From positions 1 through 64,000 of the forward strand of contig NZ_JAIUZY010000014.1 in the NCBI RefSeq assembly GCF_020171625.1: 64,000 bases of DNA, in the 5' to 3' direction. The position numbers were made by a program, and so were the translations under genes. Of the stretch, positions 1 through 64,000 are shown piece by piece; within the stretch, counting starts at the first letter, position 1, and every line of letters begins with the position of its first letter. The DNA comes from Salipiger bermudensis (lineage in GTDB: Bacteria > Pseudomonadota > Alphaproteobacteria > Rhodobacterales > Rhodobacteraceae). The notes under the pieces are model-generated. The model made no database searches. It had not been told where the DNA came from and was given only the letters and a program-made list of their open reading frames with translations.

Positions 1-126
1 CTTCCCTTATCAAGATGCATCTGCGGTCCGACCGAAGGCAAACGCCCCCATCGCCCCCGCACACGCAGCCCCCGCACAGGACCGCGCGGTGCGTGCCACA
101 CTCCGCCGTGGATCGCGCCCGGGCGC

Positions 127-155
127 TTGCCCCGTCATGCCACATTGCCTATTCA
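127..155 (+). promoter_or_regulatory. Possible sigma-70 promoter for surE
   Basis: TTGCCC (127-132), a 17-nt spacer and TATTCA (150-155) lie about 20 bases before the surE start. The first 176 bases hold no other gene I can support. The match is moderate and by eye only. Confidence 0.3.
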
Positions 156-176
156 GGCCGAAAGACAGGGGTTTTC

Positions 177-962
177 ATGCGCATTCTCATCACCAATGAC
201 GACGGTATCAACGCGCCGGGGCTCGCCGTGCTCGAGGCCATCGCGGGCGAGATCGCGGGTCCGGACGGAGAGGTCTGGACCGTGGCCCCGGCCTTCGAGC
301 AATCGGGCGTCGCGCATTGCATCAGCTACACCCACCCGATGATGATCGCCGAGATGGGGCCGCGCCGGTTTGCCGCCGAAGGCAGCCCCGCCGATTGCGT
401 GCTCGCCGGCGTCCATGACGTGCTGAGGGATACCCCTCCGGATCTCGTGCTGTCTGGCGTCAACCGCGGCAACAATTCGGCCGAGAACGCGCTCTATTCC
501 GGCACGCTCGGCGGCGCGCTCGAGGCCTCGCTGCAGGGGCTTCCGGCGATCGCGCTGTCGCAATATCTGGGCCCCGAGACCCGCGATCTCGAAAACCCCT
601 TCGAGGCGGCGGCCACGCATGGCGCCGCGGTGGTGCGGCAGATCCTGTCTGCGCAGGAGCCCGGCGGCAGCGACTACCGGCTGTTCTGGAACGTCAACTT
701 CCCCCCCGTCCCGGCAGCCAAGGTGCAGGGCGTGCGGCTGGCGGCGCAGGGCCGGCGCGCGGGCACCGGGTTCTCGACCGAGCCGCACCTGTCGCCCTCG
801 GGGCGCCGCTTCCTGTGGATCCGGGGCGGAGACCAGCGCGTCGCGGCCACGCGCGGCAGCGATGCCGACGTCAATCTCGGCGGGTTCATCTCTGTCACGC
901 CGATGCGGGCCGACCTGACCGATCATGCCGCGCTCGCAGGGTTCGAGGGCAGCTTCGCATGA
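177..962 (+). CDS. surE: 5'/3'-nucleotidase SurE
   Basis: SurE is a metal-dependent phosphatase that removes phosphate from nucleoside 5'- and 3'-monophosphates and is linked to stationary-phase survival. The 261-aa product opens with the family signature ILITNDDG (the two Asp bind metal near residues 8-9) and has the conserved [18 protein letters not shown] segment. The reading frame stays open far upstream, but homology begins at the ATG at 177, which has an AGGGG ribosome site 6 nt ahead. The stop overlaps the pcm start as ATGA, so the two are translationally coupled. The surE-pcm-nlpD order is the same as in Escherichia coli. Confidence 0.95.
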
Positions 963-1603
963 GCTTCAACGCCGACGCCAAGATGCAATTCCTCTTCGCG
1001 CTGCGCTCGCACGGGGTCACCGAGCAGAACGTGCTGCAGGCGATGGAGAAGATCGACCGCGGCGCCTTCGTGAAGGGCTATTTCAACGAGCGCGCCTACG
1101 AGGACATGCCGCTGCCGATCCCCTGCGGGCAGACCATCTCGCAGCCCTCGGTCGTCGGCCTGATGACCCAGGCGCTGCGGCTATCGGGGCGCGAGAAGGT
1201 GCTCGAGGTCGGCACCGGCTCGGGCTACCAGGCGGCGGTGCTGAGCCAGCTTGCCCGCCGGGTCTACACCGTCGACCGGCATCGGCGGCTGGTGGCCGAC
1301 GCGCGCAAGGTGTTCGACGCGCTCGATCTGTCGAACATCACCGCCTTCACCGCCGATGGCAGCTTCGGCCTGCCCGACCAGGCGCCGTTCGAACGCATTC
1401 TCGTGACCGCGGCTGCCGAGGACCCGCCCGGCCCGCTCTTGGCCCAGTTGCGGATTGGCGGTATCATGGTCCTGCCCGTGGGCCAGTCGGACACCCTGCA
1501 GCACCTGATCCGCGTCACCCGGACCGAGCAGGGCTACGAGTACGACGAGCTGCGCCCCGTGCGTTTTGTACCGCTGGTGGAAGGCCTGGCAAAGGACAGC
1601 TAG
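959..1603 (+). CDS. pcm: Protein-L-isoaspartate O-methyltransferase
   Basis: Pcm is a SAM-dependent enzyme that methylates L-isoaspartyl residues and so starts repair of aged proteins in the cytosol. The 214-aa product is typical in length. It carries the SAM-binding motif [11 protein letters not shown] near residues 81-91 and the preceding family motif GQTISQP. The start at 959 overlaps the surE stop by 4 nt. The nlpD-like gene follows after 60 nt, so all three may share a transcript. Confidence 0.95.
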
Positions 1604-1663
1604 GCCTCCCGCCTTCATATCCATGACGTCCCGGCGACAAGGGGCGCATACGAGGACATCGAG

Positions 1664-2908
1664 ATGGACAGCACTCCCCGCTTCCCGCAGATCCGGATTG
1701 CCGCGCCGCTGGCGCTCGTGGCCGCGCTCGGCGCCTGCTCGCAGCCGCTCGACTACGACATGCGCGGCCGCATGGGCGGCCAGATCGACACCAGCGAAGC
1801 GGCGCTGGCCGCCGCCGGTGATCGCCCGCAGGCCGACAATCGCGGCGTGATCTCCTACCCCAACTACCAGGTCGCGGTGGCGCGCAACGGCGACCGGCTG
1901 GCGGATGTCGCCAACCGGGTCGGGCTGCCCGCCGGCGAGCTGGCGCGCTACAACGGCATGGAGATCAACGATCCACTGCGTGGCGGCGAGGTGATTGCCC
2001 TGCCCCGTCGCGTGTCGGAGCCCTCGCCGGCAACCGGCGCGCCCACGACCGGCCCGATCCGGCCCGCCGGCGAGGTCGACATCACCACGCTCGCCAGCAG
2101 CGCCATCGACAAGGCTCCGGCCTCCGCCCGGCCCACCGCGACGGCCCCGCGCCCGAGTTCGGGCGGCTCCGGCGTCGAGCCGATCCGTCACAAGGTCGAG
2201 CGCGGCGAGACCGCCTATACCGTGGCGCGGCTCTACAACGTGCCGCCGCGCACGCTGGCGGACTGGAACGGGCTCGACAGCAACTACACGCTGCGCGAAG
2301 GTCAGTACCTGTTGATCCCGGTGGTCGAGGCAAGTGCCGCCCCGGCGGCGACGGTCACCAACGCGCCCGGCACCGGCTCGCCGACGCCGCAGCCGCCGTC
2401 CTCGTCGCAGCCCCTGCCCGACGACCAGCCTTCGCTCACCCGAAGCCCTGCCCCGGACACCGCAAGCGCGCCCGCCGCGACGCCGACCCCTGCGCCAGCC
2501 CCGGCCCCGAAACCGGTGGCGGATATCGGCCAGAGCCAGGCGGCGGCCAGCACCAGCGCCTCTGCGGCCATGCAGATGCCGGTCAGCGGCAGCATCATTC
2601 GGGAATACTCGGCCAACAACCAAGGGATCGACATCTCGGCCCCGGTGGGCACCGCGGTGAAGGCCGCCGCCAGCGGCACCGTGGCGGCGATCACCACCAA
2701 CACCGACAACGTGCAGATCGTGGTGATCCGTCACCCCGACGAGTTGCTGTCGATCTACACCCATCTCGACAACCTCACCGTCTCGAAAGGCGATGCGGTG
2801 AGCCGTGGCCAGACCATCGGCAAGGTGCGCGCGGGCGATCCGAGCTTCCTGCATTTCGAGGTGCGCAAGGGCTTCGACAGCGTCGACCCGATGACCTACC
2901 TGCGCTGA
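1664..2908 (+). CDS. NlpD-like LysM/M23 lipoprotein (probable amidase activator)
   Basis: This 414-aa outer-membrane lipoprotein has a lipobox ending at Cys25 (ALGAC). It has a first LysM-like segment near 66-113, a clear LysM near 175-218, a Pro/Ala-rich linker, and an M23 peptidase fold near 305-412. The M23 metal ligands are partly missing: the first site reads NNQGIDI rather than HxGxD, and the last reads FLHFE rather than HLHFE. This degenerate pattern is that of NlpD/EnvC activators, which switch on cell-wall amidases rather than cut peptidoglycan themselves. Its place after surE-pcm supports NlpD. The function is inferred from domains and synteny. Confidence 0.85.
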   Translation: MDSTPRFPQIRIAAPLALVAALGACSQPLDYDMRGRMGGQIDTSEAALAAAGDRPQADNRGVISYPNYQVAVARNGDRLADVANRVGLPAGELARYNGMEINDPLRGGEVIALPRRVSEPSPATGAPTTGPIRPAGEVDITTLASSAIDKAPASARPTATAPRPSSGGSGVEPIRHKVERGETAYTVARLYNVPPRTLADWNGLDSNYTLREGQYLLIPVVEASAAPAATVTNAPGTGSPTPQPPSSSQPLPDDQPSLTRSPAPDTASAPAATPTPAPAPAPKPVADIGQSQAAASTSASAAMQMPVSGSIIREYSANNQGIDISAPVGTAVKAAASGTVAAITTNTDNVQIVVIRHPDELLSIYTHLDNLTVSKGDAVSRGQTIGKVRAGDPSFLHFEVRKGFDSVDPMTYLR

Positions 2909-2915
2909 AACGACA

Positions 2916-2951
2916 AACGCCAGGAATTTTCGTACGAAAATTCCTGGCGTT
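2916..2951. repeat. Perfect 36-bp palindrome between convergent genes
   Basis: The 36 bases are a perfect inverted repeat centred on CGTACG, flanked by AAAATT/AATTTT arms and GCCAGG/CCTGGC ends. It lies 8 nt after the nlpD-like stop and before the stop of the convergent DUF815 gene. It is best read as a bidirectional transcription terminator. Confidence 0.7.
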
Positions 2952-2969
2952 ACGATCACGGCCCCACGG

Positions 2970-2995
2970 GAAGATTTTTCGCAGGAAAAATCTTC
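2970..2995. terminator. Second hairpin, likely terminator
   Basis: AAGATTTTTC (2971-2980) pairs with GAAAAATCTT (2985-2994) around a GCAG loop, with an extra G-C pair outside. It touches the 3' end of the DUF815 gene. With the 36-bp palindrome it makes a tandem terminator between the two convergent units. Confidence 0.6.
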
Positions 2996-3834
2996 TAGAG
3001 CGCGACGCCCCGGCGGCCGGCGAGATCGGTAAAGTACTGCCATGCCACCCGGCCCGAGCGGGCGCCACGGGTGGCCTGCCACTCGATCGCCTCGGCGCGC
3101 AGCTCCGCCTCCTCGATGGCCACACCATACGCATCGCAATAGCCGCGGATCATCGCGAGATACTCGTCCTGCGAGCACGGGTGGAACCCCAGCCAGAGCC
3201 CGAACCGGTCTGAGAGCGAGACCTTCTCCTCCACCGCCTCGGACGGGTTGATCGCCGAGCCGCGCTCGTTCTCGATCATGTCGCGCGGCATCAGGTGGCG
3301 CCGGTTCGAGGTGGCGTAGAACAGGACGTTGTCGGGCCGGCCCTCGATGCCACCGTCCAGCACCGCCTTGAGGCTCTTGTAATGCTGGTCGTCATGGCTG
3401 AACGAGAGGTCGTCGCAGAACAGCACGAACCGCTTCTCGGAGGCGCGCAGCAGGTTCAGCAGCCGCGCCACCGAGCCCAGATCCTCGCGCTGCAGCTCGA
3501 CCAGCTTCACGTCGTGGCCAGCCTCGCGCACCGCGGCGCAGACCGCTTTCACGAGGCTCGACTTGCCCATGCCACGCGCCCCCCAGAGCAGGGCATTGTT
3601 GGCCGGAAGGCCGCGCGCGAACTGGGTGGTGTTGGCCAGCAGCGTGTCGCGGGTGCGCTCGATGCCCAGAAGCAGGTCGAGCGGCACCCGGTTGACCTTG
3701 GCGACCGGTTCGAGCCGGTCGGGATCGACATGCCAGACATAGGCCTCGGCAAGATCGAAGTCAGGGGCGACGAGCGGCGCCGGAGCCATGCGCTCCAGCG
3801 CCGCCGCGATGCGGGAAAGATCCGTATCGGTCAC
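2995..3834 (-). CDS. DUF815-family AAA ATPase
   Basis: This 279-aa ATPase of the DUF815 family has a Walker A motif GARGMGKS near residue 85 and a Walker B-like stretch FVLFCDDLSF. The family is widespread in Alphaproteobacteria and its biochemical role is not settled. The start is a GTG at 3834 that overlaps the tatC stop as GTGA, so expression is probably coupled to the Tat operon. The last codons run into the intergenic hairpin. Confidence 0.85.
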   Translation of the reverse strand: MTDTDLSRIAAALERMAPAPLVAPDFDLAEAYVWHVDPDRLEPVAKVNRVPLDLLLGIERTRDTLLANTTQFARGLPANNALLWGARGMGKSSLVKAVCAAVREAGHDVKLVELQREDLGSVARLLNLLRASEKRFVLFCDDLSFSHDDQHYKSLKAVLDGGIEGRPDNVLFYATSNRRHLMPRDMIENERGSAINPSEAVEEKVSLSDRFGLWLGFHPCSQDEYLAMIRGYCDAYGVAIEEAELRAEAIEWQATRGARSGRVAWQYFTDLAGRRGVAL

Positions 3835-4832
3835 GTCTTGTCCTTGTTTCTCGACGTTTCGTCATCCGGTTCGCCGTCGTCTTCGTCGACGTCTCCGGCC
3901 ATCGGATCGGTTTCGTCCTCCGGCTCGTCCTCGAACCACAGCCCCTGTTCGCGCAGCTCCTTCTCGCGCTTGCGCTCGACGAGGCGGACCAGCAGGATCG
4001 AGACCTCGTAGAGGCCGTAGACCACGGTGAAGAGGATGATCTGCGTCGTCACGTCCGGCGGGGTCACCAGTGCAGCGAGCACGAGGATCGCCACCATGGC
4101 GTATTTCCGCACGCTGCCGAGCCCCTGCGCCGAGACCAGCCCGGCCTTGCCCATCAGCGTGAGCAGCACCGGAAGCTGGAAGCACAGCCCGAAGGCCACG
4201 ATGAACTTGAGCGTGATGTCGAGGCTCTCGTTCACCTTGCCGAAGAAGGTGATGCGGATGCCCTCGGCGGTCTCGGGCACCATGGCTGGCTCAGCGGCGG
4301 TGGGCACGCCCGCCACGCCATCGCTGACGCTCGTGGCGGCGTTTGAGAGCAGGTTGGCAAAGATCGACGACACGTCGGCAAAGCCGAGGAAGAAGGCCAT
4401 GGCCAGGGGCGTAACGACGAAATGCGCGAAGCTCGCGCCCAGCAAGAACATCACCGGCGAGGCGATGAGGAACGGCAGGAAGGCGCCCTTCTCGGACTTG
4501 TAGAGCCCGGGCGCCACGAAGCGCCAGAGCTGGTAGGAGATCACCGGGAAAGCCAGTCCGAAGCCGAACACCATCGAGATCCGGAACAGCGTGAACAGGT
4601 ATTCCTGCGGGCTGGTGTACTGCATCGTCGGCGACGGGTCACCGAGCTGGCGCAGCGTCGTCTCGATCGGGCCGAGCAGGAACTGCAGGATCGGCTCGGC
4701 CACCGTGAAGGCGAGACAGATCCCGATGATGAAGGCGATCACCGAGCGGATCAGCCGCGTGCGCAGCTCCGCGAGGTGTTCGATCAGCGGCGCCGAGCTG
4801 TCCTCGATCTCGTCGTGATCCGTGTGACTCAT
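3831..4832 (-). CDS. tatC: Sec-independent protein translocase TatC
   Basis: TatC is the multispanning inner-membrane receptor that, with TatB, recognises twin-arginine signal peptides on folded proteins. The product has the N-terminal PLIEHLAELRTRL motif and six membrane segments. At 333 aa it is longer than the usual 250-260 aa. The extra length is a periplasmic insertion around residues 165-205 and a strongly acidic C-terminal tail (EDEPEDETDP...). The start overlaps the tatB stop (ATGA). Confidence 0.95.
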   Translation of the reverse strand: MSHTDHDEIEDSSAPLIEHLAELRTRLIRSVIAFIIGICLAFTVAEPILQFLLGPIETTLRQLGDPSPTMQYTSPQEYLFTLFRISMVFGFGLAFPVISYQLWRFVAPGLYKSEKGAFLPFLIASPVMFLLGASFAHFVVTPLAMAFFLGFADVSSIFANLLSNAATSVSDGVAGVPTAAEPAMVPETAEGIRITFFGKVNESLDITLKFIVAFGLCFQLPVLLTLMGKAGLVSAQGLGSVRKYAMVAILVLAALVTPPDVTTQIILFTVVYGLYEVSILLVRLVERKREKELREQGLWFEDEPEDETDPMAGDVDEDDGEPDDETSRNKDKT

Positions 4833-5311
4833 TGCTCACCGTCTTTCTTGAGAGACGCTTCCAGTTCCGCCGCCTTCGCAGCGGATTCCTCGGCGTGCTT
4901 CTGCGCCGCCTCGGCCTCGCGGCGCTGGCGGTCTGCGGCGGAGCGCGCAGCACTTGCCTCGATGCGCTTCTTCGCCGCCTCGCGCTCGGGATCGAGCGCG
5001 TTCGGGTCTTCCTTGAGGCCCGGTTTCTTCTTTTCCGGCGTCGGGTCCGTCATCGCGCGCGCCGCATCCTTGACCCCGTCCATCGCCGAACCAATCGGGT
5101 TGGTCGCGGACTTGAAAGTCTTGGCGATATCGCGCGCGCCGCTTTCATCGGCGGCATCGTTCATCGCGCGGGTGAACTCGCGCGCCATGCCGCGGGCCTT
5201 GCCCATGAAGCGGCCGACATTGCGAAACAGCACGGGCAGGTCCTTCGGACCCACCACGATCAGCGCAACGATGCCGATGACCAGAAGCTCGGACCAACCA
5301 AGATCCAGCAT
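4829..5311 (-). CDS. tatB: Sec-independent protein translocase TatB
   Basis: The 160-aa product starts with a short membrane helix and hinge (LLVIGIVALIVVGPKDLP) followed by an amphipathic helix, the TatB pattern. A long charged C-terminal region rich in Ala, Glu and Lys follows. It forms the substrate-receptor complex with TatC. It lies 6 nt after tatA and overlaps tatC by 4 nt. Confidence 0.93.
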   Translation of the reverse strand: MLDLGWSELLVIGIVALIVVGPKDLPVLFRNVGRFMGKARGMAREFTRAMNDAADESGARDIAKTFKSATNPIGSAMDGVKDAARAMTDPTPEKKKPGLKEDPNALDPEREAAKKRIEASAARSAADRQRREAEAAQKHAEESAAKAAELEASLKKDGEQ

Positions 5312-5317
5312 CTGGGA

Positions 5318-5536
5318 TTACACCTTGTCTTTTTCGTCTTCGGCGGGCGTGACGTCCCGGGCGCTGTCCGCCTTCTCGTCCTCGAGCTCTTTCTTGCCGT
5401 CATCCACGCCGCGCTTGAAGGCGGTGATGCCCTTGCCGACCTCGCCCATAAGGCTGGAAATCTTGCCGCGGCCAAACAGCACGAGCACGACGACGGCGAT
5501 CAGAAGAAGGCCCGGAAGGCCGATATTGTTGAGCAT
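5318..5536 (-). CDS. tatA: Sec-independent protein translocase TatA
   Basis: This 72-aa pore-forming Tat subunit has one N-terminal membrane helix ([14 protein letters not shown]), the FGRGKI hinge and an amphipathic helix [13 protein letters not shown], then an acidic tail. The frame is open upstream, but only the ATG at 5536 gives a normal TatA N terminus, so I place the start there. It is the first gene of tatA-tatB-tatC-DUF815. Confidence 0.93.
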
Positions 5537-5672
5537 TGTGTTCTCTCCAGTGGTGGGTGCGCGGGCGGCGCCCGGTAAACTCTCTGCCCCGATCTCTACG
5601 GCCTCGCGCTGGCCGCCGGAAGCGGTCGGGCGCAATTTCGCGGCTCGGGGCGCAGATATTTGCGCGGCTCTT

Positions 5673-5688
5673 TGACACTATTCTGTCA
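5673..5688. promoter_or_regulatory. TGACA-N6-TGTCA inverted repeat (candidate operator)
   Basis: TGACA (5673-5677) and TGTCA (5684-5688) form an inverted repeat about 40 bases ahead of the WYL regulator start. The left half overlaps a TTGACA -35-like hexamer. YafY-type WYL regulators are commonly preceded by such sites, so autoregulation is likely. This is inference from position and symmetry. Confidence 0.4.
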
Positions 5689-5729
5689 GGAGAGCAAAGT
5701 ACGGGCGACCGCGGCACCTGGAGAGCACG

Positions 5730-6401
5730 ATGAAAAAGACTGACAGGCTCTACGCCCTGATGGAGCAGCTCAAGGACGGGCGCCTGCACACGGCCGAGGC
5801 GCTGGCCGACCGCTTCGGCGTTTCGGTGCGCACGCTCTATCGCGACATGGACGTGCTCATGGCCTCGGGCGTGCCGATCGAGGGCGAGCGTGGCCGCGGC
5901 TACGCCGCACGTGGCGGCTTCACCCTGCCGCCGCTGACCCTGACCGAGACCGAGCTCGAGGTGCTGCATCTGGGCCTTGCCGCCATCGGCGCCGGCGCTG
6001 GCGAGATGCCCGAACTGGCCGAGGCGGCGCGGAGCCTCTCTGCCAAGATCGACGCGGTGCTGCCCGAAGAGGGCGCCCCCGAGCCCGGCGCGTTCGGCTT
6101 TGCCAGCTACCCGTTCCACGGGGCCGCCGAGGGCTTTCGCCACATGCCCGCCGTGCGCGCGGCGATCCGCGCCCGACAGCGCCTGCGCATCACCCTGCGG
6201 GACGCAGGGAGCGCGCTCGACATCCGCCCGCTGCGGCTGGATTACTGGGGCCGGATCTGGATCTGCGTGGCGTGGAACGAGACCAGCGGTGCGTTCGACA
6301 GCCTGCGGCTCGACCGGATCACTGCGCTCACCCCGCTGCCCGGCCTTTTCGTCGACGAACCCGGCAAGAGGCTGTCCGATTACGAGGCGCGCAAACCGTG
6401 A
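5730..6401 (+). CDS. YafY-type HTH/WYL-domain transcriptional regulator
   Basis: The 223-aa protein has an N-terminal HTH_11 domain (residues 5-55; LADRFGVSVRTLYRDMDVL is the recognition unit). A C-terminal WYL-type ligand domain follows (about 130-215; the WYL core reads LRLDYWGRIWICVAW). Family members are DNA-binding repressors or activators that sense small ligands or nucleic-acid fragments. A good start codon follows a GGAGAGC site. It is divergent from tatABC. The target is unknown beyond probable autoregulation. Confidence 0.85.
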   Translation: MKKTDRLYALMEQLKDGRLHTAEALADRFGVSVRTLYRDMDVLMASGVPIEGERGRGYAARGGFTLPPLTLTETELEVLHLGLAAIGAGAGEMPELAEAARSLSAKIDAVLPEEGAPEPGAFGFASYPFHGAAEGFRHMPAVRAAIRARQRLRITLRDAGSALDIRPLRLDYWGRIWICVAWNETSGAFDSLRLDRITALTPLPGLFVDEPGKRLSDYEARKP

Positions 6402-6557
6402 CGCGCGGCGCACGCGGTGAAATATTCCCGACGTCCGCCGCAGCTCTGCCATGACACGCCCCCGGTCCCGCTGCTAAGGATGGAACGGGGCAACGGGACC
6501 CGGCGTCTGGCACGGCGAGACCGCGCAGCGCGCCGGATAGAGTGATGTATCGACATT

Positions 6558-7730
6558 ATGAGTGACGCCACCGGCCATGCCGCCTATCGCGATCGCAGCC
6601 ATTTCCGCTGCCTCGACGGCTTGCGCTTTCTCTGTATCGCGATGGTGCTCTGGCATCACGCCCAGCCGGTGCAGAGTCCGGACTGGCAGCTTCTCGACCG
6701 GGGCTTTCTCGGGGTCGATTTCTTCTTCGTGCTGAGCGGCTTTCTCATCACCACCCTGCTGCTGCGCGAGCGTGCGCGGACGGGGACGTTCTCGCTCCGC
6801 AATTTCTACATCCGCCGGGCGCTGCGCATCCTGCCGGTCTACGGCTTCGTGGTGACGGCGCTCTGCGTCTACTACATCGGCATCAAGGGCGAGACGCAGT
6901 ACCTGCAGGCGGTGCCGTTCTACTATCTCTTCCTGTCGAACTTCCTCACCGAGCATGTGCCGACCCTGTCGATCACCTGGTCGCTGTCGGTCGAGGAGCA
7001 GTATTACCTGCTCTGGCCGCTGCTGCTCATGCTGTTGCCAAGCCGGGTGTGGGTGCCGTTGACGCTGGCGCTGGTGGCGCTGAACGTGGGCCTTGCGATG
7101 ATGCCGCCCGCCGATCCGCCGCTCGCCGCCGGCCCGCTGGTGTTCCGGCTGCCCAACAGCACCTACGCGCCGATCATCCTCGGCTCGCTCGCCGCGATCC
7201 TGCTGCACCGGCGCGGCAGCTATGACCGGCTGCGCCCGCTTTGCGCCCATCGCGCGACGCCCCTCGCCGCGCTCGCCCTGATCGCCCTGATCGCGCAGCT
7301 CGGCCCGTTCGACATGCGCGGGCTGCAGAACCTCGCGATCCATCTGCTGATGACGCTGACGCTGATGGCGCTGGTGGTGCGCGAGCGCGGGGCTTTGCAA
7401 GCTGTGCTGGTCTGCCAGCCGCTCGTTCGGATCGGAGAGGTCAGCTATGGCATCTATCTCTACCACCTGATCGCGCTCGACCTGACGGCGCGCCTCGGCC
7501 TCCGCTTCGGCATCCCTGGCATCATCGGCGAAGGCCCGGCCCTCTGGCTTCTGCTCATCGCCTATTCGCTGCTGTCCTGGGCCATGGCCGAGGTCAGCTT
7601 CCGCACGCTCGAGGCATGGTTCCGCCGCTTCCGCCCGAAGGGCCGCCCGCCCGAGACCGTCGCGGCAGAAAAAGACCCCCGGCAGCAGACGCATACCGGG
7701 GGCCCCACGAAGAAACCGATTGCTCGCTGA
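6558..7730 (+). CDS. OafA/YrhL-type acyltransferase, multispanning membrane protein
   Basis: This acyltransferase-3 family protein has 390 aa, about ten hydrophobic segments and the family motifs CLDGLRFLCIAMVLWHH near residues 17-33 and LSVEEQYYLLWP near 144-155. Such proteins transfer acyl groups, usually acetyl, to surface polysaccharides or lipids. There is no obvious partner in the neighbourhood, so the substrate is unknown. Its last 20 or so codons are encoded by the terminator of the convergent yceI gene, so the C-terminal tail is probably not functional. Confidence 0.85.
   Translation: MSDATGHAAYRDRSHFRCLDGLRFLCIAMVLWHHAQPVQSPDWQLLDRGFLGVDFFFVLSGFLITTLLLRERARTGTFSLRNFYIRRALRILPVYGFVVTALCVYYIGIKGETQYLQAVPFYYLFLSNFLTEHVPTLSITWSLSVEEQYYLLWPLLLMLLPSRVWVPLTLALVALNVGLAMMPPADPPLAAGPLVFRLPNSTYAPIILGSLAAILLHRRGSYDRLRPLCAHRATPLAALALIALIAQLGPFDMRGLQNLAIHLLMTLTLMALVVRERGALQAVLVCQPLVRIGEVSYGIYLYHLIALDLTARLGLRFGIPGIIGEGPALWLLLIAYSLLSWAMAEVSFRTLEAWFRRFRPKGRPPETVAAEKDPRQQTHTGGPTKKPIAR
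7668..7702 (-). terminator. Rho-independent terminator for the YceI gene, inside the opposing CDS
   Basis: On the minus strand a CCCCCGG/CCGGGGG stem (7696-7702 and 7676-7682) is followed by TCTTTTT (7669-7675). It lies 44 nt downstream of the YceI stop and wholly within the 3' end of the plus-strand acyltransferase gene. Confidence 0.6.
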
Positions 7731-7745
7731 CGAGCAGGTCCGGCC

Positions 7746-8318
7746 TTACTCGGCTTTCATCGCCTCGAGCGAGATCTCGAGCTCGACCTCGTCGCTGACG
7801 TAGGGCGCGAAGGCGCCGACATTGTAGTCCGAGCGCACGAGCGTGGTGGTGGCGGTGAAGCCAAGCCACGGCTTGCCTTCCATCGGGTGCTCACCGGCCT
7901 GGTTCAGGGTGGTGTCGAGCACGACTTCCTTGGTTACGCCGTTCAGCGTCAGGTCGCCGGTGATCAGCGCGGTGTTCTCGCCGGTCACTTCGATGCCGGT
8001 GGAGGTAAAGGTCACCATGTCGTCATCGGACGCGCCGAAGAAATCGTCGCTCATGAAGTGCTCGAAGCGTTCTTCCCAGCCGGTGATCATCGACTTCACC
8101 GGGAAGGACACTTCCACCGACGAGGCCGCCGGATCTTCGGCGTCATAGGAGATGTCGCCCTCGAAGCCCGAGAACATGCCGTAGCCGGTCGAGAAGCCGA
8201 GGTGGTTGTAGCTGAACACGATCTGGGCGTGGCTCGAGTCGATCTCGTAGACCTCGGGGGCCGCGGTGGCGGCGATCGGGGCGGCGGCGACGAGGCCGGC
8301 GAGAAGAAGGGATTTCAT
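7746..8318 (-). CDS. YceI-family periplasmic protein
   Basis: The 190-aa product has a cleavable signal peptide (MKSLLLAGLVAAAPIAATAA). The mature chain starts with the YceI hallmark YEIDSSHAQIVFSYNHLGFS. YceI proteins are lipocalin-like beta barrels that bind polyisoprenoids in the periplasm. I place the start at 8318 because it gives the signal peptide; longer in-frame starts do not. Confidence 0.9.
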   Translation of the reverse strand: MKSLLLAGLVAAAPIAATAAPEVYEIDSSHAQIVFSYNHLGFSTGYGMFSGFEGDISYDAEDPAASSVEVSFPVKSMITGWEERFEHFMSDDFFGASDDDMVTFTSTGIEVTGENTALITGDLTLNGVTKEVVLDTTLNQAGEHPMEGKPWLGFTATTTLVRSDYNVGAFAPYVSDEVELEISLEAMKAE

Positions 8319-8745
8319 TGGGTGTGCTCCACATGTTGGATGTTGGTCGTCGATGGACGGTAGATTGGGGCAATGCTGCGCCGCCGCAACTGCATCTCGC
8401 CCCACAGAGTCTGTTGAAAAATGAACACGACTCTGACGGATTTGTGCATAGACACGCCGAGTGGCCCCATCGCAGGCGGATCGCCGTCCGTCCCCCTCTG
8501 CCCTGCGCGCGCCCGACGCGCTGCCGCGCGTGCCCGGAGGGCGGGGCGGACACGCCGCAGGCGAAAGATCTGCCGCGCCGCGTCGAGATGCGCCGCACGC
8601 GGTCTCTTCGCCCTTGATCCCCTCGGCGAGAGGTGTATACGGGCGCATCCCTCCGCGAGACCGTATGAACCGCGCAGTCTCTCGTGGGCAGGAGTGGAGA
8701 GGATGCCTGCCCTATGAAATGCGCCTTGATAGAAATGGAGCTCAC
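8319..8745. other. 427-base intergenic region between YceI and rpsF
   Basis: This divergent promoter region separates the YceI gene from the ribosomal operon. Apart from the candidate rpsF promoter I see no gene or RNA I can support. Open frames crossing it are upstream extensions of the neighbours. Confidence 0.5.
8614..8641 (+). promoter_or_regulatory. Candidate sigma-70 promoter for rpsF-rpsR-rplI
   Basis: TTGATC (8614-8619), a 16-nt spacer and TATACG (8636-8641) lie about 105 bases ahead of rpsF. The long leader could carry ribosomal-protein feedback control, but I cannot fold it reliably by eye. Confidence 0.4.
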
Positions 8746-9102
8746 ATGCCGCTTTACGAGCATGTCTTTATTGCGCGTCAGGACCTGTCCAACGCGCAGG
8801 CCGAAGGCCTCGTCGAACATTTTGGCACCGTCCTCTCGGACAACGGCGGCAAGGTCGTCGAATCCGAGTACTGGGGCGTCAAAACGATGGCCTACAAGAT
8901 CAACAAGAACCGCAAGGGCCACTACGCCTTCCTGAAGACCGACGCTCCCGCGAGCGCGGTTCAGGAAATGGAACGCCTGATGCGCCTGCATGACGACGTG
9001 ATGCGCGTTCTGACCATCAAGGTCGAAGAGCACGCCGAAGGCCCGTCGATCCAGATGCAGAAGCGTGACGAGCGTGACAACCGTCGCGAACGCCGCAACT
9101 GA
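8746..9102 (+). CDS. rpsF: 30S ribosomal protein S6
   Basis: S6 is a 30S platform protein that pairs with S18. The 118-aa product starts MPLYEHVFIARQDLS and contains the VVESEYWGVKTMAYKINKN segment typical of alphaproteobacterial S6. The start follows an ATGGAG site. It is the first gene of rpsF-rpsR-rplI. Confidence 0.97.
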   Translation: MPLYEHVFIARQDLSNAQAEGLVEHFGTVLSDNGGKVVESEYWGVKTMAYKINKNRKGHYAFLKTDAPASAVQEMERLMRLHDDVMRVLTIKVEEHAEGPSIQMQKRDERDNRRERRN

Positions 9103-9127
9103 TACCCTGAGGAAGAGGAGTTAAACC

Positions 9128-9355
9128 ATGGCTGCAAAACCGTTTTTCCGCCGCCGCAAGGTCTGCCCCTTCTCGGGCGACAATGCACCCAAGATCGACT
9201 ACAAGGACACCAAGCTGCTGCAGCGCTACGTTTCCGAGCGCGGCAAGATCGTGCCGTCGCGCATCACCGCAGTGTCCGCCAAGAAGCAGCGTGAACTGGC
9301 CCGCGCCATCAAGCGCGCCCGCTTCCTCGCCCTGCTGCCCTACGTCGTGAAATAA
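9128..9355 (+). CDS. rpsR: 30S ribosomal protein S18
   Basis: S18 binds next to S6 on the small-subunit platform. The 75-aa product has the expected [13 protein letters not shown] start and the [20 protein letters not shown] and [12 protein letters not shown] segments. A strong GAGGAG ribosome site lies between rpsF and this start. Confidence 0.98.
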
Positions 9356-9367
9356 GGAGGCACTCGT

Positions 9368-9988
9368 ATGCAAGTCATTCTTCTTGAACGCGTTGCCAAG
9401 CTCGGCCAGATGGGCGACGTCGTCGACGTCAAGCCCGGCTTCGCCCGCAACTACCTGCTGCTGCAGGGCAAGGCGCTGACCGCCTCGAAAGAGAACATCG
9501 CGCATTTCGAAGCCCAGAAGGCGCAGCTCGAGGCACGCAACCTCGAGACCAAGAAAGAAGCCGAGGCACTGGCAGAGAAGCTCGACGGCCAGCAGTTCGT
9601 CGTGATTCGCTCCGCGTCCGACGGCGGCAACCTCTACGGCTCGGTCACCACCCGTGACGCCGCAGACGTGGCCACCGAGGAAGGCTTCTCGATCGACCGC
9701 AAGCAGGTCATCATCCGCCAGCCGATCAAGGAACTGGGTCTGCACGAAGTCGAGGTGCACCTGCACCCCGAAGTCATGTGCGTGATCGAGCTCAACGTCG
9801 CACGTTCGCCCGAAGAGGCCGAGCTGCAGGCGTCGGGCAAGTCGATCCAGGAACTGGCGGCCGAGGAAGAGGCGCAGGCCGAATTCGAGATCTCGGAACT
9901 GTTCGACGATCTCGGCGCCGCCGGCTCCGACGATCCCGATCTGGTCGAGACCCCGGAAGGTCAGTCCGAAGAGACCCGCGAAGACTGA
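9368..9988 (+). CDS. rplI: 50S ribosomal protein L9
   Basis: L9 binds 23S rRNA at the base of the L1 stalk and helps keep the reading frame. It starts with [19 protein letters not shown] and includes the GFARNYLL motif. At 206 aa it is longer than the 148-150 aa of E. coli, because of an acidic C-terminal extension from about residue 150 ([10 protein letters not shown]...[11 protein letters not shown]-like composition). Such extensions are usual in Rhodobacterales. AAGGAGG precedes the start, and a terminator follows. Confidence 0.97.
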
Positions 9989-10021
9989 GCCATCCGGCCC
10001 AGCCCATCGCCATGACGAACC

Positions 10022-10056
10022 AAGCCGCGCCGGTCTTCCGGCGCGGCTTTTCTTTG
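10022..10056 (+). terminator. Rho-independent terminator after rplI
   Basis: A 12-bp perfect stem (10022-10033 with 10038-10049) closed by a TCTT loop runs into TTTCTTT. It ends the rpsF-rpsR-rplI operon. Confidence 0.85.
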
Positions 10057-10278
10057 GCCGGCAGGTTTGCGCACTGCCCCTTGGTTAAAAAAGTACCATT
10101 TCTCGAAGAAACAATATTTCGCTATGAACGCGCCAAATCCACCGGCCAGTAAACAAACTATCAAATATAGATAAAATCCCGTGGTTTTCATTGCCTTGCG
10201 GCGGGGATTGCCAGAAAGGCGGTCTACCGGGACGCGCCACAGGCGTCGCCCGGCAGGGGAAAACATGGGGAAAGACAC

Positions 10279-10680
10279 GTGACTCTGGAACAGCGCCTCA
10301 GTGCGCAACTCAGGCAGTATCGCCGCAGTGCCGGCCTCACGCAGAACGAACTCGCACAGCGCATCGGCGCACATGTGCAGCAAATCTATCGATATGAAAC
10401 GGGCGCCGGGCGGATTCCCGCGGCGCAGCTCTGGCTCATCTCGCAGACCCTCGGCATTCCGATCGCGGAGTTCTTCACCGAAAGCGACAGCCCGATGACC
10501 GCGCAGGATCAGGTCGTGTTCGATGAAGTCCGCACCGCCGCCACCCTTCTGCGCGCGCTTGCGCCGGACGAGCGCGGCGCGGTGATCGAGCTGCTGCGCT
10601 CGATGGCGCAGGGGCTTCAGACAAACAAAAAGGCTGCCCCGCACGCGGAGCAGCCTCGTATTCGGGCGGCGGGGTGCTGA
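10279..10680 (+). CDS. XRE-family helix-turn-helix regulator
   Basis: The 133-aa protein has an N-terminal Cro/C1-type HTH (residues 5-60: LTQNELAQRIGAHVQQIYRYE) and a helical C-terminal part (ERGAVIELLRSMAQ). It resembles the short XRE regulators common in Rhodobacterales and Rhizobiales. The start is a GTG with a GGGGAAAG site 5 nt ahead. It is preceded by an unusually AT-rich stretch (about 10081-10185) that probably holds its promoter. The last 15-20 residues (NKKAAPHAEQP...) are encoded by the terminator of convergent tig. Targets are unknown. Confidence 0.8.
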   Translation: MTLEQRLSAQLRQYRRSAGLTQNELAQRIGAHVQQIYRYETGAGRIPAAQLWLISQTLGIPIAEFFTESDSPMTAQDQVVFDEVRTAATLLRALAPDERGAVIELLRSMAQGLQTNKKAAPHAEQPRIRAAGC

Positions 10681-10691
10681 GGCACCCCGCC
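10623..10691 (-). terminator. Double hairpin terminator for tig, inside the XRE gene end
   Basis: On the minus strand, downstream of tig, a GGCGGGGTGC/GCACCCCGCC stem (10668-10677 and 10682-10691) comes first. Its loop contains the opposing stop codon. An AGGCTGC/GCAGCCT stem (10631-10637 and 10650-10656) follows, with a TTTTTGTTT tract (10622-10630). Confidence 0.7.
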
Positions 10692-10705
10692 CGCCTAAGC
10701 TTGGA

Positions 10706-12037
10706 TCACTCTTCGTCGAGCGCTTCGACCGCGGTCTGAAGCTCTTCCTTGGTGACCTCTTTCTCGGACACCTTGGCCTGCTCGGCGATGTGGTCGATGA
10801 CCTTGTCTTCGAAGATCGGGGCGCGCAGCTGCTGCTGCATCTGCGCGTTCTGACGCACGAAGTCGAAGAACGCACGTTCCTGGCCCGGGTACTGGCGCGC
10901 CTGGTTCATGATCGCCTGGGTCATCTCGGCGTCGGTCACTTCGATCTCGGCTTTCTGACCCATCTCGGCGAGCAGCAGGCCAAGGCGCACGCGACGCTCG
11001 GCAAGGCTGTTGTGCTCTTCGGTGGGCTCGATTTCGCCGTGATCGTGGCCGTGATCTTCCGGGTGCTCTTCGTGGTAGAGCTGGTGCGCGATCTGCTTGG
11101 CCTCGGCCTCGACCAGGCTCGGCGGCAGGTCGAAGGTGACCAGTTCGTCAAGCTTGTCGAGCAGGCCGCGCTTCATCACCTGACGCGCGGCGCCGGCATA
11201 CTCGGCCTCGAGGCGCTCGCGGATCTGGCCCTTGAGACCGTCGAGATCCTCGGCACCGAACTTCTTCGCCAGCTCGTCGTCGATCTCGGCAGCGACCGGC
11301 TCCTTGACGGCCTTGACGGTCACGTCGAACACGGCTGCCTTGCCGGCGAGGTTCTCTGCGCCGTACTCTTCCGGGAAGTTCACTTCCACGGCCTTCTCGT
11401 CACCGACCTTGACGCCGGTCAGCTGCTCTTCGAAGCCCGGGATGAACGAGCCCGAGCCCAGCACCAGCGGGTAGTCCTCGGCCGCGCCGCCTTCGAAGGG
11501 TTCGCCGTCGATCTTGCCGACGAAATCGATCACGACCTGATCGCCGTCCTGTGCCGCTTCGCCCTCGGCACGGTCGTTGAAGTCCTGCGCGGTCTCGGCG
11601 AGCGAGGCCAGCGCCTCGTCGACGGCGGCGTCATCGGCCTTCACAACGAGCTTCTCGATCTCGACACCGGACAGGTCGACCTCGGGCACGTCGGGGAGCT
11701 TTTCGTAGCTCATCGCCACGTTGACGTCGTCGCCTTCTTTCCAGTCCTCGTTGGTCATCTTGACCTCGGGCTGAAGCGCCGGGCGGTCGCCGCTGTCTTC
11801 GAAGTGCTTCGACATCGCTTCGTCGATCGCTTCCTGCATGGACTCGCCGATCAGGCGCTGGCCGAACTGCTTCTTCAGCAGCGGCATCGGAACCTTACCC
11901 TTGCGAAAGCCCTTCATCTCGATCTCGGGCTGTGCCTCGACCAGCTTGGCGTTGACCTTCGCGTCCAGCTCCTCGGCGGTGAGGATCAGCTCATAGGCGC
12001 GTTTCAGACCTTCATTCTGCGTCTCGGTGACCTGCAT
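10706..12037 (-). CDS. tig: Trigger factor
   Basis: Trigger factor is the ribosome-bound chaperone and peptidyl-prolyl isomerase that meets nascent chains at the exit tunnel. The 443-aa product has the ribosome-docking signature GFRKGKVPM near residue 44. It has an FKBP-type PPIase domain at about 160-245 ([20 protein letters not shown]) and the helical C-terminal chaperone arms. I place the start at 12037 ([17 protein letters not shown]); the longer open frame runs through tRNA-Gly and is not coding. Confidence 0.96.
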
Positions 12038-12235
12038 ACCATCTTCCTTGGTTCTTGCGCGGCCCCGTGTTTCCAAAGCCGCCCGTCTCTGTCGAATTTG
12101 CGGTCTTCTATGCGTCCCCGCCCATGCGTGCAAGGCGGATTCGCCTGCCGCGGCGCGGCAATGGCGGCCCGCCGCGCGCACCGGCGCACATCCCGCTTGC
12201 CTCGGCTGGGCCGGTGCAGTAAGCAATCGCCTGTC

Positions 12236-12309
12236 GCGGGTGTAGCTCAATGGTAGAGCAGCAGCTTCCCAAGCTGACGACGAGGGTTCGATTCCCTTCA
12301 CCCGCTCCA
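12236..12309 (+). tRNA. tRNA-Gly (anticodon CCC)
   Basis: The 74-nt gene starts GCGGGTG and ends CACCCGCTCCA with an encoded CCA. It has a normal D-arm (AGCTCAATGGTAGAGC) and T-arm (GAGGGTTCGATTCCCTT). The anticodon loop TTCCCAA gives CCC, reading GGG. It is divergent from tig. Confidence 0.95.
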
Positions 12310-12493
12310 TCCCCCTCCGACAATGTCACCGTGAGACAGACGCGCCCTGCGTGCGGATGTGTGTGTTTGGGCTATGACCTGAGCGGCAGGTCCGTACGGG
12401 CCGCTGAACGCCGATGTCCGCTCCCGGCATCGTCTCTCAGACCACCCGGACGCGCGCGGTCGGTCGCCCCAGACGATCCGGGTGTGAGGCGGC

Positions 12494-12592
12494 TCAGAAC
12501 CGCTTGCCGCGGATCAGGTGCGCGAGCATTCCATTGCGGGTCGGCAGGAAGCAGCAGGCGAGGACGAAGCGGAACGGGTCGATGACCATCAT
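12494..12592 (-). CDS. Predicted 32-aa microprotein
   Basis: A 33-codon frame starts at an ATG-ATG pair. An ideal GGAGG Shine-Dalgarno (12601-12605) sits 8 nt ahead of the first ATG. The product is short and hydrophobic in its first half (MMVIDPFRFVLACC), with two Cys, and basic at its end (RGKRF). It lies alone in the 457-base gap between tRNA-Gly and aroB, and I see no other gene in that gap. The function is unknown. The strong ribosome site is the main support. Confidence 0.45.
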   Translation of the reverse strand: MMVIDPFRFVLACCFLPTRNGMLAHLIRGKRF

Positions 12593-12766
12593 GACGGATC
12601 CCTCCAGTGACGTGGACGAGCCAATGCCGCACCGGCTCCGGCGCGGCTCGGGCGCACGCTAGCGGCGTCAAGAATCGATTCCATGACGTTCAGGGCACGA
12701 TCCTGCGACGGGAGGCGACGAAACGGTTAATCGAAGATTAATCCGACCGCGGGCACGGCCCCGGCC

Positions 12767-13879
12767 TCAGCGACCGTCCAGAGCGTCCGACAGCACCCCG
12801 AGCACCGTCTCGCGCGGAGCGTCGGCGCTGACGAAGGCCTGCCCGATGCCACGGGCAAGCACGAAGCGGATGGCCCCGTCGACCACCTTCTTGTCCTGCC
12901 CCATGAGATCGTAGAGCGTCTCCGCGTCCGGCAGCGCGCCCGGAATGTCCGCGAGATCCGTCTTCATCCCCATCGCCTTGAGATGGGCACGCAGCCGCGA
13001 GGGGTCCTCCTGCGGGCAGAGCCCCAGCCGGGACGACAGCTCGAATGCCAGCGCACAGCCGATCGCCACGCCCTCGCCATGCAGCAGCCGGTCGGAATAG
13101 CCCGTGGCCGCCTCGAGCGCGTGACAGAAGGTGTGGCCGAGGTTCAGCAGCGCGCGATCGCCCTGCTCGGTCTCGTCGCGCACCACGATCTCGGCCTTCA
13201 TCTCGACCGAGCGCGTCACCGCGCGGGTCAGCGCGGCCCGGTCGCGCGAGGCGACATCCGCGGCTTTGCTCTCGAGCCACTCGAAGAACGCCGCATCGCC
13301 CAGCAGCCCGTATTTCACCACCTCGCCATACCCGGCGAGGAAATCGCGGGTGGTCAGCGTGTTCAGCACATTGATATCGGCCAGCACCAGCGACGGCTGA
13401 TGGAAGGCGCCGATCAGGTTCTTGCCGGCAGGCGAATTGATCCCGGTCTTGCCGCCGACCGAGCTGTCGACCTGCGCCAGAAGCGAGGTCGGGATCTGCA
13501 CGAAGCGCACGCCGCGGCGCAGGATTGCGGCGGCAAAGCCCACCAGATCGCCGATCACCCCGCCGCCAAGCGCGACCACCACGTCGCGGCGCTCGATCTT
13601 CTGGGCGAGCAGCCACTCGGTCACGCGCTCGAGCTCGCGCCAGCATTTCGTGGACTCTCCGGGCGCCAGCGTCAGAGCCTCGCAGGCAATGCCCTCGTCC
13701 GCGAGCGCGTCACGCAGGGTCGCGAGATGGGCCGCCGCGACAGTCTCGTCGCTGACCACGACAACCCGCTTGCGGTGCAGGAGTGGCGCGATCTCCGCCC
13801 CGGCGCGGGTCAGAAGCCCCTCGCCGATCCGCACGTCATAAGCCCGCTCGCCAAGCGCCACATGCACCGTTCCGCTCAT
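12767..13879 (-). CDS. aroB: 3-dehydroquinate synthase
   Basis: AroB is the second enzyme of the shikimate pathway; it converts DAHP to 3-dehydroquinate using NAD and a divalent metal. The 370-aa product has the NAD-binding GGGVIGDLVGFAA region, PTSLLAQVDSSVGGKTGIN, and the metal-site segments ALLNLGHTFCHALE and LLHGEGVAIG. The start at 13879 overlaps the aroK stop (ATGA). It is a standard aroK-aroB pair. Confidence 0.96.
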   Translation of the reverse strand: MSGTVHVALGERAYDVRIGEGLLTRAGAEIAPLLHRKRVVVVSDETVAAAHLATLRDALADEGIACEALTLAPGESTKCWRELERVTEWLLAQKIERRDVVVALGGGVIGDLVGFAAAILRRGVRFVQIPTSLLAQVDSSVGGKTGINSPAGKNLIGAFHQPSLVLADINVLNTLTTRDFLAGYGEVVKYGLLGDAAFFEWLESKAADVASRDRAALTRAVTRSVEMKAEIVVRDETEQGDRALLNLGHTFCHALEAATGYSDRLLHGEGVAIGCALAFELSSRLGLCPQEDPSRLRAHLKAMGMKTDLADIPGALPDAETLYDLMGQDKKVVDGAIRFVLARGIGQAFVSADAPRETVLGVLSDALDGR

Positions 13880-14469
13880 TTCGCCGTGTCCTCCTGCAAT
13901 ACATCCGGGCGCGCCTTCAGCGCCGCGATCACCCTCTGCGCCATCGCCTCGACCGTCTTGGCCTGCTCGGAGGTCACGGTCAGGTCGGCGAGTGCATAGA
14001 TCGGAACGCGCTGCTCGTAGATCTCGCGAAGGGTGGCCTTCGGGTCCGGGGTGCGCAGCAGCGGACGCGTGTTCTTGTGCTTGACCCGGTTCCACAGCAC
14101 CGGCAGCGTCGCGTCGAGCCAGACGGCCACGCCGCGCTCGGTGATCATCTCGCGGTTCGCGGCGCTCATGTAGGCGCCGCCTCCGGTCGACAGCACCGAC
14201 GGCGCGCCATCAAGCAGCCGCGAGATCACCTGGCTTTCCTTCTGACGAAAGAACGGCTCCCCGTCGCGTGAAAAAATCTCGGCGATGGTCATGTTGGCGG
14301 CAAGCTCGATCTCGGCATCCGAATCGCGGAAAGGGACATGCAGCGCTGCCGCAAGTGCCTTGCCCACGGCGGTTTTTCCGGCCCCCATCATCCCCACGAG
14401 GACCACGGTCTTTCGAAGCTTCAGTGCCTGCACGCTTGTATCTCGGCCATCCATCGCCAATGTTACCAT
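13876..14469 (-). CDS. aroK: Shikimate kinase
   Basis: AroK phosphorylates shikimate at O3 with ATP. The 197-aa product has the P-loop GMMGAGKTAVG, the DSDAEIE substrate-binding Asp, the STGGGAY motif and NRVKHKNTRPLL in the lid region. Two starts are possible, 14469 and 14454 (MDGRDTSVQ). Neither has a strong ribosome site, so the N terminus is uncertain by five residues. It overlaps aroB by 4 nt. Confidence 0.93.
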   Translation of the reverse strand: MVTLAMDGRDTSVQALKLRKTVVLVGMMGAGKTAVGKALAAALHVPFRDSDAEIELAANMTIAEIFSRDGEPFFRQKESQVISRLLDGAPSVLSTGGGAYMSAANREMITERGVAVWLDATLPVLWNRVKHKNTRPLLRTPDPKATLREIYEQRVPIYALADLTVTSEQAKTVEAMAQRVIAALKARPDVLQEDTAK

Positions 14470-14550
14470 TCGAGGCCGTGAATGACGTGAGTTTGCCGAA
14501 AAGGCTAGGTATAAGTTCGGAAAAAGACACGAGGCAGGACGAGCGACCGC

Positions 14551-14700
14551 ATGGGACGTATTATCAAATGGCTTTTTATCCTTCTGATCCTCGGCGGGAT
14601 CGCGCTGGTGGGATATGCCTATATCGGGCCGTTCTTCGGCGCCGATTTTTCACCGCCGCAAACCGAGATTCGCGAGCCTGTGGAGCTTGATGCGAACTAG
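14551..14700 (+). CDS. Small single-span membrane protein (49 aa)
   Basis: This 50-codon frame starts MGRIIKWLFILLILGG and has one clear transmembrane helix (about residues 5-28). A short acidic tail ending ELDAN follows. It overlaps the start of the next exported-protein gene by 11 nt in another frame, which suggests translational coupling and a real gene. I do not recognise a named family. It is divergent from aroK and sits at the head of the xerD operon. Confidence 0.65.
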   Translation: MGRIIKWLFILLILGGIALVGYAYIGPFFGADFSPPQTEIREPVELDAN

Positions 14701-16273
14701 AATCCTGACACTGGCGCTCGGGCTGGGCGTGGCCTCGGCCACTCTGGCGCAGGACGCGCAGCGCCCGATGACCGCCATCGACTGGCTCGATGGCGGCGAC
14801 AGCAACGCGCCTGCGGTGCTGCGCTCTTCGCCGCTGCGCAACCCGCAGCCCTTCGGCGTGCCGCTGGACGAGCCGCCGGTGGCCAGCTCTGTGCAGCGCC
14901 CCGAGGTCGAGAGCGCGCCGCTGGGACAACCCACCGCCGAGGCGGTGGGGCTGTTGCCGATGTCCGTCACCGGCCTGCCGCGCAGCCTCTGGCGCAACAG
15001 CGATGTCGCCACCCTCACCGAGCTGATCGCAGAGGTCGACCCGGCGGTGCCGGCGCTTTCGGCCCTGCTCTTCACGCTGCTTCTGGCCGAGGCCGATGCC
15101 CCCATCGGCTCGGACGAGGGTGCGCCGCTGCTTGCGGCCCGGCTCGACCGGCTGATCGAGGAAGGCGCCGTCGATCCCGGTCTCGCGCTGATCGAGCGCG
15201 CCGGCGGCGCCACCAGCCCCGATCTCTTCGCGCGCTGGTTCGACCTCGCGCTGCTGGCCGACACGCCGGATGCGCCCTGTCGCGTGCTGCAACGCCAGCC
15301 GCAGCTCTCCGACGATCTTGCCACGCGGGTGTTCTGCGATGCCCGCAACGGACGCTGGGATCATGCCGTCACGGTGCTGGGCACCGCCGACGCGCTCGAC
15401 CAGATCAACGACCGCGACGCCGAGCTGCTGATGCGCTTCGTCGAGCCCGAGCTGGTCGACGAGGACAACCCGGTGCCACCGCCGGCACAGCCGACCCCGC
15501 TCCAGTTCCGCCTGTTCGAGGCGGTGGGAGAGACGCTGCCCACCCAGCCCCTGCCCCGCGCCTTCGCCGCAGCCGACCTCGGCGGCACCAGCGGCTGGCG
15601 GGCGCAGCTTCTGGCCGCCGAGCGGCTGGCGGCGCATGGCGCGCTGTCCGCCAACCGGCTGCTGGGGCTCTACTCGGAACGCCGGCCCGCAGCCTCGGGT
15701 GGCGTCTGGGACCGCGTCGCCGCGGTGCAGGAACTCGACGAGGCGCTCAGCGAGGGGCGCGAGGACCTGATCGGCCCGGCGCTGATCTCGGCCTGGGGCC
15801 AGATGCGCAGCGCCGGTCTGCTGGTGCCGTTCTCCGAGCTGTTCGGCGAGCGGCTGAGCGAGCATGCGCTCGACGGACGTGCCGGGCGGCTCGCGCGCCG
15901 TGCGGCGCTGCTGTCGCCGGGCTACGAGACCGCCGCGCGCGATCTGACCGACGCCAGCGACCGGCTCGGCCTTGCCGCCGCCATCGCCGCGGGCACAGCG
16001 CCCGATCCGTTGCCCGAGGCCGCCTTCGAGGCCGCCGTGGCACGCGCCTGGGACGATCCGTCCCCGCCGGCCGAGCTGGCACGCCGGTTGCAACAGGGCA
16101 AGCTCGGCGAGGTGGTGCTGCGCAGCATGGCGTTGTTCGAGACCGGCGCCGCGGGCAATCAACAGGACCTGACCGAAGCCCTGGCCACCCTGCGCGCCAT
16201 CGGCCTCGAGGACACCGCGCGCCGCGCCGCCATCGAGCTTCTGATCCTCGAGGACGAGGGCGTGCTGCGATGA
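14690..16273 (+). CDS. Exported protein of unknown function upstream of xerD
   Basis: The 527-aa protein has a Sec signal peptide (MRTRILTLALGLGVASATLAQ). The mature part is Ala/Leu-rich and almost wholly helical, with repeat-like helical pairs (for example ALSEGREDLIGPALISAWGQMRSAGLL). It looks like a periplasmic helical-repeat scaffold, but I see no catalytic motif and no domain I can name. It overlaps the small membrane protein upstream and xerD downstream (ATGA), so the three are co-translated. Confidence 0.8.
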   Translation: MRTRILTLALGLGVASATLAQDAQRPMTAIDWLDGGDSNAPAVLRSSPLRNPQPFGVPLDEPPVASSVQRPEVESAPLGQPTAEAVGLLPMSVTGLPRSLWRNSDVATLTELIAEVDPAVPALSALLFTLLLAEADAPIGSDEGAPLLAARLDRLIEEGAVDPGLALIERAGGATSPDLFARWFDLALLADTPDAPCRVLQRQPQLSDDLATRVFCDARNGRWDHAVTVLGTADALDQINDRDAELLMRFVEPELVDEDNPVPPPAQPTPLQFRLFEAVGETLPTQPLPRAFAAADLGGTSGWRAQLLAAERLAAHGALSANRLLGLYSERRPAASGGVWDRVAAVQELDEALSEGREDLIGPALISAWGQMRSAGLLVPFSELFGERLSEHALDGRAGRLARRAALLSPGYETAARDLTDASDRLGLAAAIAAGTAPDPLPEAAFEAAVARAWDDPSPPAELARRLQQGKLGEVVLRSMALFETGAAGNQQDLTEALATLRAIGLEDTARRAAIELLILEDEGVLR

Positions 16274-17196
16274 GCGCCGCCAACTGGCCCGGTGCCTTTC
16301 TCGAGGCGCAGGCGGCTGAGCGCGGGGCCGCCGACAACACCACCGCCGCCTATGCCCGCGACCTCAGCGATTTCACCGGCTGGCTGGCAGAGCGCGGCTG
16401 CGCGCTCGACACCGCGCAGCGCGCCGATGTCGAGGCCTACCTGATCGCGTGCGAGGCGCAGGGCCTTGCGGTGGCGACCCGCGCGCGCCGGCTGTCCTCG
16501 ATCAAGCAGCTCTACCGCTTCGCCTTCGAGGAGGGCCTGCGCGAGGACAACCCGGCGGTGCAGATCCCGGGACCCGGCAAGAGCAAGCGCCTGCCCAAGA
16601 CGCTGACGATCGAAGAGGTCGACCGGCTGCTCCAGGCCGCCACCGAGCATGGCCGCACCGAGGCCGACCGGCTGCGCAACACCTGCCTGATGCAGCTGCT
16701 CTACGCCACGGGCATGCGGGTGACCGAGCTCGTCACCCTGCCCGCCTCGGCGGCGCGGGGCGATCCGCGCATGTTGCTGATCCGCGGCAAGGGCGGCAAG
16801 GAGCGGATGGTGCCGCTCTCGCCCCCGGCCCGCGAGGCCTTGGCGGCGTGGCTGGCCTGCCGCGATGCCCAGGACGAGGCAGCCCGCGCCAAGGGCAAGC
16901 CGGGCGCGCCGCATCTTTTCCCCTCGCGGGGCAAGGCCGGGCACCTGACCCGCCACGCCTTCTATCTGCAGATCAAGGACATGGCGGTGCGCGCGGGCGT
17001 CTCGCCCGCCAAGGTCACGCCGCACACGCTGCGCCATGCCTTCGCCACCCACCTGCTGCAGAACGGGGCCGACCTGCGCGCCATCCAGACCTTCCTCGGC
17101 CATGCCGATGTCGCAACCACCGAGATCTATACCCACGTGCTCGAAGAGCGGCTGCGCGAGCTGGTGCTGGACCATCACCCGCTCGCCCGCGACTGA
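16270..17196 (+). CDS. xerD: Tyrosine recombinase XerD
   Basis: XerD acts with XerC at dif to resolve chromosome dimers at cell division. The 308-aa product has the N-terminal SAM-like domain and all catalytic residues: Arg in GMRVTEL, Lys in RGKGGKER, His-x-x-Arg in HTLRHAFATHLL, the second His in FLGHAD, and the Tyr nucleophile in TTEIYTHV. XerC was not seen in this window. The assignment to XerD rather than XerC rests on overall similarity. Confidence 0.9.
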   Translation: MSAANWPGAFLEAQAAERGAADNTTAAYARDLSDFTGWLAERGCALDTAQRADVEAYLIACEAQGLAVATRARRLSSIKQLYRFAFEEGLREDNPAVQIPGPGKSKRLPKTLTIEEVDRLLQAATEHGRTEADRLRNTCLMQLLYATGMRVTELVTLPASAARGDPRMLLIRGKGGKERMVPLSPPAREALAAWLACRDAQDEAARAKGKPGAPHLFPSRGKAGHLTRHAFYLQIKDMAVRAGVSPAKVTPHTLRHAFATHLLQNGADLRAIQTFLGHADVATTEIYTHVLEERLRELVLDHHPLARD

Positions 17197-17356
17197 CGCG
17201 GGCGACCCGACCGCAGCCCGGATCCCACAGCCGCCGCGAAAAGGCCGGCGCTGAAACAGCCCGACCGCCAACGAACCTGCGCCGACCTTGAACCGGCCCT
17301 GCGCGCACCCCATAACGTCCCGGACCACCGGACAGACTCAACAAGAGACGCCCCCA

Positions 17357-18691
17357 ATGGACGCCACCACCGCCGCCGCTTCCGGCACCGATCTCACCCT
17401 CTGGATCACCGCCGGGGCCATCGCCCTGCTGATCCTGATGTCGGCCTTCTTCTCGGGCTCCGAGACGGCGCTGACCGCTGCCTCGCGAGGCAAGCTGCGC
17501 GCGGCGCAGGATCGCGGCTCCAAGGGCGCCGATACCGCGCTCAAGATCACCGAGGACAACGAGCGCCTGATCGGCTCGGTGCTGCTGGGCAACAACCTCG
17601 TCAACATCCTCGCCACCTCACTGGCCACCACGGTGTTCACCGGCGTCTTCGGCGACAGCGGCGTGGCGATGGCAACGCTGGTGATGACGCTGCTCGTGCT
17701 GATCTTCGCCGAGGTGCTGCCCAAGACCTATGCCATCACCAACCCCGAGAGCGCCGCGTCGAAGGTCGCGCGGCCGATCTCGCTGATCATCCTGGTGTTC
17801 TCGCCGATCGTGGGCGCCATCCGCGCCATCGTTCGGCTGCTGCTGCGCGTCGTCGGCGTGCAGACCGATCCCGACAGCCAGATCCTTGCCGTGCGCGAGG
17901 AAATCGCCGGCGCGCTGCAGCTCGGCCACTCCGAGGGCGTGGTGGAAAAGGAAGATCGCGACCGCATCCTCGGTGCGCTCGATCTTGCCGAACGCACCGT
18001 CGAAGAGATCATGCTGCACCGCTCGAACATCGAGATGATCGACGCCTCGAGCAGCCCGCGCGAGATCCTCAAGCAGTGCCTCGAAAGCAATTACACCCGT
18101 CTTCCGGTCTATCGCGACGACCCCGAGAACATCATCGGCGTGGCCCACGCCAAGGACCTGATGCGCGCCATGTACGAGACCATCGCCAATGCCGGCGACC
18201 GCGCCGCCGAGGCGCTGGAGGAATTCAACATCACCGAGGTGATGATGAAGCCCTACTTCGTGCCCGACACCACCACGCTCGCCGACCAGATGCGCAACTT
18301 CCTGCGCAAGCACACCCACTTTGCGCTGGTGGTCGACGAATACGGCTCGCTCGAGGGTCTGCTGACGCTCGAGGACATCCTCGAAGAGATCGTGGGCGAG
18401 ATCACCGACGAGCACGACCCCGATGCCGAGCATCAGGTGAAGGCGGGCGACGATGGCTGGTTCTGGCTCGACGGCGCGATGACGATCCGCGACCTCAACC
18501 GGGCGACCGACTGGTCACTGCCCGATGACGAGGCAAACACCATCGCGGGTCTGGTCATTCACGAGGCCCAGATGATCCCCACGGTCGGCCAGCGGTTCAC
18601 CTTCCACGGCTTCCGTTTCGAGGTCATGGAGCGCGAGCACAACCGTGTCACTCGGCTGCGCGTGCGGCCCCTCGCGCCCGTTTCCGGCTGA
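17357..18691 (+). CDS. CNNM/CorC-HlyC family membrane protein with CBS pair
   Basis: The 444-aa protein has an N-terminal DUF21 (CNNM) membrane domain (about residues 10-190, starting SAFFSGSETALTAASR). Two CBS domains (about 215-345) and a C-terminal CorC/HlyC domain (WFWLDGAMTIRDLNR...) follow. Relatives are implicated in Mg2+ or Co2+ export and resistance; the label haemolysin is historical. I use the ATG at 17357 because it begins just before the first membrane helix. Its 3' end overlaps the convergent histidine kinase gene by 44 nt. Confidence 0.88.
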   Translation: MDATTAAASGTDLTLWITAGAIALLILMSAFFSGSETALTAASRGKLRAAQDRGSKGADTALKITEDNERLIGSVLLGNNLVNILATSLATTVFTGVFGDSGVAMATLVMTLLVLIFAEVLPKTYAITNPESAASKVARPISLIILVFSPIVGAIRAIVRLLLRVVGVQTDPDSQILAVREEIAGALQLGHSEGVVEKEDRDRILGALDLAERTVEEIMLHRSNIEMIDASSSPREILKQCLESNYTRLPVYRDDPENIIGVAHAKDLMRAMYETIANAGDRAAEALEEFNITEVMMKPYFVPDTTTLADQMRNFLRKHTHFALVVDEYGSLEGLLTLEDILEEIVGEITDEHDPDAEHQVKAGDDGWFWLDGAMTIRDLNRATDWSLPDDEANTIAGLVIHEAQMIPTVGQRFTFHGFRFEVMEREHNRVTRLRVRPLAPVSG

Positions 18692-19832
18692 TCCGGCCCA
18701 CCCGATCGCTCTCGCTCCGGCGCATGTCGATGGGCAGGTCGGCGCACAGCTCGAAGCCGCCGTCGACGCGCCCCTCGCTCAGCGTACCGCCGATCTGGGT
18801 CGCCGCCGCTTCCATCAGCCGCGCCCCGAGCGAGGCCGATGAGAGTGTGTCGGTCTCGCGCTCGGCGCCGCGCATCCGTCCATTGTCGCGGCAGATCAGC
18901 CGCATCCGGTTGGAGCCGGTGCGCTCGAGGCGGAACTGGATAAGGATCTCCCCGCCCGTCTCCGGCTCGGCGTATTTGGCGGCGTTGGCCGAGAATTCAT
19001 TGGCGATGACGCCAAGCGCCGCCGCGACGCGGGAGTCGACCTCGATGCGGCTCGCTCCCTCGATCTCGACCTTCGTGCCGGTCATCGCATTGCGCTGCAG
19101 AAGCTGCGCCACCCGCTCGAGATAGCTGTCGAGACGCACGTGGTGCATCTTGGAGGTGAGGTTCAGCTCCGCGTGCAGCTGCGCGATGGCATCGACGCGG
19201 CGACCGATCGCATCAAGCGCCTCCCGCGCCTCTTCATTGGTGATGCGCGAGCGGTAGAGCCGCACGGTCGAGGCGACGGTCTGCAGCGAGTTCTTGACCC
19301 GGTGGTCGATCTCCTCGCGCAGTATCTCCTTGTTCTTCAGCGCCCGCTGAAGATCGAGCTGGCGCATCACCTGCCGCGCCATCACGCTCAGCAACTGGCG
19401 CTGCTCAGGCGTGAGCTTGCGCGGCCTGGTGTCGAGCACGCAGAGCGAGCCGATGTTATGGCCATTTCTGGTGATGAGCGGCGCGCCGGCGTAGTAGCGC
19501 ATCTCTGCCAGCACGCCGCAGCACAGCGGGTTGTCTGCGGTGCGCTCGTCGGCGAGCGTGTCCTCGATCTCGAGAATGTCGTCACCGAGGATGGCATGTG
19601 AGCAGATCGACTGCTCGAGCGGAGTCTCGGTCGGCGCGAAGCCGTGGCGCGCGCGGAACCACTGACGGTCACTGTCGACCAGACTGATCAGCGCCACCGG
19701 CATGTCGAGCATCGTCGCCAGAAGGTCCACCACCTCGTCGAAGGCCGGATCGTTGGCACTGTCGAGAACCCCGTAGCTTTCAAGCTCCGCGACGCGCTCT
19801 TCCTCGTCTGCGTTTTTGGACGCCAACACCAT
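18648..19832 (-). CDS. GAF-domain HWE/HisKA_2 sensor histidine kinase
   Basis: This soluble 394-aa kinase has a GAF sensor domain (about residues 22-160, with DRQWFRARHGF and SICSHAIL). A HisKA_2 dimerisation domain carries the phosphoacceptor His177 in EEIDHRVKNSLQ, and an HWE-type ATPase domain follows (NEFSANAAKYAE, then CRDNGR). No cognate response regulator is adjacent. In Alphaproteobacteria such kinases often feed the general stress response or light and redox signalling. The start at 19832 is preferred over an earlier in-frame codon. The 3' end overlaps the convergent CNNM gene. Confidence 0.85.
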   Translation of the reverse strand: MVLASKNADEEERVAELESYGVLDSANDPAFDEVVDLLATMLDMPVALISLVDSDRQWFRARHGFAPTETPLEQSICSHAILGDDILEIEDTLADERTADNPLCCGVLAEMRYYAGAPLITRNGHNIGSLCVLDTRPRKLTPEQRQLLSVMARQVMRQLDLQRALKNKEILREEIDHRVKNSLQTVASTVRLYRSRITNEEAREALDAIGRRVDAIAQLHAELNLTSKMHHVRLDSYLERVAQLLQRNAMTGTKVEIEGASRIEVDSRVAAALGVIANEFSANAAKYAEPETGGEILIQFRLERTGSNRMRLICRDNGRMRGAERETDTLSSASLGARLMEAAATQIGGTLSEGRVDGGFELCADLPIDMRRSESDRVGRISRKRARGAARAAE

Positions 19833-19867
19833 ACGCGTTCTGTTCCACTGCTTGACCCCGGCGGGAC

Positions 19868-19895
19868 AAATTATTGCATTAGAGTGTCGCGTCAA
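19868..19895 (-). promoter_or_regulatory. Candidate promoter for the GAF histidine kinase
   Basis: On the minus strand TTGACG (19890-19895), a 16-nt spacer and TAATTT (19868-19873) lie 36 bases ahead of the kinase start, in a locally AT-rich stretch. Confidence 0.4.
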
Positions 19896-20058
19896 CACCG
19901 GTTCGTCGAATCAGGTGGCCCCATGCCGGTCGACCGGGCGTGCTCACGACAGCATTGGCCCCGGCAGTCCGGAGCCTGCTCCTCCCTTCTCGCCGGTCCG
20001 CATGAAACCTTCAGCAAAAAGCGCAGCGCTAACACGCAACATCCGGTATAAGGCGCGC

Positions 20059-20667
20059 ATGGGAGGAATCGCGATCTTGATTCCCGCCGCTGGCGCCAGC
20101 CGCCGGATGCGCGGGTCCGACAAGCTTCTGATGCAGGTCGGTGGCGTGCCGTTGCTGCGCCGTCAGGCGCTTGCGGCGCTCGAGGCCGGCGACCACGTCG
20201 CGGTCGCCCTGCCGGCCCATGACCATCCGCGGTCCGAGGCGCTGCGTGGTTTGCCCGTTCAGGTCGTCGAGGTCCCCGATGCCGCGCTTGGCATGTCCTC
20301 TTCGCTGCGCCGCGCGGTCAGCCTGCTGCCGGGCGCGCTCGAGGGCGTGATGATCCTGCCCGCCGACATGCCCGAGATCACCGCCTCCGACATGTCTCGA
20401 CTGATCGCGGCGTTCCGCGCGGTGCCGCACGCCACGATCCAGCGCGCCACCGCCGAGGACGGCACGCCGGGCCACCCGGTGCTGTTCCCGTCGGACTGTT
20501 TCCCGGCGCTGCAGGCGCTGAGCGGGGATTTCGGGGCCAAAGCGGTGCTGAAGGCGAATATCCACCGGGTCCGCGACTTTCCCCTGCCCGGTGCCCGCGC
20601 CCTGATCGACCTCGACACGCCGGAGGCCTGGCAGGAGTGGGAGGCGGCGCAGCAGGCCGCTGAATAG
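20059..20667 (+). CDS. MobA-like nucleotidyltransferase (molybdenum cofactor cytidylyltransferase family)
   Basis: The 202-aa NTP transferase has the nucleotide-binding start ILIPAAGASRRMRGSDKLL, a metal-binding Asp in MILPADMPEIT, and GHPVLFP further on. MocA-type relatives attach CMP to molybdopterin for xanthine/CO-dehydrogenase-type enzymes. No molybdenum enzyme is seen nearby, so the exact substrate is open. The frame is open upstream, but similarity starts at the ATG at 20059. Confidence 0.85.
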   Translation: MGGIAILIPAAGASRRMRGSDKLLMQVGGVPLLRRQALAALEAGDHVAVALPAHDHPRSEALRGLPVQVVEVPDAALGMSSSLRRAVSLLPGALEGVMILPADMPEITASDMSRLIAAFRAVPHATIQRATAEDGTPGHPVLFPSDCFPALQALSGDFGAKAVLKANIHRVRDFPLPGARALIDLDTPEAWQEWEAAQQAAE

Positions 20668-20735
20668 GCACCTCAGACAGCGCTGGCCCACGGGCCGGAC
20701 CGGCGACCCGCGCGTCTTGTAACCGCCCCGGCCCT

Positions 20736-22010
20736 TCAGCCCTGCGCCGTCACCAGGATCGCCCGGAAATCGTTGACGTTCGTGCCCGTCGGCCCCGGCA
20801 CGAAAAGCTCTCCCGCACGATCGAACGCGCCCCACGCATCGTTGCGCGACAGCAGCGTCATCGCGTCCTCGCCGCTATCGCGCAGCACACCCGCGGTGGT
20901 CCCATCGGCGAATGCGCCGGCATTGTCTTCGGTGCCATCGATGCCGTCGGTATCGGCGGCCAGCGCATGAATGCCGCCCTGCCCGTCAATGGCGTGGACG
21001 AAGGCCAGCAGGAACTCGGTGTTGCGCCCGCCGCGCCCGCCGTCACCGCGCAGGGTCACCGTGGTCTCGCCGCCCGAGAGCAGCACCACCGGCGGCGCGA
21101 ACGGTCGGCCGCGCGTGGCGATCTCGCGGGCTATGGCGGCGTGCACATAGCCCACGTCGCGCGCCTCGCCCTCTACCGAGTCCGACAGGATCGCGGCGGA
21201 GACCCCGGCCTCCTCGGCCTTGCGCGCCGCTGCTTCGAGCGACAGGCGCGCCGAGGCCACCACATGCACCTCGTTGGCCGCGAAACAGGGATCGTCGGGC
21301 ATCGGCGCGGCGGAGGCCGCGCTGCGGATATGCGCAAGGATCGGCTCGGGCAGCGCGATGTTCCACGCCTCGATCATCGCCAGCGCCGCCGCCGCATCGA
21401 CCCGGTCCGGCACCGTCGGCCCCGAGGCCACCTGCGCCGGGTCGTCGCCGGGCACGTCCGACACAATCAGGCTCACCACCTTTGCCGGCGCGCAGGCTGC
21501 GGCGAGGCGCCCGCCCTTGATCCGGCTGGCATGTTTGCGGATCGCGTTCATCACCCCGATCGGCGCGCCCGAGCCCAGAAGCGCGCGGTTCAGCGCCTGC
21601 TCGTCTTCCAGCGTGAGACCCTCCGGCGGGGCGGGCAGCAGCGCCGAGCCACCGCCGCAGACCAGCGCCACGACAAGGTCGTCGGGGCCGAGCCCCGAGA
21701 CCGCCTCGAACAGCGCAGCACTGGCCTCGAGCCCGGCGGCATCGGGCACCGGATGCGCGGCTTCCATCACGCGCACGTGCTGGCAGGGCGCGGCGTAGCC
21801 GTATCGGGTCACCACCACGCCCTCGACCGGCTCGCCCCAGAGCCGCTCGAAGGCGGCGGCGAGCTGCGCCGCCCCCTTGCCGAGCCCGATGACGACCGTG
21901 CGCCCCTTGGGCTTCTCCGGCAGGGCTGCGCGCAGCGCCAGCTCGGGATCGGCGGCGGCAACCGCGGCCTCGAACAGTCCGGTCAGAAACGCCCGTTCGT
22001 CCTGCATCAC
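20736..22010 (-). CDS. Glycerate 2-kinase (DUF4147/MOFRL family)
   Basis: The 424-aa protein has the glycerate kinase signatures VVIGLGKGAAQLA, LVCGGGSALLPAPP, an N-terminal DUF4147 domain, and a C-terminal MOFRL domain (VLLSGGETTVTL, GGRNTEFLLA, AADTDGIDGTEDNAGA). It phosphorylates D-glycerate to 2-phosphoglycerate in serine, glyoxylate or hydroxypyruvate metabolism. A start one codon further in is equally possible. The shortened acyl-CoA synthetase gene lies 36 nt upstream on the same strand, so they may be co-transcribed. Confidence 0.9.
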   Translation of the reverse strand: MMQDERAFLTGLFEAAVAAADPELALRAALPEKPKGRTVVIGLGKGAAQLAAAFERLWGEPVEGVVVTRYGYAAPCQHVRVMEAAHPVPDAAGLEASAALFEAVSGLGPDDLVVALVCGGGSALLPAPPEGLTLEDEQALNRALLGSGAPIGVMNAIRKHASRIKGGRLAAACAPAKVVSLIVSDVPGDDPAQVASGPTVPDRVDAAAALAMIEAWNIALPEPILAHIRSAASAAPMPDDPCFAANEVHVVASARLSLEAAARKAEEAGVSAAILSDSVEGEARDVGYVHAAIAREIATRGRPFAPPVVLLSGGETTVTLRGDGGRGGRNTEFLLAFVHAIDGQGGIHALAADTDGIDGTEDNAGAFADGTTAGVLRDSGEDAMTLLSRNDAWGAFDRAGELFVPGPTGTNVNDFRAILVTAQG

Positions 22011-22046
22011 TCTCGTGCCCCTCGCCTGCCCCTTGCCTGTCGGCCT

Positions 22047-23768
22047 TCAGGCGCTCGCAGCGCGGATCTTCAACCCGCTGGCCAGCGCCTCTCCGTGCGC
22101 GCCGGGACAGAACGCGAGCTCGAGCTCGGCCACCCTCCCGCCTTGCGCAATGACGTAATCCTGCACCGAGACCAGCGCCGGGACAACTGCCTCGATCTCG
22201 GGGGCGGCACAGCCCAGGGCCTCAAGCAGGCGCTGCGCTTCTCCCGCGCGCAGCGGCAGCAGGCCCGTAGCCTCCGCGCTGCCCCGGCGAAGGCTCAGGA
22301 CGTAGCCATAGGCGGGCTGGGCCGAGAGATGCAACCGCACCGCGTCTTCCTCCGCCGCCGGCGTCTGCGCCGGGCCGACGGCAAGGCCCTCTGCCGCGAG
22401 CATCCCGAGCGCCTCGGCCTGATCCGGGATGCGCGTGCCGACACCGGCATCGGGCAGCGGCAGGAACAGAGGCGCCGGGCGCCGCAGAGGGCCGCCGAGC
22501 GCCACGCAGGCGGCAAGCGCCTCGAGCGCCTCGGGCAGACCGCAAAGCGGGATCAGCCGGGTGCCGAGCAGCGCCCCGGCGCGCTCCTCGGGCCAGACCT
22601 CCGGCCCGGTGGTGAGCAGCGCAAGCGGCATTCCGACCCGCGCCCGCGCCGCGGCGGCGGCCTCGGCGATCCGCTCCCACGCGGCATCGCCGCCGACACC
22701 CTGCAGGGCCTCGTCGACCACCAACAGGGTGAGCACCGCGCGGCCGGTCATCGCCTCCGACATGATGCGGGTCAGGCGCGGCACCGAGCGCTGCACCGCG
22801 CTGCTGCAATCGAGCGGGTTTTCCAGCGCGCCCCCCGGGCCGAGATCGCGCGCCAGCGCCTCACGCTGCGCATCCGAGAAGGCCGGAAGGTCCAGCCCCT
22901 CGGCCTGCGCCAGATCGCGCAGCCGCCCGCCCGTGCCGCCGCTGCAGCACAGCGCCGCGAACATGTTGGCCGGCAATGCCCCGGTGACGTGCAGGATCTT
23001 CAGCGTCTCGAGAAGCGTGGCCGGGCTGCTGACCTGCTCCATGCCGGCCCGCTCGAACAGCGCCCGCGCGCCGGTCTCGTGCCCGCTGCGCAGGATGACG
23101 ACCGACTTTCCCAGCGTCTCGGCGGTCTGCGCCATGTCGATGAGCGCCTGCGGATCGCCGAGGTCCTCGGCCTGGATGCCGAGGGCGGAGATCCGTTCGT
23201 CACGCAGCAAGGCCTCGCCCAGCAACGCCAGACCGGTCTGCGCCCGACCCGGCTCGGCCACCGCGAGCACCGCGATGGGCAGGCCGCGGCGCTCCTGCGA
23301 CAGGCTCTGTGCGAGGCTGGCATTGCGCGCGATGATCGCGACGCCGCGCTTGACGTGGCGCAGGCCGTGCGCGCCGTCCCAGACCGGCGCGCGCTCGAGC
23401 GCGTTGATCACGCCCCGGCAGCCCGGCCCGAGCAGCGGCATGTCGCCCGCGGCCCGCCCGAGATCGGCCGGGATCGCCTCGCCCTGACAGATCGCGCCGC
23501 CGGCATCGCGCCGCGACAGCGCCGCCACGGCCTCGACCGCCTGCGCCCCGTCCTGTCCTATGAAGGCAAGATCCGGCCCCGCGGGCAGCTGCGTGATCCC
23601 GGGATAGGCGCGGATGCCGGCTACGAATTTGGCGCCCGGGACCACCGGCCAGATGCTCCAGACAAAGCGCATCTCGCGCAGCTTCGCGATGACGTCGGCG
23701 CACCACGCCTCCGGCCCGATCAGCGCCACCGATCTCGGTCTCAGGAATCGTGAGAAATCTCTCGTCAT
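22047..23768 (-). CDS. Shortened NDP-forming acyl-CoA synthetase-like protein
   Basis: The 573-aa protein starts with a CoA-binding Rossmann domain (FLRPRSVALIG; LLGPGCRGVINALERAP near residue 115-130). Succinyl-CoA-ligase-type flavodoxin folds follow (CCSGGTGGRLRDLA). Family members (ACD type) are near 700 aa and end in an ATP-grasp domain. Here the region around residue 465-500 has the first helix of that domain (DQAEALGMLAAEGL) and then passes straight to its last segment (AYGYVLSLRRGSAEATGLLPL). The ATP-binding middle is missing. It may be a CoA-binding or regulatory relative, or decayed. Start chosen at 23768. Confidence 0.75.
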   Translation of the reverse strand: MTRDFSRFLRPRSVALIGPEAWCADVIAKLREMRFVWSIWPVVPGAKFVAGIRAYPGITQLPAGPDLAFIGQDGAQAVEAVAALSRRDAGGAICQGEAIPADLGRAAGDMPLLGPGCRGVINALERAPVWDGAHGLRHVKRGVAIIARNASLAQSLSQERRGLPIAVLAVAEPGRAQTGLALLGEALLRDERISALGIQAEDLGDPQALIDMAQTAETLGKSVVILRSGHETGARALFERAGMEQVSSPATLLETLKILHVTGALPANMFAALCCSGGTGGRLRDLAQAEGLDLPAFSDAQREALARDLGPGGALENPLDCSSAVQRSVPRLTRIMSEAMTGRAVLTLLVVDEALQGVGGDAAWERIAEAAAAARARVGMPLALLTTGPEVWPEERAGALLGTRLIPLCGLPEALEALAACVALGGPLRRPAPLFLPLPDAGVGTRIPDQAEALGMLAAEGLAVGPAQTPAAEEDAVRLHLSAQPAYGYVLSLRRGSAEATGLLPLRAGEAQRLLEALGCAAPEIEAVVPALVSVQDYVIAQGGRVAELELAFCPGAHGEALASGLKIRAASA

Positions 23769-23919
23769 CGTGTCGTCGCAGCTCCCCACGGATGCAGTCC
23801 ACCGAACCATTCAGGCATTTTTGCGTGAAGGCGCAGGAGGTTGCGACCGTTTTCCGCTGCAGGGCGGCAAATCACAAGCGCGATGCGGTCTATTTCAGCG
23901 CAAGCGTGCAGCGGCGGGG

Positions 23920-24393
23920 TCAGCCCCCGGCAAGGCGCCCGAGATCATAGCCGTACCAGTCGAGGATCGCGCGCGCCGCGTCGAGCCGCTCGCGCGGGGA
24001 GCCGGTCCGGTCCATGATCCAGACCCGCGCACCGCCCGGATCACCGATGGCGGCGGTACGGTCGTCGGCATCGAGCCAGTGCACCCACAGCTCGTCCCCC
24101 GCAATGCTGAAGCGCCCGGCGGAGAGATCGCGCACCGGCAGCGCTGCGCCGTCGATCGTCACGCGGTCGCCGACGAACGTCAGCGCGGCGCCGGGGGTCA
24201 GCCCTGCGCCCTGCACCACCACCCAGTGCCCCTGAAGCCGGTCGAGAGTGGCGTTGGCCTGACTGGCCACCGGGGCCGTCGGGTTGCGCAGCGGGATCGC
24301 GGCGCGGGGCAGCTCCGGGGATGGCGCGCAGCCCGCCAGACCGAGGCAGGCCAGCAGGAATGCGCCCCCAACGGCCGCTTTGATCGTTCGCAT
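23920..24393 (-). CDS. Lipocalin-like lipoprotein
   Basis: The 157-aa protein has a lipoprotein signal peptide (FLLACLGLAGC, lipobox LAGC). The mature domain begins with LDRLQGHWVVVQGAG, similar to the GxW entry of lipocalins, and continues in beta strands (LWVHWLDADDRTAAIG). It probably binds a hydrophobic ligand in the envelope. The ATG at 24393 is chosen because it begins the signal peptide. It is monocistronic. Confidence 0.7.
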   Translation of the reverse strand: MRTIKAAVGGAFLLACLGLAGCAPSPELPRAAIPLRNPTAPVASQANATLDRLQGHWVVVQGAGLTPGAALTFVGDRVTIDGAALPVRDLSAGRFSIAGDELWVHWLDADDRTAAIGDPGGARVWIMDRTGSPRERLDAARAILDWYGYDLGRLAGG

Positions 24394-24551
24394 GACATCT
24401 CTCCAAGACGCGCTCATCCGCGCAAGCTGCGCCACCGCGCGGCCGGGCACAAGCGCCTTCGCCGCAATCCCCGCGCCCCGCTCCGCGGCGCGGTCTTAGC
24501 GAACCGGTAAGGCCCGGCGCGCATCCTTGTCGCAAGGAGGTCTCGCATCCG

Positions 24552-24764
24552 ATGCCCGGCACCCTGTCGAACAAAGCGCCCCGCGCCGCACGGCTTGGCT
24601 TCGTCGCAAACCGGCTGCGCTGGCCGCCGCCTCCACAGCTCGGCGTGCTGTGGTGCGCGCCGCCCGACGCCAAGCGCGCCGAAAAGGAGCCCGTGGTCAC
24701 GCCCGGGGCCGCGCGTGCCTTTCTGAGGCGCGCGGAATGGTCCTTCCGGTCCCCGCCGGGCTGA
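24552..24764 (+). CDS. Predicted small basic protein (70 aa), uncertain
   Basis: This 71-codon frame is preceded by a full AAGGAGG ribosome site at 24534-24540 (11-nt spacing). Its third codon positions are almost all G or C, like real genes here. The product is basic and Pro/Arg-rich, with no motif I recognise. It stops 3 nt before the convergent rlmE stop. The 374-base gap around it holds nothing else I can support. Confidence 0.4.
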   Translation: MPGTLSNKAPRAARLGFVANRLRWPPPPQLGVLWCAPPDAKRAEKEPVVTPGAARAFLRRAEWSFRSPPG

Positions 24765-24767
24765 GCT

Positions 24768-25484
24768 TCAGCCCCTGAAGCCGGTCGCGACGACGAACTT
24801 CTCGGACGAGTCGGACCGGCTCGCGGGCGGCTTCACGTTCGCCACCTTGTCGAAGCGCTTCTTGAGCAGCGCCTGCAGACCCTGCTCTGCGCCCCCCGCC
24901 AAAACCTTGGCGACGAAGGTGCCGCCCTCTTCCAGCACGTCGAAGGCCAGCTCCGCCGCCGCCTCGCAGAGCGAGATGATGCGCAGGTGGTCGGTCTGCT
25001 TGTGCCCCGAGGACGAGGCCGCCATGTCCGACATCACCACGTCGGCCTTGCCGCCGAGCCACGCCTTGACCTTGTCGTCGGCGCCCTCTTCCATGAAGTC
25101 GAGCTGGTGGATCTCGGCGCCCGGGATCGGCAGCACTTCCTGCAGATCCACCCCCAGCACGAAGCCCTGCGCCTTGCCCGACCGCTCTCCAAGCGCGTTG
25201 ACCCGCGGCACCGCGACCTGACACCAGCCGCCCGGCGCGCAGCCAAGATCGACCACCCGAGCGCCCGGCACGAGGAAGCGGTACTTCTCGTCAAGCTCGA
25301 GGATCTTGAACGCGGCGCGACCGCGATAGCCCTCGTCCTTGGCGCGCTTCACGTAAGGGTCGTTCAGCTGGCGCTGCAGCCAGCGCGTCGAAGAGGTCGT
25401 GCGCCCGCGCGCCGACTTCACCTTGACCTTCAGGTCACGCTGGCCGCGCCCCGAGGTGTTCTTTCCTGTCGGCTTCTTTGCCAT
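24768..25484 (-). CDS. rlmE: 23S rRNA (uridine-2'-O)-methyltransferase RlmE
   Basis: RlmE (FtsJ/RrmJ) methylates U2552 of 23S rRNA during late large-subunit assembly. The 238-aa product has the SAM motif [14 protein letters not shown], the catalytic K-D-K-E pattern (Lys in [11 protein letters not shown], Asp in DVVMSDMA, Lys in FVAKVL) and a basic N-terminal tail (about residues 1-35) typical of alphaproteobacterial forms. Confidence 0.95.
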
Positions 25485-25550
25485 GGCCGGTATCGTCTTT
25501 CTTCAGATGCCGGGGCGACATGCCCGTCTTGCGGCCATTGTGCAAGTTTC

Positions 25551-26459
25551 TCAGCCCGGTTCCAACGTCGCTTTCGCATCTTTGAGCAGCCGCGCCGCCT
25601 CGGAGCCCTGAATCTTCGCGATGTCGTCCTGATATTTCAGGATCGCCCCCAGCGTGTCCGAGATCACCTCGGGACTGAGATCGATCACGTCGAGCGCCAG
25701 CAGGCACTTGGCCCAGTCGATAGTTTCGGCCACGCCGGGCTTCTTGAACAGGTCCTCGGTGCGCAGCGCCTGCACGAAGGCAACGATCTCGCGGCTGAGA
25801 TGCTCGGCCACGCCCGGCTCTCGGGCGTGCAGGATCTCCACCTCGCGGGCAAAGTCCGGGTAATCGACCCAGTGATAGAGGCAGCGCCGCTTGAGCGCAT
25901 CATGCACCTCGCGGGTGCGGTTCGAGGTCAGGATGACGATCGGCGGTTCGGGCGCCTTGATGGTGCCAAGCTCGGGGATCGTCACCTGGAAATCCGACAG
26001 CGCCTCGAGCAGGAAAGCCTCGAAGGGCTCGTCGGTGCGGTCGAGCTCGTCGATCAGCAGCACCGGAGCGCCGTGCTCGTCTGGCCGCATCGCCTGCAGG
26101 AGGGGCCGCTCGACAAGGTAGTCGGGGCCGAAAAGCTCGCGCTGGAGCACCTCGCGGTCGGCGTTGCCCTGCGCCTCGGCGGTGCGGATGGCGATCATCT
26201 GCGCCGGGAAGTTCCACTCGTAGACCGCGCTGGCCGCATCCAGCCCCTCGTAGCATTGCAGCCGGATCAGCCGTCGCCCGAGCATCGCCGCCAGCGCCTT
26301 GGCGATCTCGGTCTTGCCGACGCCGGCCTCGCCCTCGAGAAACAAAGGTCGCCCGAGTTTCAGCGACAGGAACACGACCGTGGCGAGCGGCCGCCCGCAG
26401 ACATAGCCTGTTTCAGACAGCAGGGTCTGCACGTCGTCGATGGTAGCGGGTGTGGTCAT
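25551..26459 (-). CDS. MoxR-family AAA+ ATPase (CoxD-like)
   Basis: The 302-aa ATPase has Walker A EGEAGVGKTE (about residue 40), Walker B VLLIDELDR and sensor segment ILTSNRTREVHDALKRRC. It also has the EGLDAASAVYEWNF stretch of CoxD-like MoxR proteins. These usually act with a von Willebrand-domain partner to insert cofactors or remodel complexes. No such partner gene is adjacent here; the downstream neighbour is rlmE. The start is set at 26459 (MTTPATIDDVQ), ahead of the conserved region. Confidence 0.85.
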   Translation of the reverse strand: MTTPATIDDVQTLLSETGYVCGRPLATVVFLSLKLGRPLFLEGEAGVGKTEIAKALAAMLGRRLIRLQCYEGLDAASAVYEWNFPAQMIAIRTAEAQGNADREVLQRELFGPDYLVERPLLQAMRPDEHGAPVLLIDELDRTDEPFEAFLLEALSDFQVTIPELGTIKAPEPPIVILTSNRTREVHDALKRRCLYHWVDYPDFAREVEILHAREPGVAEHLSREIVAFVQALRTEDLFKKPGVAETIDWAKCLLALDVIDLSPEVISDTLGAILKYQDDIAKIQGSEAARLLKDAKATLEPG

Positions 26460-26696
26460 GCGAGGCCTCCTCCTGCCTTCCGGAGTGCCCGCCCCGAGGG
26501 ACGCGGTCAATCCCCCTAAGGTCGCAAGCGGGCCGCCCCACGCTCACAGCGCCGCCCGCCCGGCACCGGCGGCGTTGACCGATGCGGGGCAAGCTGCGAT
26601 TGTCCCATGGTGAGGGGTAGGGCCACGGGGGAGCATACCTCCGGGCAATTTCGGACCGGGCAGGCCCATGAGCGACGGACACGCGGGGGCGCAGGG

Positions 26697-27719
26697 ATGC
26701 GCATAACCGCCGTAACATGCGTGAAAAACGAGGGCCCGTTCCTGCTGGAATGGGTGGCCTACAACCGCCTTCTCGGGGTCACCGACTTCCTGATCTATTC
26801 CAACGATTGCAGCGACGGCACCGACGCGCTTCTCGACGCGCTGGCGCCTTGGGGCGTGGTGCACCTGCCCAACCCGGCCACCGGGCGCAACTACCAGATG
26901 GAGGCGCTGAAGCACGCCCGGAAGCAGCCGGTCGTCAGGCAGGCGGACTGGGTCTGGGTGGCGGATGTGGACGAGTTCCTCAACATCCACGCGGGCGACC
27001 ACACCATCCCGGCGCTGGTCGACGCCTGCGGCGATCCGCAGGCGATCTCGGTCAGCTTCCAGTTCTTCGCCAATGACGGCGTCGAGCGCTTCGAGGACCG
27101 CCCGGTGATCGGGCAGTTCAGCCGCTCGCACAATCCCGACCTCTGGTGCGCCGAGAGCGCGATCGAGGTCAAAACACTGGTGCGAAACGATTTCCCGCTG
27201 CACTATTACGGCGCACACCGGCCCTTTCATCGCGTGACCGAAGGCGCCGAACCGCCGCGCTGGACCGATGGCTCGGGCCGCGAGGTGCCGCGGAAATTCC
27301 TCGTCGCGGCCAACACGCGCCGCATCCGCAAGTTCCCCGCTGCCGGTGCCCGGCGCCATGCCACGCTGAACCACTACGCGCTGCGCTCGCTCGACAGCTA
27401 CCTCGTGAAGACCGACCGCGGCGACGTGAACCGCGAGGGCCGCGCCTTCGATGACACCTACTGGCGCGAGCGCAACGACCGGGCCTATGAGGACCGCTCG
27501 ATCCAGCGCCACCTCCCGGCGCTGGAAGCGGCCTTGCAAGAGATGAAGGCCGGACCGCTCGGAGCGCTGCACGAGGAAGCGGTACGCCGCCACCGTGCCA
27601 AGCGCGACGACCTGATGGCGCAGCCCGCCTATGCCAAGATGCGCGCCCATCTTAAGGCCCTGCCGACGCTGCCGCCGGGAGAGCTCGAGCTGATGCGCGA
27701 ACTGGGGATGGCGCCATGA
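26697..27719 (+). CDS. Glycosyltransferase family 2 protein (DVDEF type)
   Basis: This soluble 340-aa glycosyltransferase has the N-terminal motif ITAVTCVKNEGPFLLEWVAYN, a nucleotide-sugar/metal site VWVADVDEFLNIH near residue 100, and HATLNHYALRSLDSYLVKTDRG in the C-terminal half. It shares this architecture with the C-terminal part of the 28348 fusion and with the 31415 gene. The acceptor and sugar are unknown. The start at 26697 follows GCAGGG. It is the first gene of a five-gene coupled operon; the next start overlaps by 4 nt. Confidence 0.85.
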   Translation: MRITAVTCVKNEGPFLLEWVAYNRLLGVTDFLIYSNDCSDGTDALLDALAPWGVVHLPNPATGRNYQMEALKHARKQPVVRQADWVWVADVDEFLNIHAGDHTIPALVDACGDPQAISVSFQFFANDGVERFEDRPVIGQFSRSHNPDLWCAESAIEVKTLVRNDFPLHYYGAHRPFHRVTEGAEPPRWTDGSGREVPRKFLVAANTRRIRKFPAAGARRHATLNHYALRSLDSYLVKTDRGDVNREGRAFDDTYWRERNDRAYEDRSIQRHLPALEAALQEMKAGPLGALHEEAVRRHRAKRDDLMAQPAYAKMRAHLKALPTLPPGELELMRELGMAP

Positions 27720-28351
27720 GCGTGCGGGTGATCAATCTCGGCCTGCCCAAGACCGGCACGACCACGCTCGGCCTGGCGCTCGAACAGGCCGGGCTGCGGG
27801 TGGCGGATTTCAAGCTGCGCCGCCGGACCTGCCCGGACAAGACCATCGCCGGCAGCTTCGTCGCGCGGCAACTCTATGACGGCTATTACGGCTCGGGCGA
27901 TCCGCTGGAGAAGCTCGGGGCCTTCGATGCGCTGGCTGAGATATCGGTGTTAAATCGAGATCTATGTCTCTGGCCGCAAACGGATTTCGGACTTATCCAG
28001 AGCCTGCGCGAGCGCCATCCCGAGCTGCGCTTCGTGGCCTCGTATCGCGATCCCGAGGCCACCGCGCACTCGATGCTGCGCTGGTCGGACCTTGGCAGCG
28101 ACCGCCTGCCGTCAGGCAACATCCCCGGCCTGCCGCGCGGCTATGGCGAGACCCGTCTGCAACGCGCGCAATGGGTGGCGCAGCACTATGCCTTCCTGCG
28201 CGCGATCTTTGCCGAGGACCCGCGCTTTCTCGAGTACGATATCGACGATCCGACCGCGCCCGAGCGGCTTTCGGCGCATCTGGGGATCGAGCTGCCATGG
28301 TGGGGAAAAGCCAACGAGAACAGGTCGATGCCCCGGGAGGATGCTGAGTGA
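27716..28351 (+). CDS. Sulfotransferase-like protein
   Basis: The 211-aa protein opens with an intact 5'-phosphosulfate-binding loop, LGLPKTGTTTLGLAL (about residues 8-22). A later Arg/Ser-type segment, ASYRDPEATAHSMLR, fits the 3'-phosphate-binding region of PAPS-dependent sulfotransferases. It probably sulfates a glycan made by the neighbouring glycosyltransferases. It overlaps both neighbours by 4 nt. A short AT-rich patch near 27938-27971 stands out from the rest. Confidence 0.75.
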   Translation: MSVRVINLGLPKTGTTTLGLALEQAGLRVADFKLRRRTCPDKTIAGSFVARQLYDGYYGSGDPLEKLGAFDALAEISVLNRDLCLWPQTDFGLIQSLRERHPELRFVASYRDPEATAHSMLRWSDLGSDRLPSGNIPGLPRGYGETRLQRAQWVAQHYAFLRAIFAEDPRFLEYDIDDPTAPERLSAHLGIELPWWGKANENRSMPREDAE

Positions 28352-30711
28352 AGATCATCGTGCATATCGGACCCGACGGCGCTACCTCCGACCGCCTGCA
28401 ACGGGTGCTGCACCCCAAGCGCGACCAGCTGAGGTCAAAGGGCGTGCTTTATGCCCGCACCCCTGGGGCCAAGAACCACACGCGGCTCTTCATGGCGGTG
28501 AACGCGCCCGAGGCGGTCGGCACCCTGCGCTTCAACCGGGGGTTCATCACCCCCGCGGCGCAGGCGGCCCTGCGCGTTGAGGTGGCGCAGCAGCTGGCCG
28601 ACGAGGTCGCCCAGACCCGCCCAGACACGCTGATCCTGTCGGCGCACCAGTTTGGATCAACGCTCTCATCCCATAATGAAATCAACGATCTGAAAGAAAT
28701 ACTTCAACCGATATCGGAAGACATCGAGATCGTCGCCCATATCGACGATCCGGCCAGAATGCTGGTGAGCCGCTACACCGCGCAGCTGTTCGAAGGGCGC
28801 AGCCGTTCGCTCGATCTCGAGCTTGGGCTGCTGGCGGAAGACAACTGGTGGGAGGCGGCCCGCGCCACGCATCCCGCCCCGGATCCGCAGGCCGGTCGTT
28901 TTTCCGAGGTTCAGGGCGCGGTGCACTGGCTGGATTTCAGGCGTCTGCAACAGGCGTGGGAGGCGGTGTTCGGTGCGGGCCGCCTGCGCTTTCGCTCGCT
29001 CGATCCGTCTCTGCTCTATTCCGAGGCCGCCACCGAGGAAATCCGCGCCGCCTTCGGCATTACCGAGACCATCGGCAAGGCCGCGCCCGAGCGGGTGCCC
29101 GCGTCGCCCTCTGCGGCATGGATGGCGCGCTGCCGCCAGATGAACGACGTGCTCCTGCGCCTTCTGGCGAAGCGCGAGACCATCCTGCCACGGCCGCTCT
29201 GGCGCAAGATGCTGGGCGAGATCAAGGTGCATGGCGCGCCCATCGACCCGAGCAGCCTGCACGCGGTCTCCGAACGCTTTGCGCAAGACCTCGCAGCGCT
29301 CTCAGCCGCGCATCCCGGCCTCGATCCCGCTCACCTTGCGCCCCCGCCCAAAGCCGTGCCGTGGCAGGAGGCGGACCCGACCCTCGGCTTCCGCGCGACG
29401 CAGTATCTCATGGCCTTCCGCTGGCGCATCGCGCAGGCCAGCAAGGAGGCGGAGGCCGAAAAGGCGCCCGCGATCGCCGCCCTTGCCAAGCCCACACCTG
29501 CGCCCGCACCGACGCCCGCGATGCCCAAGCTCTCGCCCTGGGCCGAGCGCTTCCTGCCCGACCTCGCGAAGCAGAACGTGGCCAAGCTGCAGCGCTCGCC
29601 CTTCCGTCCGCACAACCGCCTCGGGCGCGTCGACGAAGAGGTCGCAGCCGCGCCCTACGCCCCGGCCTCGCGCCAGAGCCCCGCGCGCGGCACCGGCAAC
29701 GTCATCGTCGGCTGCATGAAGAACGAGGCGCCCTACATTCTCGAATGGGTCGCCTATCACCGCGCCGTGGGGTTCGACACGTTCCTGATCTACAGCAACG
29801 GTTGCGAGGACGGCACCGCGCAGATCCTCGACAGGCTGCAGGCGATGGGCGTGCTTGAGCATCGCGACAATGACGGGTGGCGAGGCAAGTCGCCGCAGCA
29901 GCACGCGCTCGACCGCTCGCTCAAGGAGCCGGTGCTTCGAGATGCCGACTGGATCGCGCATATCGACGTCGACGAGTTCGTCAACATCCGCTGCGGCAAT
30001 GGCACGCTGAGCGATCTGTTCGACCGCGTGCCCGATGCCAGCAACATCGCAATGACCTGGCGGCTCTTCGGCCACAATGGCGTGACCCGACTCGAAGATC
30101 GCTTCGTGATCGATCAGTTCGACACCTGCGCCCCGAAATTCTGCCCCAAGCCGCACACGGTCTGGGGCTTCAAGACGCTGTTCCGCAACATCGGCGCCTA
30201 CGGCAAGATCTCGTGCCACCGCCCCAACAAGCTGGCCGAGGGCTTCGAAGATAAGGTGAAATGGGTCAACGGTTCCGGCGCCGACATGACCTGCGAGGCG
30301 CTCCGCAACGGATGGCGCAATTCCAAGAAGACCATCGGCTACGATCTGGTGCAGCTCAACCACTACGCCCTGCGCAGCGCCGAGAGCTTCCTGATCAAGC
30401 GCCAGCGCGGGCGGGCGCTGCATGTGGACCGCTCGATCGGGCTGAACTACTGGATCCGGATGGACTGGGACGGCGCGCGCGACCTGACCATCAAGCGCAA
30501 CCTGCCCCGCCTCCGAGCCGAGTTTGACCGGCTTCTCGCCGATCCCGAACTCAGGCGCCTGCATGTGGCCGGAGTCGCTTGGCACAAGGCCAAGGCCGAG
30601 GAGTTGCACAAGACGCCGGAGTTCGAAGAACTCTACCAGCAGGCTCTCGCCCTGCGCCTGACCGAAACCGAGCGGGTGGCCTATGCTCTCGCCCTTGATC
30701 TGGAGAGCTGA
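28348..30711 (+). CDS. Sulfotransferase-like / glycosyltransferase fusion (787 aa)
   Basis: The N-terminal half (about residues 1-310) has the outline of a sulfotransferase. The usual HIGTxKTGTT loop reads HIGPDGATSDRLQ, however, so the PAPS-binding lysine is gone. A Pro/Ala linker (about 375-395) joins it to a complete family-2 glycosyltransferase (about 450-760) with VIVGCMKNEAPYILEWVAYH and WIAHIDVDEFVNIR. The start is a GTG overlapping the previous stop (GTGA), with a GGGAGG site ahead. The first half may be a scaffold or acceptor-binding domain. An AT-rich patch lies at 28650-28730. Confidence 0.8.
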   Translation: MKIIVHIGPDGATSDRLQRVLHPKRDQLRSKGVLYARTPGAKNHTRLFMAVNAPEAVGTLRFNRGFITPAAQAALRVEVAQQLADEVAQTRPDTLILSAHQFGSTLSSHNEINDLKEILQPISEDIEIVAHIDDPARMLVSRYTAQLFEGRSRSLDLELGLLAEDNWWEAARATHPAPDPQAGRFSEVQGAVHWLDFRRLQQAWEAVFGAGRLRFRSLDPSLLYSEAATEEIRAAFGITETIGKAAPERVPASPSAAWMARCRQMNDVLLRLLAKRETILPRPLWRKMLGEIKVHGAPIDPSSLHAVSERFAQDLAALSAAHPGLDPAHLAPPPKAVPWQEADPTLGFRATQYLMAFRWRIAQASKEAEAEKAPAIAALAKPTPAPAPTPAMPKLSPWAERFLPDLAKQNVAKLQRSPFRPHNRLGRVDEEVAAAPYAPASRQSPARGTGNVIVGCMKNEAPYILEWVAYHRAVGFDTFLIYSNGCEDGTAQILDRLQAMGVLEHRDNDGWRGKSPQQHALDRSLKEPVLRDADWIAHIDVDEFVNIRCGNGTLSDLFDRVPDASNIAMTWRLFGHNGVTRLEDRFVIDQFDTCAPKFCPKPHTVWGFKTLFRNIGAYGKISCHRPNKLAEGFEDKVKWVNGSGADMTCEALRNGWRNSKKTIGYDLVQLNHYALRSAESFLIKRQRGRALHVDRSIGLNYWIRMDWDGARDLTIKRNLPRLRAEFDRLLADPELRRLHVAGVAWHKAKAEELHKTPEFEELYQQALALRLTETERVAYALALDLES

Positions 30712-30714
30712 GAG

Positions 30715-31410
30715 ATGGATGGCGACGGCCCCAAGACCCCGTTCCTGCGCTCGCGCGGGCTCAAGATTCCCAAGCATCCGCAGATCACCACCGGCCGGGT
30801 GCGCGGCGCGATCCGCGACGAGACCTACGAGCGCAAGGAATGCGACGCGGTCTCGCGCGTGGTGCACGAGGGCGACCGGGTGCTCGAGCTGGGCGGCGGC
30901 ATCGGCTACATGTCGACGCTGCTCTCGGTCAGGCGCAAGGTGGCGCGCGTGGTGAGCTACGAGGCCAACCCGGCGCTGATCGCCTATATCGCGAGCGTCC
31001 ATGCAGCCAACGAGGTGACAAACGTCGAGGTCCGCAATGCGCTGCTGACCGCCGAGGGCGGCGAGCCGGTGGACTTCCACGTGAGGCGCAATTTCCTCGG
31101 CTCCTCGATGGATCGCGAAGCCGATCCCGAGAGTATCACCAAAACTGTGAAGATCGACCAGCATCGGCTCTCGGACGTGCTCGAGGAGGTGCAGCCCGAG
31201 GTGCTGGTCTGCGACATCGAGGGGGCCGAGGCGGATCTGCTGCCGGCGGGCGACTGGTCGCGCCTGCGCTGCGCCATCATCGAGCTGCACCCGCAATGGA
31301 TCGGCCAGAGCGGCGTTCAGGCCGTCTTCGATGCCATGCACCGCGCCGGGCTCACCTATTTTCCCAAGGCCTCCGAGGCGAAGGTGGTCACCTTCCGGAA
31401 AGGCTGGTGA
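30715..31410 (+). CDS. FkbM-family methyltransferase
   Basis: The 231-aa SAM-dependent methyltransferase has motif I VLELGGGIGYMSTLL (about residues 57-71), the acidic end of strand 2 VVSYEANPAL and the FkbM-type VLVCDIEGAEADLL. FkbM enzymes O-methylate sugars and polyketides, so it may methylate the glycan of this cluster. It starts 3 nt after the fusion gene, with GGAG upstream, and ends 4 nt before the next glycosyltransferase. Confidence 0.85.
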   Translation: MDGDGPKTPFLRSRGLKIPKHPQITTGRVRGAIRDETYERKECDAVSRVVHEGDRVLELGGGIGYMSTLLSVRRKVARVVSYEANPALIAYIASVHAANEVTNVEVRNALLTAEGGEPVDFHVRRNFLGSSMDREADPESITKTVKIDQHRLSDVLEEVQPEVLVCDIEGAEADLLPAGDWSRLRCAIIELHPQWIGQSGVQAVFDAMHRAGLTYFPKASEAKVVTFRKGW

Positions 31411-31414
31411 GCGC

Positions 31415-32488
31415 GTGAAGATCACCGCGGTTCTCTGCGTCCGCAACGAGGGCGCCTTCCTGCTCGACTGGCTGGCGCATCATCTGGCCTGCGGCATCAC
31501 CCACGTCGTGGCGCTGTCGAATGATTGCGACGACGGCACCGACGCGCTCCTCGACCGGCTCGAGGCGCTCGGCCACGTCACCCACATCCGCAATGACGGC
31601 CCCTACGACAAGGGCGGCATCCAGTTCACCGGGCTGAAGCTTGCCGACAGGAGCGCCGCGGTGCGGGAAGCCGACTGGCTGCTGGCGCTCGACGTGGACG
31701 AGTTCGTCAACGTGCATGTGGGCGGGCGCACTCTGCCCGAGCTGATCGCCGCCCTGCCCGAGGCGGATGCCATCACCCTGACCTGGCGGCTTTTCGGCAA
31801 TGCCGGGGTGCTGCGCTACGCCGACCGCCCGGTGCCCGAGCAGTTCACCCGCGCCGCGCCGGTGGCGATGGTCTGGCCGTGGCGCTCGGCGATGTTCAAG
31901 ACGCTCTACCGCAACGATGGCACCTACGCGAAGCTCGGCGTGCATCGCCCGCGCAGCCCCGACCCCGCCCGCGCGGACGCAGCGCGCTGGTTCGACGGCG
32001 AGGGCCGCGCGCTTGACGCGCAGTTCCGCACGCGGCGGATCTTTTCCAATTACGGGCGCTCGAACTACGCGCTGGCACAGCTCAACCACTACCCACTCGG
32101 CGCCATGGAGAGCTACGTGCTGAAGGCCGATCGCGGGCGCGCGGTGCATTCCGACCATCTGCTCGGCCTCGACTACTGGGTCGAGCGCAACTTCAACACC
32201 GACGAGGACCAAACCATCCTCGCATTGGCGCCGCAGGTGGCCGAGCGGCGCGCCGCGCTGGCCGCCGATGCCGAGCTCGGGCGCCTGCACGCGGCGGCGG
32301 TGGCGTGGCGGCAGGCGCGCTTCGAGGCGTTGATGCTGCAAGAGCCCTATCGGGCGCTGCTCGGGCGGCTGCTGATGACGCCGCCGAGCCAGCCCTTGGC
32401 GCCCCGGACCGCCTCGGTGCTGCATCAGTTCGCGCAGCGCGCCCGGTCGGCAGAGGACGAAACGCAGCCGCAGAACGGCAACCTTTGA
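31415..32488 (+). CDS. Glycosyltransferase family 2 protein (DVDEF type)
   Basis: This 357-aa paralogue of the 26697 and 28348 enzymes has ITAVLCVRNEGAFLLDWLAHH, LLALDVDEFVNVH and LAQLNHYPLGAMESYVLKADRG. It is best started at a GTG at 31415, which gives the same N terminus as its paralogue. It has no strong ribosome site and is probably coupled to the methyltransferase stop 4 nt earlier. It closes the coupled operon; a 139-base AT-richer gap follows. Confidence 0.83.
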   Translation: MKITAVLCVRNEGAFLLDWLAHHLACGITHVVALSNDCDDGTDALLDRLEALGHVTHIRNDGPYDKGGIQFTGLKLADRSAAVREADWLLALDVDEFVNVHVGGRTLPELIAALPEADAITLTWRLFGNAGVLRYADRPVPEQFTRAAPVAMVWPWRSAMFKTLYRNDGTYAKLGVHRPRSPDPARADAARWFDGEGRALDAQFRTRRIFSNYGRSNYALAQLNHYPLGAMESYVLKADRGRAVHSDHLLGLDYWVERNFNTDEDQTILALAPQVAERRAALAADAELGRLHAAAVAWRQARFEALMLQEPYRALLGRLLMTPPSQPLAPRTASVLHQFAQRARSAEDETQPQNGNL

Positions 32489-32627
32489 GAGAAACGCTGC
32501 TTTTTCGACAATTGGGGCGGACAATCTTACCGCGAATTCAGCATAATTTCGCCAAAAACGAAGAACACTATTTCCACCAGCAAGAAGAGCCGCAACACTG
32601 CGGGTTCCAGATAGATGGCAGGCACAG

Positions 32628-33617
32628 ATGCAGGATCAGACAGATCTTTCCGCGGTCGATCTCAGCGGACTCGAGCGCAAGCAGTGGATCCGCCGGATCT
32701 CGGAGATCGGCGAGAGCGACGGGTTCACCGAACCCCTCGGCGCGCAGCATCACGCGGTTTTCGTCGAACGCGGCGACACGCTTCTGGTCAGCTTTGAATC
32801 CGCGCCCGGCATCGACGCGCTGTCCGAAACCGCAACGCCGCTGGGCTGGGAGATGGCGCGCAACTGCGACTGGTCGTCGCTGACGGTGCTGTGCACCGCC
32901 GACACGTGGTTCCGCGACGCGGCGGTCTACACGTTCTTCGACCAACTGCTCGATGATGGCTTCTTCGACGATTTCGAGACTGTGGTGTTTTATGGCGCCG
33001 GGCCCTGCGGCTATGCGGCCGCGGCCTATTCGGTGACCGCTCCCGGCGCCCGGGTGGTGATGCTGCAGCCGCAGGCCACGCTCGATCCCCGCGTTACTGA
33101 ATGGGACGAGCGCTTCACCGAGATGCGGCGCACCGACTTCACCTCGCGCTTCGGCTACGCCCCCGACATGATCGACGCGGCTGAGCGGGCCTATCTGCTG
33201 TACGATCCGCGCGAGCGCTTCGATGCGATGCACGCGGCGCTTTTCACCCGGCCCAATGTCGAGCGCCTCCGCCTGCCCTTCATGGGCAGCGCGCTGCAGG
33301 GCGACCTGCTCGATCTCGAGCTTCTGGGGCCGCTGCTCAGCGCCGCCGCCGAGGATCGTCTCGAAAGGCTGAGCTTTGCCAAGATGATGCGCGCCCGGCG
33401 CGACCACCCGCCGTATCTGCGCAAGCTGCTGATGCGGCTCGAGGGCGACGGGCGCATGAGACTGGCCGAGGCGCTTTGCGAGAACGTCACCAGACGGATG
33501 GACGCGCCGCGCTTCCGCCGCCGTCTCGCCGCGCTGCGCGCCAAGCGCTCGCGGCCCGATCAAGGCGAACAGACCGCACCGGACGAACAGGGCGAACAGA
33601 TCCCCGCCGAGGCCTGA
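32628..33617 (+). CDS. Conserved protein of unknown function, hydrolase-like elbow without Ser
   Basis: The 329-aa soluble protein has a central segment FYGAGPCGYAAAAYSV (about residues 121-136). It resembles the nucleophile elbow of alpha/beta-hydrolases (YGSSMGGYAA), but Gly stands where the Ser nucleophile would be. A Trp/Asp-rich motif before it (CTADTWFRDAAVYTFFDQLLDDGFF) and MLQPQATLDPRVTEWD after it look family-specific. The C terminus is basic, then Glu-rich. It follows the glycan operon after a gap and may be separately transcribed. Confidence 0.7.
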   Translation: MQDQTDLSAVDLSGLERKQWIRRISEIGESDGFTEPLGAQHHAVFVERGDTLLVSFESAPGIDALSETATPLGWEMARNCDWSSLTVLCTADTWFRDAAVYTFFDQLLDDGFFDDFETVVFYGAGPCGYAAAAYSVTAPGARVVMLQPQATLDPRVTEWDERFTEMRRTDFTSRFGYAPDMIDAAERAYLLYDPRERFDAMHAALFTRPNVERLRLPFMGSALQGDLLDLELLGPLLSAAAEDRLERLSFAKMMRARRDHPPYLRKLLMRLEGDGRMRLAEALCENVTRRMDAPRFRRRLAALRAKRSRPDQGEQTAPDEQGEQIPAEA

Positions 33618-33623
33618 GCCGCC

Positions 33624-34391
33624 TCAGGCGGAGATGGCGCGCAGCGCCCTCGCCCGCGCCGGCGGGATCGCGGCAACCTCGACGCCGGTAAAGACATGCA
33701 GCGTGTTCATCGCGCGGTCGACGACGGCGTGATCGCTCACCCAGCCCCCCATGCCCAGATAGGTGCGCAGGAGCGGCGGGATCAACGGCATCGCCTGCCG
33801 GGCATCGGCGCCCTCCTGCGGAAACTCACAGGTCTCGGCCGCCCGGCGCCCGATCTGCCAGCGCGCCGGCGCCAGATGCCGCGCGGCGAGATGCGCGAAG
33901 GCCGGCGCGAAGGGCGCGGGATCGGTACCGGCAAAGCTTGCGCAACCGAAGAGCAGCCCCGCCCCGCCTCGATCCACCAGCGCGGTGATCGCGCCCCAGG
34001 CGAGCCGCAGCACATCGGGATCCCCGCATCCGGGGCGCAGGCAGAACCGTCCCAGCTCGAGCATGGGGCCGCCGAACGCTTCGAGCCGCGACAGGTCATA
34101 GAACTGGCCGGAATAGCTTGTGCCGATGGCGGCGCCATCGTCGAGCCAGAGATAGCGGAAACAGGCCAGCAGCGTGCCCTCGCCGGTCCCCTCGATCAGC
34201 ACGTGCCGGCAGAGCGGGTCGAACGCATCGACATCGGCAGGCCCCTCCGGGCCGAAGAACGCACGACCGCGCAAGGCCTGCGCCCGGCTCAGATCCTCTG
34301 GGTCCAAGGCCAGCCGTACGCGGTAGCGTCCGCGCTGCAGCAGGACGCCGCCGCTCTCTGCCGCGCCGTCGCTCTCCCCGAAGGTTGCCAC
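33624..34391 (-). CDS. olsB: L-ornithine N-alpha-acyltransferase (OlsB-type, ornithine lipid synthesis)
   Basis: OlsB attaches a 3-hydroxyacyl chain from ACP to ornithine, giving lyso-ornithine lipid. The 255-aa GNAT-fold product has the family segments RALRGRAFFG-like LSRAQALRGRAFF (about 33-45), DAFDPLCRHVLIE, and LELGRFCLRPGC near the acyl-donor site. The OlsA partner is not in this window. It is convergent with the unknown gene and downstream of bamE on the same strand. Confidence 0.82.
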   Translation of the reverse strand: MATFGESDGAAESGGVLLQRGRYRVRLALDPEDLSRAQALRGRAFFGPEGPADVDAFDPLCRHVLIEGTGEGTLLACFRYLWLDDGAAIGTSYSGQFYDLSRLEAFGGPMLELGRFCLRPGCGDPDVLRLAWGAITALVDRGGAGLLFGCASFAGTDPAPFAPAFAHLAARHLAPARWQIGRRAAETCEFPQEGADARQAMPLIPPLLRTYLGMGGWVSDHAVVDRAMNTLHVFTGVEVAAIPPARARALRAISA

Positions 34392-34403
34392 GGCGCGCGC
34401 CCG

Positions 34404-34856
34404 TTACTGCTGGGTGAACTGGTCGAGAGAGATGCCGCCGATATTGCCAAAGAGCTTGCGGATGAAGCTCAGCTCGCCATCGGTGGTCCGGGTGACGCGG
34501 CGCGTGAGCGGCACCACATTGCCATCCTCGAGCCCGTAGCGGGTGATGTTCTGGACCACGTCGTTGGCGTCGAAGCTGACCGCCAGCACCTCGCGGTTGA
34601 CCACCTGCGGGGCCTGCCAGGCGAACTGGCGCATCTCGGATTCGATGTAGTAGAACCCTCCATCGTTGGCCACGCCCGAGGCGGACGGCACGCCGATCAC
34701 GTCTTCCACGGTGCCGCGGGTGTCGACGCCGGGCACGATCTCCTGCAGATCTTCTTCCGAGGGCACATAGCCATGCGTCCGGTACTGCGCGCTGCACGCG
34801 GACAGCCCGAGAACGGCCACCAATGCCACGATCGCCGGAATTGCGGGTTTTGCCAT
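34404..34856 (-). CDS. bamE: Outer membrane assembly lipoprotein BamE
   Basis: BamE is an accessory lipoprotein of the beta-barrel assembly machine. The 150-aa product has a lipoprotein signal (LVAVLGLSAC) and the SmpA/OmlA core: GVDTRGTVEDVIGVPS and FYYIESEMRQFAWQAPQVVNREVLAVSFD. It is divergent from the DUF177 gene, as is common in Rhodobacterales. Confidence 0.88.
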   Translation of the reverse strand: MAKPAIPAIVALVAVLGLSACSAQYRTHGYVPSEEDLQEIVPGVDTRGTVEDVIGVPSASGVANDGGFYYIESEMRQFAWQAPQVVNREVLAVSFDANDVVQNITRYGLEDGNVVPLTRRVTRTTDGELSFIRKLFGNIGGISLDQFTQQ

Positions 34857-34885
34857 CTGCTGCGCCTTGCCTGTTGTCTTGGCCC

Positions 34886-34914
34886 TTGCGGGTTTCTATC
34901 CCCGATTACATAAC
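34886..34914 (+). promoter_or_regulatory. Candidate promoter for the DUF177 gene
   Basis: TTGCGG (34886-34891), a 17-nt spacer and CATAAC (34909-34914) lie 36 bases ahead of the DUF177 start in the bamE divergent gap. Confidence 0.4.
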
Positions 34915-34950
34915 CAAGCCAAGCCCTTCAAGCAAAGGAAAGGCAGCGAT

Positions 34951-35532
34951 ATGAGCCAATCCGGTTCCACCCCCGAACGGCTGCGCGTGGCCGCACTGCG
35001 CACCAACCAGCCAACCACGTTCGACCTGCGACCAGACGAGGCGCGCCGCGACGCGCTCGCCGCAGAGCTCGGCCTGCTCGGTCTGAAGAAACTGCGCCTC
35101 GCCGGCGAGATCCGGCCCGAGGGGCGCGATGCGTGGCGTCTTGAGGCCACCATCGGCGCCACCGTCACCCAGCCCTGCGTCGTCACCCTCGCCCCGGTCA
35201 CCACGCGCATCGACGAGCCGGTCTCGCGGCACTGGCGCCCCGAGGAAGAGTTCCCCTCGGTTCCCGAGGGCGCCGAGGTCGAGATGACCGACGACGAGAC
35301 CGACCCCCTGCCCGGTGTCATCGACCTTGGCGCGGTGATGGCCGAGGCGCTGTCGCTGGCGCTGCCGCTCTACCCCCATGCCGAGGGCGCAGAGGCCGCC
35401 GCCGAGGCGCTCGACGAGCAGGCCGCCCCGTCTCCGGAGGACGAACGCCCGAATCCCTTCGCCGCGCTTGCGGGCCTGCGCGACCAGCTGAAGCGCGATA
35501 CGGAGGATGACGAGGGCGGCGAAAACCGCTAA
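34951..35532 (+). CDS. DUF177 (YceD) family protein
   Basis: This 193-aa YceD/DUF177 protein sits, as almost everywhere, just upstream of rpmF. Relatives are linked to 23S rRNA maturation or L32 function. It contains a paired strand region (GATVTQPCVVTLAPVTTRIDEPV) where other members often have zinc-ligand Cys; only one Cys is present here. The C-terminal tail is acidic. The start at 34951 follows AAAGGAAAGG. Confidence 0.85.
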   Translation: MSQSGSTPERLRVAALRTNQPTTFDLRPDEARRDALAAELGLLGLKKLRLAGEIRPEGRDAWRLEATIGATVTQPCVVTLAPVTTRIDEPVSRHWRPEEEFPSVPEGAEVEMTDDETDPLPGVIDLGAVMAEALSLALPLYPHAEGAEAAAEALDEQAAPSPEDERPNPFAALAGLRDQLKRDTEDDEGGENR

Positions 35533-35560
35533 GCACGCCGACAGGCGCGCGAAATAACGC

Positions 35561-35588
35561 TTGCGGTTTCGCAGGAAACTCCTATTTT
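35561..35588 (+). promoter_or_regulatory. Candidate promoter for rpmF-plsX-fabH
   Basis: TTGCGG (35561-35566), a 16-nt spacer and TATTTT (35583-35588) lie about 120 bases ahead of rpmF. Confidence 0.45.
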
Positions 35589-35706
35589 CGCGCCTTCATC
35601 GGAATTCTGGGTTGCCATCTCCGGGTCTATGCGACTATGAGGCCGGGCACGCCCGAACGGAACGGGCAACGAATTGCCCCCACACGCGAAAGATCGAGGT
35701 TGAGAC

Positions 35707-35913
35707 ATGGCTGTCCAACAGAACAAAGTATCCAAATCGCGCCGCAACAACCGCCGGGCGCACGACGCCCTCACTGCGGCGAACCCCAACGAGTGCGACA
35801 ACTGCGGTGAGCTCAAGCGCCCGCACCATGTCTGCCCGTCCTGCGGCCACTACGGTGAGCGCGAGGTCGTGGCCATGGCCGACGAAATCGAGCTGGACGA
35901 AGACGCAGCCTGA
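35707..35913 (+). CDS. rpmF: 50S ribosomal protein L32
   Basis: The 68-aa product starts [19 protein letters not shown] and has a four-Cys zinc-ribbon (CDNCGE...CPSCGHY), so it is a zinc-binding L32. It begins the rpmF-plsX-fabH block that ties ribosome synthesis to fatty acid synthesis. Confidence 0.97.
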
Positions 35914-35936
35914 AACCGTCTGAAGGCCAGTGCCGC

Positions 35937-37049
35937 ATGACCTCCGAACTGGATAACTCGCAGGCACGCGGACCGATCGTCCTATCCATCGACGCCATGG
36001 GCGGAGATCGCGGGCCGGCAACCATCGTTGCCGGCCTCGCCGCCTTTGCGCAGCGAAACAAGCAGGCGAACTTCATTCTGCACGGTCCCGCCGATCAGCT
36101 CACCCCGCTGGTCGAAAAGCGCAAGCTGGGCAAGCGGGTCGAGATCCGCGACGCGCAGGGTGTCGTCTCGATGGAGGACAAGCCGAGCCACGTGATGCGC
36201 AACGGGCAGGACACTTCGATGTGGTCCGCGCTCGATTCGGTGCGCAACGGCGAGGCGACGGTCGCGGTGTCCTGTGGCAATACCGGCGCGCTGATGCTGC
36301 TGTCGATGGTGCGCCTGCGCAAGCTGCCCGGCGTCAACCGTCCCGCCATTGCCGTGCTCTGGCCGTCAAAGAACCCGCAGGGGTTCAACGTCATGCTCGA
36401 CGTCGGCGCCGACATCCGCGCCGATGCCGACGACCTTCTGAAATACGCCCTCATGGGTGCCTCCTACGCGCGCAACGGGCTGTCGCTCGAGCGTCCGCGC
36501 GTGGGCCTGCTCAACGTGGGCACCGAGGAGCACAAGGGCCGCCCCGAGCTCAAGCAGGCGCATGAGCTGATTTCGCAGGCCGCCGAGAGCAACAATTTCG
36601 AATTCGTCGGCTTCGCCGAAGGCGGCGACATTCCCGGCGACCGCTGCGACGTGGTTGTCACCGACGGCTTCACCGGCAATATCGCGCTCAAGACCGGCGA
36701 AGGCACCGCCTCGCTGATCGGACAGTTCCTGCGCGAGGCGTTCGCCTACTCGCCGCTGTCGCGCGTGGCCGCCCTGCTTGCCCTGACCTCGCTCAAACGG
36801 CTTCAGGCCCGCATCGACCCGCGCCGCAAGAACGGCGGCGTGTTCCTCGGTCTCAACGGCACCGTCGTGAAGAGTCACGGCGCCGCCGACGCGACCGGTG
36901 TGGCAGCCGCCGTCGAACTGGCCTACGATCTGGCGCAATCGGGCTTTGGCGACCGACTCGCCGCCCGCATCGCATCGGCGGCGAGCAGCGCCGAAGAGAG
37001 CGCCGCCAAAGCTGGCGCCGAGCAGGAAAAAGACGGAACGAATCCATGA
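35937..37049 (+). CDS. plsX: Phosphate acyltransferase PlsX
   Basis: PlsX converts acyl-ACP to acyl-phosphate, the donor for glycerol-3-phosphate acylation by PlsY. The 370-aa product has VLSIDAMGGDRGP at its N terminus, VSCGNTGALM and VVVTDGFTGNIALKTGEG. A 10-15 residue leader precedes the conserved start. The stop overlaps fabH by 4 nt (ATGA). Confidence 0.96.
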   Translation: MTSELDNSQARGPIVLSIDAMGGDRGPATIVAGLAAFAQRNKQANFILHGPADQLTPLVEKRKLGKRVEIRDAQGVVSMEDKPSHVMRNGQDTSMWSALDSVRNGEATVAVSCGNTGALMLLSMVRLRKLPGVNRPAIAVLWPSKNPQGFNVMLDVGADIRADADDLLKYALMGASYARNGLSLERPRVGLLNVGTEEHKGRPELKQAHELISQAAESNNFEFVGFAEGGDIPGDRCDVVVTDGFTGNIALKTGEGTASLIGQFLREAFAYSPLSRVAALLALTSLKRLQARIDPRRKNGGVFLGLNGTVVKSHGAADATGVAAAVELAYDLAQSGFGDRLAARIASAASSAEESAAKAGAEQEKDGTNP

Positions 37050-38017
37050 CCATACGCGCGCAGGTGGCGGGGATCGGGCATTATCTGCCCGAGCGCATTG
37101 TCCCCAATGCCGAGTTCGAAAAGACCCTCGACACGTCGGATGAATGGATTCGGACACGGTCGGGGATCGAGCGCCGTCACTTCGCCGCCGACGGCCAGAC
37201 CACCTCGGACCTCGCCAGCCGCGCCGCTCAGGCCGCGCTGGCCGATGCCGGGCTGGAGGCCTCTGATATCGACGCGCTGATCGTCGCCACGTCGACGCCG
37301 GACCTGACCTTCCCCTCCGTCGCCACCATGGTGCAGGCCAAGCTGGCGATGCAGACCGGCTTTGCCTTCGACGTGCAGGCGGTCTGCGCCGGCTTCGTCT
37401 ACGCGCTCACCAACGCCAATGCGCTGATCACGTCGGGCACGGCCCGCCGGGTGATGGTGATCGGTGCCGAGACCTTCTCGCGCATCCTCGACTGGCAAGA
37501 CCGCTCCACCTGCGTGCTCTTCGGCGACGGCGCCGGTGCGCTGATCCTCGAGGCGCAGGAGACCGCCGGCACCTCGGACGATCGCGGCATCCTCGCCGTC
37601 GACCTGCATTCCGACGGCCGCTACCGCGACCTTCTCTATGTCGATGGCGGCGTCAGCACCAATTCGATCGGCCATCTGCGCATGGAGGGCAAAGAAGTCT
37701 TCCGCCACGCGGTGAGCAAGCTCGCCGCCACCGCCGAAGCCGCCCTCGGCAAGGCCGGGCTCGACGCCTCCGATATCGACTGGGTGGTCCCGCACCAGGC
37801 CAACATCCGCATCATCGCCGGCACCGCCAAGAAGCTTGGCCTGCCGATGGAGAAGGTCGTGGTGACGGTTCAGGATCACGGCAACACCTCTGCCGCCTCG
37901 ATCCCGCTGGCGCTGTCGGTCGCGAATTCCGAGGGTAAGTTCAAGCCGGGCGATCTGCTGATCACCGAGGCGATCGGCGGCGGCCTCGCCTGGGGTGCCG
38001 TGGCGCTGCGCTGGTAG
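37046..38017 (+). CDS. fabH: 3-oxoacyl-[acyl-carrier-protein] synthase III
   Basis: FabH condenses acetyl-CoA with malonyl-ACP to start fatty acid synthesis. The 323-aa product has the full catalytic triad: Cys in VQAVCAGFVYAL, His in VVPHQANIRI and Asn in DHGNTSAAS. The family motif EWIRTRSGIERRH lies near residue 33. It overlaps plsX. Confidence 0.97.
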   Translation: MTIRAQVAGIGHYLPERIVPNAEFEKTLDTSDEWIRTRSGIERRHFAADGQTTSDLASRAAQAALADAGLEASDIDALIVATSTPDLTFPSVATMVQAKLAMQTGFAFDVQAVCAGFVYALTNANALITSGTARRVMVIGAETFSRILDWQDRSTCVLFGDGAGALILEAQETAGTSDDRGILAVDLHSDGRYRDLLYVDGGVSTNSIGHLRMEGKEVFRHAVSKLAATAEAALGKAGLDASDIDWVVPHQANIRIIAGTAKKLGLPMEKVVVTVQDHGNTSAASIPLALSVANSEGKFKPGDLLITEAIGGGLAWGAVALRW

Positions 38018-38070
38018 GCATGATTTCACGCTCTTTTCACGTCTGACACCGCGCTTTCAAGTGCTTGATA

Positions 38071-38099
38071 TTGACTCGGAAATTTCCCGCCCCCATGCT
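38071..38099 (+). promoter_or_regulatory. Candidate promoter for ihfA-merR
   Basis: TTGACT (38071-38076), a 17-nt spacer and CATGCT (38094-38099) lie 23 bases ahead of the ihfA start, in an AT-richer gap after fabH. Confidence 0.4.
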
Positions 38100-38122
38100 T
38101 GGGCGAAACCGGGAGGGATGGG

Positions 38123-38425
38123 ATGAGCGAAAAGACCCTAACGCGCATGGACCTGAGCGAAGCGGTGTTCCGCGAGGTCGGCCTGTCGCGGAACGAGAGC
38201 GCCGAGCTCGTGGAATCGGTGCTCCAGCACATGTCCGACGCGCTGGTGCGCGGCGAACAGGTGAAGATTTCGTCCTTTGGCACCTTCTCGGTGCGGGACA
38301 AGGCGGCGCGCGTGGGCCGCAACCCGAAGACCGGCGAAGAGGTGCCGATCCAGCCGCGCCGCGTGCTGACCTTCCGGCCCTCGCACCTGATGAAAGAGCA
38401 GGTCGCCGAAGGCAACAAGAGGTAA
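38123..38425 (+). CDS. ihfA: Integration host factor subunit alpha
   Basis: The 100-aa DNA-bending protein has the HU/IHF fold. [29 protein letters not shown] carries the Pro-bearing DNA-binding arm. The N terminus [15 protein letters not shown] matches IhfA. A longer frame begins at 38099, but the ATG at 38123 matches the family and follows GGGAGGG. Confidence 0.95.
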
Positions 38426-38431
38426 GACCGC

Positions 38432-39646
38432 ATGAGCAAGTCCCGCGACGCGTTCCGCACCATCAGTGAGGTCGCGGACCTTCTCGACACGCCCGCGCAT
38501 GTCCTGCGGTTCTGGGAAAGCAAGTTCACGCAGGTGAAGCCGGTCAAGCGCGCCGGCGGGCGGCGCTATTACCGCCCTGCCGACATCTCGCTGCTCTCCG
38601 GCATCCGGACTTTGCTCTACGACGACGGCCTGACCATCAAGGGCGTGCAGAAGGTGCTGCGCGAACAGGGGGTCAAACACGTCGCCGCCCTCGCCCCGCT
38701 GCAGCTTGACGAACCCGAAGAGACCGACGCCGACGCCATCGAGGACGCCCCCTTCATCGAGGCGCAGGCCGAGAGCGGCACGGTTCTGCCCTTCGCGCCG
38801 ATGACCGCCCCGCGGGGCGCCGAGGCGCCGGTTGCTGCGGTCACTCCACAGGGCGAACTTGCGCAATCGCCGCAGACGGCCACTTCTGAGGCCGACGAGC
38901 CTGCGGTGCCGGTGGCAGAGGCTGAAGCGCCGATGCCCGACGCCGAGGCGCCGGCGGCTGAGGCTGAGGCTGAGGCTGAGGCTGAGATGGTGGCGGATAT
39001 CATCGTCGAAACCGAGGCCGAGCCCCACGAAGAACCTTACACCGACGTCCACGGTACCGAGCACGTCGAGGCGACGGCAGAGAGGTCGCCCGAGAGTTCT
39101 CTTTCCGAAACGCCGAGCGCCCCCTTCGCCGAAATGGCCGAAGACGGCCCGACGATCGCCGAACAGGATGGCCCGGTGCCGGATTTCCTCGCGCATTCGC
39201 TTGAGGATCGGCAGGCGGATGCCGCCTCCACCCCGACCGAGCCGTCCGACGACGAGACCCGCGCGCCCGATGAGGCCACCCCAACGTTCGACACCCTGCC
39301 CGAGCAGCCTTACGGCGCACATCCAGAGCCGAACGCCGAGCCCGCCGAGGCGCCGGAGGCGCCCGTGATGGCGCAAGATGCGCCCGCGGCCTTCGATGCG
39401 CCGCAGGACTCGCCCGCCGATCCCGTGGAAACCGACGCAACCGCCCCAGCCGAGGCGCCTGAGCCCGTCAGCCGTGCGCTGCCGGATCTCCCCGATCTCG
39501 CGGCCCTGCCCGTCCCACCGGCCGGGGCGCTGCGCCATATCGCCCGGCTCGACCGGCTCGGGGTCGCCGAGGCACAAGCGCTTGCAGCTCCGGTTGCGGC
39601 GCTGCGCGATTGGCTCGCGCGCTCGGACAACCCCGCGCGACAGTGA
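38432..39646 (+). CDS. MerR-family regulator with long acidic tail
   Basis: Residues 1-80 form a MerR-type winged helix domain ([25 protein letters not shown]...[11 protein letters not shown]). About 270 residues of low-complexity Glu/Ala/Pro sequence follow, including an Ala-Glu dipeptide run. A short ordered C terminus ends it ([23 protein letters not shown]). The conserved place after ihfA is typical for Rhodobacterales. It lacks the Cys residues of metal-sensing MerR. Its targets are unknown. Confidence 0.85.
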
Positions 39647-39721
39647 TCGCAGGGCGCGCCGATTTTCCTGCAGAATCGACTTGCCCCTGCCGTCAAAACC
39701 GGTATGAACCGCACACCAAGT

Positions 39722-39798
39722 CGGGCTATGGCGCAGCCTGGTAGCGCGTCCGTCTGGGGGACGGAAGGTCGCAGGTTCGAGTCCTGCTAGCCCGACCA
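39722..39798 (+). tRNA. tRNA-Pro (anticodon GGG)
   Basis: The 77-nt gene starts CGGGCTA and ends TAGCCCGACCA with encoded CCA. The D-arm is GCGCAGCCTGGTAGCGC, the anticodon loop CTGGGGG gives GGG (reads CCC/CCT), and the T-arm is GCAGGTTCGAGTCCTGC. Both arms pair well. Confidence 0.95.
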
Positions 39799-39917
39799 AA
39801 ATACCCCGCACAGAACCCCGTGTGTTCCAAGGCCTTGCGGCCTCGGGCGGCGGGTTTTTGTCGTTCCCTCGCCCGCCCCGGCTTGCTAAGGACAGCAAAC
39901 GCAACGAGGGGACAGGC

Positions 39918-40994
39918 ATGACCGGGGTGCTCGCCAGCCAGCAGATCGAAACCATGATCGCCGAGGGTGCGATCCGCCTGTCGCAGCCGATGGCCGAGGG
40001 GCAGATCCAGCCCGCCAGCCTCGATCTGCGGCTCGGCACGGAGGCGATCCGGGTGCGGGCCTCGTTCCTTGCCGGTGGAGGCCGCAGCGTGGCCGACCGG
40101 CTGGCGGAGTTCGAGATGCACCGGGTCGACCTCACCGCCGGCGCGGTGCTGGAGAAAGGCTGCGTCTACGTCGTTCCGCTGCTCGAAGACCTGTCGCTGC
40201 CCGAGGGCGTCAACGCGGTGGCCAACGCCAAAAGCTCCACCGGGCGGCTCGACCTGCTGACCCGCACCATCACCGACGGCGGCACCGAGTTCGACCGCGT
40301 GAGCGCCGGCTACACCGGTCCGCTCTATGCCGAGATCTGCCCGCGCAGCTTCTCGGTCCTGGCGCGCACGGGGATGCGGCTGAACCAGATCCGCTTCCGC
40401 AACGGCCAGTCGGTGCTCGACGATGCCGAACTCACCGCCCTTCACGCCAGCGACACGCTGGTGACCGGCGGCCCGGCCGTGATCCGCGAGGGGCTCGGCT
40501 TTTCCGTCGACTTGAAGCCGCAGGATGGCACGCTGGTCGGATGGCGCGCCAAGCCGCATACCGGACTGATCGATCTGGATCTGCTGGGCCATTACGATCC
40601 CGCCGATTTCTGGGACCCGCTTCATTCCGATCGGGGTCAGCTGATCCTCGATCCCGATGCCTTCTACATCCTCGTCAGCCGAGAGGCCGTGCATATCCCG
40701 CCCGCCTATGCCGCCGAGATGGCACCCTATCTTGCGATGGTGGGCGAGTTCCGGGTGCACTATGCCGGCTTCTTCGATCCCGGCTTCGGCCATGCGGGCG
40801 CCGGTGGCACCGGTTCACGCGGGGTGCTCGAGGTGCGCTGCCACGAGGCGCCCTTCGTGCTCGAGCATGGGCAGGTGGTGGGCCGTCTGGTTTATGAGCG
40901 CATGGATGAGCTGCCCGAGCAACTCTACGGCGCCGGCATCGCCTCGAATTACCAGGGCCAGGGTCTGAAGCTCTCGAAGCACTTCCGCGCCTGA
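39918..40994 (+). CDS. dcd: dCTP deaminase (two-domain alphaproteobacterial form)
   Basis: Dcd deaminates dCTP to dUTP for thymidylate synthesis. The 358-aa product is nearly twice the E. coli length (193 aa) and seems to hold two trimeric-dUTPase-like folds. The first (about 1-180) has IQPASLDLRLG and ANAKSSTGRLDLLTRTITDGG. The second (about 190-358) has GLIDLDLLGHYDPADFWDPL, PYLAMVGEFRVHYAGFFDPGFG and CHEAPFVLEHGQVVGRLVYERM. The start at 39918 follows GAGGGGACAGGC. It is downstream of tRNA-Pro. Confidence 0.9.
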   Translation: MTGVLASQQIETMIAEGAIRLSQPMAEGQIQPASLDLRLGTEAIRVRASFLAGGGRSVADRLAEFEMHRVDLTAGAVLEKGCVYVVPLLEDLSLPEGVNAVANAKSSTGRLDLLTRTITDGGTEFDRVSAGYTGPLYAEICPRSFSVLARTGMRLNQIRFRNGQSVLDDAELTALHASDTLVTGGPAVIREGLGFSVDLKPQDGTLVGWRAKPHTGLIDLDLLGHYDPADFWDPLHSDRGQLILDPDAFYILVSREAVHIPPAYAAEMAPYLAMVGEFRVHYAGFFDPGFGHAGAGGTGSRGVLEVRCHEAPFVLEHGQVVGRLVYERMDELPEQLYGAGIASNYQGQGLKLSKHFRA

Positions 40995-41138
40995 CCGCGC
41001 CGTCGGCGGCCCCCGCACAGGGATGACCGGTAGGCAGGCCGGGCCTCACCGTTGCCCTCGGAAGGCGGCTCAACGGCGCGCGCGGCAGGCTTTTTCCAAA
41101 CACGCCTCGCCCGAGAGCAAACCTTCGCGCTACGCGCG

Positions 41139-41261
41139 CCAGAACCACGCGGTTTAAGCAGACCCGAATGCCCCGCGCACCAGAACCACGCGGTTAGAGC
41201 GAGCGCTTAGGCCACGCGCGCCAGAACCACGCGGTTGCAGCCCGCGCGTTCGGCTTCGCGC
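41139..41261. repeat. Three-copy 41-bp tandem repeat at the GGDEF-like gene end
   Basis: CCAGAACCACGCGGTT recurs at 41139, 41180 and 41221, exactly 41 bp apart. The bases between are partly conserved. The third copy is inside the 3' end of the GGDEF-like gene (it encodes NRVVLARV on the minus strand). The other two lie beyond the stop, so they look like duplications of the gene end. Confidence 0.8.
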
Positions 41262-42538
41262 AGGGCACCCTGTGCACGGGTGAGCGCCGGACCGAAGGCC
41301 GTGTCGCCACGGCGCGAACAGGCGGCGCCCACCGAGATCGTCACCCCGGGAAGGCTGTGTTCGAGCCCGCGCGCCGCGCTCAGCAGGTGTGCGGCGCGAG
41401 GCTCGATTTCGTCGCCGGACATGTTGCGGATCAGGATCGTCAGACTCTCATCCGTGCCCAGCGTCAGCACCTCCTCCGGGCGCAGCACATCCCGCAGGCG
41501 GGCGGCCAGCTTCGTCAGCGTCGAGACCCGCGGCTCAGGGCCCGTCCCGTCCCGCTCACCCTCGGCGCTTTCGAATCCGACCAGAACGACCCCGACCGGG
41601 GCGGTCGCGCCGAAGGTCGCCATGAAGAGCCGCGCCATTTCCGGGCCGTATAGGCCGCTCTCCGGATCGCGCAGCAGCGCTTGCGCCACCGCGCCGCGGC
41701 GATGCGCAAAGAGCTTGCGGCGCGATTCCGCCAGCATGGCGAGGTAAAGCACCAGCATGAACACGCCCACTGACGAGAGCACCATGACGAAGAACATGGT
41801 CAGAGAATGGAACGCCGGTTCGACGAACCTCAGAATGACGCCGCAAACCGCCAGCCAGCCGACCCAGAGCAGCAGCAGGCGGCGGGCCGCCCGACCTACC
41901 GGCGTGTTGCCTATGGTCGACCGCAGCAGCGGTCGTCGCATAAAGCGCAGCATCCCGGCGGTGCCAAGCGCCAGCAGCATGACGCTTGTGGGCAAGGACA
42001 TGGCACCGAACATCAGCGGCTCGGCGAACAGATAGCCGCACAGGCCAAGGAACGGCAGCGCCATCGCCATCATCGTGAGCCCGAACGGCGCCTCGCGCAG
42101 ACGCCCGAAGCAAAGCTGGCCGAGCGCAAGCAGGATGAACGACAGCGCCGTGTTCACCCCCATTTCGCCGGCACCGATCCTGATGCTCTGTACGTGAAGC
42201 ACCTGCGCCCCGACGGCGACGGCAATGACCATGCCCCAGAGCGCCGCCTCAAGCCGTGTCACCGTGCGCAGCGGCGTCTGCATCGAGGTCGCCGCGAGCG
42301 CCAGCATCGTGGCGAACACGGTCGGGATCGAGAAGACGGAGACGCCGACCGGGGCGTAGAGGCCGGGAATGGCGTAAACATGCCCCTCGATCGCCATGAG
42401 GCAGAGGAACGCCACGACGCTGAGCGAAGCCCATCGCAGCCAGACCACTCCGCGCAGGGTCGTGTGGGTCGCCGGGATGGCGCTGGCCCGGGTGCTTCCA
42501 CGCTGGAAGGTGAAGACGGAGGACCGGACAACTGACAT
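41207..42538 (-). CDS. Membrane protein with degenerate GGDEF domain
   Basis: The 443-aa protein has about eight hydrophobic helices (residues 30-280). A cytoplasmic GGDEF-type domain follows (about 290-443; SGLYGPEMARLFMATFG, GVVLVGFE, VTISVGAACSRRGD). The active loop that should read GGDEF reads GTDES, so diguanylate cyclase activity is unlikely. It may bind c-di-GMP/GTP or act by protein contacts. I chose the ATG at 42538; an in-frame ATG at 42568 is possible. The gene end is part of a 41-bp tandem repeat. Confidence 0.8.
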   Translation of the reverse strand: MSVVRSSVFTFQRGSTRASAIPATHTTLRGVVWLRWASLSVVAFLCLMAIEGHVYAIPGLYAPVGVSVFSIPTVFATMLALAATSMQTPLRTVTRLEAALWGMVIAVAVGAQVLHVQSIRIGAGEMGVNTALSFILLALGQLCFGRLREAPFGLTMMAMALPFLGLCGYLFAEPLMFGAMSLPTSVMLLALGTAGMLRFMRRPLLRSTIGNTPVGRAARRLLLLWVGWLAVCGVILRFVEPAFHSLTMFFVMVLSSVGVFMLVLYLAMLAESRRKLFAHRRGAVAQALLRDPESGLYGPEMARLFMATFGATAPVGVVLVGFESAEGERDGTGPEPRVSTLTKLAARLRDVLRPEEVLTLGTDESLTILIRNMSGDEIEPRAAHLLSAARGLEHSLPGVTISVGAACSRRGDTAFGPALTRAQGALREAERAGCNRVVLARVA

Positions 42539-42767
42539 GGTTTCATGCTCCCGTAAGGCGTTTGGCATTCCCCGCGTGGAACCGCGAATGGCAACCATAC
42601 CGCCAACGGCATTGAGCAATCGTGAAAGAAACCGCTCGTATTGCGCCGATCCGATCACGGAGGGATGAGCCGCCTGCGCCGCCGCCCCGCGTCGCAAAAC
42701 GCGCCCAAGGCCGCACCTGCCCCTTCACCAAAAGACAGTGGCCGGCACGCCGCGCAGCCCCCCCGCG

Positions 42768-43517
42768 TCAGTCCTCGAACAGCTCGCTCTGACCGGGCGC
42801 CTCGTCTTCGTCCTCGTCCGCGTCGCTGTTTCCCGGCAGCGGGATGGTCCCCAGCGGCGGGCGGTTGTCGAGCAGGCCGGCGGCGCGCAGCTCTTTCAGC
42901 CCCGGCAGGTCGCGGGCGCTTTCGAGGCCGAACTGGTCGAGGAACTCCTGCGTCACCACGAAGGTGATCGGGCGGCCCGGCGTCATCTTGCGACGGCCAA
43001 ACCGGATCCACTCCATCTCGAGCAGCTGGTCGACGGTGCCGCGCGACACGCTGACCCCGCGGATCTCCTCGATCTCGGCGCGGGTGACCGGCTGGTGATA
43101 GGCGACGATCGCCAGCGTCTCGATCGCGGCACGGCTGAGCTTGCGGGTCTCGACCGTCTCCTTCTGCATCAGGAAGCCAAGGTCCGGCGCCGTGCGGATC
43201 GCCCAGGCATCGCCCACGCGCACGACCCGCACGCCGCGGCCCTCGTAATGCCGGCGCAGCTGCACCAGCGCCTCGGCCGGATCGGAGCCATGCGGCATCC
43301 GCGCCTCGAGCTCCCGTACCGTCACCGGCTCGGCGGAGGCGAAGAGGATCGCCTCGACCATGCGCTCCTGCTCGGCCATCGCCGGGGCTTCGAACAGGGT
43401 CTCGCGCGGCTTGGCGGCAGTGTCATCGCGCACGCCGTCCGAGGCCTCGGGCGCCGCGCCGTTCGGCTCTTCGTCGGCGTCCGGAGCGCCGCTTTCCTTG
43501 GCGTCAGTCTCGGTCAT
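42768..43517 (-). CDS. scpB: Segregation and condensation protein B
   Basis: ScpB is the winged-helix partner (kite) in the SMC-ScpAB condensin. The 249-aa product has MVEAILFASAEPVTVRELEARM, AAIETLAIVAYHQPVTRAEIEEIRGVSVSRG and RPITFVVTQEFLDQFGL, with acidic extensions at both ends. The start at 43517 overlaps scpA by 14 nt. Confidence 0.93.
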   Translation of the reverse strand: MTETDAKESGAPDADEEPNGAAPEASDGVRDDTAAKPRETLFEAPAMAEQERMVEAILFASAEPVTVRELEARMPHGSDPAEALVQLRRHYEGRGVRVVRVGDAWAIRTAPDLGFLMQKETVETRKLSRAAIETLAIVAYHQPVTRAEIEEIRGVSVSRGTVDQLLEMEWIRFGRRKMTPGRPITFVVTQEFLDQFGLESARDLPGLKELRAAGLLDNRPPLGTIPLPGNSDADEDEDEAPGQSELFED

Positions 43518-44310
43518 GGCGGCTCTCCCGTTTGCGCAGCTGGATCGGCGCGAAGGTCTCGGATTGGCGGATCTCGGCATGGCCTTCCTTCACCAGCTCG
43601 AGCGAGGCGGCGAAGGTGGCGGCGGTGGCCGAGCGCCACTTGACCGGATCGACCTCCCAGCCGTCGGGAAGCCAGGAGGAGATATCGGTCCATTGCCCGG
43701 CGAAGCCCAGCAGCCCGCGCATCCGGTCGAGCGCCTGCTCCATGGTGTAGACGCTCTCGCGGTCCATCACGAAGGGGCGGAACTCGTCCAGGGTGCGGAT
43801 CCTTGCATAGCCCTGCATCAGGTCCATCAGCGTCGCCGTGTAGTGCACGCGGCGCACGCGCTCCATGTCCTCGGGCAGCCCACGGGCGAAGAAATCCCGC
43901 CCCAGCCTGTCGCGCGCCATCAGCCGCGCGGCGGCGTCGCGCATCGCCTGCAGCCGTTCGAGCTGGAACGCCAGATGCGCCGCCAGTTCCTCGCCCGAGG
44001 GGCCCTCGTCGGTGGGATCGGGCGGCAGCAACAGGCGCGATTTCAGGAAGGCGAGCCAGGCCGCCATGACGAGATAGTCGGCGGCCAGCTCGATGCGCAG
44101 CGCCTTGGCGCGGTCGACGAAGGCCAGATACTGCCGCGCCAGTTCGAGCACCGAGATCTTGCGCAGGTCGACCTTCTGGGTGCGCGACAGCGTCAGCAGC
44201 AAGTCCAGCGGCCCCTCGAAGCCGTCGACATCGACGATCAGCGCCTCGGCGGCAAGCCGCTCGGCGACGCTCAGCGTCTCGACGTTGGTGTCAAAATCCT
44301 CGTCTGACAT
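43504..44310 (-). CDS. scpA: Segregation and condensation protein A
   Basis: ScpA is the kleisin that bridges SMC heads and binds ScpB. The 268-aa product has the N-terminal kleisin signature FEGPLDLLLTLSRTQKVDLRKISVLELARQYL (quoted region residues 32-63 in part) and the C-terminal winged helix (FAASLELVKEGHAEIRQSETFAPI). Its ATG shares one base with the nagZ stop. Confidence 0.93.
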   Translation of the reverse strand: MSDEDFDTNVETLSVAERLAAEALIVDVDGFEGPLDLLLTLSRTQKVDLRKISVLELARQYLAFVDRAKALRIELAADYLVMAAWLAFLKSRLLLPPDPTDEGPSGEELAAHLAFQLERLQAMRDAAARLMARDRLGRDFFARGLPEDMERVRRVHYTATLMDLMQGYARIRTLDEFRPFVMDRESVYTMEQALDRMRGLLGFAGQWTDISSWLPDGWEVDPVKWRSATAATFAASLELVKEGHAEIRQSETFAPIQLRKRESRHDRD

Positions 44311-45317
44311 CAGGCGGTCTCGGGCAGAAGCGCCTCACGCTCGGCAGCGAGCGCATCGATGTCAAGCGACGCAGGCGCCGTGCGTGCAAGAAGCGCCGCC
44401 TCGGCGCGGGCCTGTGCCTCCGGGCTCATCCGCCCGGCAACCTCCATCAGCGGCGCCATTTCGGCCATGTCGCCGTTGCAATGCAGCACGCAATCGCAGC
44501 CCGCTTCCAGCGCGGCGGCGCCACGCTCGGGCACGGTGCCCGAGAGCGCCTGCATCGAGACATCGTCGGTCATCAGGAAACCGGCAAAGCCGATCTCCTC
44601 GCGGATCAGGCGGATCATCGCGGGATCGACCGTTGCCGGCGCGGTATTGAGGCCCTCGAAGACCAGATGCGCGGTCATCCCGAGCGGCAGGTCGTGGAAC
44701 GGGCGGAAGGCGGCGAAGTCGACCGCGTCGAGCTCGGCGCGTGGGGCGGAGATGCGCGGCAGGTCGAGATGGCTGTCGAGCTGCGCGAGACCATGGCCCG
44801 GCAGGTGCTTGATCACCGGCAGCACGCCGCCCTGCAGAAGGCCCTGCGCCACGGCGCGGCCGATCTCGGCCACACGGTCCGGCGTCTCGCCATAGCAGCG
44901 GTTGCGCAGGAAGGGATGCGTGGCAGTGCGGGCGACATCAAGCATCGGGGCGCAGTTGCCATCGATGCCGAGGTCGCGCAGCTCTAGTGCGGTGATCAGG
45001 AAGCGCAGCCGCATCGCCTCGGCGGCATTGGCGCCGAAACGGGCCACGTCGTCGAGCGGCGGCAGCCACTCAGTGGCCAGCGGCGGACGCAGGCGCTGCA
45101 CCCGGCCACCTTCCTGGTCGATGAAGATCGGTGCATCGCGGCCCACGGCGTCGCGCAGCTCGGCGGTGAGAGCGCGGATCTGCGCGCGGCTCTCGAGGTT
45201 GCGCGCGAAAAGAATGAAGCCGAACGGGTCGGTCCGGGCGAAGAACTTGCGCTCTTCGGCTGAAAGACGCAGGCCCTCAGGGCCGAGGATCGCCGATCCG
45301 AAACGCTGGCCGCTCAC
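44310..45317 (-). CDS. nagZ: Beta-N-acetylhexosaminidase
   Basis: NagZ removes GlcNAc from anhydro-muropeptides in peptidoglycan recycling. The 335-aa GH3 enzyme has the catalytic-loop motif IKHLPGHG with the following DSHLDLP, the nucleophile region MTDDVSMQAL, and DQEGGRVQRLRPP. The start is a GTG overlapping the SPOR gene stop (GTGA). An upstream-extended frame is not coding. It sits between SPOR and scpA, a conserved order. Confidence 0.92.
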   Translation of the reverse strand: MSGQRFGSAILGPEGLRLSAEERKFFARTDPFGFILFARNLESRAQIRALTAELRDAVGRDAPIFIDQEGGRVQRLRPPLATEWLPPLDDVARFGANAAEAMRLRFLITALELRDLGIDGNCAPMLDVARTATHPFLRNRCYGETPDRVAEIGRAVAQGLLQGGVLPVIKHLPGHGLAQLDSHLDLPRISAPRAELDAVDFAAFRPFHDLPLGMTAHLVFEGLNTAPATVDPAMIRLIREEIGFAGFLMTDDVSMQALSGTVPERGAAALEAGCDCVLHCNGDMAEMAPLMEVAGRMSPEAQARAEAALLARTAPASLDIDALAAEREALLPETA

Positions 45318-46321
45318 CGCGTGGTCACCGGGATGCAGTCGGCGTTCTCGGCCACGAAGGCGGCGCAGAAGCGGCGGGCCTCGGAGAGATCGGCGAAGCC
45401 GTGGGCGCGCAGGCGGTAGAAGATCCGCCCGCCCGAGGTCGCACGTTCGATGACACGCGACTTGCCGTCCATGAACTCGCCGAAGCGCGCCGAGAAGCGC
45501 TTCCATTCGCTGCGCGCGGTCTCGGGGCTGTCATAGGCGCCGAGCTGCGCCAGTCGGGTGCCGGCGGGAAGCGAAGAGGGGTCGATTTCGCTGGGCCCCT
45601 GCTGGGCCTCGAGCGCCGCCGCCAGCGTCGCCTCGGGCGACGGGCCGGAGGTGTTGAGCGCGGCAGGCCGGCTGGACGGGCGCAGCGAGCGCACCAGCGC
45701 GCCCGGCGGACCGGACACGGCGGCGAGCTCTTCGGTGGCGAGCCCCTCGTCCTCGGCATCGGCGTCGCCGAGCGCGGTCTGCACCTCGGCATTCTCGCCG
45801 TCCTCGAGCGCGCTCAGCGGGCGCGCGTCGGCGGCGATCTGATCGGCCAGCGCGCGGATCATGTCGTCTTCGCTCATGGGCGCCGCGGTCTCGGCGGACG
45901 CGCCCTCTTCGGCCTCGCCCAGCCCGGCCTCGGCGATGCGCTCCTGCGCCTGCGGCTCGGGCGTCGGAAGCGCTGCCACCGGCAGATCCTCGTCGCTGAG
46001 GTCGGCCGGCTGAGGCGCAAGCAAAAGCTGGTCGGGAACCGGCGCCGCGAGGCCGGTGCCGGCGACGTCGTTCACCGCGAGGCCCTGATGATCGGCAAGC
46101 GTGCCGCCCGGGTCCTCCGGCGCGATGCGCATCGGGCCGTCCATGGCCTGCACCACGGGGATCCCGGTGACATCCCGCATCACAAGCTTGTAGCCCCAGA
46201 CGCCGACGCCGGCGATCAGCGCAAGCGACACCAGCGCGCCGGCCCAGTTGGTCAGCGTCGCGATCCTGTTCCCGCTCGGCGCCTGCTCGTCCGCAGGCGC
46301 GTCATAGGTGAAATCCGCCAT
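45314..46321 (-). CDS. SPOR-domain membrane protein
   Basis: The 335-aa protein has a single N-terminal membrane helix (WAGALVSLALIAGVGVWGYKLV), a long acidic periplasmic linker (residues 60-250), and a C-terminal SPOR domain (AQLGAYDSPETARSEWKRFSARF...GFADLSEARRFCAAF). SPOR domains bind denuded peptidoglycan at division sites. It is in the argS-SPOR-nagZ-scpAB block, so a role in division or wall remodelling is likely. Confidence 0.87.
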   Translation of the reverse strand: MADFTYDAPADEQAPSGNRIATLTNWAGALVSLALIAGVGVWGYKLVMRDVTGIPVVQAMDGPMRIAPEDPGGTLADHQGLAVNDVAGTGLAAPVPDQLLLAPQPADLSDEDLPVAALPTPEPQAQERIAEAGLGEAEEGASAETAAPMSEDDMIRALADQIAADARPLSALEDGENAEVQTALGDADAEDEGLATEELAAVSGPPGALVRSLRPSSRPAALNTSGPSPEATLAAALEAQQGPSEIDPSSLPAGTRLAQLGAYDSPETARSEWKRFSARFGEFMDGKSRVIERATSGGRIFYRLRAHGFADLSEARRFCAAFVAENADCIPVTTR

Positions 46322-46408
46322 TCTGCCTCGCTGCCCCGCCGCTGCGGCCCTGCCGCGTCGCGGGTGTTCTGCTCTGCCCGTGCTCCCGGGGCGGCGCGGC
46401 GTTCTGGC

Positions 46409-48151
46409 TCAGCGCATTTCTTCCACCGGGGTCACGCCCAAGATACCAAGGCCCGCGGAAATGACAACCGCGACCGCCCGCGCCAGCGCGATTTTGCTCT
46501 GGCTCAGCGCGGCGTCGTCCTGAAGGAAGCGCAGCTCGGGCTCATCGTGGCCCTTGTTCCACAGCGCGTGCAGATCCGAGGCCAGTTCGTTGAGCCAGAT
46601 GGCGACCTTGTGCGGCTCGTGCCCCTTGGCGGCGATCTCCACGAGGCGCGGCCATTCGGCGAGCTTCTTCATCAGGCCAAGCTCGGCCTCGTGGCTCAGC
46701 ACCGAGACATCGGCATCGGCCAGCGCGGCATCGGACACGTCGACGCCGGCCTCGGTCGCCTTGCGCATCACCGAGCAGATCCGGGCATGGGCGTATTGCA
46801 CGTAGAACACCGGGTTCTCTTTCGACTGCTCCACCGCCTTGGCGAAGTCGAAATCGAGCGAGGCGTCGTTCTTGCGCGTCAGCATGACGAAGCGGGTCAC
46901 ATCGGGCCCCACCTCCTCGACCACGTCGCGCAGGGTGACGAAGGTGCCGGCGCGCTTCGACATCTTGAACGGCTCGCCGTTCTTGAACAGCTTGACCAGC
47001 TGGATCAGCTTGACGTCGAGCGGGGTCTTGCCGTCCGAGAGCGCCGAGACCGCCGCCTTCATGCGCTTCACGTAGCCGCCGTGATCGGCGCCGAACACGT
47101 CGATGAGCTGGTCGTAGCCGCGGGTGATCTTGTCATAGTGATAGGCGATGTCGGGGGCGAAATAGGTCCACGCTCCGTCGGATTTCATGATCGGACGGTC
47201 GACATCGTCGCCATGCTCGGTCGACTTGAACAGGGTCTGCTCGCGCGGCTCCCAGTCCTCGGGGGTCTTGCCCTTGGGCGGCTCCAGCACGCCGCGATAG
47301 ATCAGGCCCTTGTCCTTCAGGCTCTCGATGGCGGCCTCGATCTTGCCGGTGCCATAGAGGGATTTCTCCGAGAAGAAGTGATCCATCTTCACGCCCAGCA
47401 GACCGAGGTCCACGCGGATCAGCTCCAGCATCGCTTCGGTCGCGTGCTCGCGGATCGGCTCCAGCCACTCTTCTTCCGGCGCGCCGACATACTTGTCGCC
47501 GACCATCTTCTTGAGCGCCTCGCCCACCGGCTGAAGATATTCGCCGGGATAGGTGCCGTCGGGAAACTCGACCTCGTGTCCGTGCGCCTCGAGGTAACGC
47601 AGGTAGACCGAGCGGGCGAGCACGTCGACCTGCGCGCCGCCGTCGTTGATGTAGTATTCGCGGGTGACGTCGTAGCCGGCAAAATCCAGCAGGCTGGCCA
47701 GCGCGTCGCCGAACACCGCGCCGCGGGTATGGCCCACGTGCAGCGGGCCGGTCGGGTTGGCCGAGACATACTCGACATTGACCTTTGCGCCCTGCCCCAT
47801 CTCGGAGCGGCCGAAATCGGTGCCGGAGGCCAGCACGGTCTGCGGCACGGTCTGCCAGATCGACGGCGCGAGCCGCAGGTTGAGGAAGCCCGGACCCGCC
47901 ACCTCGGCGCTGTCGACGCGGTCGTCGGCGGCGATCTTCGCGGCCAGCGCCTCGGCGATGTCGCGCGGCTTGGCCTTGGCGGGCTTGGCCAGCACCATCG
48001 CGGCATTGGTCGCCATGTCGCCATGCAGCGGGTCTCGCGGCGGCTCCACCGTCACGGCGGCTGTGGCGAGGCCCTCGGGCAGCGCGCCCTCGGCCTGCAG
48101 CGCCTCGATCGCCTGCAGGACAAGCGCGCGAATATCGGTGAAGAGGTTCAT
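46409..48151 (-). CDS. argS: Arginyl-tRNA synthetase
   Basis: The 580-aa class I synthetase has the HIGH-type motif [15 protein letters not shown] near residue 125 and a KMSKRAGT motif near 390, plus the C-terminal anticodon-binding DALR domain ([13 protein letters not shown] onward). Arginyl enzymes often have relaxed KMSKS, and here it is well kept. It is followed 87 nt later by the SPOR gene. Confidence 0.96.
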
Positions 48152-48281
48152 GTCAGCGTCTCCATACGGTCGGCGTTCCCTCTACCACTTCGGCAGGCAG
48201 GGTCAAATGGCCTGCGCCGCACCCGCTGCACACCCCGCAAGAGGGGGCGCTGCCCCCGCCCGCGCTGTGCGCGGACTCCCC

Positions 48282-48390
48282 CGGGATATTTTCGGCCAGA
48301 AGAAGACAGGAGCGCTGCGCCCCTGTCTTCTCCCCCTGTCTTCTCCCCCTGTCTTCTCTTCGTCAAAAATACTCCCGCCGGAGGCAGGCC
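48282..48390. repeat. Composite intergenic repeat between antiporter and argS
   Basis: Three parts are visible. A GGGATATTTTCGGCCAGAAG-type half element lies at 48282-48307. A GAAGACAGG/CCTGTCTTC hairpin (48302-48310, 48322-48330) continues into three 13-bp tandem copies of CCCTGTCTTCTCC (48321-48359). An inverted GCCTGCCTCCGGCGGG half element lies at 48363-48390. The same element in one piece is at 58888-58926. Confidence 0.75.
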
Positions 48391-48433
48391 GACCATCGCG
48401 GCCGGGAGCGTGTCGTGGGAGCGGCGCGCGCGC

Positions 48434-50290
48434 TCAGCCGGCCTTCATGGTGTCCTGCCCGTTCTCGTCGCGGCGGTCGTCCTTGCGCTCCTGACGCTCG
48501 GGCGCGAGGAAGAGCAGCCGCGTGCCCTCGGTCTCCTTGACCTTGGTCTCGGGGCCGAGCAAGCGCAGCGTGCCGTTGGGGCCGAGATCGGCGACCGGCA
48601 CCGCGTCGGGGTTGGTGTCGCGCCATTGCGCCAGCGGGAACTCCGCCGAGAGCTTGGTGACGCGGAACTCCCAGCCCTCGGCGAGACGCGCGCTGGCCTC
48701 GAAGAAGGTCTCGTCGGCGGCGAATTTCTGCCCCCCAAGCGTCGCCGGCAAGGCATGGCGGGCCGAGGTCTCGCGCATCCGCTTGAGCTGGAACACGTGC
48801 TCGCGGCCGAACTCGGGCGCGAGGTCGGTGGCGACCAGCGTGTTGTAGGCATCGTTGTCGGTGGCGGCGATGATCTTGTCATAGCTGACGAAATCGAGCT
48901 TGTGCTCGGCCGCCTCGGACAGGATGTCGCCCCAGAAGGTCTCGAGCCCCGCCTCGCGGGCACTGCGCAGATGGGCACGGTTCGGATCGGCCACCAGCAC
49001 CGGCAGGTCGAGCTTCTTGAACGCCTGCCCCAGCGCCACCGACCAGCGCGAGCCGCCGACGATCATCACGCCCGGCGTCTCGGTGGCGGTCAGGCCCAAG
49101 AGCCGCGCCATCGGCGTCAGCGTGAAGCCGTGCAGCACCACCGTGGCCGCCACCAGCGCGAAGGCCAGCGGCGCGATGCGCTCGGCATCGTCCACGCCCA
49201 GCGAGGCGAGGCGCTCGCCGAAGAGGCCCGCCACCGCGACCAGCACCACGCCGCGCGGCCCGGTGAAGGCCACCAGCAGGCGCTCGCGCCACGGGATGTT
49301 CGAAAAACTCAGCGCCGTCAGCACCGGCAGCGGGCGCGCGATCAGGATCACCGCCGCCACGAACAGCGCCGCGCTCCAGTCCAGCGACATCAGCGTCTCG
49401 CGGGTCATGTTGGCGGCGAGCAGGATGAACACCCCCGAGACCAGCAGGATCGTGGCGTGCTCCTTGAAGCGGCGCAACTCCTCGTAGCTCGGCAGGTTGG
49501 CGTTGGCGATCCACAGGCCCATCACCGTGACCGCAAGCAGGCCGCTCTCGTGCAGGAGGCTGTCGGAGAGCGCGAAGACCCCCAGAAGCAGCACGAACAG
49601 CACCGGGACCTTCATGTATTCCGGCACCAGGGCATTGCGGAAGGCGCGCGCCAGCCCCCAGCCCCCAGCCGCCCCCAGCGCGATGGCCACCGCCACACCC
49701 AGCACCATCTGCAGTACCGCGTCGCCGGCGGTCTCGGCGTTGTTGAGAACGACCACCACCTCGAAGGCCAGCACCGCCGCAAGCGCGCCCACGGGGTCGT
49801 TGACGATGGCCTCCCATTGCAGCAGCGCCGCCGGGCGGCGCTTGAGCCGGGCCTGCCGCAGCAGCGGCGCGATCACCGTGGGGCCGGTGACGATCATGAT
49901 GCCGCCGAACACCGCGGAGACCTCCCACGACAGCCCGGCGGCCCAGTGCAGCGCCGCCGTCGACGCCGCCCAGCCCAGCGGCCCGCCGACCAGAACCAGC
50001 CGCCGCACGCCGGTGGCTGCATCGCGGAGCGAGTGGAAGTTCAGCGTCATCCCGCCCTCGAAGAGGATGATCGCCACCGCGATGGCCAGCATCGGCTGCA
50101 TCAGCCTGCCGAAATCCTCGGACGGGTTAAGCACGCCGAGCCCCGGCCCGATCGCAAGCCCCGCAACCAGCATCAGCACGATGGCCGGCAGCCTGAGGCG
50201 CCAGGCGAGCCATTGCGACCCGACGCCGAGCGCGCCAACCAGCGCAAATCCAATCACCGGGTCGAGACCCGCGGTTTCAGCCACTGCCAT
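48434..50290 (-). CDS. Cation/proton antiporter (CPA1-type) with C-terminal RCK domain
   Basis: This 618-aa inner-membrane antiporter has about 12 helices (residues 10-400) and family motifs LRLPAIVLMLVAGLAIGPGLG, ILFEGGMTLN and NDPVGALAAVLAFE. The last motif carries the ion-binding Asp. A cytosolic TrkA-N/RCK domain follows (MIVGGSRWSVALGQAFKKLDLPVLVADPN...). It probably exchanges Na+ or K+ for H+. It lies between dgt and argS and is bordered by intergenic repeats on the argS side. Confidence 0.88.
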   Translation of the reverse strand: MAVAETAGLDPVIGFALVGALGVGSQWLAWRLRLPAIVLMLVAGLAIGPGLGVLNPSEDFGRLMQPMLAIAVAIILFEGGMTLNFHSLRDAATGVRRLVLVGGPLGWAASTAALHWAAGLSWEVSAVFGGIMIVTGPTVIAPLLRQARLKRRPAALLQWEAIVNDPVGALAAVLAFEVVVVLNNAETAGDAVLQMVLGVAVAIALGAAGGWGLARAFRNALVPEYMKVPVLFVLLLGVFALSDSLLHESGLLAVTVMGLWIANANLPSYEELRRFKEHATILLVSGVFILLAANMTRETLMSLDWSAALFVAAVILIARPLPVLTALSFSNIPWRERLLVAFTGPRGVVLVAVAGLFGERLASLGVDDAERIAPLAFALVAATVVLHGFTLTPMARLLGLTATETPGVMIVGGSRWSVALGQAFKKLDLPVLVADPNRAHLRSAREAGLETFWGDILSEAAEHKLDFVSYDKIIAATDNDAYNTLVATDLAPEFGREHVFQLKRMRETSARHALPATLGGQKFAADETFFEASARLAEGWEFRVTKLSAEFPLAQWRDTNPDAVPVADLGPNGTLRLLGPETKVKETEGTRLLFLAPERQERKDDRRDENGQDTMKAG

Positions 50291-50333
50291 CGTCTTCCTT
50301 TCACTCGGACGCACCCGACCGGGTACACGCAAG

Positions 50334-50359
50334 GGCGCGCAGGCAGAGGCCTGCGCGCC
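50334..50359. terminator. Strong hairpin between dgt and antiporter
   Basis: GGCGCGCAGGC pairs with GCCTGCGCGCC around an AGAG loop (11-bp stem). It lies 63 nt past the dgt stop. No T-run follows, so it may be a Rho-assisted terminator or an mRNA-stabilising stem. Confidence 0.45.
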
Positions 50360-50421
50360 GGACACCATCAGATGTGTCGAAAGGCGTTGCTGTCCAGTGA
50401 AACCGGCGCCGCGGCGTCGGC

Positions 50422-51594
50422 TCAGCGCACGTCGTGCAGGATGTCCACACCCATCAGCCGCGAATGGGCCTGCAAGGCGTAGCGGTCTGTCATGCCGGCG
50501 ATGTAGTCGCAGACCAGCCGCGCCAGCGCGGTCTCGTCCTCGGCGGCGGCGATCTCGACATGCCAGCGCTCGGGCAGCAGCGACGGGTTCGCCATGAAGA
50601 GCGGAAACAGATCGTAGACCACCTGCGTGACCTTGGTGCGGATCTCCATCACCGAGGGCGCGCGGTACATGCGGCGGAACAGGAAGCTGCGGATCTCCTT
50701 GAGCTGCGCCCACATGTCATCGGAGAACGCGATCACCGGGCGGCCAAGGTCGCGGATCGCCTGCGGCCCGTCGGGGGCCGCGGCTTCGAGCCGGGCCCGG
50801 CTGGTGTCGATCACGTCCGAGACCATGTAGCCGAACACCCTCCGCAGCGCCTCGTGGCGGCGGCGATAGGCGTCGAGGCCGGGATAGAGCCGGTCGACCT
50901 CGGCATAGGCGGGGCCGATCAGCGCCAGCTCGGCGATCTCGGCCTCGGTGAACAGCCCGGCGCGCAGGCCGTCCTGCAAATCGTGGTTGTTGTAGGCGAT
51001 GTCATCCGACAGCGCCGCCACCTGCGCCTCGCCGCTGGCATGAGTGTGCAGCTCGAGATCGTGGCGTGCGTTGTACTCGGCCAGCGTCACCGGAAGCGCC
51101 TCGCCCTCCTTCAGCGGCAGCAGCGGGCCGTTGTGCTTGGCGATGCCCTCGAGCGTGTCCCACGTCAGGTTGAGTCCGTCGAACTCGGCATAGTGACGCT
51201 CGAGCGAGGCCACGATGTGCAGCGCCTGCGCGTTGTGATCGAAGCCGCCATAGGGCGCCATCAGCTCGTGCAGCGCGTCCTCGCCGGTGTGGCCGAAGGG
51301 CGTGTGGCCCAGGTCATGCGCCAGCGCCACCGCCTCGGTGAGATCGGTGTTGAGCCCCAGCGCGTTCGACATGGTGCGCGCCACCTGCGCCACCTCGATC
51401 GAGTGCGTCAGCCGCGTGCGGAAGAAGTCGCCCTCGTGCTCGACGAAGACCTGGGTCTTGTGCTTGAGCCGTCGGAAGGCCGAGGAGTGAATGATACGAT
51501 CCCGGTCGCGCTGGAAGCAGGAGCGGAACGCGCTCTCTTCCTCGGGCACGCGTCGCCCGCGTGCGTGCTGCGGATCGCAAGCGTAGATCGCCAT
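50422..51594 (-). CDS. dgt: Deoxyguanosinetriphosphate triphosphohydrolase-like protein
   Basis: This 390-aa HD-domain enzyme releases triphosphate from dNTPs. It has RDRIIHSSAFRRLKHKTQVF near residue 30, SIEVAQVARTM with the first metal His nearby, HDLGHTPFGHTGE (the HD pair) near 94-106, and a second-half Asp in LSDDIAYNNHD. It is of the dNTPase class widespread in Alphaproteobacteria. It is divergent from the Fe-S carrier gene. Confidence 0.92.
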   Translation of the reverse strand: MAIYACDPQHARGRRVPEEESAFRSCFQRDRDRIIHSSAFRRLKHKTQVFVEHEGDFFRTRLTHSIEVAQVARTMSNALGLNTDLTEAVALAHDLGHTPFGHTGEDALHELMAPYGGFDHNAQALHIVASLERHYAEFDGLNLTWDTLEGIAKHNGPLLPLKEGEALPVTLAEYNARHDLELHTHASGEAQVAALSDDIAYNNHDLQDGLRAGLFTEAEIAELALIGPAYAEVDRLYPGLDAYRRRHEALRRVFGYMVSDVIDTSRARLEAAAPDGPQAIRDLGRPVIAFSDDMWAQLKEIRSFLFRRMYRAPSVMEIRTKVTQVVYDLFPLFMANPSLLPERWHVEIAAAEDETALARLVCDYIAGMTDRYALQAHSRLMGVDILHDVR

Positions 51595-51707
51595 GCGCGT
51601 TTGCCTTCATGTCTGTCGCGGGCCGGATCGTTTCGCCCGGTTGCCGCCTGTCCTTGGGATCCCTATATTCGACAAGTCCGCCAAGATAAACCGTTGGGAG
51701 TCTTGCC

Positions 51708-52031
51708 ATGAATCTGCCCCCCAAAGTCACCGACCGTGCCTTTGCCCGCCTTCACGAGATCGGCGCCCATGCCCAGGGAAAGGCCCTGCGCGTGGCCATC
51801 GAGGGTGGTGGCTGCTCGGGCTTCCAGTACGAGATCAAGCTCGATGATCCGGCCGACGACGATCTGGTGCTCGAGGGCTCCGGCGAACAGGTGGTGATCG
51901 ACGAGGTCTCGCTGCCGTTCCTCACCAATGCGGTGATCGATTTCTCCGAAGAGCTGATCGGCGCGCGCTTCGTGATCGAGAACCCGAACGCCACCAGCTC
52001 CTGCGGTTGCGGCACCAGCTTCTCGATGTGA
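51708..52031 (+). CDS. A-type iron-sulfur cluster carrier (HesB/IscA/ErpA family)
   Basis: The 107-aa protein has the three conserved Cys of A-type carriers, in GGGCSGFQY and SSCGCGTSF. It delivers Fe-S clusters to apoproteins. ErpA and IscA cannot be told apart safely by eye, so I give no symbol. The start at 51708 follows a TGGGAG site. A terminator follows. Confidence 0.92.
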   Translation: MNLPPKVTDRAFARLHEIGAHAQGKALRVAIEGGGCSGFQYEIKLDDPADDDLVLEGSGEQVVIDEVSLPFLTNAVIDFSEELIGARFVIENPNATSSCGCGTSFSM

Positions 52032-52090
52032 GCGCATGTGACGACGCCTGAACGGCCCGTCACAACACATTGATGTATAAATGAAATACG

Positions 52091-52126
52091 AACCCCCGCG
52101 AGCCTCGCCCGCGGGGGTTTTCTTGT
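52091..52126 (+). terminator. Rho-independent terminator after the Fe-S carrier gene
   Basis: AACCCCCGCG (52091-52100) pairs with CGCGGGGGTT (52110-52119), and a TTTCTTG tract follows. It may also serve the convergent aldehyde dehydrogenase gene. Confidence 0.8.
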
Positions 52127-52148
52127 GTTTGCCGGTGCCCCGATCAGG

Positions 52149-53672
52149 TCAGTCGATGTCGAACACCACGCCCTGCGCCAGCGGCAGCTCGCGCGAATAG
52201 TTGATGGTGTTGGTGGCCCGCCGCATATAGGCGCGCCACGCGTCCGAGCCGCTCTCGCGGCCGCCGCCGGTCTCCTTCTCGCCCCCGAAGGCGCCGCCGA
52301 TCTCGGCGCCCGAAGTGCCGATGTTGACGTTGGCGATGCCACAATCCGAGCCGCGCGCCGAGAGGAACAGCTCCATCTCGCGCAGGTCGGTGGTAAAGAC
52401 CGACGACGACAGCCCGCCGCCCACCGCATTGTGCGCGTCGAGCGCGTCGTCGAACTCGGAATACTTCATCACGTAGAGAATCGGCGCGAAGGTCTCGCGC
52501 AGGACCGGACCGGCCTGTTCCGGCATCTCGACCAGCGCCGGCTTGACGTAATAGGCGCTCTCCGCCCCGACGCTTTCGCGTTCGCCGCCATGGACGCTGC
52601 CGCCCAGCGCCCGGGCCTCGTCCAGCGCTTCCTGCATCGCCTCGAAGGCGGTGCCGTCGATCAGCGGGCCAACGAGGGCCTGCGTCTCGAGCGGGTTGCC
52701 GACGGAGACCGAGGCATAGGCCTTTTTCAGCGCCGGCACGATCTGGTCATAGATGCTCTCATGCACGAAGAGCCGGCGCATGGTGGTGCAGCGCTGCCCG
52801 GCGGTGCCCATGGCGCCGAACGCGATGGCCCGCAGCGCCATGTCGAGATCCGCCGAGGGGCAGACGATGCCGGCGTTGTTGCCGCCCAGCTCGAGGATGC
52901 AGCGCCCGAAGCGCTCCGCCACGCGCGGGCCGACGATGCGGCCCATGCGGGTCGAGCCGGTGGCCGAGACCAGCGCCACCGAGGGGCTGTCTGTCAGCAC
53001 CTCGCCCAGCGGCGGGCCGCCCACCAGCACCTGCGAAAGCCCCTCGGGCGCGTCGTCGCCGAAGCGTGCCACCGCGCGGTCGAACACCGCCTGACAGGCC
53101 AGCGCGGTCAGCGGGGTCTTCTCGGAGGGTTTCCAGACCACCGGATCGCCGCAGACCAGCGCCAGCGCCGCGTTCCAGCACCACGGCGCGCAGGGGAAGT
53201 TGAAGGCGGTGATGATGCCCACCACGCCCAGCGGGTGCCACGTCTCCATCATCCGGTGCCCGGGCCGCTCGGTGGCGATGGTCAGACCGTAGAGCTGGCG
53301 CGACAGGCCGACGGCGAAATCGCAGATGTCGATCATCTCCTGCACTTCGCCCGCGCCTTCCGAGGGCGACTTGCCCGCCTCGATCGACACCATGCGCCCG
53401 AGATCCTCCTTCGAGGCGCGCAGCTCTTCGGCGAAGAGGCGCACCAGCTCGCCCCGACGCGGGCCGGGCACCATGCGCCACTGGCGGAAGGCGCGCGCGG
53501 CACGGCTCACCGCCGCCTCGGCATCGGCAGAGCTGTGCGTGGCGAGCGTGGCCACGGCCTCGCCGGTGACCGGCGAGATCACCTCGAGGCCGCCGGACGC
53601 GTCGAGCGTCGTGGTGACGCCGCAGGCCTCAAGGGTGCGTGCGGTGAGGGCGGGAAGCGGTTCGGTGAGCAT
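52149..53672 (-). CDS. Aldehyde dehydrogenase, ALDH7 / L-piperidine-6-carboxylate dehydrogenase type
   Basis: The 507-aa NAD-linked enzyme has the catalytic Cys in GTAGQRCTTMRR, the general-base Glu in ILELGGNNAGIV, and the ALDH7 fingerprint YYVKPALVEM with NIGTSGAEIGGAFGGEKETGGGRESGSDAW at its end (quoted only in part). ALDH7 members oxidise alpha-aminoadipate semialdehyde in lysine breakdown (AmaB). I place the start at 53672. It is divergent from an Lrp regulator, which is a common control pair for lysine or amine catabolism. Confidence 0.85.
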   Translation of the reverse strand: MLTEPLPALTARTLEACGVTTTLDASGGLEVISPVTGEAVATLATHSSADAEAAVSRAARAFRQWRMVPGPRRGELVRLFAEELRASKEDLGRMVSIEAGKSPSEGAGEVQEMIDICDFAVGLSRQLYGLTIATERPGHRMMETWHPLGVVGIITAFNFPCAPWCWNAALALVCGDPVVWKPSEKTPLTALACQAVFDRAVARFGDDAPEGLSQVLVGGPPLGEVLTDSPSVALVSATGSTRMGRIVGPRVAERFGRCILELGGNNAGIVCPSADLDMALRAIAFGAMGTAGQRCTTMRRLFVHESIYDQIVPALKKAYASVSVGNPLETQALVGPLIDGTAFEAMQEALDEARALGGSVHGGERESVGAESAYYVKPALVEMPEQAGPVLRETFAPILYVMKYSEFDDALDAHNAVGGGLSSSVFTTDLREMELFLSARGSDCGIANVNIGTSGAEIGGAFGGEKETGGGRESGSDAWRAYMRRATNTINYSRELPLAQGVVFDID

Positions 53673-53969
53673 CGGGGAGAGTCTCCTTGGCGTGGCGAAA
53701 AGGGGTGCGTCGCAACGCACGGTTCCGGAACGCTACCATTGCACCGGCCCCTGCCCCAAACGACGAATGCAACTGCCCCCATGCGCGGCACGCATGGCGG
53801 TTCGGTTCATCGCCGGCGCAGGTCTTGTAATGAGGGTCTGCCCTCTCCTCTGTGGGGAGATCAGCGATACCGCGCAATATTGGGGCTCCCGGGACCGGCC
53901 CCGCCTGTCGGCGGTTGGCCCCCGCGCGTCCAGATTGACAAACCGCGCCCATCCCGGAACAAGCGAAGG
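53673..53969. promoter_or_regulatory. Divergent control region, ALDH7 / Lrp
   Basis: This 297-base gap holds three small inverted repeats that could be regulator sites: GTGCGT-N4-ACGCAC (53705-53720), CATGCG-N5-CGCATG (53780-53796) and the palindrome CAATATTG (53875-53882). No gene is seen. Which of these bind the adjacent Lrp protein is unknown. Confidence 0.4.
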
Positions 53970-54455
53970 ATGCAGTCCACCCGCCTCGATCACAGAGATA
54001 TCGCCATCCTCGCAACGCTCAGCCGCGAGGGCCGCATCGCCAAGACCGAGCTGGCGGCGCGGGTGAACCTGTCGCCCACCCCCTGTTGGGAGCGCATGAA
54101 GCGGCTCGAGAAGGCCGGCTACATCACCGGCTACCGGGCCGAGATCGACCTGGCCGCGCTTGGCCCGCATGTTCAGGTCTTCGTCACCGTCGAACTCGAA
54201 AGCCACAAGGCCGAGAGCTTCCAGCTCTTCGAGCGCACCGTCGCGCGGATGGATCAGGTCACCGGCTGCTGGGCCATCGGCGGCGGCTATGACTACTTGA
54301 TGCAGGTGGTGACCACCGATGTCGCCACCTTTCAGGAGATGATGGACGGACTGCTGGAAAGCCGCGCCGGGGTGCGGCGCTACTACAGCTACATCGTGAC
54401 CAAGCCGGTCAAGGCCGATCCCCCCGCCATGGGGCTTCTGCGCGGCGCCCCCTGA
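53970..54455 (+). CDS. Lrp/AsnC-family transcriptional regulator
   Basis: The 161-aa protein has an N-terminal winged HTH (LDHRDIAILATLSREGRIAKTELAARVNLSPTPCWERMKRLE, residues 5-47 in part) and a C-terminal RAM ligand domain (VQVFVTVELESHKAESFQLFE). It forms octamers or dimers and responds to amino acids. It probably controls the divergent ALDH7 gene and perhaps the downstream dehydrogenase/aminotransferase genes. The start at 53970 follows CGAAGG. Confidence 0.9.
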   Translation: MQSTRLDHRDIAILATLSREGRIAKTELAARVNLSPTPCWERMKRLEKAGYITGYRAEIDLAALGPHVQVFVTVELESHKAESFQLFERTVARMDQVTGCWAIGGGYDYLMQVVTTDVATFQEMMDGLLESRAGVRRYYSYIVTKPVKADPPAMGLLRGAP

Positions 54456-54639
54456 ACACGGTGCCGGACGCGCAGCGGCATCCCCTGCGCGCGTATCGAG
54501 ACCGCTCGCCTCCTTTGGACACTAGGGCATGCGCCCTGCCCGCCCGTCAGACCCACGGAACTCGCTCCCTGTCGAGGGACGGCTCCCCGAGACCGCTGAA
54601 GTCCCCCCTGGTGCGCTTACCAAGGCCAGATAACCCACC

Positions 54640-54720
54640 AGAGAATTCCTCTCCTCCTTCCGGCAAAACCCGAGAGAAACTTTCCTCCCGCCGACGCAAC
54701 TCCGGAGAAATCCTCTCCCC
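54640..54720. repeat. Three phased GAGAA...CCTC elements upstream of the dehydrogenase operon
   Basis: Similar 14-15 bp elements (GAGAATTCCTCTCC, GAGAAACTTTCCTCC, GAGAAATCCTCTCC) start at 54641, 54674 and 54705, 31-33 bp apart, or about three helical turns. They lie 40-120 bases ahead of the dehydrogenase start in a 304-base gap that otherwise shows no gene. They are candidate regulator sites. Confidence 0.5.
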
Positions 54721-54759
54721 GGCCTGAGGCACCCTGGCGACACTCAGGAGGTGTTGCCC

Positions 54760-56217
54760 ATGACCGATCTCTCGAACAGCCCCACGCTCGGCCTCGCCGA
54801 TCCCGCCCTCATGCCCAGTGCCGGCGATTTCCCCGGCGCGGGCCGTCTTGCCGTGCGCGATCCGGCCACCGGGCAGCTTGTCGCAAAGGTGGCGATAAGC
54901 GAAGCCGATGGCGCCCGCGCCGCCGTCGATGCCGCCGATGCCGCCTTCCCCGACTGGGCGCTGACCCTGCCGCAGGACCGCGCCGCGATCCTGCACCGCT
55001 GGCACGCCCTGATCGTCGCGGCCAAGGAAGACCTCGCCCGCATCATGACCGCCGAGCAGGGCAAGCCGATCAGCGAGGCCCGCGGCGAGATCGACTACGC
55101 CGCGAGCTTCGTGCAGTTCTACGCCGAGGAGGCCCTGCGCCCCAATATCGAGGGTGTCACCAGCCACCTGCCCGATGCCGAGATGGAACTCTGGCGCGAG
55201 CCGGTGGGCGTGGCCGCCCTCGTCACCCCGTGGAACTTCCCCTGCGCGATGATCACCCGCAAAGCCGCCGCGGCGCTCGCCGCCGGCTGCACCGTTGTCA
55301 TCCACCCCTCTGCCGAAACCCCGCTCTCGGCGCTGGCGCTGGCCGAGCTGGCCCGCCGCGCGGGCTTCCCCGAGGGCGTAATCAACACGGTGATCGGCGA
55401 CGCCGCCGCCATCGTCGGCGAATGGACCGCCGACACTCGCGTGCGGGCGCTCTCGTTCACCGGCTCGACCGAGATCGGACGACTGCTCTACCGTCAGTCC
55501 GCCGACACGGTGAAGCGGCTGGTGCTCGAGCTTGGCGGCCACGCGCCGTTCATCGTCTTCGACGACGCCGATCTCGATCGGGCGGTCACCGAGGCGGTGA
55601 AGGCCAAGTTCGCCACGTCCGGGCAGGACTGCCTCGGCGCCAACCGGTTCTACATTCAGCGCGCGGTCTATGACGACTTCTGCGCCCGCTTCACCACGGC
55701 GGTGGAGGCGCTCACCATGGGGCACGGCATCGACGACCCTGAGATCGGCCCGCTGATCCACGAGCGCGCCATCGAGAAGCAGCAATCCCAGGTCGCCGAC
55801 GCGCTGGCCAAGGGCGCCAGCCTGCGCGCCGGTGGCAAGGTCTCCGAGAGCCACGGCCCGCTGTTCTTTGAACCGACCGTGCTGGCAGATGTGCCCGACA
55901 GCGCCGCGATCATGTCGGAGGAAAACTTCGGCCCCGTCGCGCCACTCGCCGTGTTCGACGACGAGGCCGAGGTGATCGCCCGCGCCAACGCCACCGAATA
56001 CGGGCTCGTCGCCTACGTGCACAGCCTCGACCCGCGCCGCATCTACCGCCTCACCCGGGCGCTGCAGTTCGGCATGGTCGCGGTCAACCGTACCAAGGTC
56101 ACCGGGGCCCCGATCCCCTTCGGCGGCACCAAGCAATCCGGGCTTGGCCGTGAGGGCGCCCGCCAGGGCCTCGAGGCCTTCACCGACATCAAATACGTCT
56201 GCCGCGACTGGGGCTGA
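54760..56217 (+). CDS. NAD(P)-dependent succinate-semialdehyde dehydrogenase family protein
   Basis: The 485-aa aldehyde dehydrogenase is of the GabD type: [34 protein letters not shown], the Glu base in [18 protein letters not shown], the catalytic Cys in [11 protein letters not shown], and EEVFGP-like [10 protein letters not shown]. It probably oxidises succinate semialdehyde or a similar product of the adjacent aminotransferase. I start it at 54760, 8 nt after AGGAGG; an earlier GTG at 54751 overlaps that site. Confidence 0.88.
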
Positions 56218-56255
56218 ACCCCGCGCGCCTGAAGAACACCAAGAAGGAACGATCT

Positions 56256-57626
56256 ATGCTGACGAATGACCAACTGGGCAAGTGGGACCGCGAGAGCTTT
56301 TTCCACCCCTCCACCCATCTCGGCCAGTTCGCCCGCGGCGAGGCGCCCCAGCGCATCGTCACCGGCGGCGAAGGCGTCTACATCACCGACCGTGACGGCA
56401 ACCGCCTGCTCGACGGCTTTGCCGGGCTCTACTGCGTGAACGTGGGCTATGGCCGCACCCAGATTTCCGAAGCGATCGCCAAGCAGGCGCACGAGCTGGC
56501 CTATTACCACGCCTATGCCGGCCACGGCTCCGAGGCCTCGATCACCCTGGCCAAGATGGTGATGGACCGGGCGCCCGATCACATGGCGCGGGTATATTTC
56601 GGGCTTGGCGGCTCGGATGCCAACGAGACCAACATCAAGCTGGTCTGGTACTACAACAACATCCTCGGCCGCCCCGAGAAGAAGAAGATCATCTCGCGCT
56701 GGCGCGGCTATCACGGCTCCGGGCTGATGACCGGCTCGCTCACCGGGCTCGAGCTGTTCCACAAGAAGTTCGACCTGCCGCTGGCGCAGGTGGTGCACAC
56801 CGAGGCGCCCTACTACTACCGCCGCCCCGAGGGCATCGAGACCGAGGCAGCGTTCGTGTCTCATTGCGTGGCCAAGCTCGAGGAGCTGATCGCCGCCGAG
56901 GGCGCCGACACCATCGCCGCCTTCATCGGCGAGCCGGTGCTGGGCACCGGGGGCATCGTGCCGCCGCCCGAGGGCTACTGGCCAGCAATCCAGGAGGTGC
57001 TCGACCGCCACGACATCCTGCTCATCGCCGACGAGGTGGTGACCGGTTTCGGGCGGCTCGGCTCGATGTTCGGCTCGGATCACTACGGGATGAAGCCCGA
57101 TCTCATCACCTCGGCCAAGGGTCTGACCTCGGCCTACGCCCCGCTCTCGGCCACCATCGTGGGCCAGCGCATGTGGGATGTGCTGTGCCAGGGCACCGAC
57201 GAGTACGGCGTCCTGGGCCATGGCTGGACCTACTCGGCCCACCCGATCGGCGCCGCCGCCGGGATCGCCAACCTGCAGCTCATCGACGAGCTGAACCTCG
57301 TGCAGAACGCCGCCGAAACCGGGCGCTACCTGACCGAGACCATGCGTGACGCCCTCGGCGATCATGCGCATGTCGGCGAGGTGCGTGGCGAAGGGATGCT
57401 CTGCGCGGTGGAGCTGGTGCAGGACCGCGACGCGCGGCGCTTCTTCGACGCCTCCGAGGGCAAGGGCGCCAAGGTCGTGGCTGCCATGCTCGAGCGCGGC
57501 GTGATCGCCCGCGCCATGCCGCAGGGCGACATCCTCGGCTTCGCCCCGCCGCTCTGCCTGAGCCGCGCCGAGGCCGACGAGATCGTCTCGGTTACCCGCG
57601 ACGCGGTGACCAGCGTGCTCGGCTGA
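56256..57626 (+). CDS. Class III aminotransferase, SpuC/omega-amine type
   Basis: The 456-aa PLP enzyme has the fold-type I motifs [23 protein letters not shown], the PLP-stacking SRWRGYHG, the Asp in [14 protein letters not shown], and the Schiff-base Lys in [10 protein letters not shown]. It resembles putrescine/omega-amino acid:pyruvate transaminases. With the upstream dehydrogenase it forms a two-step route from an amine or GABA-like substrate to an acid such as succinate. The exact substrate is inferred, not proven. Confidence 0.87.
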
Positions 57627-57718
57627 CACACACGGGGCCCCCGGCCAACGGGGCCCCCACTTGCGCGGCGCGGTCGGGAGGGGCACAAGGGCCGCGCCGC
57701 AACCTTCGGAGTGCCCCC

Positions 57719-58849
57719 ATGAAGACCTGCATCGCGACCTCCGATTTCTTCGTCCCGGGCGAGACCTTCATCAACCGCCATATCGCGCATATCTTCGGCG
57801 GAGAGACCTGCGTGCTCACCGGGCGCTTCAACGGCACCGACCCGCTCGGCAAGCCGATCTTCGAGCGCCGCGCACCGCTCTCGACCGCCGACCGCCTGCG
57901 CGCGCCCTTGGCCATGGGCTGGAACGCGCTGACCGAGAGCACCGGCCGCCTGCCCTTCGGCGACAACAAGGCCCGCCTGCGCGACTGGCTTCGCGACCAG
58001 CAGGTCGAGGTGATCCTCGCCGAGTTCGGCACCCAGGCCCTCGTCGTGGCGAAGCTTGCGCAGGCGATGGACCTGCCCTGCTTCACCTATTTCCGCGGCA
58101 CCGATGCCAGCTTCGCGCTGCGCTCGAACAAGACCGTGCGGGCCTACAGGCACATGATGCCGCGGCTCGCCGGCGTGTTCTCGGTGTCGCAGTTCCTGCT
58201 CGACAACCTCGCCCGCCACGGCGTGACGCATCCCAACGCCCACGTGGTGCCCTCGGGCGTCGACATCCGCCGCTTCACGCCGGGCGAGAAGACCCCGGGC
58301 TCCTTCCTCGCAGTGGGCCGCATGGTCGAGAAGAAGGCCCCCCAGGTGACGCTGCGCGCCTTCGCGACCGCCGCCAGGGGGCGGGACGCGCATCTGACCT
58401 TCATCGGCGACGGCCCCCTGCTCGAGACCTGCAAGACGATGGCGAAAGAGCTCGGCGTCGGCCACCAGGTCACCTTCACCGGCGCGCTGCCGCATGACGC
58501 GGTGCGCCAGCACCTCGTGGGCACCGAGATCTTCCTGCAGCACTCGGTCACCGCCAAGAACGGCAACACCGAGGGCCTGCCCACCGCGATCCAAGAGGCG
58601 CTCGCCTGCGGCTGCATCACGCTCTCGACGATCCATGCCGGCATCCCCGAGGCGGTGGAGGACGGCGTCAACGGGCTGCTGGTGCCCGAATGGGATGAAG
58701 CGGGTTTCGCCGACCGCATCGCGCAGCTTCTCGACATGGAGGACCGCTCCGCCATGACCCGCGCCGCCCGCGACACCGCCGTGGCCCGCTTCGACAACGC
58801 GGTGCTGCTGGAGAAGGTCGAGCGCGTCATCCGGGGCACCCTCGCCTGA
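57719..58849 (+). CDS. Glycosyltransferase family 4 protein
   Basis: This 376-aa GT-B retaining glycosyltransferase has GETFINRHIAHIF at its start, FTYFRGTDASF, VVPSGVDIRRFTPGE, FLAVGRMVEKKAPQ and the C-terminal EALACGCITLST donor site with EAVEDGVNGLLVPE. It probably adds a sugar to a surface glycan. It follows the aminotransferase by 92 nt with its own GGAG site. The functional link to amine catabolism is doubtful. Confidence 0.85.
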   Translation: MKTCIATSDFFVPGETFINRHIAHIFGGETCVLTGRFNGTDPLGKPIFERRAPLSTADRLRAPLAMGWNALTESTGRLPFGDNKARLRDWLRDQQVEVILAEFGTQALVVAKLAQAMDLPCFTYFRGTDASFALRSNKTVRAYRHMMPRLAGVFSVSQFLLDNLARHGVTHPNAHVVPSGVDIRRFTPGEKTPGSFLAVGRMVEKKAPQVTLRAFATAARGRDAHLTFIGDGPLLETCKTMAKELGVGHQVTFTGALPHDAVRQHLVGTEIFLQHSVTAKNGNTEGLPTAIQEALACGCITLSTIHAGIPEAVEDGVNGLLVPEWDEAGFADRIAQLLDMEDRSAMTRAARDTAVARFDNAVLLEKVERVIRGTLA

Positions 58850-58887
58850 GATCGCTTTCCGTGCCGCCCTCCCGGCCGCGGAGTTCT

Positions 58888-58926
58888 GCCTGCCTCCGGC
58901 GGGGATATTTCTGGCCAGAAGAAGAC
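58888..58926. repeat. Intergenic repeat copy (39 bp)
   Basis: This element begins GCCTGCCTCCGGCGGG, continues GATATTTCTGGCC and ends AGAAGAAGAC. Its two halves occur separately and in opposite orientation at 48282-48307 and 48363-48390. It lies in the 206-base gap after the glycosyltransferase gene, which holds nothing else. Confidence 0.7.
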
Positions 58927-59055
58927 GAGGGCGCCTCGCCTGACCGGCAACGCGGTCGAAAGATCCGTCGGAGCTCGCAGCGAGGGGCAAACCGGCCGGA
59001 CCTGAGCGCTTGCGCGTCGATCAGGCGGGACGTGGTTGAAGACGTTCGGTCTTTT

Positions 59056-60777
59056 TCAGAACCACTCGAATTCCTCATCTCTGTCAGTTTCACTCTCGTC
59101 CGGGTCTGCCGCGCGTTCGGCGCGGTTTGACCCGAAGGTTCCGCAGATGTCATCGTGCAGATCGCGCTCCTCGGGGACGGAATAAAGCGTCCGCATCCAG
59201 TCGGCGGCTTCCGACGCCCGAGGCTCGCGGTAGAGGTCTTTCGGATCGGCCTCTGCGCAGGCGCTGCCGAGCTGGGCGGCAAGCTCCCGGACCCGATCGA
59301 CCAATGGGACCTGCACCTCCATTTGGTCGGCACAGGCGCCAAACGCCGCGGCGCTGGCCGGTCCGGTCTGGAGCAGGGCGTCCACCCCGCCCGAGAGCGC
59401 CTCCCAGACGTGGAGCACCTGGGTCAGACCGTCGAGATCGTCGCGGATGGCGTCAAGGTCCGCTGAAAGCGCCTGCTGATCCTGCGTATCCGAGATCGAG
59501 GCAACGATGTCGGACAGAATGTCGATCACTTCGAGACGCTGCTTCAGGCATCGTATGATCAGCTCGGCAATCTCGTGCGTGACGTAGTTCATTGCGCTGC
59601 CACCCCGGATCGCACTCCGGCTCAGCAACGAGACGTTCAAGCTGCCAAACTTCATCTCCTCGTCAAGGACGGCCTGACGATCCAGCGTGCCTTTGACATC
59701 CTGGACGATCGCGCCCATCGCCCTGAGACGGTCTTGCACCGTCCGGCGGTGTGCCTCACCCGCATAGAGCGCCGACAGGCTGCGCGCGCTGAGGTCCTTG
59801 ATCGGAAGGAACCGCGCCGACAAGGTTGTGTCCGACTTCAGGTCCTGCCCCATGGTCAGCAGGGTCCCGGTGTCGGCGCGAAGTGCGCGCAGGTCGCCGG
59901 GAAGCGTGGCCAGTTCCCGGCTCAGCGCATCGGCCGCCGCGTAGAGTTGGCGCACCCCGATGATGCCGATCAGCAGTCTGGCTGACGGGGGCGTCCCGGT
60001 GCCGGGCCCAAAGGTGCGCGAGGCTTCGATCACGTGCTCGAGACGCTGCCGGACACTGTCGCCGATCTGCAGCGACGCCAAGGTCCGGTTCATCCGTTCG
60101 CCGACCTGCCCGGCAACGTCATGAACGCGGCGCGCCGGGGCCTGCGCCTTGGCGAGATCGCCCGCCACCCCGCGGCCGAGCTGGGTAAGCCGGTCGCCGA
60201 TCCCTGCAAGACGTTGCAGACCGGCTGAGGCATGGGTTTCCTGCGCGGTCTTGAGAGACACCAATTGCAGTTTCAGCTCCCCGACCAGCGTCCTGAGATC
60301 CTGGAGGCCGGTAAAGCTCTTGAGCGAGAGTGACTTGATCTGCGCCGAGAAGTTCGAGCGACCGGCGAGCTCGGACTCGGCTTCCACGACGCTGGCGGTG
60401 CTAGAGAAGATTTCCAGCGTCCGGATCAGCTCCCGCAGGTGGTGCATCGGCGCCTCCACGCCCGATATGTCCGATATCATCCGCTCCAGTTTCCGAAGGC
60501 TTTCGGTGTCCCTCGTTTCGGCGTCCGCCAGCCGTGCGGCCAGCCGCCCGAGAACCTGTGGAAGATCCTGGTCGATGCAGGATTGCAGCCCCTCCTCGTA
60601 GGATCGCAGCGCGGCGATCATTTTGACGAGTCCCTCGCGCCCCGAGATCAGCGCCTCCACGGCCTCTGAGAAGGCGCCTTCGATCGCGTCGATTTCGGCC
60701 TGAAGCGCCGTAAGGGCGTCGTGCTGAGCGACCGGTCGGGCAAGAGGATTTGGCATAAGGCATTGATCGCATGGCAT
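59056..60777 (-). CDS. Soluble receptor-like chemosensory protein with CheR-docking C terminus
   Basis: This 573-aa, almost fully helical protein has no membrane segment. Residues 379-406 (SLNVSLLSRSA...EIAEL) line up without gaps with the tip of chemoreceptor signalling hairpins (consensus SLNAxIEAARA...EVRxLA). Residues 125-152 (SSTASVVEAESELAGRS) look like a second, weaker copy. The chain ends with an acidic flexible tail and EFEWF, which fits the CheR/CheB-tethering pentapeptide pattern x-aromatic-x-x-aromatic. It is divergent from STAS-cheY-cheA-cheW. The receptor role is inference; the key QTNLL-type contacts are lost. Confidence 0.7.
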   Translation of the reverse strand: MPCDQCLMPNPLARPVAQHDALTALQAEIDAIEGAFSEAVEALISGREGLVKMIAALRSYEEGLQSCIDQDLPQVLGRLAARLADAETRDTESLRKLERMISDISGVEAPMHHLRELIRTLEIFSSTASVVEAESELAGRSNFSAQIKSLSLKSFTGLQDLRTLVGELKLQLVSLKTAQETHASAGLQRLAGIGDRLTQLGRGVAGDLAKAQAPARRVHDVAGQVGERMNRTLASLQIGDSVRQRLEHVIEASRTFGPGTGTPPSARLLIGIIGVRQLYAAADALSRELATLPGDLRALRADTGTLLTMGQDLKSDTTLSARFLPIKDLSARSLSALYAGEAHRRTVQDRLRAMGAIVQDVKGTLDRQAVLDEEMKFGSLNVSLLSRSAIRGGSAMNYVTHEIAELIIRCLKQRLEVIDILSDIVASISDTQDQQALSADLDAIRDDLDGLTQVLHVWEALSGGVDALLQTGPASAAAFGACADQMEVQVPLVDRVRELAAQLGSACAEADPKDLYREPRASEAADWMRTLYSVPEERDLHDDICGTFGSNRAERAADPDESETDRDEEFEWF

Positions 60778-60883
60778 AGTCCGGGTGCGCGCCCTCCTGT
60801 CGCAGAGAGCATCGAAGACGCCCCAGAGCTATCGGACGCGGCTTAAAGAAGGGTTAGTCCGGGCCAGATTTTTCCTGCGCGGC

Positions 60884-60912
60884 TTGACGGTTTGTAAACC
60901 TCCCCCGGTCTA
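60884..60912 (+). promoter_or_regulatory. Possible promoter for STAS-cheY-cheA-cheW
   Basis: TTGACG (60884-60889) is followed by a small inverted repeat GTTTGTAAAC (60890-60899) and, at 17 nt, a weak -10 region GGTCTA (60907-60912). It is the best promoter-like site in the 162-base divergent gap. Confidence 0.3.
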
Positions 60913-60939
60913 ACCAAGGTCCAGTCGGTTCAAGTCAAG

Positions 60940-61242
60940 GTGGCACGGTTGCCCTATGTGATTTCTGACATCGAGGATGCGCGGCAGGGTCTGATCGGAC
61001 TTCTGAGCCACGAGACCTGCCGGATCGACCTGAGGGATGTTGCAGAGATCGACACGGCTGGCGCGCAACTCATCGCCGCTGCCCTCAACTCGGCCCGCGC
61101 ACACGGCAAGGACGTCGCCCTCGTCATGGCACCGGGCAGCCAGCCAGAGGCACTCTGGCGGGGCCTCGCCCTCGATCGGCTGTGCCAGCCACACACCAGC
61201 GAAATGGAGAGCCCGGGTGCCCAGACCGATACTTGTCGTTGA
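60940..61242 (+). CDS. STAS-domain protein of the chemosensory operon
   Basis: The 100-aa single STAS domain has the core CRIDLRDVAEIDTAGAQLIAAAL (residues 27-49 in part). Where anti-sigma antagonists have D-S it has D-T-A-G, as in STAS proteins found within che operons. The start codon is uncertain (GTG at 60940 or GTG at 60958). It overlaps cheY by 26 nt, so they are coupled. It may regulate or scaffold the CheA pathway. Confidence 0.75.
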   Translation: MARLPYVISDIEDARQGLIGLLSHETCRIDLRDVAEIDTAGAQLIAAALNSARAHGKDVALVMAPGSQPEALWRGLALDRLCQPHTSEMESPGAQTDTCR

Positions 61243-61582
61243 CGATTCCGATTCTGTTCGGCGGTTGATTTCCTCGACCCTGCGTCTTGCCGGCTATGAC
61301 ACGGTCGAGGCCCCCGATGGTCAGGCGGCCCTTGGCCTGGCGCGAAGTGCGGTCCCCCGGGCCGTCATCACGGACCAAAACATGCCCAACCTCGATGGGA
61401 TCGGGTTCATCCGCGCCTTTCGCAAGATGCCGGGCAGTGCGGGCGTGCCAGTGATTTTTCTCTCCACCGAGAACGCCGCCGCCCTCAAGCAGACGGCGCG
61501 CGAGGCCGGGGCGATCGGTTGGATGACCAAGCCGTTCGACGACAAGAAATTGCTAAGCGTCGTGAAGAAGGTTCTGGGCTGA
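61217..61582 (+). CDS. cheY: Response regulator, CheY family
   Basis: The 121-aa single receiver domain has the acidic pair in ILVVDDSDSVRR, the phospho-Asp in ITDQNMPNLDG, the Ser switch in VIFLSTEN and the Lys in MTKPFDD. It starts at a GTG at 61217 with a GGAGA site 7 nt ahead. Its stop shares one base with the cheA start. It would be phosphorylated by the adjacent CheA and relay the signal. Confidence 0.88.
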   Translation: MPRPILVVDDSDSVRRLISSTLRLAGYDTVEAPDGQAALGLARSAVPRAVITDQNMPNLDGIGFIRAFRKMPGSAGVPVIFLSTENAAALKQTAREAGAIGWMTKPFDDKKLLSVVKKVLG

Positions 61583-63504
61583 TGAGTGAGGAAACCGATC
61601 CGCTGTTCCTGATTGAGGCGCAACACCTGACGGAATCGCTTGAGGCGACCCTACTGGACCTGAAGGCCAACCCCACGGACAAGTCCCTGATCGACAGCGC
61701 CTTTCGAGATCTGCATACGCTCAAGGGCAGCGGGGCCATGTTCGGCCAGATCGCGATGTCGCAATTCCTCCACGACTTCGAAACCGCGTTCGAGGCGGTG
61801 CGTGAAGGAACGCTTAAGGTGACCCCGCAGCTCATCGAGATCGCCCTTTCGGCGCGCGACCACGTGGTGGACCTGTTGGCAGGCGGGTCGACCGAACCGG
61901 GCGCGCTGCTTCTGGGCAGGCTGGCTGCCCTTGTCTCGGGAGATCGCGAGGCGGAGGCCCAAGATCCGGGCTGGATCATGTCGTTCCGGCTTGCTCCGGA
62001 CACGCTCACGCTTGGCGGACGACCCGAAGCGATCCTCGCAGAATTTCGCGCCATGGGTGCCAGCAACATTGCCCCGATCCTTGATGATCTGCCACCGCTC
62101 GAAAAGATGGCGCCGGCGGAGCTGCACATCGGATGGCGGATGGATCTGCCCGGCGAGATCACCGAGGACGACATTCGCGATGTCTTTCTGTTCAACGAGG
62201 AGGGACTCGACCTGAACCTCAAGCCTGCTGGGGCCGCGGGTGCGGAGGAGGACGCCGATATCTCCCGCGGCGATGTCTCGTCCGCCATGGCAGCCCCTCC
62301 CGCCGAAGCCACCCGGACGTCGCCCCCTACCAGCGAGCGGTCCATGATGCGGGTGCCCGCCGAACGGCTGGACGAGATGATGGACAGGGTCGGTGAACTG
62401 GTCATCGCCGAGGCGCGCCTGGCCGAGCTTGCAGCCAGATCCCGCGATCCGCAACTGGTGGCGGTTGCCGAAGACATCGAGCGCCTGGCCTCCGGGATGC
62501 GCGAGACGACGATGTCAATCCGCATGACCCCCATCGAGACAATCACCGGCCGCTTCCGACGGCTGGTTCACGATCTCACCGGTACGCTGGGCAAACCCAT
62601 TACCCTTGAGATCGAGGGCCAGGACACGGAACTCGACAAGACGGTGATCGAAAAGCTCTCCGATCCCCTCATGCACCTGATCCGAAACGCGGCCGACCAC
62701 GGGCTGGAGACCGCCGAGCAACGTCGTGCCATGGGCAAGCCGGAGCATGGCACCATCCGGCTGTCGGCGCGCTATTCCGGCGCAGAGGTGATCATTTCGC
62801 TCTCCGATGACGGGCGCGGCCTCGAACTGGAAAAGATCCGCGCCCGGGCAGAAGACCGCGGCCTGATCGGACCGGACACAAATCTGGACGATGACGACGT
62901 CCGTGCCCTGATCCTCCAGCCCGGCTTCTCCACCGCAGACGCGGTCACCGAACTCAGTGGGCGCGGTGTTGGGATGGACGTGGTCAAGCGGACCATCGAG
63001 CAATTGCGCGGCAGGATCGACGTTGACAGCGAACCCGGCCATGGCACCCGGATCGACATGCGCCTCCCGTTGACCCTGGCGATCATCGACGGCCTCCTCG
63101 TCGAGATCGCGGACGAGCGGTATGCCATCCCTCTTGCGGCCGTCGAACACATCATCGAGTTGCCGGACGATGAGGTCGGAGACGCGCGGACGACGCGGTT
63201 TCTCAATATCCGTGACCAGCTCGTGCCGTACCTGCGGATGCGCGATCTGCTTGCCAGCAAGGGCGTGCCTGGCCCTCACCAGAAGGTGGTCGTCGTCACT
63301 GCCGCCGGCCTGCGGGTGGGGCTCACGGTGGACCGCATCATCGGGTCGTCGCAAACCGTCATCAAGCAGCTCTCGCCGCTGCATGCCGCGCTCAAGATGT
63401 TCTCCGGGGCCACCGTGCTCGGCAATGGATCGGTCGCTTTGATCCTCGACATCCCCCAGCTCGTGTCCTTCGGGCAAACCCTCGACAGCAGGGAGGCCGC
63501 GTGA
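61582..63504 (+). CDS. cheA: Chemotaxis histidine kinase CheA
   Basis: The 640-aa kinase has a P1 Hpt domain with phospho-His45 in LHTLKGSGAMFG. A P2-like middle domain follows (about 130-215: WIMSFRLAPDTL...DVFLFNEEGLDL). P3 dimerisation (VPAERLDEMMDRVGELVIAEARL) and the P4 ATPase (HLIRNAADHGLE, LSDDGRGL, GRGVGMDVV, GHGTRI) come next, and a P5 CheW-like domain ends it. All catalytic boxes are present. It overlaps cheY by 1 nt and cheW by 1 nt. It is probably driven by the soluble receptor-like protein or by receptors outside the window. Confidence 0.93.
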   Translation: MSEETDPLFLIEAQHLTESLEATLLDLKANPTDKSLIDSAFRDLHTLKGSGAMFGQIAMSQFLHDFETAFEAVREGTLKVTPQLIEIALSARDHVVDLLAGGSTEPGALLLGRLAALVSGDREAEAQDPGWIMSFRLAPDTLTLGGRPEAILAEFRAMGASNIAPILDDLPPLEKMAPAELHIGWRMDLPGEITEDDIRDVFLFNEEGLDLNLKPAGAAGAEEDADISRGDVSSAMAAPPAEATRTSPPTSERSMMRVPAERLDEMMDRVGELVIAEARLAELAARSRDPQLVAVAEDIERLASGMRETTMSIRMTPIETITGRFRRLVHDLTGTLGKPITLEIEGQDTELDKTVIEKLSDPLMHLIRNAADHGLETAEQRRAMGKPEHGTIRLSARYSGAEVIISLSDDGRGLELEKIRARAEDRGLIGPDTNLDDDDVRALILQPGFSTADAVTELSGRGVGMDVVKRTIEQLRGRIDVDSEPGHGTRIDMRLPLTLAIIDGLLVEIADERYAIPLAAVEHIIELPDDEVGDARTTRFLNIRDQLVPYLRMRDLLASKGVPGPHQKVVVVTAAGLRVGLTVDRIIGSSQTVIKQLSPLHAALKMFSGATVLGNGSVALILDIPQLVSFGQTLDSREAA

Positions 63505-64000
63505 TGTCCGACGGGACCCAAAGAGCGCAGCAGGCGAGCAGGGGCGCGAGTGCGCCTCCGCTGAAACGTTGGGACATGGTGACCTTTCGCCTCGGCGGCG
63601 AGCTTCTTGCGATCGAGACCAACGTCTTGCGAACCGTGATCGAGCCGGGCGAGGTCACCCGGGTCCCGAACGCGCCGCCTTTCGCGGCGGGCCTGCTGAA
63701 CGTGCGCGGCGCCGTGGTGCCGCTCACCGACCTGCGCATTCCGCTTCGAATGCCGCAAAACGACGTGAACGAAGACACCCGGATCCTCGTCCTTGATCTC
63801 CCACTCGCCGACACGCCCTCCGTCGTGGGGGTGCTGGCGGAACAGGTCCACGAAGTGACCAAGGTGACGTCCGCCAGCCTCGAGGACGTTCCCGCCGTCG
63901 GCGCAAGCTGGCCTCGCCACTACGTCCGGGCGGTCGGCCGACAGGGTGAGCGCTTCTTCATCATCCCCGATCTTGGTGCGATCTTCGCGGGTTATCTCGC
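63504..64000 (+). CDS. cheW: Chemotaxis coupling protein CheW (partial, runs off the window)
   Basis: An open frame starts at the ATG overlapping the cheA stop and runs to the window end without a stop (165 codons). After a 20-residue leader it has the CheW fold: WDMVTFRLGGELLAIETNVLR, FAAGLLNVRGAVVPLTDLR and TRILVLDLPLADTPSVVGVLAEQVHEVTKV (in part). It links receptor tips to CheA P5. The 3' end is outside the window. Confidence 0.9.
   Translation, partial: MSDGTQRAQQASRGASAPPLKRWDMVTFRLGGELLAIETNVLRTVIEPGEVTRVPNAPPFAAGLLNVRGAVVPLTDLRIPLRMPQNDVNEDTRILVLDLPLADTPSVVGVLAEQVHEVTKVTSASLEDVPAVGASWPRHYVRAVGRQGERFFIIPDLGAIFAGYL

Follow-up and report, generated by a model that had tools for sequence, protein, structure and literature searches.

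In Salipiger bermudensis, a gene on the minus strand is divergent from a chemotaxis operon and raises the question of what a soluble protein related to chemoreceptors might do beside cheY, cheA and cheW. The window, i.e. the whole stretch of DNA analyzed, comprises the first 64,000 nucleotides of contig 14 (bases 1-64000) in a genome of 4.74 Mb. A sequence-only reading had described the product, here termed P0001, as a helical protein lacking a membrane segment, with two signaling tips in one chain and a C-terminal pentapeptide for docking of CheR. In this work, profile searches, structure prediction and comparison of gene neighborhoods were applied to P0001 and its homologues.

The gene, its cluster and its family

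The 573-residue open frame was verified on the minus strand (Table 1), and its translation contains what the earlier description was based on, namely the tail EFEWF and the two segments at residues 125-152 and 379-406. The highest Kyte-Doolittle mean over 19 residues is 1.35, in agreement with a protein without membrane segment, and the AlphaFold2 model (21-sequence alignment, mean pLDDT 84.6) is nearly all-helical. Pfam agrees with the assignment of the neighbors as STAS, cheY, cheA and cheW; beyond the window end, the cluster continues with a gene for a methyl-accepting chemotaxis protein (MCP) containing 4HB and HAMP domains, followed by cheW, cheR and cheB. By eye, the CheY of this cluster has the usual acidic pocket, phospho-acceptor aspartate and lysine. 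In total, two CheA, three CheR, five MCP and one FliM matches were identified in the genome, and Pfam gave zero matches to CheZ.

The cheR gene of the cluster is broken across two frames in the assembly (L006:8202-9051, i.e. contig 14, 66201-67050), one containing the CheR_N domain and the other the SAM domain. FFRE is absent after TTNKTD, and the five relatives inspected have TTNKTDFFRE; the break is either a true mutation or an assembly error. The possibility that P0001 is itself a pseudogene was rejected because the protein keeps every residue that is invariant across 36 homologues.

Table 1. Coordinates of the P0001 gene, its segments and the neighboring genes in the window
Feature	Position	Strand	Evidence
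P0001, whole gene, 573-aa soluble tandem-hairpin protein	59056..60777	-	open frame, AlphaFold2 model
Hairpin 1, residues 15-256	60010..60735	-	model helices 15-134 and 143-256; MCP and McpA-like profile matches
Tip region of hairpin 1, residues 125-152	60322..60405	-	in register with MCP tip
LQIGDSVRQRLEHV block, residues 236-249, proposed phosphatase site D240/Q244	60031..60072	-	Q237, D240, Q244, R245 in 36/36
Hairpin 2, residues 264-488	59314..59988	-	model; C-half vs MCP 3.6e-14
Tip region of hairpin 2, residues 379-406	59560..59643	-	N381 in 36/36; aligned with MCP tip
Y..ER..H block, residues 532-541	59155..59184	-	Y532, E537, R538 in 36/36, H541 in 35/36
Disordered acidic tail, residues 549-573, ends EFEWF, proposed CheY-P docking peptide	59059..59133	-	pLDDT <50
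Intergenic stretch between P0001 and STAS genes, divergent pair	60778..60939	.	162 bases
STAS-domain gene	60940..61242	+	Pfam STAS_2 8.3e-8
cheY (open-frame limits, start provisional; receiver from about 61229)	61037..61582	+	Pfam Response_reg 1e-23, residues 65-176
cheA	61519..63504	+	Hpt, H-kinase_dim, HATPase_c, CheW domains (Pfam)
cheW, continues beyond window	63501..64000	+	Pfam CheW 2.5e-28; full-length in L006

P0001 belongs to a conserved family that is unannotated or misnamed. Searched alone, the protein has no match above the curated cut-offs in Pfam or NCBIfam, including MCPsignal and CheZ (PF04344) in Pfam; weak Pfam matches (Baculo_PEP_C, ABC_tran_CTD, DUF948 and similar) were dismissed as coiled-coil background. 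The single-sequence search found nothing in the genome contigs set, the plasmids or the PDB sequences, and homologues in 3 of 149 genomes of its bacterial family, its own included. A profile of three sequences led to full-length relatives within Rhodobacteraceae. With a 21-sequence profile, matches extended to 327 of 398 genomes in the phylum, chiefly via ordinary MCPs. Full-length matches came from 16 of the 398: the genome of P0001 itself, one more of the same family, 13 alphaproteobacterial genomes that belong to other families, and one that does not belong to Alphaproteobacteria. By a 33-sequence profile (E<=1e-40), the family occurs in 30 of 388 genomes of the bacterial family of P0001; it was not found in the only other genome of the same genus among the 388 sampled. 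Rhizobium and its close kin carry the family as well, including R. johnstonii (leguminosarum) 3841 (80 of at least 342 confirmed loci). Among 18 plasmid records, 14 cover at least 80% of the query; the plasmid-borne members listed (15 of the 18) are annotated as ‘type VII secretion target’ (two), ‘chemotaxis protein’ (one) or ‘hypothetical protein’ (two), and the others are unlabelled.

The gene neighborhoods are those of chemotaxis genes. Fifteen of the first 21 homologues start at most 4 bases from the end of cheB, five, P0001 among them, are divergent from STAS/cheY, and one at a contig end adjoins an MCP gene with cheY nearby. The homologue in strain 3841 is divergent from the cheY gene that leads a cheY-cheA-cheW-MCP-MCP run. 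From its gene order, this cluster is the Che2 system, given as RL4036-RL4028 and assigned to class F8 (PMC7617929). At two loci (L059:4739-5923 and L060:6799-7980), the family gene adjoins an MCP gene for 393-394 residues with an N terminus that looks PAS-like by eye.

Residue counts below refer to a set of 36 homologues, which is unweighted, includes near-duplicates such as L066-L069 and L071-L073, and leaves out L060, found later. Two further family sets were compiled: A5, in which L068, L069, L072 and L073 were left out and L060 was added, and A6, in which L060, L065, L068, L069, L072 and L073 were left out.

Fold and kinship of the two halves

The AlphaFold2 model of P0001 consists of two long antiparallel hairpins, formed by helices 15-134/143-256 and 264-388/393-488, followed by small helices and a disordered tail. 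Kinship with chemoreceptors emerges at the level of profiles. MCPsignal matches two relatives with E = 3.4e-5 and 4.1e-4, both below the Pfam cut-off; at E<=0.1 it matches 9 of 21 relatives, and Baculo_PEP_C, which we take as coiled-coil noise, matches 11 of 21. The 21-sequence family profile matches the chemoreceptor of Thermotoga maritima with E=1e-20 over model positions 294-473. In hhalign comparisons with a set of 35 MCP domains, which was drawn from loci including L077 and so may contain one McpA-like sequence, the C-terminal half gave 3.6e-14 and the N-terminal half 6.8e-7; the two halves matched each other with 5.9e-10. The reversed-profile controls of these runs, from 9e-5 to 2.9e-3, represent the coiled-coil background; those for the comparisons of the two halves with MCPs lay between 1.5e-3 and 2.9e-3.

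Structural comparison adds less. Modeled alone (residues 14-262), the N-terminal half has a pLDDT of 89.4; all 11 of its Foldseek matches at E<=0.001 are chemoreceptors, and it superimposes on the E. coli core signaling unit with a Z of 13.7 over 247 residues (rmsd 2.9). The same structural list includes an Smc coiled coil at Z 13.5, and the weight is therefore placed on sequence comparison rather than on structure. For the whole protein, TTYH channels and pore-forming proteins rank with or above receptors, as do long helical bundles generally. CheZ is absent from the structural matches listed for the N-terminal half, which excludes nothing.

Both proposed tips are genuine because each half matches MCPs above the reversed controls, and the weaker one, at 125-152, belongs to a half that aligns with MCPs in register. 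These profile matches show P0001 and its relatives as two chemoreceptor hairpins in tandem, apparently copies of one unit. The earlier description was thus upheld as regards a soluble protein of divergent sequence that derives from receptors, has two hairpins and lies beside a che operon, and we regard this architecture and kinship as very likely. The loss of the usual tip residues was confirmed too: the family has the long hairpin and lacks the canonical CheA/CheW-binding residues of the QTNLLALNAAIEAARAGE type, though N381 is kept in all 36 homologues. P0001 may bind CheA/CheW differently, as the sequence-only reading suggested. Of the three outcomes that this reading named as refuting, one was observed: the C terminus is not conserved as a CheR-docking pentapeptide. 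The other two did not occur, since profile search finds MCPs and the predicted fold is a pair of long antiparallel hairpins.

Conserved blocks shared with McpA-like receptors

Among the positions counted, Q237, D240, Q244, R245, N381, Y532, E537 and R538 are invariant in the 36 homologues. The tightest conserved run is not a tip; it is LQxGDxxRQRLEHV at residues 236-249. The sequence-only reading had picked out the tips and the tail EFEWF and passed over this strongest feature, the D240-x3-Q244-R245 block. The alignments show the two copies of the hairpin as differently equipped: the first carries the D-x3-Q block, and the second the Y..ER..H block and the tail.

A counterpart of these blocks was found in Gammaproteobacteria. 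L077, a receptor of 400 residues matched by the family profile, has a hydrophobic stretch at the N-terminal end and a canonical QTNLLALNAAIEAARAGE tip, after which it reads LQFQDRVSQ, then SYTMPEQHAIH, then SDITFF; its gene directly precedes cheY and cheA. A profile of L077 and two plasmid relatives (E<=1e-35) detected such receptors in 27 of 321 gammaproteobacterial genomes, and 30 of the 32 matched rows, those with loci, were used here. Q331, F332, D334, Q338 and the terminal F are invariant in these 30 sequences, followed by Q333 (29/30), Y374 and H383 (27/30 each) and E378 (23/30). A hydrophobic N-terminal stretch is present in 27. Within the C-terminal five residues, position two is occupied by I, V or L in all 30, and by V in Pseudomonas aeruginosa McpA (PMC7184735). 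For 27 of the 30, the flanking sequence retrieved includes a cheY match, which at L235 is doubtful as it overlaps the receptor. Seven longer stretches were inspected. In L271-L274 the order is McpA-like receptor, cheY, cheA, cheW, MCP (except in L274), cheR and cheB, with a CheD-like frame added in L271; L275 has McpA-like receptor, cheY, cheA, MCP and cheW with no further match, L277 has McpA-like receptor, cheY, cheA, cheW and MCP to the end of the stretch, and L276 has no frame above threshold. In the L271 stretch (genome G576), a McpA-like receptor occurs at two places separated by about 13 kb, with a separate cheY and cheA after each.

Gammaproteobacterial F7 clusters contain ‘McpA-like’ receptors, for example CttP/PA0180 and VCA1088 (PMC7184735, PMC7534058), which are described as having a membrane region, no pentapeptide, and a strikingly conserved C terminus whose role is unclear; in stage 1-2 F7 clusters cheY is present and cheZ is absent from the cluster (PMC7184735). 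From gene order and the C terminus, rather than from direct alignment with PA0180 or VCA1088, we infer that the 30 receptors belong to this type.

The N-terminal half of the P0001 family matches the McpA-like set with E=1e-15 over 232 columns, placing LQiGDstRQRLEHV on LQFQDRvSQiLgHV, and the C-terminal half plus tail matches it with E=1.9e-21 over 271 columns, placing YTMxxERxIH on YTxxEQRxxH; the reversed controls gave 7.8e-4, 0.016, 0.041 and 0.036. The distance from tip to D is 113 residues in the family and 115 in the McpA-like receptors, and that from tip to Y is 151 and 155. These alignments show the block of P0001 as the same block in the same place as in McpA-like receptors. With the matches in register and the spacings in agreement, the P0001 chain would therefore be two copies of the McpA unit (hairpin, D-x3-Q, Y..E..H and F-ending tail), and one chain would then equal a receptor dimer; the single hairpin and the membrane segment of McpA-like receptors are not found in it.

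The tail bears on the proposal that P0001 is an array adaptor or cytosolic receptor tethering CheR/CheB via EFEWF. The receptor hairpins are genuine, EFEWF itself fits the x-aromatic-x-x-aromatic pattern, and another MCP of the same genome (L001, contig 4) ends in MWEDF, a canonical CheR-docking pentapeptide. However, the pattern is found in only 2 of 36 homologues (P0001 and L044) and in 0 of 30 McpA-like sequences, which accords with the absence of a pentapeptide from the McpA-like sequences of PMC7184735; the cheR gene of the cluster is split, with two other CheR in the genome; and the tether leaves the D-x3-Q block unexplained. We therefore consider it improbable. In 32 of 36 homologues the C-terminal residue is F, often within DDIFF, DDILF or ADALF; the other four comprise two with FFG at the end, one with FL, and the tail-less L043. 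This last protein (L043:6768-8441) is among the two nearest relatives of P0001; D-x3-Q and Y..ER..H are both retained in it, and its sequence stops at HMS with no acidic tail.

A candidate CheY-P phosphatase and its relation to known systems

The phosphatase residues of E. coli CheZ are D143 and Q147; a CheZ chain forms a single hairpin and is not known to have a receptor tip. CheZ is recognized by the signature AXXFQ adjoining DXXXQ, with D and Q as the phosphatase pair, and its C terminus is a CheY-binding region (PMC7750401). FQD-x3-Q is present in 29 of 30 McpA-like sequences. Two of 180 further MCP frames have it as well (L207, L208), and both are themselves McpA-like, judged on length and tail. 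The longer pattern A..FQD...Q occurs in 29 of 30 alphaproteobacterial CheZ and in 9 of 30 McpA-like sequences, a count that rises to 24 of 30 when S may replace A. In profile comparison, the McpA-like set matches 30 alphaproteobacterial CheZ with 4e-5 (FQDRVSQ on FQDITGQ; controls 0.018 and 0.073), alpha- plus gammaproteobacterial CheZ with 2.5e-5 (controls 0.0038 and 0.0026), and gammaproteobacterial CheZ alone with 1.5e-5 (controls 0.16 and 0.19), the last CheZ set having been chosen by motif: it comprises the 16 of 30 loci with frames reading FQDLTGQ, all 16 of which end in SLGF. Ordinary MCPs against CheZ gave 0.0053 to 0.062. These comparisons lend moderate support to a CheZ likeness of the McpA-like receptor block.

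Direct homology between the P0001 family and CheZ was not upheld: their comparison gave 0.0029, then 1e-3 against reversed controls of 5.1e-4 and 1.6e-3, and larger CheZ sets gave 0.0057 and 0.023, which is control level. A stiff motif matrix ranks the block first in 22 of 36 homologues with scores inside the shuffled range. With softer matrices, the CheZ matrix picks the family block in 26 of 36, and the family block matrix finds the CheZ catalytic site as the best window in 30 of 30 CheZ, with a mean of 13.2 bits. Scored with this family matrix, 0.7% of the 855 background frames attain the CheZ mean and 21% the lowest CheZ score, and the top background score of 43.5 suggests that relatives were left in the background. 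For the second methylation helix, a matrix gave a window in one MCP only. One 675-residue MCP frame (L235:1024-3051) reads FQDVIRQRLEHV and has the tail DIELF; as read from the sequence, its motifs are intermediate between those of CheZ, McpA-like receptors and the tandem family.

The control-level comparison with CheZ fits two explanations other than catalysis. The D-x3-Q block might be a relic of the second methylation helix of receptors, with its CheZ likeness due to chance. It lies about 113 residues past the tip, near Tsr 495 as estimated from an end-to-end alignment of the N-terminal half with Tsr, a region that we take to be near that helix. Against a relic speak the rarity of FQD-x3-Q in other MCP frames (2 of 180, both McpA-like by length and tail) and the McpA-like match to CheZ, which beats its reversed controls, ordinary MCPs giving 0.0053 to 0.062; we rate a relic as slightly less probable even than the CheR/CheB tether. 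Alternatively, P0001 might be a non-catalytic scaffold or sink for CheY, the tail keeping CheY-P at the array and D-x3-Q being structural. The same conservation would be expected, and the tail F is conserved like the block; yet D, Q and R that are invariant amid varying neighbors, and a CheZ-like FQD-x3-Q retained in the receptor relatives, fit catalysis better, and such a scaffold appears rather unlikely.

On balance, P0001 is probably a receptor-derived CheY-P phosphatase, the signal terminator of a cheZ-less cluster. We favor this reading because D240, Q244 and R245 are present in all 36 homologues, both halves match McpA-like receptors with the blocks in register and the spacings in agreement, those receptors match CheZ above controls, the family block matrix finds the catalytic site of CheZ, the homologues are linked to cheB or cheY, and no CheZ was detected in the genome by Pfam. 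Against it weigh the control-level comparison with CheZ and the stiff matrix, the shortness of D-x3-Q, the choice of the gammaproteobacterial CheZ by motif, and the EFEWF end of P0001, which is unlike the family tail. In the proposed mechanism, the two hairpins would pack as an intramolecular four-helix bundle, like the paired chains of a dimeric receptor or of dimeric CheZ; the acidic F-ending tail would capture CheY-P; D240 and Q244 would promote hydrolysis of the CheY aspartyl phosphate, as D143 and Q147 do in E. coli CheZ; and the degenerate tips may serve to keep P0001 at the array.

These observations suggest an off-switch built into a receptor-like protein in some bacteria. More tentatively, receptor and phosphatase may be one molecule in cheZ-less clusters, McpA-like in Gammaproteobacteria and a soluble tandem pseudo-dimer in Alphaproteobacteria, with a CheZ-type site near the hairpin base. 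If so, the signal would be made and ended within the same array, and a receptor helix of this kind may have a common origin with CheZ. The D-x3-Q block and the tail offer a testable answer to the role of the McpA-like C terminus and to the cheZ-less F7 clusters (PMC7184735), and they suggest a function for a family annotated as ‘hypothetical protein’, ‘chemotaxis protein’ or ‘type VII secretion target’, or left unlabelled. A literature search, mainly outside subscription journals and without supplements, found no CheZ-like motif or phosphatase role assigned to McpA-like receptors or to the P0001 family.

Four known systems can be compared with P0001. CheT of Sinorhizobium meliloti, a DXXXQ protein, is reported to dephosphorylate one of two CheY and to bind CheR, a precedent for an enzyme that acts like CheZ and does not resemble it in sequence. 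By its description, it resembles P0001 as a D-x3-Q protein of an alphaproteobacterial che system that is unrecognizable as CheZ by sequence and acts on CheY, as is proposed for P0001, and differs in that it is reported in complex with CheR and that a receptor hairpin is absent from the part of its description available to us (PMC12654446). CheZ (PF04344) shares with P0001 the helical hairpin, the acidic C-terminal tail (F-ending in gammaproteobacterial CheZ), and the D-x3-Q pair on a long helix, followed by R in alphaproteobacterial CheZ; P0001 differs in having no Pfam match to CheZ and a profile comparison at control level. With ordinary MCPs (MCPsignal, PF00015), both halves of P0001 share the type of hairpin, whereas P0001 has mostly lost the tip consensus, has two hairpins per chain, and has added the D-x3-Q block and the tail. 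The McpA-like receptors share with P0001 a hairpin with a tip, D-x3-Q about 115 residues further on, Y..E..H, an F-ending tail, no pentapeptide as a family, and a place beside cheY; they are single hairpins, mostly membrane-anchored and with a canonical tip, whereas P0001 is soluble and tandem, with degenerate tips.
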